Part shown: one piece after another, positions 1-34,275 of the stretch
Layout: each line of letters begins with the position of its first letter
Numbering within the stretch: position 1 is the stretch's first letter
Program-made: the position numbers and the translations under genes
Notes under the pieces: model-generated
What the model saw: only the letters and a program-made list of their open reading frames with translations
Told to the model about the DNA's origin: nothing
Databases searched by the model: none
Assembly (NCBI RefSeq): GCF_000691865.1
Contig: NZ_JMIO01000063.1
Span: 1 to 34,275 of the forward strand
Direction of reading: 5' to 3'
From: Methanoculleus sp. MH98A
Lineage (GTDB): Archaea > Halobacteriota > Methanomicrobia > Methanomicrobiales > Methanoculleaceae
DNA length: 34,275 nucleotides

Positions 1-2
1 TT

Positions 3-722
3 TCCAGTGCGGTGCAGTACTTCTGGGATAAGAGAGCATCACAGGCGAAAGATCAGAATGACCGTGGTGTAAGAGATCAGGGCTTTCGTTCGGAGGCGAC
101 GGGCGGAAAGCATATGGATGGATTCTTCTCGCTGATCCGAAGTCTGCTCGTGGATATCGGAGTTCCCGAGGATGATATCTGCACGCAGAAGAGATCGCTC
201 GATCTTCCAGGATACTTCCGTGCTGAAAAACAGTGGGATCTTATCGTCATCAAGCACTATCCCGACGGGAAGAGGGAACTTGTTGCTGTCCTTGAACTGA
301 AATCCCAGAAGGGGCCTTCGTTCGGGAACAACATCAATAACCGGACCGAGGAGGTTTTAGGGAGCGCATACGATCTCTGGACTGCCTACCGCGAGGGAGC
401 GTTCAGGACATCTCCCTCTCCCTGGTTAGGGTATATGCTGCTGCTTGAGGATTGCGAGGGGTCTCGAAGGAGCGTGAGGAACAATGAACCGCACTTTGAG
501 GTATTTCCGGAGTTTAAGGGCGCTTCTTACATCGAACGCTATCGACAGACCTGTCTCAGGCTGGTGCGCGAAAGAGTCTATTCCGAGGTCTGCTACTTGC
601 TTGCGAAGGAAGAGGATAGGGCGAAACCACGGAACTATTCCGAACCAGACGAGATTTTATCGGGATACCGGTTCCTGCGCTCCCTGTGTTCCCACCTGAG
701 CAACTTTTACGAGATCGCGTAA
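3..722 (+). CDS. XhoI/PaeR7I-family type II restriction endonuclease, 5' partial
   Basis: Type II restriction endonuclease of the XhoI/PaeR7I family, whose characterised members cut CTCGAG; the specificity of this copy is an inference from the family. The N-terminal block DRGVRDQGFRSEATGGKHMD matches the family's conserved start. The core WDLIVI...LVAVLELKSQKG followed by GNNINNRTEEVLGSAYDLW fits a PD-(D/E)xK-type nuclease core, with ELK as the likely E-x-K pair. The reading frame is open to the window edge. A GTG at 12 is the first in-window start, but the family normally has some 10-20 residues before the FWDKRA block, so the true start probably lies upstream of the window. The partner methyltransferase is not adjacent inside the window. 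Codon use looks less GC-biased than in the genes that follow, consistent with acquisition by transfer. Confidence 0.85.
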   Translation, partial: SSAVQYFWDKRASQAKDQNDRGVRDQGFRSEATGGKHMDGFFSLIRSLLVDIGVPEDDICTQKRSLDLPGYFRAEKQWDLIVIKHYPDGKRELVAVLELKSQKGPSFGNNINNRTEEVLGSAYDLWTAYREGAFRTSPSPWLGYMLLLEDCEGSRRSVRNNEPHFEVFPEFKGASYIERYRQTCLRLVRERVYSEVCYLLAKEEDRAKPRNYSEPDEILSGYRFLRSLCSHLSNFYEIA

Positions 723-814
723 CGCTGTCTCTGACCCGTTGCCGTCAGCGGATCGGTTGCGGTCGCGTCAGCACCCGGAGTCATTGATCGGAGAGCGCAC
801 GAAGATGGGGGTCT

Positions 815-2146
815 CTACCCCATCGCCAGCACGAACCGCAGCGCCGCGACGATCATCGGCATCGTGATGAGGAGGATCAGCATCACCGTCACGAACCCGC
901 TGATAGAGGCGACGACCTTCTGCGCGTATTGGGACCAGCCACGGCGCTCGAAGAACCGTTCCACGCCTTCCTTCATCATGTAGCCGCCGTCGAGCGGGAC
1001 GATCGGGATGGCGTTGAACATCCCGACCAGCAGGTTGAACCACCCGGTCCAGAAGAGGAGATGAACCGTGCCCCAGAAGAGGGGGAACGGCTCCTCCCAG
1101 GCTATCTGCTCGGGGGTATCGACGAGCAGGATCCCGAGCTGCTGGGTGTTGCCCTGGATGAAGGCGTCGATCGGGGCTATCGTCAGGTAGAGGGGGGCAA
1201 GGAGCCCGAGATCCGCGACGTTCCCGATATGCTCCTTCACCGCGGGAGCACTGTAGTAGTAGACCCCCATGAACCCGGAATCCCGGTCGCCGTCGAGCGC
1301 CTCCGGCCACTCGGAGAGGGTGAGCGTGTAGGTGCTCTCGACCCCGTCTTTTGCGGCCGTCAGCGTGACCGTCTCTCCCGGCTGCGTCCCGTCCATGATC
1401 GCCGCAATCTCTTCCTGGCTTGCCACGGGAACACCGTTCACGCCCGTGATGATCGAGTAGCCGGGAATCCCCGCGTCGGCCGCGGGGTAGTCCTGGTAGA
1501 CTCCCTGGACGAGCGGGACGGCAAGGGGCGTCGCCATCCCGAAAAGAAGGAACATCGCCACAAAGCATGCGAGGCCGAAAACTATGTTGTTCGTGATCCC
1601 GGCGCCGAACATCCGGATCTTGGGCATCCCCCTGGCCGCTTCCACGTCCTCCTCGTCGGGCTCGACGAACGCCCCTATCGGGATGACGGCGATGAGAAGG
1701 CCCATGCTCTTGACCCGCATATCCTCGACCCGGGCGAGGATGGCGTGACCGAACTCGTGGATGACGATCGTAAGGAGGAGGCCGAGGAAGACGGCCGCGG
1801 TGATCGGGATCGCCTGGTTGACGCCCGGTATCGCGAGGAGGTTTCTCGGATCGTAGATCCCGGTCGGCTCCGGGGTATGCACCAGATACTGGGGAACCGC
1901 GACGAGCAGGGCGAGGGTCATGAAGGCCGAGACCACGACGACCAGCAGGACCCCGAGCGTCGCATAGGCCCGGAGCACCGTCCCGAACTTCCGGAACCAG
2001 TCGAAGAAACCGACCCGCTCGGTCTTGATGGCGAGGACCGGGCCGAAGAACATGACGTGATCCTGAAACAGCCCTCGTTCACGGATGTAGTAGGCTATCA
2101 GGAGGTATGCCGCAACGAGGAGAAGGAGTATCTGGAGCCAGTTCAT
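815..2146 (-). CDS. Site-2 protease family (M50) membrane zinc metalloprotease with PDZ domain
   Basis: Intramembrane metalloprotease of the S2P/RseP family, which cleaves membrane-bound substrates within the bilayer. About 443 aa. The zinc motif HEFGH lies near residue 130 inside a hydrophobic segment, and the third ligand motif NAIPIVPLDGG is near residue 365. Between them is a PDZ-like domain (IITGVNGVPVASQEEI...PGETVTL). Several hydrophobic segments occur at both ends. The frame begins GTG-ATG; I chose the ATG at 2146, which is followed by NWLQIL. An AATTTATG element about 27-30 nt upstream, inside the intergenic region, is a plausible TATA box and implies a very short leader. The gene lies 37 nt downstream of rnhB on the same strand. 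Its physiological substrate cannot be told from sequence. Confidence 0.9.
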   Translation of the reverse strand: MNWLQILLLLVAAYLLIAYYIRERGLFQDHVMFFGPVLAIKTERVGFFDWFRKFGTVLRAYATLGVLLVVVVSAFMTLALLVAVPQYLVHTPEPTGIYDPRNLLAIPGVNQAIPITAAVFLGLLLTIVIHEFGHAILARVEDMRVKSMGLLIAVIPIGAFVEPDEEDVEAARGMPKIRMFGAGITNNIVFGLACFVAMFLLFGMATPLAVPLVQGVYQDYPAADAGIPGYSIITGVNGVPVASQEEIAAIMDGTQPGETVTLTAAKDGVESTYTLTLSEWPEALDGDRDSGFMGVYYYSAPAVKEHIGNVADLGLLAPLYLTIAPIDAFIQGNTQQLGILLVDTPEQIAWEEPFPLFWGTVHLLFWTGWFNLLVGMFNAIPIVPLDGGYMMKEGVERFFERRGWSQYAQKVVASISGFVTVMLILLITMPMIVAALRFVLAMG

Positions 2147-2183
2147 CACTCAGGATTAGGGCGCGCGAGGCATAAATTCTTGG

Positions 2184-2813
2184 TCAGGTGAAATCCTGCA
2201 TCGTCGTCTGACAGAGATTCGTGACCGTCTTCCAGCTCCGGCGGGCGCAGGCCGGCGGGCTCCCGTGAGAGCGGATGTAGCCCCGGAGGAACTCGATGGT
2301 CGCCGGGTCGGAGGGGTAGCCGCTCCCGATCGCCCCGTACTGCCGCTCGAGTTCCCGGATTGCCCGGTCACGGGTGACTTTCGCGACGACGCTCGCCGCG
2401 CCGACGATCTTGTGCCGGGCGTCGGCGTGGTGTTCGGCGACGATCTCGCAGGGATAGTCGAGGAGCCCCGCAACCGTCCGCCCGTAGCGTTCCGCGTTCA
2501 CGTCGCAGGCGTCCACGTAGGCGCACTCCGGCTGGAGGCTCATGAGCGCCTCGGCGTGAAGTTCGGCCACGCAGGCGTTCATGCTCATCCTGCTCCGGGC
2601 ATCGTCGATCCCGGTGGCATCGATGGTGACGATCGCTATGGAAAAATCGCGGAAGAGGATCTCGTAGAGTGCCTCGCGCTGTTTCGGCCGGAGCGCCTTC
2701 GAGTCCCGGATGGGAAGGGCCGCAAGGTCCTCGATCTCGCGGCACCCGACGGCGGCGACGACCATCGGGCCGAGAACCGAACCCTTTCCTGCTTCGTCCA
2801 CTCCGCAGATCAC
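2184..2813 (-). CDS. rnhB: Ribonuclease HII
   Basis: RNase HII, which nicks RNA-DNA hybrids at ribonucleotides and removes misincorporated ribonucleotides and primers. The signature GVDEAGKGSVLGPMVVAAV supplies the first catalytic Asp-Glu pair. RDSKAL, the conserved Asp in AYVDACD and the AHHADARH-like block EHHADARHKIVGAASVVAKV are the other family landmarks. The frame extends upstream to a TTG at 2843. I prefer the GTG at 2813 because it gives the usual M-I-C-G-V-D-E-A-G start, leaves an AGGT just upstream, and gives 209 aa, the normal archaeal length. The gene is divergent from trkA with only about 30-55 nt between starts, so their promoters must overlap or lie in each other's 5' ends. Confidence 0.93.
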   Translation of the reverse strand: MICGVDEAGKGSVLGPMVVAAVGCREIEDLAALPIRDSKALRPKQREALYEILFRDFSIAIVTIDATGIDDARSRMSMNACVAELHAEALMSLQPECAYVDACDVNAERYGRTVAGLLDYPCEIVAEHHADARHKIVGAASVVAKVTRDRAIRELERQYGAIGSGYPSDPATIEFLRGYIRSHGSPPACARRSWKTVTNLCQTTMQDFT

Positions 2814-2866
2814 ACAACCTGGTTTATTCGCAAGGTATTTCAATGCTGACGGTTGAATCCAGATGG

Positions 2867-3532
2867 ATGTACACGATCATCATCGGCCTTGGAGGAATCG
2901 GCCGGAACCTGACTGCGATCGCCGTGAACGCCGGCGACTCCGTGGTGGTGATCGACCAGGACGAGGAACGCGCGAGCGATATCCTGGAGCACTACGATGT
3001 TCTTGCCATCACCGGGAACGCGACCGACAAATCGGTGCTCGAGGACGCGGGGATTGACCGGGCCGATGCTCTGGTCGCCACGACAAGCGACGACGCCGTG
3101 AACCTGATGACCTGCTGGCTCGCGAAACGCTACGACGTCGGCAACGTCGTCTCGATCGTCAACCAGAAAGAGCACTCCGATCTCTTCAACGAGGTCGGGG
3201 TGAGGATCAGCGAGAATCCCGACGAGCTGGTGGCGACCCGGCTCTACTACTGGGCGAAGAGCCCAAACCTCCAGCAGGTCGCCTCGATCCCCGGCGGCAC
3301 CATCTTCGAGATCGTCGCCGACGAGGGCGCTCCCATCGTCGACCACGAGATCCGCGAACTCGAAGTCCGGGACTTCGTCTTCATCGCCATCCGGCGTGCC
3401 GGGGGCGACCTCATCATCCCGAGCGGCACCGTCCGTATTCGGCCGGGCGACATCATCACGGTGTTCACGAAAAAAGAGGCGGAGACGGAGACCTTAAAGA
3501 CCCTCAACAAGCAGTTGATACGCTCAGGATAG
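2867..3532 (+). CDS. trkA: TrkA family potassium-uptake regulatory protein
   Basis: Cytoplasmic regulatory subunit of Trk/Ktr potassium transporters, binding NAD(H) or other nucleotides and gating the membrane subunit. The N-terminal Rossmann fold shows [11 protein letters not shown] and the acidic strand end [11 protein letters not shown] (RCK-N/TrkA-N). The C-terminal part from about residue 140 ([17 protein letters not shown]...[16 protein letters not shown]) is a TrkA-C domain. An in-frame ATG at 2843 would add eight residues; the ATG at 2867 gives the usual M-Y-x-I-I-I-G start, and 221 aa matches the one-RCK family length. No TrkH/KtrB membrane subunit is in the window. The 3' end overlaps the convergent geranylgeranyl reductase gene by 9 bp. 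Confidence 0.93.
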
Positions 3533-4720
3533 CGTATCTTTGAGTGCTTTGAGTTCGAGGAGCAGTTTCGGGTTCCGCGTGATCAATTCTTTGATGAGAG
3601 CCAGGACCGAGAACTCTTTGAGGCTGATATTGGCAATTGATTCCGCGAGGGTGTTGAGTTTTGCATCGTCGAGGGTGACGAAGTACTCCTTGACCTTATA
3701 GTTCCGCTCGAGGATCGTGCCCATCCTCGATGTCCGCCACCCTGCATCGTAGGGCATCAGGGCCTCCTTCGAGCAGTTGCCCGCCGCTATGCACTCGGAG
3801 GCTACCTGTGCGGCGAGCCTGCCCGTGAGCATGGCGTTGCCGATCCCGCCGCCGGTGATGGGATCGACGACCCTTGCCGCGTCTCCGGCAACCATGAGCC
3901 CGTCGGCGACCGTGCAGGCGAGCGGCCGGCAGACCGGGACGCCGCCCGCGATCGCCTCGATCGTCTTACCGTTCGGGAAGTTCTTCGCGACGAACCGGTC
4001 AAGGTAGTCCTTTGCCCGGGACCCGTCCCGGCTCTTGCGGCCGGAGATGCCGATCCCGACGTTTGCCGTCCGGTCGCCCTTCGGGAAGACCCAGAGGTAA
4101 CCTTCGGGCGCGATCTCGTTGCCCAGGTAGAAATCCGTCGAGCCTGCGTCGATATCGATATCGGTCATCAGGTACTGGGCGCAGCTCATCATCTCCCGGA
4201 GGGGGACGACGGTGTCGAGCCCGGCCCGACGGGCGAACTGCGCTTCCGTGCCGTCGGCGGCGATGACCACCTCGGCCCGGATATCCGCCGGCATGCCGAC
4301 CGAGAGCACCTTCGCGCCCCGGACCGCTCCGTTCTCCATGATCGGCGCGGTCGCCCGGGTCTTGACGATCACGTCCGCCCCGGCCTCGGCAGCCTGCCAG
4401 ACGAGTTCACGGTCGAATATCTTCCGGTCGAGGACGTAGCCGACCTCATTTCCCGCTTTGTCCTGTTCGAGACTGATGGTGGTGCCGTTCGGCGAGATGA
4501 GACGTGCTCGCTCGATATCGGCGGCTATCCAGCGCGGGTCGGGCTTGATGAACTCTTTTAAGAGTTCTTTGCCGATCCCCTCCGCACACCGGACGGGCGT
4601 GCCGATGGCGGCGCGCTTCTCGATGAGGCAGACCGTGTTTCCGGCTTCTGCTGCCGTCTTCGCCGCAAGAGCGCCGGCGGGCCCGCCCCCGATGATGAGG
4701 ATATCGTAGTTATTCTTCAT
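3524..4720 (-). CDS. Geranylgeranyl reductase family FAD-dependent oxidoreductase (archaeal lipid saturation)
   Basis: Flavoprotein that hydrogenates the geranylgeranyl chains of archaeal ether lipids (digeranylgeranylglycerophospholipid reductase type). The N-terminal FAD-binding motif is [19 protein letters not shown]. Further family motifs are [18 protein letters not shown] and the second flavin motif [19 protein letters not shown] near residue 280. The start at 4720 ([13 protein letters not shown]) places the FAD motif at the N-terminus; the upstream extension in the same frame overlaps the ferredoxin gene and has no such support. Length 398 aa is normal. The preceding ferredoxin gene overlaps this start by 11 nt, implying translational coupling. 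Paralogues of this family act on other isoprenoids, so the exact substrate is inferred. Confidence 0.92.
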
Positions 4721-4895
4721 GGACGACCTCCAGTGCTCCGAGCGGGCACGCCCGTGCGCAGATACCGCAGGCGATGCATTCCCGCTCAAGGCTGAGGTAC
4801 ACATCGATCAGCTCGAGCGCATCCTCGGGACAGACTGCGACGCAGGTGCCGCAGTATCCACACTTGTCTCGGTTTATCCTGAGCATTGTACTCAT
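4710..4895 (-). CDS. Small 2[4Fe-4S] ferredoxin
   Basis: A 61-residue dicluster ferredoxin. Two CxxCxxCxxxCP cluster-binding motifs are visible, [12 protein letters not shown] and [12 protein letters not shown], with the usual spacing and no extra domains. I start it at the ATG at 4895 ([12 protein letters not shown]); a longer frame runs upstream without support. Its last 11 nt overlap the start of the geranylgeranyl reductase gene, so the two are almost certainly co-transcribed. In Methanosarcina acetivorans a ferredoxin neighbouring the homologous reductase is reported to be needed for full lipid saturation, so electron donation to the reductase is the likely role here. An A/T-rich CATAAAGG element about 25 nt upstream on the minus strand could be its TATA box. 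Confidence 0.88.
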
Positions 4896-4991
4896 AATGT
4901 CTTCTGTCCCGCAAAAACCTTTATGCTCCTCGCGCGAGTTGCAGCACCAGAATCTTCGTCCCTGATGCCGGATCTGTGCACCGTCGTCCCG

Positions 4992-5013
4992 CGCCGCCCG
5001 GAGCCGGGCGGCG
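4992..5013. promoter_or_regulatory. 22-bp GC-rich inverted repeat between divergent operons
   Basis: Perfect 10-bp arms (CGCCGCCCGG at 4992-5001 and CCGGGCGGCG at 5004-5013) separated by two bases. It sits in the 171-bp intergenic region between the ferredoxin/reductase operon and the cobalamin operon, about 20 bp upstream of the putative cbi TATA box. The arms are too tightly spaced for a good RNA hairpin loop and no T-run follows, so an operator for a dimeric regulator is more likely than a terminator. The regulator is unknown. Confidence 0.4.
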
Positions 5014-5030
5014 AGACGGCCCACTGCTCC

Positions 5031-5038
5031 ATTAAATA
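5031..5038 (+). promoter_or_regulatory. Putative TATA box of the cbi operon
   Basis: ATTAAATA lies 29 nt upstream of the GTG at 5067 and 38 nt upstream of the ATG at 5076. In an archaeal promoter this would place transcription start near 5060, giving a very short leader for cbiT. A second A/T stretch (ACAAATTTATC, from about 5048) is too close to the start codon to be the main box. Confidence 0.45.
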
Positions 5039-5066
5039 GGAGTTAGCACAAATTTATCTGGGTAAC

Positions 5067-5606
5067 GTGAATGCCATGGGATTGAAGGGTGGACCCACGC
5101 AGGACGAAGTCATGGCCGTCTCGCTCGCAAAACTCGGCATCCTCCCGGGCGACCGGGTGGCCGATATCGGGTGCGGGACGGGAAAGATCGCCGTCGCTGC
5201 ATCGAAGACGGCGGAGCGGGTCTACGCGATCGACCGCCGATCGGAGGCGATCGCGTATGCCCGGGCCGAGGCGGCTCGCGCCGGTGCAGAGAACATCGAG
5301 TTCTTCGAGGGCGATGCGGTGGAGATCCTCCCGGATCTGGGGGCGCTCGACGCCGCCTTTGTCGGGGGCTCCCGCCGCCTGCCGGAGGTCCTCGACCTCC
5401 TTGCCGATCAGGTGCGGGGGAAGATCGTCGTGAACGCGGTGATGGTCGGGACGCTTCATGAGGCGATAGCGAGCATGCAGCGCCTCGGGATCTTCGAGGA
5501 AGCCGTCCACGTCCAGGTCTCCCGGTCCGCCGGGATCGCCGGCGGGGTGATGTTCAAACCCATCAATCCCGTCTACATCGTCGTCGGGGGTGCCGGATGC
5601 TCGTAG
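5067..5606 (+). CDS. cbiT: Cobalt-precorrin-6B/7 (C15)-methyltransferase and decarboxylase, CbiT
   Basis: CbiT, which methylates C15 and decarboxylates the C12 acetate side chain late in anaerobic corrin ring synthesis. The protein opens with the diagnostic KGGPTQDEVMAVSL. It then shows the class I SAM-binding motif VADIGCGTGKIAVAAS at about residues 33-48, followed by the acidic VYAIDRRSEAI. Length 179 aa is typical. GTG 5067 and ATG 5076 are both possible starts; the GTGA at 5067 could itself serve as a Shine-Dalgarno for the ATG. It is the first gene of the cbi operon and its end overlaps cbiL by 10 nt. CbiE, with which CbiT acts (as fused CobL in aerobic bacteria), is the last gene of the same operon. 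Confidence 0.95.
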   Translation: MNAMGLKGGPTQDEVMAVSLAKLGILPGDRVADIGCGTGKIAVAASKTAERVYAIDRRSEAIAYARAEAARAGAENIEFFEGDAVEILPDLGALDAAFVGGSRRLPEVLDLLADQVRGKIVVNAVMVGTLHEAIASMQRLGIFEEAVHVQVSRSAGIAGGVMFKPINPVYIVVGGAGCS

Positions 5607-6214
5607 GCGTGGGGCTCGGGCCCGGCGACCCGGAACTCCTGACCCTGCGGGCGGTCAGGCTCCTCCGGGAGGCAGCGGCGGTCTTTGTCCCCGGAAATCT
5701 TGCTTATGACCTGGTGAAGCCCTACCGGCCCGACGCCGCCGTCCTCAACTTCCCGATGACGAGCGACGAGGACTACATCCGAAGGTGCATGGAAGAGAAC
5801 GCCGACCGGATTGCGCCGTACGCAGCGGACGGTCTTACCGTATTTGGGATCATCGGCGACCCGAACTTCTACTCGACCTTTTCACGGCTCTGCGAGGTGA
5901 TTGCGGAGCGCTACCCGGAAGTCGCGTTTGCGACCGAGCCCGGGATCAGTTCCATCACGGCGTTTGCGTCGGTCGCGAACGTCCCGGTGGCCGGCGGATT
6001 TCTTGTCTCCGACGGGAACGGGCCGGAATCCCGGATCTTCATGAAAGTCAGGAAGCCGGCGGCGCTCGCGGCCTCTCTCTCGGAGGAGGGCTACTCGGAG
6101 TTCGTCCTCGTCGAGCGGATGTTCATGCCGGAGCAGCGGGTCTACCGGGGGGGCGATCTCCCCGAGAAGAGCGACTACTTCTCGATCCTCTTTGCGAGGC
6201 GGCCGCATGCATAA
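5597..6214 (+). CDS. cbiL: Cobalt-factor II C20-methyltransferase, CbiL
   Basis: SAM-dependent C20 methyltransferase acting early in the anaerobic cobalamin pathway, converting cobalt-factor II to cobalt-factor III. The N-terminus VGVGLGPGDPELLTLRAVRL is the tetrapyrrole methylase signature in its CbiL form. The central FGIIGDPNFYSTFSRLCEVI and the EPGISSITAFAS block are the family's SAM-binding and substrate loops. 205 aa is the archaeal CbiL length. The ATG at 5597 overlaps the cbiT stop, and the stop overlaps the cbiF start by 8 nt, so translation is probably coupled along the operon. Confidence 0.94.
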   Translation: MLVGVGLGPGDPELLTLRAVRLLREAAAVFVPGNLAYDLVKPYRPDAAVLNFPMTSDEDYIRRCMEENADRIAPYAADGLTVFGIIGDPNFYSTFSRLCEVIAERYPEVAFATEPGISSITAFASVANVPVAGGFLVSDGNGPESRIFMKVRKPAALAASLSEEGYSEFVLVERMFMPEQRVYRGGDLPEKSDYFSILFARRPHA

Positions 6215-6922
6215 GTTCTACATCGTGGGTGCGGGGCCGGGGGCGCCGATCTCATCACCGTCCGGGGGATGGATCTCCTCCGGCGGGCGGACGTCCTCAT
6301 CTACGCGGGTTCGCTCGTGAACCCGGAACTCGTGGAGAGATCGGGCGCAGGGCTGAAACTCGACAGCTGGGGGATGACCCTTGACGAGATCGTCGATGCC
6401 GTCGAGGAGCACGTCCGGGCGGGGAGGCTCGTCGTCCGGCTCCACTCCGGCGACCCGGCGCTCTACGGCGCGATCGTCGAGCAGATGGCGGAACTCGAGC
6501 GGCGCGGGATCGAGGCCGAGATCGTTCCGGGAGTATCGTCGCTCTTCGCGGCGGCTGCAGCCTTAAAGACCCAGTTCACCCTCCGCGACGTCTCCGAGAG
6601 CCTGGTCGTCACCCGCCCGGCGGGGGCGACGCTTGAATCGGACCTGATCCCCGAGCTCTCCCGCCTCGGGCAGACGATGGTGGTCTTCCTCGGAACCGAG
6701 CGGATGGAAGAGGTCCTCGCCCGGGTGGAGTGCCCGCCCGATACTCCTGCAGCGGTCGTTTACCACGCTTCCTGGCCCGACCAGAAGATCGTCCGGGGCA
6801 CGGTGGCGGATATCGCGGCAAAGGCCCGGGCGGCCGGGATCGAGCGGACGGCGCTGATCGTCATCGGGAAGGTAGTGGATCCGGCGACGTCCGGGTTCGG
6901 GAGGTCGGTCCTCTACTCATGA
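6207..6922 (+). CDS. cbiF: Cobalt-precorrin-4 C11-methyltransferase, CbiF, with apparent 1-nt frameshift
   Basis: C11 methyltransferase of the corrin pathway. The body is typical: RRADVLIYAGSLVNPEL, VVRLHSGDPALYGAIVEQM, EIVPGVSSLFAAAAALK and VVYHASWPDQKIVRGT are CbiF landmarks, and the C-terminus is normal. The expected N-terminus starts at ATG 6207 (MHKFYIVGAGPG), overlapping cbiL by 8 nt, but its frame differs by one base from the body. One base is missing between about 6237 and 6247, in the G-rich codons of the GPG(A/D) SAM-binding motif. Restoring a single G gives a normal GAGPGAADLIT-type sequence. Read from the next ATG (6269) the protein would lack the SAM-binding first strand and should be inactive. 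Either the assembly has an error or this strain's gene is broken. Confidence 0.88.
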
Positions 6923-7791
6923 CCGGGACTGTCGTGATCGCGCTCGAGCGGTTCCTCCCCGACGCCCGCCGGATTGCGGACGCTCTCGGTGCCGACGTTC
7001 TCCCGTACGGCCCTGATGCCTTCCGGGCGGCGTTTGCCGGCTACGGCCGGATCGTCGCCCTGATGTCGGCCGGGATCGCCGTCCGGGGGATCGCGCCCCT
7101 CCTCACCGACAAGTGGCGCGACCCGGCGGTGGTGGTGGTCGGCCCGGATCTCCGCTACGCCGTCCCGGTTGTCGGCGGGCACCACGGCGGAAACGACCTG
7201 GCCCGGGAACTCGCCGCTCTCGGGATAGAGCCGGTGATCACGACCGCGACCGAGACCCGGGGGCGGGAGTCGGTCGAGGGGCTTGCCGCCCGCACGGGCT
7301 GTGACATCGTGAACCGTGACTCCACCCGGGCGGTGAACGCCGCGATGCTGGACGCCGACGTGCCTCTCTACGCCGTCGCCGGGCCGGGGATCGTCGTCGC
7401 GGGCCCGGGTGTCTCCCTCCTCGTCCGGGAGGGGGAGTACGTCGTCGGCGTCGGGTGCCGCAAGGGCATCGGCGCGGCCGGGGTGACGGCCGCCGTCCGG
7501 CAGGCGCTCGGAAAGGCCGGGATCGCCCCGGAAGAGGTGCTCGTCTATGCGACGACCGCAAAAAAGCGCGGCGAGACAGGGCTCATTGATGCCGTCGCGA
7601 ACCTGGGCGGCAACCTCGTCTTCTTAGACGACGGGACATTGAACGCAGAGGAGGCTCCGTCGCCCTCGCGGGCCCCGCTGATCGGGCTTGCCGGGGTCGC
7701 GGAACCCGCGGCTCTCGCGATCGCGAAGCGAAAAGAACTGGTTCTTGTCAAACAGACATATGGTGGTGTCACTGTTGCAATCGCACGATAG
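6919..7791 (+). CDS. cbiG: Cobalt-precorrin-5A hydrolase, CbiG
   Basis: CbiG opens the delta-lactone of cobalt-precorrin-5A, releasing acetaldehyde and allowing ring contraction to proceed. The N-terminal domain shows IVALMSAGIAVRGIAPLL and VVVVGPDLRYAVPVVGGHHG, the second being the strongest family signature. The C-terminal domain carries VGVGCRKGIGAAGVTAAVRQ and the LVYATTAKKR block. 290 aa fits the archaeal form with N- and C-terminal domains. The ATG at 6919 overlaps the cbiF stop as ATGA. A longer upstream frame exists but lies entirely within cbiF and is rejected. Confidence 0.94.
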   Translation: MTGTVVIALERFLPDARRIADALGADVLPYGPDAFRAAFAGYGRIVALMSAGIAVRGIAPLLTDKWRDPAVVVVGPDLRYAVPVVGGHHGGNDLARELAALGIEPVITTATETRGRESVEGLAARTGCDIVNRDSTRAVNAAMLDADVPLYAVAGPGIVVAGPGVSLLVREGEYVVGVGCRKGIGAAGVTAAVRQALGKAGIAPEEVLVYATTAKKRGETGLIDAVANLGGNLVFLDDGTLNAEEAPSPSRAPLIGLAGVAEPAALAIAKRKELVLVKQTYGGVTVAIAR

Positions 7792-8554
7792 CGGAGGACG
7801 GCTGTACATCGTCGGCACCGGCCCCGGTAACCTGCTGCAGATGACGCCCCGCGCCTTAAAAGCCCTCGGCGAGGCGGACTGCGTCATCGGCAACGGGTTC
7901 TATCTTGATCTTGTCGAGCCGATGCTCGCCGGAAAAGAGGTCGTCCGGAGCAGCATGGGCAAGGAGGTCGACCGGGCGGCAAAGGCGCTCGACCTCGCGC
8001 GCGACCGTGTCGTCGCGATGGTGAGCGGCGGCGACGCCGGCGTCTACGGGATGGCGAGCATCGTGCTCGAGGTGGCCGAACGGTCGGGCTCGCCAGTCGA
8101 GGTCGAGGTCGTCCCCGGGATCACGGCAGCGGTCTCGGCGGCGGCACGGCTCGGTTCGCCGCTCTCGGGCGACTACGTCACAATGAGCCTCTCGGATCTC
8201 CTGACCCCCCGGGAGGAGATCGAGCGGAGGCTCGACCTCGCGTTCCGGATGCGGGTGCCGGTCGTCCTCTACAACCCCCGTTCAAGAGGAAGGCCGCACA
8301 ACCTTGATGCGGCGGTCGCGATCGCCCGCCGCCACCTCCCGGAGACGACGCCGGTCGGGGTGATCAAAAACGCCTACCGGGAGGGAGAGGAGCGCTTGAT
8401 CACGACGCTTGGGGAGTTTGACGATCACTTCGCCTTCGTGGACATGCATTCGATCGTTTTTATCGGCGGAGAAGAGACCAGGATCTGGAGGGATGAGAAT
8501 GGTGCGAGAGGAATCATCACGCCCCGGGGATACCACCGGAAATACGTATACTGA
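7760..8554 (+). CDS. cbiH: Cobalt-precorrin-3/precorrin-3B C17-methyltransferase, CbiH
   Basis: CbiH methylates C17 and drives contraction of the macrocycle in the anaerobic pathway. The tetrapyrrole methylase N-terminus is LYIVGTGPGNLLQMTPRAL. VAMVSGGDAGVYGMASIVLE and VEVVPGITAAVSAAARLGSP are characteristic of C17 methyltransferases, as is VPVVLYNPRSRGRP. The ATG at 7760 lies 32 nt inside cbiG; alternative GTG codons follow immediately, so the true overlap could be a few codons shorter. 264 aa is normal. The gene also overlaps cbiC by about 56 nt. Confidence 0.94.
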   Translation: MVVSLLQSHDSGGRLYIVGTGPGNLLQMTPRALKALGEADCVIGNGFYLDLVEPMLAGKEVVRSSMGKEVDRAAKALDLARDRVVAMVSGGDAGVYGMASIVLEVAERSGSPVEVEVVPGITAAVSAAARLGSPLSGDYVTMSLSDLLTPREEIERRLDLAFRMRVPVVLYNPRSRGRPHNLDAAVAIARRHLPETTPVGVIKNAYREGEERLITTLGEFDDHFAFVDMHSIVFIGGEETRIWRDENGARGIITPRGYHRKYVY

Positions 8555-9182
8555 CCTTGCGGCGGTCACGCCGGAGGCCTACGCGATAGCGAGCGCGAGC
8601 CGGAACCTGGCCCGGGAACGGGTGGGGAACACCACCCTCGAAGACCGGATCCGGCAGCGATGCTCGGTCGCGGTCGGCGACTTTGCGATGGCCGATCTCA
8701 TGCGCTTCGCCGGCGGTCCGGTCGAGGCCGGGGTTGCTGCGCTTGCCTGCCGGGCGCCGATTATCGTCGATATCCGGATGGTGCAGGCGGGCATCCTGAA
8801 ACGCGGGCACGCGAGCGAGGTCGTCTGCGTCCTCGACTACGGCGAGGATATCGCCCGCGAGCGCGGGATCACCCGGACGTCGGCGGGGTTCCTTGCCCTG
8901 CGCGACCGGCTGGAAGGGTCGGTCGTGGTCATCGGGAACGCTCCTTCGGCGCTTCTCGTCGTCTGCGAGATGATCCGGGAAGGAGTCCGGCCGGCGCTGG
9001 TCGTCGGAACCCCGGTGGGGTTCGTGAACGCCGCAGAGTCGAAGGGGATACTACGCACCATCGACGTGCCGTCGGTCTCGAACGCCGGCACCCGGGGCGG
9101 GACGCCGGTCGCGGTGGCGGCGATGAACGAGATCATCACGATTCATGCCGAGCGTGGAGGTCATGCGGGACCCGGTTACTGA
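8499..9182 (+). CDS. cbiC: Cobalt-precorrin-8 (precorrin-8X) methylmutase, CbiC
   Basis: CbiC moves the C11 methyl group to C12, forming cobyrinate. Family landmarks are PEAYAIASASRNLARE at the N-terminus, CRAPIIVDIRMVQAGI (which carries the usual substrate-binding region), VVIGNAPSALLVVCEMI and the C-terminal VGTPVGFVNAAESK. The ATG at 8499 is chosen because a GGAGG at 8486-8490 gives good spacing; the ATG at 8493 would be too close. The protein of 227 aa has about 15 more N-terminal residues than many homologues, so a later start cannot be excluded. It overlaps both cbiH and cbiD. Confidence 0.92.
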   Translation: MVREESSRPGDTTGNTYTDLAAVTPEAYAIASASRNLARERVGNTTLEDRIRQRCSVAVGDFAMADLMRFAGGPVEAGVAALACRAPIIVDIRMVQAGILKRGHASEVVCVLDYGEDIARERGITRTSAGFLALRDRLEGSVVVIGNAPSALLVVCEMIREGVRPALVVGTPVGFVNAAESKGILRTIDVPSVSNAGTRGGTPVAVAAMNEIITIHAERGGHAGPGY

Positions 9183-10176
9183 CTTCGAGTATCCCGGGGC
9201 GTGGGTGACGGCCTGCCGCTCCCCGGACCTTCTCGAAGACGTCCGGAGGGGACTTGCAGTCCTGACCGCATCGGGAACTGTCCTCCGGCGGGGGTTTTCG
9301 ACCGGAACAACGGCGGCCGCGGCCTGCAAGGCTGCGATCCTCTCGCTCGCCTGCGTGACCATTCGGGAGGTGGACGTCACCCTCCCCTGCGGGATTACGG
9401 TCCGGTTCCCGGTCGACGGCTACCGCGGGCAGGCGTCCTGCCGCAAGGACGCCGGGGACTACACCGCGGATGTGACGGGGGGGCTTGAGTTCGTCGCGAT
9501 GGCGGCCCCCTCCCTCTCCGGGGGAGTCCAGTTCGTCCCCGGCGAGGGTATCGGGAGTTTCGCCCGCGACACCCCCCGCCACCGGCAGGGGACGCCGGCG
9601 ATCAGCGCCCCGGCGCTTGACTGCATCCGCCGCTCCATCGACGAGGCGGTGGAGGAGGCGGATCTCTCCGGGACGACGGTCATCCTCACGATCCCCCGGG
9701 GTGCGGAGGTGGCGCAGAAGACGCTGAATCCCCGGGTCGGGGTGCACGGGGGGATATCCGTCCTCGGGACGACCGGGTTCGTGGAGCCCTGGGACGACCA
9801 TATGATAGAGGGCGTGATCGACCGCATCGCCCGGGCTCCCGGAGCGGTCGTGCTGACGACCGGCAGGCTCGGCCTGCGCTACTCCCGTCTCCTCTTCCCG
9901 GAGCACGAGGCGATCCTGGTCGGGAACAAACTCGAGGAGGCACTCCGGGCGGTCGACGGCGACACGGTCATCTGCGGGCTGCCCGGCCTGATCCTGAAGT
10001 TCATGAACCGCGACGTCCTTGCCGGAACCGGGTGCGTGACGGTGGAGGAACTCTCGGCGACCCAGCTCTGGGAGGAGACGGTCCGCCGGGAGCTTCGCGC
10101 ATTCCAGGCGCGCTACCCCCGCGTCCGGGTGGTGATCGTCGACCGCGACGGCCGGATCATCGGGGAGTCGCCATGA
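9145..10176 (+). CDS. cbiD: Cobalt-precorrin-5B C1-methyltransferase, CbiD
   Basis: CbiD methylates C1 after lactone opening in the anaerobic route. It is unrelated to the tetrapyrrole methylase fold. The characteristic motifs RRGFSTGTTAAAACKAAIL, YTADVTGGLEF, TLNPRVGVHGGISVLGTTG and the GLPGLILKF segment are all present. ATG 9145 and ATG 9163 are both possible. The sequence from 9163 (MRDPVTDFEYPGAW) looks like the conserved N-terminus of methanogen homologues, but its GGAGGT is only a base or two from the ATG. The 3' end overlaps the cbiE start by 4 nt (ATGA). Confidence 0.94.
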   Translation: MPSVEVMRDPVTDFEYPGAWVTACRSPDLLEDVRRGLAVLTASGTVLRRGFSTGTTAAAACKAAILSLACVTIREVDVTLPCGITVRFPVDGYRGQASCRKDAGDYTADVTGGLEFVAMAAPSLSGGVQFVPGEGIGSFARDTPRHRQGTPAISAPALDCIRRSIDEAVEEADLSGTTVILTIPRGAEVAQKTLNPRVGVHGGISVLGTTGFVEPWDDHMIEGVIDRIARAPGAVVLTTGRLGLRYSRLLFPEHEAILVGNKLEEALRAVDGDTVICGLPGLILKFMNRDVLAGTGCVTVEELSATQLWEETVRRELRAFQARYPRVRVVIVDRDGRIIGESP

Positions 10177-10745
10177 AGATCGTCGGCGTGGGCTGCGGCC
10201 CCGGTATGCTGACCGCGGAGGCGGCAAGGGTCATCGCGGGCGCGTCGCTCGTCTACGGCTCCGCACGGGCGATCGCGCTTGCCCGCGACGCCATCCCGCC
10301 GGGCTGCGAGGTCAACGAGATCGAGGATTACCGGAGCCTCCGCTCCCTTCCGGCCCATGCGGTCGTCCTCTCGACGGGCGACCCGATGCTTGCGGGGCTC
10401 GGCTACCTCCCGGGCGACGTCGTCCCCGGGATCTCCTCCCTCCAGGTCGCGTTCGCCCGCCTGAAGGTTCCGCTGGCGCGGGCCGCGGTCGTCTCCGCCC
10501 ACGGGAAGGATCACGACCGGGCGATAGCCGAAGCGCGGGAGGAGGCCGTGCGGGGCAGGGTCGTCTTCCTCGTCGCCGACCCGGCCTTCGACGTCGGGGC
10601 GCTCGCGGCCTCCCTCCCGCCCCGGACCCGGCTTGCCGTCTGCGAGGATCTCGGCTACCCGGCAGAACGGATCACTGTCGGGACGGCGGCACAGCCCCCG
10701 GCGCCGCTGGGCGAACTCTATGTGGTGGTGGCGGGGGCGTTTTAG
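10173..10745 (+). CDS. cbiE: Cobalt-precorrin-7 C5-methyltransferase, CbiE
   Basis: CbiE methylates C5 and works with CbiT. The tetrapyrrole methylase start IVGVGCGPGMLTAEAARVI is followed by the CbiE-type LVYGSARAIALAR. The GDP motif in VVLSTGDPMLAGLG and VVPGISSLQVAFARL form the SAM pocket. 190 aa matches stand-alone CbiE. It is the last gene of the operon; downstream lies repetitive DNA. No cbiJ (cobalt-precorrin-6A reductase) follows. Confidence 0.94.
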   Translation: MKIVGVGCGPGMLTAEAARVIAGASLVYGSARAIALARDAIPPGCEVNEIEDYRSLRSLPAHAVVLSTGDPMLAGLGYLPGDVVPGISSLQVAFARLKVPLARAAVVSAHGKDHDRAIAEAREEAVRGRVVFLVADPAFDVGALAASLPPRTRLAVCEDLGYPAERITVGTAAQPPAPLGELYVVVAGAF

Positions 10746-10900
10746 AGGGTGTCCGATCTGGATACGTCACCAGGGGATAGGAGATGCATCCCCTTCTGGT
10801 TTTGAAGTCTCAGTACTTCACGAATTTCGGCACCCGACACTAAGCGGGGCGGCCTCGTAAAATTCGGTACCGAGGAGTTGGTAACGCCCGGACACCGGAG

Positions 10901-10980
10901 TTCGCGTTCTTCGCGCCTTCGCGTGAGGTGACGGTAGGCGTAGTGCCGAGATCTCACGCGAAGAGCGCGAAGCCGCGAAG
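10901..10980. repeat. Imperfect inverted repeat of the CGCGAAG type downstream of cbiE
   Basis: A left arm at 10901-10927 (containing TTCGCGCCTTCGCGTGAG) faces a right arm at 10953-10980 (beginning CTCACGCGAAGAGCGCGAAG), with a 25-nt spacer. Arms are built from short CGCGAAG/CTTCGCG units that recur at about 11170, 12716-12791 and 13973-13987. The rest of 10746-11239 holds no convincing gene. A smaller dyad, AGGGGAT...ATCCCCT, occurs just after the cbiE stop. Confidence 0.7.
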
Positions 10981-11050
10981 TGCGACGGATGGGGCATCCG
11001 GAGCTTGAGAAGACCGAAGGTCTTCGAAGTGCGATGGTTCGTTAGAACCG

Positions 11051-11173
11051 GAGCATGAGCACCGCAGGTGCGAGCCGCGACGTTCCATCCGGCCCGGAGC
11101 ATGAGCACCGCAGGTGCGAGCCGCGACGTTCCATCCGGCCCGGAGCATGAGCACCGCAGGTGCGAGCCGCGAA
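11051..11173. repeat. 46-nt tandem repeat, 2 full copies plus partial third
   Basis: Copies start at 11051, 11097 and 11143 with an exact 46-nt period. Each begins GAGCATGAGCACCGCAGGTG. The third copy breaks off after about 30 nt and continues into a CGCGAAG unit. Each unit contains the small dyad GCACC-GCA-GGTGC. The copies look identical by eye, so the duplication is recent or maintained by conversion. A period of 46 is not a multiple of three, so it does not code a protein repeat. Confidence 0.85.
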
Positions 11174-11239
11174 GAACGCGAAGAGATCTGTGGAATACTG
11201 AACGTCACGCTATTCCGCAGGCGGTTGGAACCACATATT

Positions 11240-11554
11240 CTACGCTGTGGAAGCCGCGAGACCCGCCGCGGCGCTCTCCTTCTTCCGGAACTCGTAGCCC
11301 GACCGGAGGAGATCGAGGAAGATTGCCTGGTACGCACCTCGTCTGCAGAGTTCGAGATGGTAGCGGTGCACCGTCGATTTCGTCCCGTATCTCACCGGCA
11401 CGTCGCTCCAGGCGCACCCGGTGGTGAGGACGTAGAGAACCCCGTTGAAGAGGTTCCGGGGGTCGCGCCGGGGCCTGCCGATATGGGGTTTTTGAGGCGG
11501 GAGGTGTCTACGGACGATCTCCCAGAAGTCGTCGTCGATCTCCCGAAACGTCAT
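11240..11554 (-). pseudogene. IS5-type transposase N-terminal fragment (DUF4096-like)
   Basis: The 104-aa frame starts MTFREIDDDFWEIVRRHLPP and contains GRPRRDPRNLFNGVLYVLTTGCAW and YGTKSTVHRYHLELC, the conserved DNA-binding N-terminal region of IS5-type transposases. Homologues continue into a DDE catalytic domain; here the similarity fades after about residue 92 (RSGYEF) and the tail is not recognisable. No second frame with DDE motifs follows toward lower coordinates, only repeats. The element is therefore a dead remnant. Upstream of its start, TTTTGGGACGGTTCGGACTC near 11585-11604 resembles an IS end, but I found no convincing partner end. Confidence 0.75.
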
Positions 11555-11611
11555 GAGCGCCGCATACCCCGGCGAGACCTTATAGTTTTGGGACGGTTCG
11601 GACTCCCGCGG

Positions 11612-12535
11612 TCACGCCGGGCGGTAGTTCATGACGATGATCTCGCGGACCTCTCCCCGTTTCGTCCCATCGCAGTTGATTGCTCTCCTTGCCGGGACCC
11701 GGTCGATACGATACCCGGCGTAGAGGTCGTCGAAGAACCCGTCTTCGGGGTCGGCGTTCCTGGGATCGGAGTTGCTCAGCATGAGTTTCGCGCCCTTTGC
11801 GCCGCAGCGTGCATAAAACTCCGCCAGACGCCTCTGCTCCTCGTCGGAGAACCTGTTCTTCGAGTACTGCGTGAACGACGACGTCCGGTTCAGCGGCCGG
11901 TAGGGCGGGTCGAAGTAGACGAAGGTGTCCTCTGCGATGTACGGCTCCGCCTGCGTGAAGTCGCCGAGATGGATGGTCGTGTTCCGGAACGCGAGCGAGT
12001 CGGCCCGGAGCACCTCTTCGTGCAGGATCTTCGGCTTTTTGTACCTGCCGAACGGGACGTTGAACCCGCCCCGGGAGTTCACCCGGTAAAGGCCGTTGAA
12101 GCACGTCCTGTTGAGGAAGATGAACCGTCCCGCCCGTTCGACCCACGCGTCACCGTACCCGGTAAAGTCGATCTCCTGCTTCTCGCGATTGAATGTATCC
12201 CTGACAGCGTAGTAGTAGTCCCTGCGCCCCGAATCGTCTTTTGAAAGAAACTCGTCTTCGACGTCGCGCAGGTATTCGATGAGAGCGGGGGCGTCGTTTT
12301 TCACGACGGTGTAGGCGAGGACGAGGTCCTCGTTGATGTCGAAGAGGTGGCACTCCCTGAACGCAAAAGTGCTGTTGAAGTGAAAATAGACCGCTCCGCC
12401 GCCCATGAACGGTTCGACAAAGACCGGAAGGGTCCCCTCGGCGAGTTCCCGCGGAACTCGGGCGGCGAACGCATCGAGCAGTTGCGCTTTCCCGCCTGCC
12501 CACTTGAGGAACGGTCGTGCGGTGGGTGTTGCCAT
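11612..12535 (-). CDS. Dam-type (D12 class) DNA adenine N6-methyltransferase
   Basis: Alpha-class adenine methyltransferase. Motif I-type FLKWAGGKAQLL is at the N-terminus, and VFVEPFMGGGAVYFHF follows (the F-x-G-x-G SAM region). RFIFLNRTCFNGLYRVN is a D12-class signature, and the catalytic DPPY appears in VYFDPPYRPLNRTSSFTQY at about residue 205. 307 aa is typical. The ATG at 12535 gives the usual MATPTARPFLKWAGG start; the ATG at 12589 is a possible longer form. No restriction gene is adjacent, so it looks solitary, although a distant XhoI-type nuclease is at the left edge. It lies between repeat-rich segments and an IS remnant, consistent with an acquired gene. Confidence 0.9.
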   Translation of the reverse strand: MATPTARPFLKWAGGKAQLLDAFAARVPRELAEGTLPVFVEPFMGGGAVYFHFNSTFAFRECHLFDINEDLVLAYTVVKNDAPALIEYLRDVEDEFLSKDDSGRRDYYYAVRDTFNREKQEIDFTGYGDAWVERAGRFIFLNRTCFNGLYRVNSRGGFNVPFGRYKKPKILHEEVLRADSLAFRNTTIHLGDFTQAEPYIAEDTFVYFDPPYRPLNRTSSFTQYSKNRFSDEEQRRLAEFYARCGAKGAKLMLSNSDPRNADPEDGFFDDLYAGYRIDRVPARRAINCDGTKRGEVREIIVMNYRPA

Positions 12536-12715
12536 CGGTCTCTTCTCATCGGGATGAATGCTGCAGGAGAAGTTGGTCTTGAAGGGCATTAGCGTTGTCC
12601 GTCTCCTGCGTCGGGTTCAGCCGCTACCGCCCGTTCGAGCACCCTGATTTTGGGCTTTGTTAAACCCCTCTCCTCGGAGGACGAATCACCTCCGGATTAT
12701 CTATACGTCGCCGAT

Positions 12716-12791
12716 TCACGCGAAGACGCGAAGAACGCGAAGGAGTCCATCAGTACCCATCCAGACTTCGCGCCTTCGCGTCTTCGCGTGA
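12716..12791. repeat. Long stem-loop of CGCGAAG units between the two methyltransferase genes
   Basis: An 18-bp perfect stem pairs TCACGCGAAGACGCGAAG at 12716-12733 with its complement at 12774-12791. It continues for about 7 bp (CGCGAAG/CTTCGCG) around a loop near 12743-12765. No T-run follows directly. It lies in the 12536-12850 intergenic region, between the start of the Dam-type gene and the end of the second methyltransferase gene, and holds no other gene that I can support. Confidence 0.75.
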
Positions 12792-12870
12792 GGCCACGTC
12801 ACTGACTTCTATTGGTAATCGGGAGTTATCCAGAGATTGTGGCAAGCAGTTCAATCTGGCCGTTTTTTTA
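12784..12870. repeat. Diverged direct repeat, copy A (3' end of methyltransferase gene)
   Basis: This segment aligns with 13978-14062. Shared blocks are CTTCGCGTGAGG(C/T)CAC, CTATTG(G/A)TAA, the GTTAT/GCTAT...AGATTGTG/AGGTTGTG block and TTCAA(T/C)TG(A)GCCG. It includes the stop codon and the last few codons (KKRPD) of the methyltransferase gene at 12851. Confidence 0.55.
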
Positions 12871-13831
12871 GCATCTTCTCGATTGCCCACCGGCCCCGGC
12901 CGAGTTCACTTCCCAGGATCTCGACCGCCCTCTTCTTCGTCTCGCCGGACTCGATGAGCGCGGCGAACCGGGAGACGAGGATCTCGCGGTCGGTCTCCGT
13001 CCAGGGTCTGCCCCGGTTCGCCGGCTCCCCGGTCTCCGGTGTCCGGAGCGTGGAAAGCAGGCAGCCCGGCCGGGTATCCCGCAGTTCTGCGATCTTCAGG
13101 TCGAAGACCTGCTTTGAGGCCTCGAACCCGGTCGCCCGGCGGTTGAGGGCGACGGCCACCTTTGCGGTCGTAAATCCGCCAAGGAACATATCGCAGACGA
13201 GATCGCCTTCGTTGCTGCTGTACTGGATCATCTTTACGAGCAGTGCCGTCGGCAGTTCGTTCTTGTTCTTCGCCTGTCCCGGTTTGTACTCGCGGTTGAT
13301 GCACCAGACGTCTTCGCGGTCGCGGTAGTTCAGCGACCCGTTGTCCGGCCCCCTCTCCCCGGTTCCGTAGCGCGACTCCAGGTTGAACGTCCGCTCGCCG
13401 CCCGGTTTTTCGTAGAAGAGGATGTGGTAGTGGGAGGAGACGTATTTTCTGCTCGTGTAGACGCCGAAATTGTAGCGCCAGATGATATGGTTGACCTCGC
13501 GAAGGTGCGTCTGCCGTAGCGCGTGGAGGATGTGGTAGAGGTTCGTGTAGCCCGAGACGATGTAGATCGACCCGCCCGGCCTTAATATCCGTTCGGCTTC
13601 CCGGATCCACCTCTGGCTGAACTCCCCGTAATCGGATGCGGGGACCTCGACGTAGCCGTCGACGACGAACGCCTCGTCACGGTTGTAGTGCTGGTGCAAC
13701 CGGTCGCCGTTGATGCCGTAGGGAGGGTCGGTGACGATCAGGTCGACCGAGTCGTCGGGGATATGCGCTCTTGCCCCCGCGATGCAGTCGCCGTTGTAGA
13801 ATATGTTGCCGTTGATCTCCTCGGACCTCAT
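12851..13831 (-). CDS. Beta-type N6-adenine/N4-cytosine DNA methyltransferase
   Basis: Site-specific DNA methyltransferase of the N4/N6 MTase family. The catalytic motif VDLIVTDPPYGINGD is near residue 30, followed by RILRPGGSIYIVSGY. The SAM-binding motif comes late, in VCDMFLGGFTTAKVAVALNRRATGFE near residue 225, which gives the beta-class motif order. The last 60 residues (TDREILVSRFAALIESG...RGRWAIEKMLKKR) look helical and may bind DNA. The start at 13831 (MRSEEINGNIFYNGDC) has a GAGG six bases upstream; longer frames begin at 13849 and 13927. Upstream, a TCTTATGC box near 13883-13893 and a GTAC-rich dyad (about 13863-13881) could form a regulated promoter. Target sequence unknown. Confidence 0.9.
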   Translation of the reverse strand: MRSEEINGNIFYNGDCIAGARAHIPDDSVDLIVTDPPYGINGDRLHQHYNRDEAFVVDGYVEVPASDYGEFSQRWIREAERILRPGGSIYIVSGYTNLYHILHALRQTHLREVNHIIWRYNFGVYTSRKYVSSHYHILFYEKPGGERTFNLESRYGTGERGPDNGSLNYRDREDVWCINREYKPGQAKNKNELPTALLVKMIQYSSNEGDLVCDMFLGGFTTAKVAVALNRRATGFEASKQVFDLKIAELRDTRPGCLLSTLRTPETGEPANRGRPWTETDREILVSRFAALIESGETKKRAVEILGSELGRGRWAIEKMLKKRPD

Positions 13832-13977
13832 AATTTTCCTCGGCGGCATGTTGCGGGCTCTACGTACAGTACAACCGTACGGGCATAAGAGATACTCGTT
13901 GTGATTGCGGTTCGTCTCCCGGTACATTCAGGAGAACCGGAGAGTTCGTCCCGCACCGGAGCGGGGGGCAGCGCGCC

Positions 13978-14062
13978 TTCGCGTGAGGTCACATTACCGC
14001 CTCTATTGATAACTGAGTGCTATTCGAAGGTTGTGTGAAGCATTTCAACTGAGCCGCTATTT
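13978..14062. repeat. Diverged direct repeat, copy B (upstream side of the methyltransferase gene)
   Basis: Counterpart of 12784-12870, in the same orientation, just beyond the 3' end of the small-multidrug-export gene. Together the copies bracket the methyltransferase gene. The left edge repeats a CGCGCCTTCGCGTGAGGTCAC unit that also occurs in the neighbouring stem-loops. The rest of 13832-14065 contains only the methyltransferase promoter. Confidence 0.5.
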
Positions 14063-14065
14063 CCG

Positions 14066-14781
14066 TCACCGGGGCGAGCGTTCCCGGAGGCGTTTCTCGC
14101 GCAGTTTCAGGCCGGTGAAGACGGCGAGAACTGCGACGACGATCGCGGCCAGGATGCCGATTCCGAGCGCTTGGTTCTGCCGGTAGATGTCCAGGAGCAC
14201 GTCGGAGCCGAGAGCGAGGGCGAGGCTGGAGGCGAGCGATCCGGCGCAGACGCAGGCAAAGACCCGGGCCTGATCCAGCCCCAGCAGCCGGCCGAGAATC
14301 GACCCGTTCATCGCACCGGTCCCTGGAGCGGGAAAAAGACGAAGAGAACGAGCCCGATCGTTGAGAATCGCCGGATCCACGGCCGGGTATCGGTGTAGTT
14401 CCGGCCCGCCGCCATCCCGCTCTCGAGCAACCGGCCGATGAGCGGGATCTTCAGCGCCAGGTCGAAGTTCCAGACGACAAAGAGGGAGACGGCCACGTCG
14501 AGGAGAACGATCGCGAGGGTGATGAGCCACCAGGGGTAACCCATCACGATCGCGATGGGAATGATCGACTCCTTCCCGGCCGGGGGGACGAAGTAGGCGG
14601 CGAGCAGTCCCGAGATGACGAGGAACTGCTGGTAGGGCTCGATCAGGTAGAGCGCTGCAAAAATAGCCAGGGCGATGGCGATCGGGAGGATGAATTTTAT
14701 GGGGCCGGCAAGGTAGGGGTTTGCGAGGAGCGCCTTCCAGCCCTCCGGCCCGGGTATATTGGTGGTATCGTCTGCGCTCAT
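14066..14781 (-). CDS. Small multidrug export family (PF06695-like) membrane protein, apparent frameshift
   Basis: Membrane protein resembling the Sm_multidrug_ex family; its transport role is annotated rather than proven. The first frame (14308-14781, 157 aa) has hydrophobic segments around residues 28-45, 52-66 and 85-105. It reaches FFPLQG and then stops. The second frame (14066-14311) begins MNGSILGRLLGLDQARVF and carries two more hydrophobic segments. Family members read continuously through an FPLxGTGA segment at this point. Adding one G to the GGG at 14321-14323 restores LQG-TGAMNGS. As written, the stop and the next ATG overlap as ATGA, so two coupled genes are a formal alternative. 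Domain continuity favours one gene with a 1-nt deletion or sequence error. Confidence 0.78.
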
Positions 14782-14892
14782 AGGTCGATCTCCGGCAGGG
14801 AGATACTCAATTCAGATTGGGGTTTTGGGGTTAATACGTTATCTGCAGGGGTTCCAGCAGGTTCAAGTTCATGAAGCGCAAGGATAGGTAGC

Positions 14893-15159
14893 ATGACCCC
14901 TGTCCCCGTCACCCGGCCGCCTCGTGCCCTCCCCGTTGTCGATGCCGGCACCCGGGAGAGCGCCTTGTGCACGATCGCGAACGTCGCGACCGCGCTCGAG
15001 ACCCTGCGCGAGGTGAGAAAGCACGTTCGCGGCGACCACAAGCGGCGCCTCGACGACGTCGCGGTGGTCCTCCGTGTCGCCGCGCTCGATGCCCAGGCGA
15101 CCTACGCGATCACCGACGAAGAGGCCCGGTCGTTCATCCGGGACTGTCGCTCGAGGTGA
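14893..15159 (+). CDS. Hypothetical small protein
   Basis: 88-residue frame, unrecognised. It is mainly helical in appearance (TIANVATALETLREVRKHVRG, ITDEEARSFIRDCR) and charged, without signal peptide, membrane segment or cysteine motif. The ATG at 14893 follows a weak AGGATAGGTAGC. A TTAATACG stretch about 60 nt upstream could be a promoter element. Its end overlaps the convergent DUF885-like gene by 26 bp. The opposite-strand frames over the same DNA look like GC-rich shadows. Confidence 0.5.
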   Translation: MTPVPVTRPPRALPVVDAGTRESALCTIANVATALETLREVRKHVRGDHKRRLDDVAVVLRVAALDAQATYAITDEEARSFIRDCRSR

Positions 15160-16399
15160 GGTCGCCGGGCAGCACCGGCTCGGTGAGGGCGTGGACGAAG
15201 CGCTCCCACCTGTCCGTACCGTCCCCGACGTAGTCCCGGACAATCCGGTAGCCCTGCGCGAGAGCCACCGGGTACGCCCGGAACTCCTCGATGAACCGGA
15301 GACGCACCTGTGCCGCTTTCGGGTCGAGGAGCAGGACGTCCTGGAGGAGCCGGAACGCCTCCTCCCGTGACAGCGCACCACCGAGGTACCCGTGGGCCAC
15401 ACGGGCGTTTCCCGTGAGGTTCAGGGCCGTGGACGCGGTAACGACGGCATCGAAGAGATCGGCATCCGCCGGCTCGAATCCGGCCAGGGGGAAGAGAACT
15501 TCCTCGAAGAACCGCGCCCGCTCGGGCGCGGGGAAGATCATCTCCTCTCCGAGCACGGCGCCCCCTTCGGCGACCGTCGCGATCGGCGACGCCAGGGTGA
15601 CGACCGAATGCTCGATCCAGCCCCGGGCACGGACGAGTGCCGCCTCCCGGATCGCCCGCATCGTGTGGCGGCCGGGGTAACCCTCGTGGCAGGCGTAGGC
15701 AAGTGCCCGGTCGACGGTGACCGGCAGATCGGCGTTCACCCGGATGAGGCTCGTCCCGTCCCCGAGGTAGCGGACGTACGCTTCCCATGGCTCCCCGGAG
15801 GCGTAGCCGATCTCGAGCCGCTCCCCCGCCGGGAGCAGCAGGCGTTCAGCCGTCCTGCGGCGGCTTTCGGCAAATGCTGCCGCAAAGACCGGTTCCAGCC
15901 CCCCTGGCGGGATGACGAACGAGTCCATGTACGCCCTGTAGCGGGCGGAGAGGTCGCCGTTTCCGGGAAGACGGGAATCGAGCACTGCGTGCGGTTCATC
16001 GTACCAGGCGGGGTCGTCTTCAGGCGCCGCGACCCCGTAGAGTGCCTCGATCTCGGCATCGAAGGTGGTGCTCTCCCCCGCGAGGATTCCGGCACGGGCT
16101 TCGAGCGCCCGGATCATCTCCCGCAGGTGGGTGTGGCGCATGCGTCCGGCACCTTCCAGACGGTCGGGGTCGATCCTGTCCAGGGTGGCAAGGAGGTCTG
16201 CGGCGTACCCGGCGATGCGATCCGGCGGGACCGTGACCATGAGCGCCTCGTCCCGCACCGCCGCCGGGCCGAAATAGGCATCCACGAACACCGGATCGTG
16301 TGTCCCGAGCCAGAGCGCGCATTTGACGTAAAACCGCGCCACGGCGTCCATATCCCTGGCCTCGGCGGCGTTCTTCCCGGTGTAGGTTGAAGGCTCCAT
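15134..16399 (-). CDS. DUF885-like putative metallopeptidase
   Basis: 421-aa protein. The central motif CHEGYPGRHTMRAI matches the HExxPGxH signature of the DUF885 family, which is thought to be metal-dependent and peptidase-like. It is followed about 40 residues later by TVAEGGAVLGEEMIFP, a plausible third-ligand region. No signal peptide or membrane segment is visible, so a cytoplasmic location is likely. GGTGATGG just upstream of the ATG at 16399 may act as Shine-Dalgarno, and CATAATTTAGC near 16414-16424 may be the TATA box on the minus strand. It stands alone and no substrate can be assigned. Confidence 0.75.
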   Translation of the reverse strand: MEPSTYTGKNAAEARDMDAVARFYVKCALWLGTHDPVFVDAYFGPAAVRDEALMVTVPPDRIAGYAADLLATLDRIDPDRLEGAGRMRHTHLREMIRALEARAGILAGESTTFDAEIEALYGVAAPEDDPAWYDEPHAVLDSRLPGNGDLSARYRAYMDSFVIPPGGLEPVFAAAFAESRRRTAERLLLPAGERLEIGYASGEPWEAYVRYLGDGTSLIRVNADLPVTVDRALAYACHEGYPGRHTMRAIREAALVRARGWIEHSVVTLASPIATVAEGGAVLGEEMIFPAPERARFFEEVLFPLAGFEPADADLFDAVVTASTALNLTGNARVAHGYLGGALSREEAFRLLQDVLLLDPKAAQVRLRFIEEFRAYPVALAQGYRIVRDYVGDGTDRWERFVHALTEPVLPGDLTSSDSPG

Positions 16400-16498
16400 C
16401 CATCACCTCGTGCTAAATTATGCGCTCCACGGCTACTTAACCGCCGTGATCCGCATCCGTCTGCATAGGGTTTAACCGGTTCCGCGCCAACCTCTGGA

Positions 16499-17050
16499 AT
16501 GATGCACGAGTCGCTCCGGCAGGTCGTCCACCTCATCTTTGGTCTCGGGATCGCAGGTTTCGTCCTCCTCTTCGATCGCGATCTCGTCCTCTCCGTCCTC
16601 GTGCTCGCTCTCTTCGCGGGGTTCATCCTCTCCGACGCCATCTCCCGGGGCTACACCATTCCGGTCGTCTCGCCGATCATCGCGGGCCTCGAGCGGCGCG
16701 ACGCCGCCCCCGGGAAAGGAGCGCTCTTCTTCGCGCTCGGAGCTCTCTTCTGTATCGCCTTCTTTGCACAAGAGGTCGCCTTCATGGGGCTTGTCGTGCT
16801 CTCGCTCCTCGACAGCGTCACCACCCTTGCCGGCGTCCGGTTCGGCAGAATCCGGATCTACAATCACAAATCGCTCGAAGGCACACTCGCCGGGTTCGCG
16901 GCGACGGCGATCGTGCTCTCGCTCCTCGTCCCGCCCGGGGTAGCCCTCGCGACCGCGGCGCTCGCGGCCGTCGCCGAACTGGCGAGCCCCGTGGACGACA
17001 ATCTCGTCGTCCCGGTCGTGGCCTGCATCGCCCTCACGCTGCTGCTCTGA
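16499..17050 (+). CDS. Dolichol kinase / polyprenol kinase-like membrane protein (SEC59/DGK1 type)
   Basis: 183-aa membrane protein with about six hydrophobic segments. The cytosolic loop LSLLDSVTTLAGVRFGRIRI followed by NHKSLEGTLAGFAAT is the CTP-dependent lipid kinase signature (D-S, G-x-x-x-G and K-S-x-E-G-T). The C-terminal AELASPVDDNLVVPV is the usual ending of these archaeal and VTE5/SEC59-like proteins. It probably phosphorylates a prenol or related lipid alcohol using CTP. ATG codons at 16499 and 16502 are both usable. It is divergent from the DUF885-like gene. Phosphatidate cytidylyltransferase-like annotation is an alternative label for the same fold. Confidence 0.8.
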   Translation: MMHESLRQVVHLIFGLGIAGFVLLFDRDLVLSVLVLALFAGFILSDAISRGYTIPVVSPIIAGLERRDAAPGKGALFFALGALFCIAFFAQEVAFMGLVVLSLLDSVTTLAGVRFGRIRIYNHKSLEGTLAGFAATAIVLSLLVPPGVALATAALAAVAELASPVDDNLVVPVVACIALTLLL

Positions 17051-17078
17051 AAGCGTTGAACCGCCCGGTTCAATTATT

Positions 17079-17087
17079 GTATATACG
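17079..17087 (+). promoter_or_regulatory. Putative TATA box for secreted protein gene
   Basis: GTATATAC lies about 40 nt upstream of the ATG at 17126. A GAGGTGA Shine-Dalgarno at 17113-17119 precedes that ATG with 6-nt spacing, so this gene appears to have a short leader. Confidence 0.45.
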
Positions 17088-17125
17088 TCTGTTCCCGATC
17101 TCTCTTCTACCAGAGGTGAAGATCG

Positions 17126-17779
17126 ATGAAACGCATCGTTGCAGCAGCCATGATCGCCTTCCTCCTTCTTCCGGGGTTCGCGGCCGCCGCTTCCGGCGCC
17201 CACGGCGACCCGGGGGGAGCACAGGCCGGGTATGGCGCGGTAAACGCGACGCCCGCGGGGGAACAGCAGGCGAGGATCGAGGAGAACAGAACCGTCCGTG
17301 CGGAAGAAGGTAACGAAACCGCCGGGGAGAGAGTGCAGCAGCGGGCCGCAGAGCACACGCCCCTCCGGCCGGGAGATGGGGCTCCCGATCGGGACCGCGT
17401 CAGGCTCGCCGTCCATGCCCTGCTCGGTGCCGGGAACCGGACCGGCGGCATAGGAGAGAACGTCTCCGCCATCGCCCGGGAGATCAACAACTCGGTCCAG
17501 AAGACCTTTGAGGCCGAGGAGCAGATCCGGGCCCGGCACGCCTTCATGCGGTTCCTCTTCGGCGGCGATGCGGAAGCCGCCCTGCTGATTGAGGAAGAGG
17601 CGCAGCGGAACCGGGAACGGGCCGCGGAACTCGGACACCTGATTGGAAACTGCACCTGCGACAACGCAACCCGGACAATGCTTCAGGAGCAGGTCCGGAC
17701 GATCGAGCAGGAGCAGGACCGGCTGAGCGTTCTTGCGAGCGAGGAGATGCAGGTTCGCGGCCTCTTCTCCTGGCGGTAA
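17126..17779 (+). CDS. Secreted hypothetical protein with signal peptide and helical C-terminal half
   Basis: 217-aa protein not recognised as a known family. Residues 1-22 form a signal peptide (MKRIVAAAMIAFLLLPGFAAAA). A low-complexity, glycine- and alanine-rich linker follows, containing several N-x-T/S sequons. From about residue 90 the sequence is strongly charged and helical (FEAEEQIRARHAFMRF, EEEAQRNRERAAELGHLI), likely coiled coil, with a CTC pair near residue 173. It is expected outside the membrane. The start is supported by GAGGTGA six bases upstream and a TATA box. It ends 14 nt from the convergent CDF transporter. Confidence 0.75.
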   Translation: MKRIVAAAMIAFLLLPGFAAAASGAHGDPGGAQAGYGAVNATPAGEQQARIEENRTVRAEEGNETAGERVQQRAAEHTPLRPGDGAPDRDRVRLAVHALLGAGNRTGGIGENVSAIAREINNSVQKTFEAEEQIRARHAFMRFLFGGDAEAALLIEEEAQRNRERAAELGHLIGNCTCDNATRTMLQEQVRTIEQEQDRLSVLASEEMQVRGLFSWR

Positions 17780-17793
17780 GGTCCCCCGGTCTT

Positions 17794-18777
17794 TTACTCC
17801 CGCTCTTTTTCCCGCCCGCAAAGCCCGAGCCGGTTGCACTCCGGGCAGGTGGTGAAGATCCCGCAATCGGAGCAGTCCTCACCGGTGCAGGGCTGAACCC
17901 GGATCGTGACGTTCGTCCGGGGGAACTCCTGCTTGACGTCGGCCTCCACGCGCTTCACGACTCCGTACGCCTCTTCGAGGGTTGCGGTTCGCGGGACGAC
18001 CAGGTGAAAGTCCACGAACCTGTTCGGTCCCGACCGGCGGGTCCGGAGCCGGTGGAAACCGATGACGTCCGTGCAGTGCTCGCTGATGATCTCCCGTATC
18101 CGGTTCTCCTCGTCGGCGGGGAGGCTTCTGTCGACGAGATCTTCGAACGAGCGCCGGATGAGATCGAAGGCCGCCCGCAGGATGATGGCGGCGACCGCGA
18201 TCGCAACGAGCGCATCGAGCACCACAAGACCGGTCAGCCGGATCAGGACGAGCCCGATGACGACCCCGGCGGAGGTATAGACGTCCGTCCGGAGGTGCCA
18301 GGCGTCGCTCTCGAGCGCGATCGATTCGGTCTCCTTCGCCACCGTCATCAGCCGGGAAGAGACGTAGAAATTTACTCCGGCCGAGAGCAGCATGACGGCG
18401 ATACCGAGCCCGAGCCCCTCGACATTCAGCGTCTCCTCGCCACCGAGGAGGTTTCTCGCCGCTTCGTTGATGATCAGGAGAGCCGCCGCGAGGATCAGGA
18501 CCGCCTCGAGAAGCCCCGATATGCTCTCGTACTTCCCGTGCCCGAAGGTATGGCACTCGTCGGGGGGCCGGGCCGACTGGCGAACCGAGAAATAGGCGAT
18601 GCCCGCGGCAACGAGGTCGATGGCGGAGTGGATCGCTTCGGAGATGATACCGACCGATCCGATGGAGACGCCGACGGCGAGTTTCGCCGCGACGAGAAAC
18701 GTGTTCGATACGACCGAGAGGCGTGCGGTCTTCTCTTTGAGCATACCCTCCTGTTCTCCCGGAACGACCGCCGACAT
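17794..18777 (-). CDS. Cation diffusion facilitator transporter with Cys-rich C-terminal tail
   Basis: 327-aa CDF family metal/proton antiporter. Six hydrophobic segments are visible. The metal-site motifs are SEAIHSAIDL in TM2 and SDAWHLRTDV in TM5 (HxxxD type), and HTFGHGKYE lies in the TM2-3 loop. The cytoplasmic domain (from about residue 210) has the usual ferredoxin-like fold pattern with VDFHLVVP. After it comes a tail with six cysteines spaced C-x4-C-x2-C-x5-C-x2-C-x5-C, which ordinary CDFs lack. Likely substrates are Zn, Fe or Mn. The start could be 18777 or the ATG at 18744, which has GGAGG very close upstream. Confidence 0.92.
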   Translation of the reverse strand: MSAVVPGEQEGMLKEKTARLSVVSNTFLVAAKLAVGVSIGSVGIISEAIHSAIDLVAAGIAYFSVRQSARPPDECHTFGHGKYESISGLLEAVLILAAALLIINEAARNLLGGEETLNVEGLGLGIAVMLLSAGVNFYVSSRLMTVAKETESIALESDAWHLRTDVYTSAGVVIGLVLIRLTGLVVLDALVAIAVAAIILRAAFDLIRRSFEDLVDRSLPADEENRIREIISEHCTDVIGFHRLRTRRSGPNRFVDFHLVVPRTATLEEAYGVVKRVEADVKQEFPRTNVTIRVQPCTGEDCSDCGIFTTCPECNRLGLCGREKERE

Positions 18778-18856
18778 ACCTGATGAGTGTTCACCCTCCC
18801 CCGGGATAGGGTTTACGTGCCGGAGGATTCCCGGACGGTGCAGCCCGGCCGTCCCC

Positions 18857-20356
18857 TCAATCGACCGTGAGGATAATGAGCGAGTCGGTTCCCTCGCGCC
18901 CGGGAGAGACCCCCTCGGTCAGCACCACGCGCTCACCGGGCGAGATCAGCCCCGAGTCCCGGATCGAGTCGAGGATCGCCCCGTGCCAGTATTCCTTTTC
19001 GCTCCTGATCAGGAACGGGCTTACCCCGTAGGAGAACGCCAGGAACTTGAAGGTGCTCGGGTTCCGGGTGAACGCGAGGATCCAGGCCCCGGGCTTGAAC
19101 CGGGAGATGTTTCTGGGGGTGCTCCCGGAGCGGGTGGGGGTCAGCACGTAGTGGATGCCGAGCGCGTCCAGCGCCTCGATGACGTTTAGCGAGACGACGT
19201 CGTTGACGGTGATCTCCTCGCGCCCCTTTCCGCGCCGGAAGTAATCGAGCGGAGTGCACCCGGCCCCGACGAGCGAGCGCTTCTCCTCGGTCGACCGGGC
19301 GATCTTCGCCATCATCGCGACCGTCTCGATCGGGTACTTCCCGATGGACGTCTCCTCGGAGAGCATGACGGCGTCGGTGCCGTCGAGGATGGCGTTCGCG
19401 ACGTCGGTCACCTCCGCCCGGGTGGGCCGGATGTTGTCGGTCATCGACATCAGCATCTGGGTGGCGGTGATCGCCGGCCGGCCGAGGATGTTGGCCTCCT
19501 GGATGATCCGCTTCTGCACCGCGGGCACCTCCTCGATGGGTGTCTGGACACCGAGATCGCCCCTGGCGATCATGACCCCGTCGGCCTCCCGGAGGATCCC
19601 GTCGAGGTTTGCGAGCGCCTCCTGCCGCTCGATCTTTGCAATCACCCGGATGGACTTCCCGGACCGGGCGGCATACTCCCGGGCTCTCAGGACATCCTCC
19701 GCCCGCTGGATGAAGGATATGCTGAAGATGTCGAGCCCCTCGGCAAGCCCGAACTCGATGCACTCGAGGTCGCGTTCGGTCAGGGCGCTGACCGCAAGGA
19801 GCCCCTCGCCGCCCACGAGGCTCATTCCCTTGCGCGAGAGGAGGGGGCCGCCGACGATCACCGTCGCCCGGACATCTCTTTCGCCGACCTCGTCGACCTG
19901 GATCTGGAGAAACCCGTCGCTGAGGTAGATGATGCTCCCCGGCGAGACCAGTTGCGGGAACTGGTCGAAATCGACGGGGATCAGGGAAGGATCGGTCGAT
20001 GCCGGGGCGGAGACAAGGGTGATGGTTTCGCCCTTGTGAAGCATCATGGGCTCTTCTGCGAGGGTGCCGACCCGGATCTTCGGCCCCGGCAGGTCGAGCA
20101 GGATCGTGACCGGGAGGCCCGTATCCTCCGCGGCGGTCCGGATGTTTCGAATGTTTTCGCGGTGCTCGTCGAACGATCCGTGGGAGAGGTTGAGTCGGGC
20201 GACGTTCATGCCGGCGAGGATCATCCGGGCGAGCGTCTCCCGGGAGCGCGATGCGGGCCCGATGGTACAGACGATCTTTGTTTTATGGTCGGGCAGGCTC
20301 ATCCGCTTCCGTTTCGCCTGCTCGGATATCCGGTGCAGCACCTCTTCGAGCATCAT
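18857..20356 (-). CDS. pyk: Pyruvate kinase
   Basis: Glycolytic enzyme transferring phosphate from phosphoenolpyruvate to ADP. KTKIVCTIGPASRS at the N-terminus, ARLNLSHGS, LLDLPGPKIRVG, the catalytic IRVIAKIERQEALANLD, the metal-binding MIARGDLGVQTP and AITATQMLMSM are all present. The B domain and the C-terminal domain are complete (499 aa). An in-frame ATG at 20302 would start closer to the conserved region and give about 481 aa; the start at 20356 has an AAGGGT upstream and is kept. A TTTTTATGCG box on the minus strand near 20434-20443 is a possible promoter. Single gene. Confidence 0.96.
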   Translation of the reverse strand: MMLEEVLHRISEQAKRKRMSLPDHKTKIVCTIGPASRSRETLARMILAGMNVARLNLSHGSFDEHRENIRNIRTAAEDTGLPVTILLDLPGPKIRVGTLAEEPMMLHKGETITLVSAPASTDPSLIPVDFDQFPQLVSPGSIIYLSDGFLQIQVDEVGERDVRATVIVGGPLLSRKGMSLVGGEGLLAVSALTERDLECIEFGLAEGLDIFSISFIQRAEDVLRAREYAARSGKSIRVIAKIERQEALANLDGILREADGVMIARGDLGVQTPIEEVPAVQKRIIQEANILGRPAITATQMLMSMTDNIRPTRAEVTDVANAILDGTDAVMLSEETSIGKYPIETVAMMAKIARSTEEKRSLVGAGCTPLDYFRRGKGREEITVNDVVSLNVIEALDALGIHYVLTPTRSGSTPRNISRFKPGAWILAFTRNPSTFKFLAFSYGVSPFLIRSEKEYWHGAILDSIRDSGLISPGERVVLTEGVSPGREGTDSLIILTVD

Positions 20357-20573
20357 AGGTACCCTTCGGGCATCGGCACCGGATTAACCTTCTCCCGGGG
20401 GTCCCGGAGGCGCCGGGAAAATCGGCTTACAACGCATAAAAAACCAATCCGGAGGGATATGCCGTTTCCTGTCGTGTCAGACTGCTCTCCAGATGCTCAC
20501 CTTCGGGCGTGAACGGCTTGACCATGCCCCCCGAAGCGATCTCTATGGCGGGACTCACGCCGGCAGCCCCGGT

Positions 20574-20583
20574 CATATTTATC
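20574..20583 (+). promoter_or_regulatory. Putative TATA box of cbiA/cfbB
   Basis: CATATTTATC lies 31-40 nt upstream of the ATG at 20614. AGGA with 5-nt spacing precedes that ATG. The gene therefore has its own promoter and is not part of the cbi operon. Confidence 0.45.
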
Positions 20584-20613
20584 TTCTGCGGTATTCAACA
20601 CTACAGGAACGTT

Positions 20614-21945
20614 ATGCGCCATATTCCAGTGATTGTCGTCGCGGGAACCCACAGCGGCTGCGGCAAGACCACGCTTGCAAGCGGCCTGATGGCGGCGCTC
20701 GCCGCCCGGGGACTTGCCGTCCAGCCCTTCAAGGTGGGCCCGGACTTCATCGATCCCACGCATCATTCGGCTATCTGCGGCCGGACGTCGCGCAACCTCG
20801 ACCCGTTCATGATGGGGGAGGCGGGGGTGCGGGAGACGTTCGTCCGGACCTCTGCCGGGGCCGACATCGCCGTCGTCGAGGGTGCGATGGGGCTCTTCGA
20901 CGGGCTCGAAGGAACCGATACCGCGAGCACGGCGCACGTCGCAAAGATTCTCGACGCCCCGGTCCTCCTCGTGGTGGACGCAGGGGGCGCGTCGCGGAGC
21001 GTCCATGCCATGATCCGGGGCTACGCCGGGTTCGATCCGGCTGTCCGGGTCGCCGGAACCATCCTCAACCGGATCGGGAGCCCCCGCCACCTCGCCATGA
21101 TCGAGGAGACGAAAACCCTCCCCATCTTCGGGGGAATCCCGCGGCGAAAGGATCTTGTGGTCGAAAGCCGGCACCTCGGGCTCGCGATGGCGGCCGAAAC
21201 AGGAATGATGGCCCGGTTCGGCGCGGTGGTTGAGGAGACGTGCGATCTCTCCGGGATCATCGATCTCGCCCGGTCTGCCCCGCCCCTCCCGGCGCCGGCG
21301 GAGAGCCCCGCCCGGCCGGAGGCCGGGGTGCGCGTCGGCGTCGCGAACGATGCGGCGTTCTGTTTTTACTACGCGGACAACCTCGATCGGTTCGTGCGGG
21401 CCGGGGCTGAACCGGTCTTCTTCTCGCCGATGACCGACCGGCTCCCGGACGTGGACGCCCTCTATCTCGGGGGCGGCTACCCGGAGCTCCACGCGGAGGC
21501 GCTCTCCTCGTCCCGGTGCCGGGAAGACGTCCGCCGGGCGGTCGACGACGGCATGCCCGTCTACGCCGAGTGCGGCGGGCTCGTCTACCTTACCGACCGG
21601 CTCACGACCGATGAGGAGGATTACCCGATGGCCGGCGTCCTCCCGGCGGCGGCGGAGATGACGGGCCGCATCCAGGCCCTCGGGTACGTCGAAGCCCGGG
21701 TTGCCGGGGGCGCACCGGTCCTTGCCCCGGGCTCGGCCTTCCGGGGCCACGAGTATCATTATTCACGGCTCGACTGTGCCCGTGACGCCCGGTTCGCCCT
21801 GGAACTCCTCCGGGGCCGGGGAATCGACGCTGGCCGCGACGGGCTTATCGCGCAGAACGCGGTCGGGCAATATACCCACGCCTACTTCCCGGAGGGGTTC
21901 GCCGAGAGGCTGGTCGAGGCGGCCGGGGCATACCGGCGGACGTAA
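20614..21945 (+). CDS. cbiA: Cobyrinate a,c-diamide synthase CbiA, or Ni-sirohydrochlorin a,c-diamide synthase CfbB
   Basis: ATP- and glutamine-dependent amidase of tetrapyrrole side chains. The N-terminal half is a P-loop dethiobiotin-synthetase-like domain: VVAGTHSGCGKTTLASGL, KVGPDFIDPTHH and VVEGAMGLFDG. The C-terminal half is a class I glutamine amidotransferase: LYLGGGYPELHAE, the nucleophile in VYAECGGLVYL and the late GHEYHYS. The start at 20614 (MRHIPVIVVAGTHSG) is preferred over an upstream in-frame ATG at 20509. In methanogens, CbiA (cobalamin) and CfbB (coenzyme F430) are close homologues and cannot be told apart here. The cbi genes are about 10 kb away; no cfbA/C/D/E genes are in the window. 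Confidence 0.9.
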   Translation: MRHIPVIVVAGTHSGCGKTTLASGLMAALAARGLAVQPFKVGPDFIDPTHHSAICGRTSRNLDPFMMGEAGVRETFVRTSAGADIAVVEGAMGLFDGLEGTDTASTAHVAKILDAPVLLVVDAGGASRSVHAMIRGYAGFDPAVRVAGTILNRIGSPRHLAMIEETKTLPIFGGIPRRKDLVVESRHLGLAMAAETGMMARFGAVVEETCDLSGIIDLARSAPPLPAPAESPARPEAGVRVGVANDAAFCFYYADNLDRFVRAGAEPVFFSPMTDRLPDVDALYLGGGYPELHAEALSSSRCREDVRRAVDDGMPVYAECGGLVYLTDRLTTDEEDYPMAGVLPAAAEMTGRIQALGYVEARVAGGAPVLAPGSAFRGHEYHYSRLDCARDARFALELLRGRGIDAGRDGLIAQNAVGQYTHAYFPEGFAERLVEAAGAYRRT

Positions 21946-21980
21946 GGGGGTGTTGCGGTCTCCCCTACGGCCGCCGGCGC

Positions 21981-21987
21981 AAAAAAA
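21981..21987 (-). terminator. T-run terminator after the lipoprotein gene
   Basis: Seven A residues on the + strand read as T7 on the minus strand, 5 nt past the lipoprotein stop codon. Oligo-T tracts act as intrinsic terminators in archaea. Confidence 0.45.
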
Positions 21988-21991
21988 GGTG

Positions 21992-22585
21992 TCAGGCGGT
22001 GACGATGACCGTCCCGGTAGATCCGGACGTCTGTGACTGGTAGGTGTAGTTGCCCGTGGCGGTGAAGGTGTGACTGAACGTATCGCCCGGCTGGAGGAGA
22101 TCGGAGCTGAAGAACGACATATTTCCGGTCCCCGTTACGGTCTCGTTTCTCGATGCGTCGTTTGTCCATCCTACCGAGGTGTCGATGGGTACGGTGAGCG
22201 TTTCCGGCACGAACCCGCGCTCGGTGATGGAGACGGTCTCGTTAGTGTCGAGGGCCGCCAGTGTTTCCGGGCTGGGGATGGGGCATACGCCGCTGGAGGA
22301 GGTGTTGTTGGTCTCGTTCGCGGCGAGGCCCGCCGGCGTTCCCGGCGGTGTCTCCGTTGTCATCGTGGTTTCGGTTGCCGCCGGCGTTTCTGTCTCCATC
22401 GGAGTTTCCGTCTCCATCGGGGTCTCTGTCATTGCCGGCGTCTCTTCTTCTGTCTCCATCGGGGTCTCGGTGAGTCCCGGTGTTGTGCCGGGTGTCACCG
22501 TCTCGTTGCCCGCTGGCTGCACACATCCTGCAATCATGATGCTCGCAATCACCATGAGAGCAAGGATACCAAACATCCTCTTCAT
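21992..22585 (-). CDS. Lipoprotein with Thr/Pro/Glu-rich stalk and cupredoxin-like domain lacking copper ligands
   Basis: 197-aa exported protein. The signal peptide MKRMFGILALMVIASIMIAG ends at a lipobox cysteine (IAGC), so it is probably membrane-anchored. Residues about 25-85 are a low-complexity stalk of repeated TETPMETETP-like units, likely glycosylated or extended. The C-terminal 80 residues (RGFVPETLTVPIDTSVGWTN to TGTVIVTA) follow the cupredoxin pattern. The usual His after the WTN segment is Glu (ETV), and the Cys/His/Met cluster is replaced by a stretch reading QSQTSGST. It is therefore unlikely to bind a type 1 copper. A TTTATTTAC box on the minus strand near 22608-22618 fits a promoter about 25 nt upstream of the start at 22585. 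Confidence 0.82.
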   Translation of the reverse strand: MKRMFGILALMVIASIMIAGCVQPAGNETVTPGTTPGLTETPMETEEETPAMTETPMETETPMETETPAATETTMTTETPPGTPAGLAANETNNTSSSGVCPIPSPETLAALDTNETVSITERGFVPETLTVPIDTSVGWTNDASRNETVTGTGNMSFFSSDLLQPGDTFSHTFTATGNYTYQSQTSGSTGTVIVTA

Positions 22586-22891
22586 GCGGTGGACGATGCT
22601 TCTTGGCGTAAATAAACTTTGCCCTCGCCCGGAAAACTCAAATTCGGGGTGTAAAACTGCCACAGCAACGCCATGCCCGTTCATCCGGGTATAGGGATGG
22701 TTCTGGGGGTTATCCTGGCCATAACCTGTCTTAGGTGATCCCTATTGCCGGATAACGGGTTATATGTCCTGATTTGAGACGGCCGGATCCCGCCGGCGTC
22801 GACGGCGGAGCAGGACGCTCTCCTCATCCCGGGCGCCGCCGGGAGTTTGGAGGAGGGGGTGCCGCACCGGCAGGGACCGGCCGATGCCCGA
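22586..22891. other. Intergenic region, no gene seen
   Basis: 306 bases between the lipoprotein start and the end of the VOC gene. It holds the lipoprotein promoter (near 22608-22618) and an isolated GTTATATG near 22758-22766. Frames on the + strand here are short, arginine-rich GC shadows. I see no RNA gene. Confidence 0.5.
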
Positions 22892-23251
22892 TCAGCCCGC
22901 CGAGGGGTCGTCTTCCCAGAGGCCGAACCGGTTCTGCTCGGTATCCTCGCAGACGGCGAAGGAGCCTCTTCCGGGCACCGGCATCTTCGGGATCACGACC
23001 CTTCCTCCGGCTCCCCGAACCCGGGCTGCATACTCTTCGACGGAGGGGACGCCGATGAAGGCCGTTATCGGCTCTCCGGGGTAGGTCCGCGCCAGGATCT
23101 CGCCGCCTATCCCGCCTGTTGCAATCTCAAAGGCCCCCTCCATCCCCGAAAAAGGCTCCGTCGTCCAGGCAAAGACTTCCTCGTAGAACGCCCGCGCCCG
23201 GTCGGTCTCCCCGGCGGGGACGTTGAACCAGACAATCGTCGGCACATGCAT
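22892..23251 (-). CDS. VOC family (glyoxalase/bleomycin-resistance-like) protein
   Basis: 119-aa single vicinal-oxygen-chelate domain. VPTIVWFNVPAGETDRARAF is the usual first beta-alpha unit of this family, and VRGAGGRVVIPKMPVPGRGS with FAVCEDTEQNRFGLWE forms the second unit, ending in the conserved N-x-F-G-L-W. Such proteins act on small molecules or bind them, often with a divalent metal; no substrate can be inferred. The ATG at 23251 has GAGGT directly upstream. It is divergent from the aldo/keto reductase gene with a 91-bp gap. Confidence 0.85.
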   Translation of the reverse strand: MHVPTIVWFNVPAGETDRARAFYEEVFAWTTEPFSGMEGAFEIATGGIGGEILARTYPGEPITAFIGVPSVEEYAARVRGAGGRVVIPKMPVPGRGSFAVCEDTEQNRFGLWEDDPSAG

Positions 23252-23310
23252 ACCTCAGGCCCCCGTGGGGGTCGCGACGCATAACGGTTTCCCCCGGCTC
23301 CGGCTGAAGA

Positions 23311-23320
23311 TTATTTATAG
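23311..23320 (+). promoter_or_regulatory. Putative TATA box of aldo/keto reductase gene
   Basis: TTATTTATAG lies 23-32 nt upstream of the ATG at 23343, which implies a leaderless or nearly leaderless transcript. Confidence 0.5.
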
Positions 23321-23342
23321 CCGGGTACGGATAGGATGGTCC

Positions 23343-24191
23343 ATGACGGCACTGGAGAAGCGCAGGTTCGGGAAGACCGGGCGGGAGGTCACCGCTGTAG
23401 GGCTCGGGGGAGAGGGTGTTCTCAGGACGTACGGGCGGCATGCGGAGGCAAACGCCGTCATCATGGAGGCCGTCAATCAGGGGATCGCCTACTTCGACTC
23501 GGCGAAGGCCTACGCGGGGAGCGAGGATTACTACGGCGAGGTCTGGGTGCGTCGCCCCGACCTCCGGGCACCGGTTTTCCAGGCAAGCAAGTCGGCGAGC
23601 CGGGCACACGCGGGCGCCGAGATGGATCTCCTGGAGACCCTCCAGAGGATAGGCATCGGGACCCTCGATCTCTGGCAGATCCACGACGTCCGGACCTTCT
23701 CCGAGATCCGGGAGATCGAGGGGGCGGGCGGCGCCCTTGAGGCGTTTGTCGAGGCTAAGGAGAGGGGCATCGTCCGGCATATCGGGGTGACGGGGCACCA
23801 CGACCCGGATGTCCTCGCGCACGCGGTCGAGAACTGGCCGGTCGACGCCGTGATGATGCCCATAAACCCGGTTGAGGGGGCGCTCGGGGGATTCCTCTCC
23901 TCGACGCTCCCTGCCGCGAAGGAACAGGGGGTCGCGGTCATCGGGATGAAGGTGCTCGGCGGGTCGAACTACCTCGTCCCCGATGCCGGGGTGACATCAG
24001 AGGCCCTCGTCCGGTACGCCCTCGCTCAGGACATCTCCGTCGCGATCGTCGGCTGCTCGACGCCCGCGGAGGTGCGGGCGCTTGCAGCCGCCGGCCGGAG
24101 CGGTCCTTTGCCCGACGACGAAGCGGCGGCGCTCGTCGAAGCGTTCCGACCCCATGCCCGCGAGCTCGCCTACTACCGCGGATTCCGGTGA
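23343..24191 (+). CDS. Aldo/keto reductase family protein
   Basis: 282-aa NAD(P)H-dependent oxidoreductase fold. The start LEKRRFGKTGREVTAVGLGG is typical. The catalytic Asp is in YFDSAKAY, a Tyr in the following SEDYYGE, the catalytic Lys in FQASKSASR and the His in LWQIHDV. GVTGHHDPDVL and the C-terminal VAIVGCSTPAEV cofactor region complete the domain. There is no C-terminal ferredoxin domain, unlike many archaeal members. Substrate unknown. The start follows a well-placed TATA box. The gene precedes, but is separate from, the MFS transporter (93-nt gap with its own TATAAC element). Confidence 0.92.
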   Translation: MTALEKRRFGKTGREVTAVGLGGEGVLRTYGRHAEANAVIMEAVNQGIAYFDSAKAYAGSEDYYGEVWVRRPDLRAPVFQASKSASRAHAGAEMDLLETLQRIGIGTLDLWQIHDVRTFSEIREIEGAGGALEAFVEAKERGIVRHIGVTGHHDPDVLAHAVENWPVDAVMMPINPVEGALGGFLSSTLPAAKEQGVAVIGMKVLGGSNYLVPDAGVTSEALVRYALAQDISVAIVGCSTPAEVRALAAAGRSGPLPDDEAAALVEAFRPHARELAYYRGFR

Positions 24192-24284
24192 AGCGGTCCC
24201 GGCAAAATCTTCTTCTGCAACCGATATAACCCGGCGCCGCCAACCTACGAAGGAGAGCAGTTCTCTACACGGAGATGAATCAGC

Positions 24285-25496
24285 ATGACGACCGAACGAC
24301 CGCATCGGCTCCGCACCCTCCGGAGCCGTATCGCCGCATCGCCGGACGCGATTCTCGTGCTGGTCGTGCTCGTCATCTTCATGGACATGATGATCTACGG
24401 TCTCCTCATCCCGGTCTTCCCCCAGTATGCCCCCCGGCTCGGTGTGGGCGAATCGGTCATCGGGATCATCTTCGGGATCTACGCCGGAATGCTCCTCCTC
24501 TTCTCCATCCCGATGGGCCTCCTCTCCGACCGGGTGGGCCGCCGCCCTCTCATTGTCGCCGGAATGCTCCTCCTCGCGCTCGCGACGGCGCTCTTCGGCT
24601 TCTCGACCACGATCACGCACCTGATTGCCGCCCGAACGGTTCAGGGGGTGTCGGCCGCGGCCACCTGGTCGGCGGGGCTTGCGCTCCTCGCCGATACCTG
24701 CGAACCCGCCCGGCTCGGGGAGAGGATGGGGGTCGCGCTCTCGGCGGTCGGGGTAGGGACGATCCTCGGGCCGGTGGCCGGGGGGCTGCTCTTTGAGTAC
24801 GCGGGATACACCGCCACCTTCCTCGTCCCGGCGGTGCTGGCAGCCTCCGTCGGCCTGCTTGTCTTCGCCGTACCGGTGCGCACCTGCAGGCGGGAGAACG
24901 GCGTGGGCCGCTCCTCGATGCTGCCCCGGGGCGCCCTTCTCCCGCTCGCCGCCTGTTCGGTCGTGATCGTCGCGGTCTCCGGGACGTACGGCGTCTTCGA
25001 TCCCTACCTTCCGGTCTACCTGCATGCAGTCTTCTCCGCGTCCCCGGCGACGATCGGGGTCGTCTTTGCGGTGCTGGCGGTTGCCGCCATCCTCGCCCAG
25101 CCGGCTGCAGGAAGGATCTATGACCGGTACGGCGGCAGCCGCTACCTCATCGGCGGTGGCCTTCTCCTCTCAGCGGTCGCGATCGTCGCCGCCATGCAGG
25201 CAGAGGCCCTCCCGTTCACCGCCGCCGCCGTCTTCGTGCTGGGGGTCGCGCTCGGCTGCGCCCTGGTGCCGACAATGCCGCTCCTCGCCGATATCTATCG
25301 CGACCACGGCTCGCAGGGCGCCGCGTACGGCATGTACAATACCTTCTTTGCCATAGGGCTCTCGGCAGGACCGTTTGCGGGAGCCGTCCTCGCCGGCCGG
25401 TGGCCGCTGCCGGCGATCTTCCTTCTGCTGGCGGCGTTCCTCGGGGTTACGGGAATCCTGAGCTGGCTTGCCTTCGGGAGACTTGCGCGGCGGTGA
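24285..25496 (+). CDS. MFS transporter (drug-efflux type)
   Basis: 403-aa major facilitator with about 12 hydrophobic segments. The loop 2-3 motif A reads MGLLSDRVGRRPLI, and LIAARTVQGVSAAATWSAGLAL with LGERMGVALSAVGVGTILGPVAGG resembles motifs B and C of drug:proton antiporters. A second A-like loop is AGRIYDRYGGSRYLIGG. It is predicted to export small molecules; the substrate is unknown. The ATG at 24285 has GGAGATGA upstream and a possible TATA (CGATATAACC, near 24219-24228). Confidence 0.9.
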   Translation: MTTERPHRLRTLRSRIAASPDAILVLVVLVIFMDMMIYGLLIPVFPQYAPRLGVGESVIGIIFGIYAGMLLLFSIPMGLLSDRVGRRPLIVAGMLLLALATALFGFSTTITHLIAARTVQGVSAAATWSAGLALLADTCEPARLGERMGVALSAVGVGTILGPVAGGLLFEYAGYTATFLVPAVLAASVGLLVFAVPVRTCRRENGVGRSSMLPRGALLPLAACSVVIVAVSGTYGVFDPYLPVYLHAVFSASPATIGVVFAVLAVAAILAQPAAGRIYDRYGGSRYLIGGGLLLSAVAIVAAMQAEALPFTAAAVFVLGVALGCALVPTMPLLADIYRDHGSQGAAYGMYNTFFAIGLSAGPFAGAVLAGRWPLPAIFLLLAAFLGVTGILSWLAFGRLARR

Positions 25497-25533
25497 GTTA
25501 CGTTCTTTATGCCGCCGGTCGACAGGTATTGCG

Positions 25534-26679
25534 ATGTTGCCGGAATTCTTCCGTCGTCACACGCCCGAGCTGCTGATCGCCTTCTTCGGCCTCATCTTCC
25601 TGGTTGCGGCCTTCGGGGAGGTCGGCGGGGAAGCGGGAGCGTTTCTCACCTCGGCGCTCGACGTGGCGCTCTTCGTCATCCTTGCCATGCTCGTGTATCT
25701 CGCAACCCGGCACCCTGCGTTCCGGTGGCTCGCCGTCCTCTGGCTCCTGGTCGTGGTGGCCGGGCTTGCGGCTATTGCGACGGGGTTCGGAGCCGTAGCG
25801 ATCCTGCCGGCCGAGATGCTCGAGGCCGAGGAGATCGATCCGGAGACGGTCGACCTTGCCCTGGCCGCGGAGGTTGCGCTTCTCCTCCTCGGCGCTCTTG
25901 CCGCGGCGTTTGCAAGCCTCATCGGGTTCTCCCGCCGGTTCAGGGGATGGCTCGCGGGGTATCTCCCGTTCGACCCGGACTCGCTCCTCCATACGGTCGC
26001 GCTCGTGGTCATCCTCGCCATGATCCTCATCCCTCCCGTGCCGCTCCTTGTCGCGGGGGTTCCGCCCTTCCTCTCGGAGACGTTCCTCGACCTCCTGCTT
26101 GAGTCCGGGGATCTGCTCGCGAACACCGTCACGCTGGATGCCTATACCCTCTTCTGGACGCTCATCGGCTCGTTCTTTATCGCCGGAGCGTTCGTCCGGC
26201 GGTCGCCCCGCGAGACCCTCAAACGGCTCGGCCTCGTCCGCCCGACGGGGAAAGAGATCGCTTTTGCCGTCGTCGCGGCTCTCGTGCTCGTTGCCGCCTT
26301 CCACTTCATCGACATGGCGCTCGCCATGCTCGTGGGCTGGCTCGGTCTTCCCGTCACCGACATGGAGGCCGTCAACCTGCTCTTTGCCGGAACGCTCACG
26401 CTCCCCGGGGTCATCATGGCGTCCGTTGCGGCAGGGTTCGGCGAGGAGGTGAGCATCCGCGGCCTGCTCCAGCCCCGGTTCGGCATCCTCCTGCCGGCGC
26501 TCCTCTTTGCGTCGCTCCACGCATTCCAGTACAGCTGGGACGGCCTCGTCTCGGTCTTCTTTGCGGGGATTCTGTTCGCCTATATCCGGAGGTATACGAA
26601 CACAACGACGTCGGCGATCACGCACACCGTCTACGACCTGGTGCTCTTCTCGATGATGCTGGTCGGGATGTCGATCTGA
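25534..26679 (+). CDS. CPBP family intramembrane glutamic endopeptidase
   Basis: 381-aa membrane protein with about eight to ten hydrophobic segments. The C-terminal third holds the CPBP (CAAX protease and bacteriocin-processing) motifs: GFGEEVSIRGLLQPRFG (EExxxR), FASLHAFQYSWDG (HxxxB) and the last motif ITHTVYDLVLF, with Asp where many members have Asn. Members process prenylated or other membrane peptides or act as anti-sigma/bacteriocin-immunity proteases; the role here is unknown. The ATG at 25534 lies about 25-30 nt after TTCTTTATG, a possible TATA box, so the mRNA may be leaderless. Confidence 0.88.
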   Translation: MLPEFFRRHTPELLIAFFGLIFLVAAFGEVGGEAGAFLTSALDVALFVILAMLVYLATRHPAFRWLAVLWLLVVVAGLAAIATGFGAVAILPAEMLEAEEIDPETVDLALAAEVALLLLGALAAAFASLIGFSRRFRGWLAGYLPFDPDSLLHTVALVVILAMILIPPVPLLVAGVPPFLSETFLDLLLESGDLLANTVTLDAYTLFWTLIGSFFIAGAFVRRSPRETLKRLGLVRPTGKEIAFAVVAALVLVAAFHFIDMALAMLVGWLGLPVTDMEAVNLLFAGTLTLPGVIMASVAAGFGEEVSIRGLLQPRFGILLPALLFASLHAFQYSWDGLVSVFFAGILFAYIRRYTNTTTSAITHTVYDLVLFSMMLVGMSI

Positions 26680-26699
26680 GGGGCGAAACCCCTTTTTTT
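26679..26699 (+). terminator. Hairpin and T7 terminator after the CPBP protease gene
   Basis: AGGGG-CGAAA-CCCCT at 26679-26693 is followed at once by a run of seven T. It starts at the last base of the stop codon. Confidence 0.65.
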
Positions 26700-26740
26700 C
26701 CGAAAAAAGTCAGTGCTTCCGGTATAGCCGCCCGTGAGTT

Positions 26741-26979
26741 TTACTGTGTATCCCATACCGCCTGCAACTCGGTGCGCGCTTCTTCCAGGGTATACAGGCG
26801 GCCTGCCTTGATATCTTCGAGCGACTCCTCGATTCCCTGGACAGCCTCGGCGCTCAGAGGCTCTTCGTCCTCGGCGGTATTCATGAGCCGCCTGATAACA
26901 TCGTCAAAGGTTTCGCGAGGGTACCGCTTCATCCCTGCCAGCCGCTCCTTTGTCTCCCGGGATACCCCTGTCGTCCCAT
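26741..26979 (-). CDS. RHH/VapB-like antitoxin-type protein, apparent 1-nt frameshift at start
   Basis: Small protein of a type common in methanogens and usually treated as a VapB-like antitoxin. The uninterrupted frame from ATG 26932 gives 63 aa (MKRYPRETFDDVIRRLM...). In the same frame, upstream codons continue as GVSRETKERLAG, the expected DNA-binding N-terminus, back to a stop. An ATG at 26979 lies one base out of frame. Restoring one G in the CCC (+ strand) at 26975-26977 gives MGTTGVSRETKERLAG, a normal family start, and 79 aa in total. The C-terminal half is acidic and helical, suited to toxin binding. No toxin gene is adjacent; the downstream neighbour is the convergent CPBP gene. It is therefore an orphan or decayed antitoxin. 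Confidence 0.7.
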
Positions 26980-27124
26980 ATCACGATCTATAGCGCTCTA
27001 TTGAATATCGTCGTTGTGATCGTCTTTGATACCTCTGCTACAAGACCCGGTGCGAAACGAACAGTGCAGACAGATCGTCGGTATGCACTTTGCTATCGAC
27101 AGAAACTACATGAAAAACAAGAAG

Positions 27125-27211
27125 CGCTGAGGGGGAGATTTGAACTCCCGAGGGGCTCAACGCCCCACGGGCTTTCCAGGCCCGCGCCCTACCGGTCTAG
27201 ACTACCTCAGC
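27125..27211 (-). tRNA. tRNA-Ser (GGA anticodon)
   Basis: 87-nt type II tRNA. The acceptor stem pairs GCTGAGG with CCTCAGC, with discriminator G and no encoded CCA. The anticodon stem CGGGC/GCCCG encloses the loop CTGGAAA, giving anticodon GGA. A long variable arm and the T-arm GGGAGTTCAAATCTCCC (GTTCAAATC loop) follow. It lies 37 nt downstream of cbf5 on the same strand. Confidence 0.95.
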
Positions 27212-27248
27212 AATGTGCATCATTAGTTGGCGGTGTATTTTATTAATA

Positions 27249-28156
27249 TTAGCTCCCTGTGCGTGCCTTCCAGCCGCGGGGATAGGTGCCGGGCTGCATC
27301 AGGACGGTGGTGGGCGCGACGACGAATCCGGGTTCCCCGGGCTTCAGCGCCGACGAAGCGACGAGGGCCTTCCCGAGCCCCACGAGTTCGCCGCGCTCCG
27401 TCACGATCGCGACCGTCTCGCCTTTTGCAAACCCGCCCTCCTTCCCGACGATCCCCACCCCGGCAAGCACCGCACCGTGGCAGACGGCGTCGACGGCGGT
27501 GTCGCGGACGACGACCTTCGCGAGATCGGCGACGGCGGTCGCTGGGGGAGGATCATCCCCTGCAGGGGTTCAGGGTTGCCCTCCCGGGCGGCTCCAGCAG
27601 CATCCGCGAGTTCATGGAGCGTGACGGCCACGGTCTCGTCGAAGGATCCCGAGCGTATCCTCCGGAGTTCCTCCATGTGGGCGCAGGTCCCGATAGCGTA
27701 GCCCAGGTGAACGCAGAGCGTCCGGATGTAGGTCCCGGCATCGCACCTGACCCGGAAGAGGACGAGCCGGCCGTCCATGTCCAGGATCTCGATCTCCTGG
27801 ATCTTCCTGATCCGGAGGTTCCTCTTTACCGCGCTTTTTCTCGGCGGCCGCTGATAGATCCGGCCGACGAACTCCTTTGCCACCTGCTCCACGGCCTCCC
27901 GGGAGGCGTCGCCGTGAAGGCGCATCAGGCAGACGTACTCCTTGTTGTGTGAGAGGAGGACCGGGGCGAGCCGGACGGCGCCGCCGAACATGACGATGAG
28001 CACCCCGGATACCTGCGGGTCGAGCGTTCCGGCGTGGCCCACCCGGCGCCCGAGGATATCCCCGACCCAGGCAGTCACCTGGTGGCTGCTCGGCCCGCGC
28101 GGTTTGTCGATGACGACGATCCCGGATTCGGGGACGAAACGTTCCTGGCCGGTCAT
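27249..28156 (-). CDS. cbf5: tRNA/rRNA pseudouridine synthase Cbf5 (TruB family), apparent frameshift
   Basis: Catalytic subunit of the archaeal H/ACA RNP, also acting on tRNA U55. The first frame has GIVVIDKPRGPSSHQVTAWV, the catalytic Asp in RVGHAGTLDPQVSG, and FRVRCDAGTYIRTLCVHLG. The C-terminal PUA domain (VLAGVGIVGKEGGFAKGETVAIV to the end) is in another frame. The switch occurs at the G5 run 27544-27548: adding one base restores PLQGMILPPATAVADLAKVVVR and gives 302 aa. Because Cbf5 is a core archaeal protein, a sequence error is the likeliest cause. The start at 28156 has AGGTGA four bases upstream and lies 4 nt after the hemD stop, so the two are an operon. Confidence 0.88.
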
Positions 28157-28160
28157 CCCC

Positions 28161-28841
28161 TCACCTGCCTTCCGCATGAAGGTTCAGCGCTTCAAGGGTT
28201 CCCGCGAGCGACCCGTCCCCGACGACCGCCGGGGGATGCCCCCCGGCCCGCATGGCGTCGGCAGTGATCTCGCCGATGGCGACGAGGAGCAGGTCGTCCC
28301 GGGGCCGCCAGCGGGCTTCCCGGTAGGACATGGCGCTCGTGAAGAGGGCGGCGTCGGCGGCGTCAAGCGCGAGCTCGGTGCCCGTGGGGATGAGGGCGTA
28401 GACCCGCTCCTCCCGGACCGTTCCCCCGGCCGCGGCGATCGCATCGAGAAGGCCCGGGTTCGGGACGTCGGCCCGCGGGATCCCGACGGTCCGGCCCCGG
28501 AGCCAGTCCCCGAGGTAGGGGACGAAGTCGCGGGAGTAGAACGTGGGGAGAACCTCCGCCTCAATCCCGAACCCCCGGAGGACTTCGGCGGTCTTGGGCC
28601 CGATCGCGACCACCCGGGGCCACCGCTCGAGTTTCGGCCCGACGACCGCGGCGGGGAGGGCGCTTGAGAAGAAGAGGCAGTCGAACTCCCCGCGGTGGAC
28701 GGCCTCGACGAACGTATCGATCCGGTCGGGCCGCATATCCGCCCGGAGCGGCGAGACCGTGTAGCAGTCGTGACCATACGTCGCGCAGAGGGCGCGGTCT
28801 CCCGCCGCCTTGTTCTCGAGCCGGGTGATGGCGATCTTCAT
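28161..28841 (-). CDS. hemD: Uroporphyrinogen-III synthase
   Basis: HemD cyclises hydroxymethylbilane with inversion of ring D, giving the precursor of corrinoids, F430 and heme-like tetrapyrroles. 226 aa. MKIAITRLENKA is the typical N-terminus. FDCLFFSSALPAAV, VVAIGPKTAEVL and the later AALFTSAMSYRE and VAIGEITADAMRAGG are the family's weakly conserved landmarks. It is the first gene of a hemD-cbf5 pair on the minus strand, divergent from the DUF112 permease. It supplies the pathway for the cbi genes elsewhere in the window. Family identity is low overall, but context and motifs agree. Confidence 0.85.
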   Translation of the reverse strand: MKIAITRLENKAAGDRALCATYGHDCYTVSPLRADMRPDRIDTFVEAVHRGEFDCLFFSSALPAAVVGPKLERWPRVVAIGPKTAEVLRGFGIEAEVLPTFYSRDFVPYLGDWLRGRTVGIPRADVPNPGLLDAIAAAGGTVREERVYALIPTGTELALDAADAALFTSAMSYREARWRPRDDLLLVAIGEITADAMRAGGHPPAVVGDGSLAGTLEALNLHAEGR

Positions 28842-28930
28842 CGCTACAACCTTCGTCCCGGTGGAATATGACTGTATCGTGGGAGACGATTCGGTTGGTT
28901 TATCCCCGACCGTTCCAACCGGTAATTAAC

Positions 28931-30142
28931 GTGCTCTTCGGTATCGTGCTCGGGGCCGCCGTCGGTATCGGCTGCGGCGCCGTGAGCGGCCTTGTCCCCG
29001 GCATCCATGCAAACACCATGGCAGGCGTCCTCCTCTCGCTCCAGGCGCTCCTGCTCGCCTGGTTTGACCCGGTGGTCATCGCATCCGCGATGTTCTCCAC
29101 CCTCGTTACGCACACGTTTCTCGACAACGTTCCGGGCACCTTCCTCGGCATCCCCGACGCCGACACATCGCTTGCGGTTCTCCCCGCGCACGCCCTCTGC
29201 CTCGAAGGCCGGGGGGAGGAGGCCGTCCGGATATCGGCCCTCGGGAGCGCCGTCGGCGTCGCCCTCTCGCTCCCTCTCGCGCTCGCCTTCGTCTTCTTCC
29301 TCCCCGCCCTCCAGCCGGCGATCGACTGGGGAATCGGGCTTGTCATCCTCGCCGTCGCCGGCTACCTCATCGTCGTCTCCGAGTCGCCGGGCTGGGCGCT
29401 TGCGGTCTTCTCCGTCTCAGGGATCCTCGGGCTCTTCTCCCTCGGCTACTCCTTCCTCGCCTGGCCGGCGGGGGGCGAGTCCGGGGTGCTGATGCCCCTC
29501 CTCTCCGGGCTCTTCGGGATCGCGGTCCTCCTCAAGGCGTCGCACGGGGCCATGCCCGCACAGCACTTCTCGGGGATCGACCTGCCCGGGGGTGCGATCC
29601 GGCGGGGTTCCCTGCTCGGTTCGGCGGCCGGCGCTCTCGTCGGCTGGCTCCCCGGCCTCTCGAACGCCACGGCAAACGCACTTCTCACCTCGGTCGTCGG
29701 CTACGACTCCAATCCCCGGGAGTACATCCTCGCGACCAGCGCCGCGAACACCGTGAACGCCTTCCTCGGGCTTGCGGCTTTCTACGCCGTATCCCGGACC
29801 CGGAACGGGGTGATGGCGGCGATCGGAGCGCTCGAGGAGATGCCGCCGGCAACCGCCATCCTCCTCGCGGGCGCGATGGCCGCGGTCGGCGCCTACCTCC
29901 TGACCCTTCTCTTCTCGCGCACTGCCGGTCGGTTCTCCGGCCTGAACGTCACGAGCCTCAACTACGGCGTCATCGCGTTTGTCGTCTGCCTCTCCCTCTT
30001 CCTCTGCGGCCCGTTCGGGGGCCTCGTCCTTCTCCTCGCAACGGCGGTCGGCTACGTTCCGTCCCTCGTCAACGTCCGCCGGGTCTACTGCATGGGCGCG
30101 ATCATGGTTCCCGTGATGGCCTACTCCTTCGGTCTTGCCTGA
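28931..30142 (+). CDS. DUF112/TctA-like integral membrane protein
   Basis: 403-aa membrane protein with about ten hydrophobic segments, related to the TctA subunit of tripartite tricarboxylate transporters and to archaeal DUF112 proteins. GLVPGIHANTMAGVLLSLQAL is the family's N-terminal motif. A second, inverted-repeat-like half has LVGWLPGLSNATANALLTSV. No TctB or TctC partner is visible, so it probably acts alone; the substrate is unknown. I start it at the GTG at 28931, which gives the usual short lead-in (LFGIVLGAAVG) and lies about 30 nt after GGTTTATCC, a possible TATA box. The ATG at 28868 would add 21 residues. Confidence 0.82.
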   Translation: MLFGIVLGAAVGIGCGAVSGLVPGIHANTMAGVLLSLQALLLAWFDPVVIASAMFSTLVTHTFLDNVPGTFLGIPDADTSLAVLPAHALCLEGRGEEAVRISALGSAVGVALSLPLALAFVFFLPALQPAIDWGIGLVILAVAGYLIVVSESPGWALAVFSVSGILGLFSLGYSFLAWPAGGESGVLMPLLSGLFGIAVLLKASHGAMPAQHFSGIDLPGGAIRRGSLLGSAAGALVGWLPGLSNATANALLTSVVGYDSNPREYILATSAANTVNAFLGLAAFYAVSRTRNGVMAAIGALEEMPPATAILLAGAMAAVGAYLLTLLFSRTAGRFSGLNVTSLNYGVIAFVVCLSLFLCGPFGGLVLLLATAVGYVPSLVNVRRVYCMGAIMVPVMAYSFGLA

Positions 30143-30160
30143 CGGCCAGCGGGGTTTGCT

Positions 30161-30168
30161 CTTATATC
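30161..30168 (+). promoter_or_regulatory. Putative TATA box of the nop5-fibrillarin operon
   Basis: CTTATATC lies 23-30 nt upstream of the ATG at 30191, so the transcript is probably leaderless. Confidence 0.45.
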
Positions 30169-30190
30169 GGCCGGGCACCAATACCGTACC

Positions 30191-31051
30191 ATGCTACAGC
30201 GCTACTGGTTCGGAGACGTCGACGAGGAGGGGTGCCGGGCCGCCGGCACCGATCCGGCCGCGCTCGCGGAGCGGGCGGCCACGCTCCGCACCGGTATGGA
30301 TTCCTTTGTTCCCATCGACTGGGAGGTTGCCCGGGACTGCGGGGTCGTCCGGACGCGAGAGGAGTACGTCGACCTGCTCCGGTCGGTCTGCACCACCCTT
30401 GCCCGGAAAAAGATCGCCCAATCGTACCAGGGCCGGGACGTCGAGCTCCTCCAGATGGTGAGGATGCTCGACGAGCTCGACAACGTCATCAACCTTCTCC
30501 AGGAGCGTGCCGCGGAGTGGTACCAGGTCACGAACCCCTCGTTCTCCCGGAAGTATCGCTCCCTCCCGGCGAAGAAGATGCTCGGGATCATCCGGAAGGG
30601 GGCGAGAGGAGGTCTCTCGGACGTCGCCGACGAGATCGACCGGCTCGCCGGGACGAGGAGCCGCCTGATGCGGGAGGTCTCGGCCCGTGCCGACGAGGTG
30701 ATGCCGAATACGAGCGCCCTCATCGGCGGGCTGGTCGCGGCCAGGCTCCTCTCCAAAGCAGGGGGGCTTGAGACGCTTGCGAGGATGCCGGGGAGCACCA
30801 TCCAGGTTATCGGCTCGGAGCGGGCCCTCTTCTCCCACCTCCGGGGCGGGACGCCGCCGCCCAAGCACGGGATCATCTTCCAGCACCGGCGGGTCCACAA
30901 CGCGCCGAGACCGGTGCGGGGGCGGGTGGCCCGGGTGCTCGCGGCGAAACTTGCCATCGCCGCCCGGCTCGACTACTACCGGGGAGAGGCGGTGCCGGAG
31001 TTCCTCAAAAGTGCCCAGGCGCGGATCGACGAGGCGGGGGTCGAGGCATGA
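30191..31051 (+). CDS. nop5: Nop5/Nop56 C/D-box RNP protein
   Basis: Scaffold of the archaeal C/D-box RNP that brings fibrillarin to guide RNAs. 286 aa, shorter than many Nop5 proteins because the N-terminal fibrillarin-binding domain is reduced. RKKIAQSYQGRDVELLQMV and LDELDNVINLLQERAAEWY form the coiled-coil region. The Nop domain reads NTSALIGGLVAARLLSKAGG, followed by RMPGSTIQVIGSERALFSHL and PPPKHGIIFQH, the usual RNA and L7Ae contact segment. Its end overlaps flpA by 4 nt (ATGA), the normal arrangement for these partners. Confidence 0.93.
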   Translation: MLQRYWFGDVDEEGCRAAGTDPAALAERAATLRTGMDSFVPIDWEVARDCGVVRTREEYVDLLRSVCTTLARKKIAQSYQGRDVELLQMVRMLDELDNVINLLQERAAEWYQVTNPSFSRKYRSLPAKKMLGIIRKGARGGLSDVADEIDRLAGTRSRLMREVSARADEVMPNTSALIGGLVAARLLSKAGGLETLARMPGSTIQVIGSERALFSHLRGGTPPPKHGIIFQHRRVHNAPRPVRGRVARVLAAKLAIAARLDYYRGEAVPEFLKSAQARIDEAGVEA

Positions 31052-31653
31052 TGAAATGGCTTGGAAACGTGCTGGTCTCCCCCGGCGAGGGCGGGGTCTA
31101 CGGGGAGCGGACGCTCGACGGTTACCGGGTCTGGGACCCCTACCGGAGCAAGCTGGCGGCGCTCTACACCCTCGGCGGTGGGGTGGAACTCACTCCCGAA
31201 ATAAGGGTGCTCTATCTCGGCGCGGCGAACGGGACCACGGTCTCGCACGTCGCCGACTACGTCGAGACCGTCTACGCGGTGGAGTTTGCGCCCCGGCCGA
31301 TGCAGGACCTCCTCGAGGTGGCCCGCCGGAGGCGAAACATCGTCCCGATCATGGCCGACGCGAACCGCCCGGAGGAGTATGCGCCGTTCATGGAGGCGGT
31401 GGACCTCCTCTACCAGGACGTGGCGCAGCCCAACCAGGTCGAGATCGCGGAGCGAAACCTGGTCTTCCTCAAACCGGGAGGCCACCTCATCCTGATGCTC
31501 AAGACCCGGAGCGTGGACGTCCGGCGCGACCCGGCCGAGGTGCTCGCCGAAGCGCGGACCGGGCTTGAGAAGCGCCTCGATATCGCGGACGTCCGGTGGC
31601 TCGACCCCTACCACCACGATCATGCCGCGATCGTCTGCTCCCGCCGGGAGTAG
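31048..31653 (+). CDS. flpA: Fibrillarin-like rRNA/tRNA 2'-O-methyltransferase
   Basis: SAM-dependent 2'-O-methyltransferase of the C/D-box RNP. 201 aa. The N-terminus EGGVYGERTLDGYRVWDPYRSKLAA is typical, followed by the SAM motif VLYLGAANGTTVSHVADYV and VYAVEFAPRPMQDLLEVA. Later landmarks are NIVPIMADANRP, VDLLYQDVAQPNQ and LILMLKTRSVDV, the last carrying the catalytic Lys. It overlaps nop5, with which it forms the core RNP. A GTAGTATATATTAG element overlaps its stop and serves the next gene. Confidence 0.95.
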   Translation: MMKWLGNVLVSPGEGGVYGERTLDGYRVWDPYRSKLAALYTLGGGVELTPEIRVLYLGAANGTTVSHVADYVETVYAVEFAPRPMQDLLEVARRRRNIVPIMADANRPEEYAPFMEAVDLLYQDVAQPNQVEIAERNLVFLKPGGHLILMLKTRSVDVRRDPAEVLAEARTGLEKRLDIADVRWLDPYHHDHAAIVCSRRE

Positions 31654-31661
31654 TATATATT
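31653..31661 (+). promoter_or_regulatory. Putative TATA box of the DUF1614 gene
   Basis: GTATATATT begins at the fibrillarin stop codon, 24-32 nt upstream of the ATG at 31685. AAGGGAGGG lies between box and start. Confidence 0.5.
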
Positions 31662-31684
31662 AGAAGGGAGGGCGACTCCTTCAC

Positions 31685-32419
31685 ATGGACCGGGTCGTCT
31701 TCAACCCCTTCTCCCCGCTGATGCTTCTTTTCTTCTTCGGACTGCTCGTTCTCTTTCTCCTCGCAGTCATCGTCTTTCCGATTCTTTTTCTGACGGCGAT
31801 CGGGGCGACGTTCACGCGGCTCGGGTTCTCCTGGTGGCAGGCGCTCCTCATCCTCTTCCTGACGCTGATCGGGAGTTTCATCAACATCCCGGTGAGGACG
31901 CTTGAGGGCCGGCCGGGGGTGCCGGCCTACGACCGCTACGCCGTGATGTACGGGCGGCTCTACCGCATCCCGCAGCAGGCGCAGCGGACGGTCCTCGCGA
32001 TCAACGTCGGCGGCGCCCTCATCCCGGTGGCGATATCGCTCTACCTGCTCTACGAGTCGGTCGTGATCAGCGGGGGCTACCACCTCTTCGCCCTTGCGCT
32101 CGCCGGGGTCGCGGTCGTGACCGTTGTAACGAAACTCGTCGCCCGCCCGGTGCCGGGGCTCGGGATCGCGACGCCGTTCTTCATCCCGCCGCTCGCGGCG
32201 CTCTTTGCGGCGCTGATCCTCTCGCTCTTTGCGGGCGGCGTCCCGGCCGCGGCGGTGATCATCGCCTACGTGAGCGGGACGCTCGGCACCCTGATCGGGG
32301 CGGATCTCTTGAACCTCCACCATATCGCGGAACTGGGGGCGCCGACGGCGAGCATCGGCGGGGCGGGGACGTTCGACGGGATCTTCCTGACCGGGATCAT
32401 CGCGGCGCTTCTGGCATGA
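31685..32419 (+). CDS. DUF1614 integral membrane protein
   Basis: 244-aa membrane protein of unknown function with about seven hydrophobic segments. Conserved DUF1614 landmarks are LAINVGGALIPVAISLYLLY, the GTLIGADLLNL segment and the C-terminal GAPTASIGGAGTFDGIFLTG. The glycine-rich ending with Asp residues suggests a functional pocket, but no activity is known to me. It follows the fibrillarin gene by 31 nt with its own TATA box. No partner gene is evident. Confidence 0.85.
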   Translation: MDRVVFNPFSPLMLLFFFGLLVLFLLAVIVFPILFLTAIGATFTRLGFSWWQALLILFLTLIGSFINIPVRTLEGRPGVPAYDRYAVMYGRLYRIPQQAQRTVLAINVGGALIPVAISLYLLYESVVISGGYHLFALALAGVAVVTVVTKLVARPVPGLGIATPFFIPPLAALFAALILSLFAGGVPAAAVIIAYVSGTLGTLIGADLLNLHHIAELGAPTASIGGAGTFDGIFLTGIIAALLA

Positions 32420-32590
32420 GGCGGTAGAGCATCGGGAGAAACCTGACGGCCAGACCCGGGTTGCGACGAAGCCTGAGAGACCTCAGTCGTTCCGGGCTTG
32501 TGCGGCGGGTGAATGCGTTAGATAGTTGCCCTGTCGAGGATCCTCTGGTGGAAGTATCCGTGCACGGAAGATACGAAGCATCTTCCTGAC

Positions 32591-32615
32591 CGGCACAACC
32601 CTCTGGGTTGTGCCG
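32591..32615. repeat. Perfect 11-bp hairpin with TCT loop
   Basis: CGGCACAACCC at 32591-32601 pairs with GGGTTGTGCCG at 32605-32615 around a 3-nt loop. No T-run follows, so it is not a standard terminator. Confidence 0.65.
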
Positions 32616-32737
32616 TGTCATCCTCACACCTGTTGGCCGCGTTCTTCCCGATTTGTCCCCTTTTACCCTGTAAGACGAAGGGGATCGCGACCGGCTTGAT
32701 TTGATGGCGTTGAGGTATGAGATACCGGTGATCGAAC

Positions 32738-32747
32738 CTGATATATA
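32738..32747 (+). promoter_or_regulatory. TATA box of the toxin-antitoxin module
   Basis: A TGATATATA element lies 24-33 nt upstream of the ATG at 32771, the best-placed TATA-like sequence in this region. Confidence 0.55.
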
Positions 32748-32772
32748 CTACTGTGGTGGTACACGGTAGTAT
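32745..32772. promoter_or_regulatory. Candidate operator dyad of the toxin-antitoxin module
   Basis: ATACTACTGTG at 32745-32755 and CACGGTAGTAT at 32762-32772 pair at 10 of 11 positions (the exception is T opposite G) around a 6-base spacer. The dyad touches the TATA box on one side and covers the start codon on the other. This is where an autorepressing antitoxin would block transcription. Confidence 0.55.
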
Positions 32773-33061
32773 GTCGGAGATGACATCAATTAAGATCGCA
32801 ACAGGGGTAAAGGATCGACTCAACCATCTCAAGATACATCCCCGTGAGACTTACAGCGATCTCATCTCCAGGCTGGCCTCCCGGGCGCAAGTAGAGGTGC
32901 CCCCATGGCAAATTCCTCTTATTCATGTCAGGATCAATGGCGTCATCCGGGAACTCAAGCACCCTATCGAGATCTCGGCTGAGATGGATGAAGGGGAATA
33001 TATCCTGTACAATCACGAGTACCGACTACTGGTCGTCGCCCCGGATCTCTCTGAAGGTTGA
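32771..33061 (+). CDS. RHH/VapB-like antitoxin candidate with beta-rich C-terminus
   Basis: 96 aa. The first 40 residues (TSIKIATGVKDRLNHLKIHP, then RETYSDLISRLA) match the DNA-binding N-terminus of VapB-like/RHH antitoxins of methanogens. It resembles the orphan at 26741-26979, which has the same RET(Y/F)xDxIxRL block. Where that protein has an acidic helical tail, this one has a strand-rich tail (IPLIHVRINGVIRELKHPIE, EYILYNHEYRLLVV). The start at 32771 follows TATA box and dyad; an upstream in-frame codon at 32753 is inside the dyad region. Its stop TGA overlaps a TTG start of the next small gene. Toxin partnership is inferred from position. Confidence 0.7.
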   Translation: MSEMTSIKIATGVKDRLNHLKIHPRETYSDLISRLASRAQVEVPPWQIPLIHVRINGVIRELKHPIEISAEMDEGEYILYNHEYRLLVVAPDLSEG

Positions 33062-33186
33062 AGGACATTATCGACGAGTTTGAGGAAAACTGGAACGATT
33101 TCGTTCTGCAGGATGAGAGTGCTTTACTTGGAGGTGCTCGCGACCTGAGGAGGAAACTCATCGCACTCGTACCCGGAGAGGTCTGA
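33058..33186 (+). CDS. 42-aa acidic small ORF inside the toxin-antitoxin module
   Basis: A TTG at 33058 overlaps the preceding stop as TTGA and opens a 42-codon frame that ends 2 nt before the HicA-like gene. The peptide starts KDIIDEFEENWNDFVLQDES and ends GGARDLRRKLIALVPGEV, an acidic amphipathic helix followed by a basic one. It fills the gap between its neighbours exactly, and its frame has no internal stop. I do not recognise the family. It could be a separate antitoxin or linker peptide, or the remnant C-terminal part of the upstream protein. Start codon TTG is unverified. Confidence 0.5.
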   Translation: MKDIIDEFEENWNDFVLQDESALLGGARDLRRKLIALVPGEV

Positions 33187-33188
33187 TC

Positions 33189-33464
33189 GTGCCTCGAAAA
33201 AACAAGGCTATCGTGCGCCGCCTCATGAAGAAGGGGTTTGATGCCAGGATGTCAAAGCACATCAAACTGGTATTCATGTACAACGGTTGCGACACAGGGA
33301 TCCGTACATGGGTTTCCCATGGCACAAAGGAGATTAGCGACCGGCTGCTTTCTCGTATGGCGGAACAACTCAATCTCTCCCGGCAGCAATTCCTTGATCT
33401 CATCGACTGCCGACTCGATGAAGCGGGGTTGGTTGCAGTATATAAGGAGATGCATCTTTTGTGA
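33189..33464 (+). CDS. HicA-like toxin candidate
   Basis: 91 aa. The pattern IVRRLMKKGFDARMSKHIKL, then VFMYNGCDTGIRTWVSHGTKEI, matches the small HicA-like (dsRBD-like fold) proteins with a G-F...H-x-x-F core and an S-H-G-T-K-E-I loop. The C-terminal part MAEQLNLSRQQFLDLIDC plus the following helix is typical of the longer archaeal variants. The GTG at 33189 has GAGAGGT upstream. HicA toxins are mRNA interferases, and their usual partner is HicB, which is not seen here; the upstream genes are RHH-like. Function as a toxin is inferred. Its stop codon is the exact point where the truncated hepT begins. Confidence 0.65.
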   Translation: MPRKNKAIVRRLMKKGFDARMSKHIKLVFMYNGCDTGIRTWVSHGTKEISDRLLSRMAEQLNLSRQQFLDLIDCRLDEAGLVAVYKEMHLL

Positions 33465-33573
33465 TGCCGGACGGATCTGCCGGGTCGGGGAGGTGCTTTT
33501 TGACCATATCGACGCTCTCGGTCATCTCCTGGAGTTTGATACGGATTGCCGTATCCCGGACCTTGCGCGTCAC
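33465..33573 (-). pseudogene. Truncated HEPN toxin gene (hepT-like), N-terminal 36 codons only
   Basis: A GTG at 33573 overlaps the stop of the nucleotidyltransferase gene (GTGA). It opens with TRKVRDTAIRIKLQEMTESV and DMVKKHLPD, the normal N-terminus of HepT/DUF86 HEPN toxins. The family resemblance ends around codon 36, at the convergent HicA-like gene's stop codon. The frame then runs antisense through that gene to a stop at 33400. The catalytic R-x4-6-H motif of HEPN RNases, normally about residue 100, is absent. The gene is dead as a toxin. Confidence 0.7.
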
Positions 33574-33956
33574 GCCATCGCCTCCTTGCCGATGTAGTCG
33601 TACAACCGGTGCTTAAAATCGTCGAATTCCCGGATCGTCCGGTACGCGACATCGTAGAGAAACCGCTCGTCGGGACAGTAGACTACCTTTCCGCGGAGGA
33701 CTTCCGTCCGGACATAGAGCGGCAGAAAAGAGAAGATCTGGATGTCGTAGCGGTCGTCGGCGAGTTCGGAGAGCGCTGCAAACCGGAATCGGGCTGCCTC
33801 CTCGCGGCCGGCGTCGTAGTAGATGCAGAGATCGATGTCGGAACCCTCTCTCGCCCGCCCTTCGGCAACGGAGCCGTAGAGGATGATGAAGCGGATCTTC
33901 TCGAACCCCTCGACGGTCTTGAGCCGCTCAAGTGCGTGCCGGACAAAATGATTCAC
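33570..33956 (-). CDS. MNT-type minimal nucleotidyltransferase (MntA-like antitoxin)
   Basis: 128 aa. The nucleotidyltransferase signature IILYGSVAEGRAREGSDIDL gives the GS-x10-DxD motif, and ISYTRFDIQ-type catalysis is echoed by RYDIQIF with the third Asp. In MNT-HEPN systems the MNT protein AMPylates and neutralises the HEPN toxin encoded just downstream. Here that partner is truncated, leaving this gene an orphan. The GTG at 33956 has GGTGA six bases upstream. The C-terminal helix (REFDDFKHRLYDYIGKEAM) is complete. Confidence 0.88.
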   Translation of the reverse strand: MNHFVRHALERLKTVEGFEKIRFIILYGSVAEGRAREGSDIDLCIYYDAGREEAARFRFAALSELADDRYDIQIFSFLPLYVRTEVLRGKVVYCPDERFLYDVAYRTIREFDDFKHRLYDYIGKEAMA

Positions 33957-34095
33957 TCGCTCTCACCCCCCCGGGGCGCGCCCGGAAGTTCTGTAGGTTC
34001 TAGATGGGGATCGCTCTCACATTAACGTTTCCCGCGATGAGGGGCCGGATCGGGCTGGTCGTCTGTCCCATTTCCCCATATAGTCAATATCGCCA

Positions 34096-34110
34096 TCCGG
34101 GGTCCCCGGA
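34096..34110. repeat. Short GC-rich palindrome
   Basis: TCCGGGG and CCCCGGA flank a single T, in the 197-bp region between the MNT start and the HicA end. Function unknown; an operator is possible. Confidence 0.3.
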
Positions 34111-34133
34111 CGGTCGTTCAGTCTCACAACCAC

Positions 34134-34139
34134 AAAAAA
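34134..34139 (-). terminator. T-run terminator after the HicA gene
   Basis: Six A residues on the + strand read as T6 on the minus strand, about 15 nt past the hicA stop. The same ACC-T(6-7) context follows the lipoprotein gene near 21981. Confidence 0.4.
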
Positions 34140-34153
34140 GGTGACATAGATCG

Positions 34154-34275
34154 CTACCTGGTGAGCCGGCTCCATTCCTCACGGGATATGCCCGCCTGCC
34201 GGAGGATGCGCACGAGCAGGTCGACGCCGATCTCTGACCTGTGTGGGTTTGGGATGGTTAGAACAAGATCTTCTT
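34154..34275 (-). CDS. hicA: HicA family toxin (YcfA-like mRNA interferase), C-terminal part at window edge
   Basis: The final 40 codons of a minus-strand gene that runs off the right end. The peptide ends DLVLTIPNPHRSEIGVDLLV-R-I-L-R-Q-A-G-I-S-R-E-E-W-S-R-L, the classic HicA ending (TIPxHxxxxxGTLxxILRQAGIS). The catalytic His region would be at the missing N-terminus. Its HicB partner is not in the window. It differs from the HicA-like protein at 33189, which lacks the ILRQAGIS ending. Confidence 0.8.
   Translation of the reverse strand, partial: EDLVLTIPNPHRSEIGVDLLVRILRQAGISREEWSRLTR

Follow-up and report, generated by a model that had tools for sequence, protein, structure and literature searches.

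The stretch of Methanoculleus sp. MH98A DNA analysed here (the window; 34,275 nucleotides) carries at 32738-33464 a compact, plus-strand gene module, the features of which are listed in Table 1. A first-pass annotation, made from the letters only, had described this module as a toxin-antitoxin system of three co-directional genes, coding for an RHH-like protein, a 42-aa peptide and a HicA-like toxin, preceded by a TATA box and a dyad that spans the start codon. The coordinates of the three frames, of the TTGA overlap (33058-33061) and 2-nt gap (33187-33188) that join them, and of the TATA box (TATATA) were all verified, and the dyad is real (10 of 11 pairs). The module is indeed lower in GC (0.52) than its neighbours (0.60-0.70). 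The count of three separate genes did not stand, as the first two frames are a single gene in all intact relatives.

Table 1. Features of the module and of its surroundings (positions in the window)
Feature	Position	Strand	Remarks
Transferred tract	32421-33550		about 99-100% identity to genome G033; no counterpart in the closest relatives, G008 and G009
Archaeal TATA box, TATATA	32742-32747	+	24-29 nt upstream of the ATG; same position in most RHH-type loci
Predicted operator (dyad)	32745-32772	+	half-sites TACTACT (32746-32752), GGTGGTA (32755-32761) and GGTAGTA (32765-32771)
hicB-like antitoxin gene, frame broken in the window	32771-33186	+	138 aa in relatives; RHH/DUF7557 at aa 4-37, HicB-like core at about aa 48-135
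First antitoxin fragment (RHH and beta part of the core)	32771-33061	+	96 aa; gene 1 of the first-pass annotation
Frame break	33055-33057	+	GG in the window, GGG in the nearest relative (alignment to L002 of G033)
Second antitoxin fragment (helical C-terminus)	33058-33186	+	42 aa, TTG start; joined to the first fragment in one frame in every close relative
hicA-like toxin gene, intact	33189-33464	+	91 aa, GTG start; conserved H24, T40, S43 and H44
HEPN remnant	33471-33573	-	first ~30 codons left; full gene in G008 (L117)
MNT gene, intact	33570-33956	-	left whole beside the HEPN remnant

In the relatives with a fused antitoxin gene (L002-L008, L018, L020, L021 and L028), frames 1 and 2 form one uninterrupted gene of about 138 codons, read from a conserved ATG; over all close relatives its length is 138-144 codons. 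Over 781 nt, the window differs from its nearest relative, L002 of G033, at only two positions, namely one substitution and one absent G, the latter sitting in GAAGGGTTGAAGG, at about 33055. The TTG "start" of the 42-aa frame is an ordinary Leu codon within the fused gene, and the 42 codons are kept as the C-terminal third of the antitoxin, where most variation falls on third codon positions when read in the fused frame. Since the two frames are continuous in the relatives, the 42-aa frame is the antitoxin C-terminus rather than an adaptor; the module thus has two genes, and the small middle gene is an antitoxin tail cut off by one absent base. Conservation of the 42-codon frame, on which the three-gene reading depended, was found at the amino-acid level, but only as part of the fused antitoxin. 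When co-occurrence of the trio was looked for across other genomes, no trio was found, which refutes the trio as a conserved unit. A split at the window's TTGA site was absent from every other genome examined, and intact relatives are fused there. Other copies are broken or degraded at other sites (L019, L053 and L066) or survive as fragments (L024, L025, L027, L031 and L032); because the broken copies differ in their break site, there is no conserved split. Programmed -1 frameshifting as a means of joining the frames was set aside, as GAA GGT TGA contains no canonical slippery site by eye and the relatives need none.

The HicA-like nature of the downstream protein, proposed at first from its fold pattern, was borne out by several profile comparisons. 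Ten of 15 family members match the Pfam HicA model (PF07927), the best at 1.4e-4 and below the 27-bit cut-off; the window toxin alone gives no HicA match in Pfam. Compared with a profile of three canonical HicAs, the family reached an hhalign probability of 96.4% and a score of 50.2, vs at most 14.1 in 30 column shuffles. With an HMM built from canonical HicAs only (34 training sequences, none from the family of the window toxin), the family comes directly after the canonical HicAs in a ranking of 8433 ORFs, and most of its matches span the full length. The most conserved residues are H24 (51/52), T40, S43 (52/52) and H44 (49/52); in the L022 toxin a D replaces the conserved His. The GSH motif of HicA supplies a catalytic His (PMC11594946), and the His residues of the G-S-H and VPxH motifs have counterparts here in H24 and H44, with a register uncertain by one residue. 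These profiles and residues identify the downstream protein as a divergent HicA. Profile searches of the PDB returned chance matches only (e.g., an apolipoprotein coiled-coil) and no solved structure by sequence, and AlphaFold gave unusable models for the toxin (pLDDT 56) and for the antitoxin (pLDDT 42), the alignments being too shallow. No PIN domain was found in the toxin, and VapBC or another PIN pair was rejected for want of such a match. A further toxin of this family, at about 1372-1725 of L052 on the minus strand, carries ~24 extra residues close to the conserved His motif, the reading frame being good apart from that.

The upstream protein combines two parts. Its N-terminus (aa 4-37) matches DUF7557 with a score above the cut-off and shows, as read from the sequence, the RHH-type succession beta-helix-helix, in agreement with the RHH/VapB-like N-terminus noted earlier, while the similarity to VapB is weak. 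Over its last 85-90 residues it aligns with canonical HicB at a moderate profile score (hhalign score 28.2, probability 77%; decoys at most 11.8). On this evidence, an RHH domain at the N-terminus precedes a HicB-like antitoxin core in this protein. The "strand-rich tail" that had appeared foreign to a VapB is explained as the beta part of the HicB-like core, the 42 residues supplying its helices. It follows that the HicA has a partner of the ordinary HicB type; the pairing described as unusual is therefore unusual only in that the RHH domain lies at the other end. A classical HicB carries its DNA-binding domain at the C-terminus, whereas here RHH/DUF7557 is N-terminal. The partial RNase H core adjoining hicA, another trait of HicB, is present at the sequence level.

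An antitoxin core, with whatever N-terminus, lies directly upstream of the toxin in 51 of the 52 loci with a full-length toxin, and the remaining one sits at a contig end; the last gene is thus not a solitary one, and the toxin-antitoxin assignment is strongly supported for a pair. A relative of the toxin is carried by 18 of 40 genomes in the family, 44 of 150 in the order and 43 of 295 sampled from the phylum. Outside the phylum they were seen in a cyanobacterium, a planctomycete and a Geminocystis plasmid; the relative on this small cyanobacterial plasmid (L079, pGM3709_06) is annotated only as a hypothetical protein and lies near a tyrosine recombinase. Degraded copies of the toxin gene occur in Methanoculleus and a sister genus (L025, L027, L031 and L032). 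No relative was found in the viral contigs scanned, and a phage origin was dismissed on that ground.

The N-termini attached to the core include RHH/DUF7557 (~45 aa), another RHH-like domain (L057-L060 and L072), a ~255-aa half and other short ones. A tree of the toxins groups the RHH/DUF7557 loci in a single clade (99/93; recovered in all 200 bootstrap trees) nested within the toxins of long HicBs, the deeper forks being weakly supported. By this tree, the ~255-aa N-terminal half of HicB was replaced by RHH once. The loci with a different RHH-like N-terminus (L057, L058, L059, L060 and L072) belong to the same toxin family and are perhaps a second, independent domain exchange; this clade has another promoter motif, ATTATC/GATAAT by eye.

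The dyad belongs to a predicted operator that is kept over several genera. Two or three half-sites, TAYYACY, RGTRGTA and RGTRGT-ATG, at -25, -16 and -6, were found in 12 of 13 RHH-type loci. The 13 loci contain 31 half-sites, vs a mean of 2.15 and a maximum of 8 in shuffled sequences, a test inflated by sequence kinship and by definition of the motif on the same loci; the positions of the half-sites are also preserved between families. The long-HicB loci (n = 16) have 0 or 1. With 31 half-sites against a shuffle maximum of 8, the dyad is more than chance, and the predicted operator between the TATA box and the ATG is conserved in RHH-type loci only. Given the distance of the TATA box from the ATG, the transcript probably begins at the ATG or close to it and is probably leaderless.

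Among published systems, Class 8 hicBA fits the module in both toxin and antitoxin core. According to Gerdes 2024 (PMC10865869), the HicA of this class has ~95 aa; its HicB is 331-356 aa long, places the HicB fold at residues 255-342 and contains no DNA-binding domain that could be recognised. The hicBA order, the toxin longer than canonical (91 aa here, ~95 aa in Class 8) and the confinement of the HicB fold to the C-terminal 85-90 residues are shared. The long-HicB loci found here (331-364 aa) match Class 8 so described, and it is to their toxins that the window toxin is most closely related. Unlike Class 8, however, the HicB here has 138-148 aa (138 aa with RHH for the module itself) rather than 331-356, lacks the N-terminal and the lysyl-tRNA-synthetase-like middle domains, and has an RHH DNA-binding domain. 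Class 4 hicAB (HicB with C-terminal RHH) likewise unites RHH, HicB core and HicA toxin, but in reversed gene order, with RHH at the opposite terminus and without the divergent toxin lineage of the window. Class 5 hicBA (HicB with N-terminal Phd/YefM) shares the hicBA order and an N-terminal DNA-binding domain, and differs in having Phd/YefM in place of RHH and not the longer toxin type. The N-terminal RHH-like domain is common to VapB antitoxins and DUF7557 (PF02697 and PF24434), whereas a VapC PIN toxin is missing here and the C-terminal part of the antitoxin is HicB-like. A HicB with N-terminal RHH in hicBA order is absent from the 14 classes described in PMC10865869, and no mention of DUF7557 was found in the literature searched.

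The module was most likely acquired recently. It is 99.7% identical to the module of another species (G033), with which the flanks share ~92%. Upstream of the tract, the sequence shares 97-98% identity with G008 and G009, as against ~92% with G033, and at the corresponding place in G008 and G009 a HicBA module is absent; instead, G008 (L117) has a complete HEPN gene beside the MNT gene. The near-identity of the tract to G033, its absence from G008 and G009 and the HEPN remnant therefore indicate a recent transfer between Methanoculleus species. Most likely, the HicBA pair arrived by recombination and in doing so removed the HEPN toxin partner of a HEPN-MNT pair. A chimeric contig is a possible source of the same picture, but would need two joins. 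Also on the minus strand, at 34157-34275, a canonical HicA gene (weak match to PF07927) is cut by the window end; its full frame is seen at 3361-3600 of L117.

Taken together, the module is very probably a bicistronic HicBA-like operon encoding a type II toxin-antitoxin system, probably autorepressed and leaderless, and frame-broken in this copy. The intact antitoxin (138 aa) would dimerise through its N-terminal RHH domain on the half-sites TAYYACY/RGTRGTA, and the bound dimer may cover the core promoter and shut out TBP, TFB and RNA polymerase, resulting in autorepression. Its C-terminal HicB-like core would mask the active face of the toxin, a predicted ribonuclease of the dsRBD fold with His24 as catalytic residue; on loss of the antitoxin, the freed toxin would cleave RNA and arrest growth. 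The divergence from canonical HicA leaves some room for an RHH regulator paired with a HicA-like RNA-binding protein that is no toxin. This is unlikely, given the two-gene linkage and the conserved His of active-site type with its SH motif; moreover, the patchy distribution, the transfer, the degraded copies and the toxin-antitoxin neighbours all suit a toxin-antitoxin module.

For the broken frame itself, an assembly error is slightly favoured: the genome is a draft of 306 contigs, and a single absent G is a common type of error. The toxin gene is intact, its DNA identical to the G033 copy, and no second antitoxin of the same kind was found in the window genome; a real break in a live module should therefore be costly. 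A true, very recent one-base deletion, leaving a decaying module with an antitoxin that no longer works fully, is the somewhat less probable account. In its favour, apart from the absent G no uncompensated indel was seen to break a coding frame over the best-aligned 6.5 kb shared with G033, and other copies in the genus are degraded elsewhere in their sequence (L019, L024, L025, L027, L031 and L032). Against it stand the draft state of the assembly and the frequency of such errors, the counter-selection that a free, active toxin should face, and a genome without a spare antitoxin. The window copy would thus be either an assembly error or a module just beginning to decay. A genuine three-gene module, in which the 42-aa product serves as adaptor or second antitoxin, is very improbable: the window does show three open, closely spaced frames, and TTGA could permit re-initiation, but the split recurs in no other genome, and in all relatives the 42 residues align as the antitoxin C-terminus, with the TTG as a Leu codon. 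It is equally improbable that the deletion is real and that the two pieces, made separately via re-initiation at TTGA, still assemble on the toxin as a newly arisen split HicB.

Gerdes (PMC10865869) raises the question of what regulates hicBA operons of the Class 8 type, given that these have no DNA-binding domain. The RHH lineage offers one evolutionary answer, in which an RHH domain took the place of the large N-terminal half of HicB in a single event, and the loci that carry it have in common a predicted operator of up to three half-sites in the promoter. The module thus offers a testable case of modular antitoxin regulation in methanogens and, at the same time, appears to be a recently transferred toxin-antitoxin pair that overwrote the toxin of another such pair.
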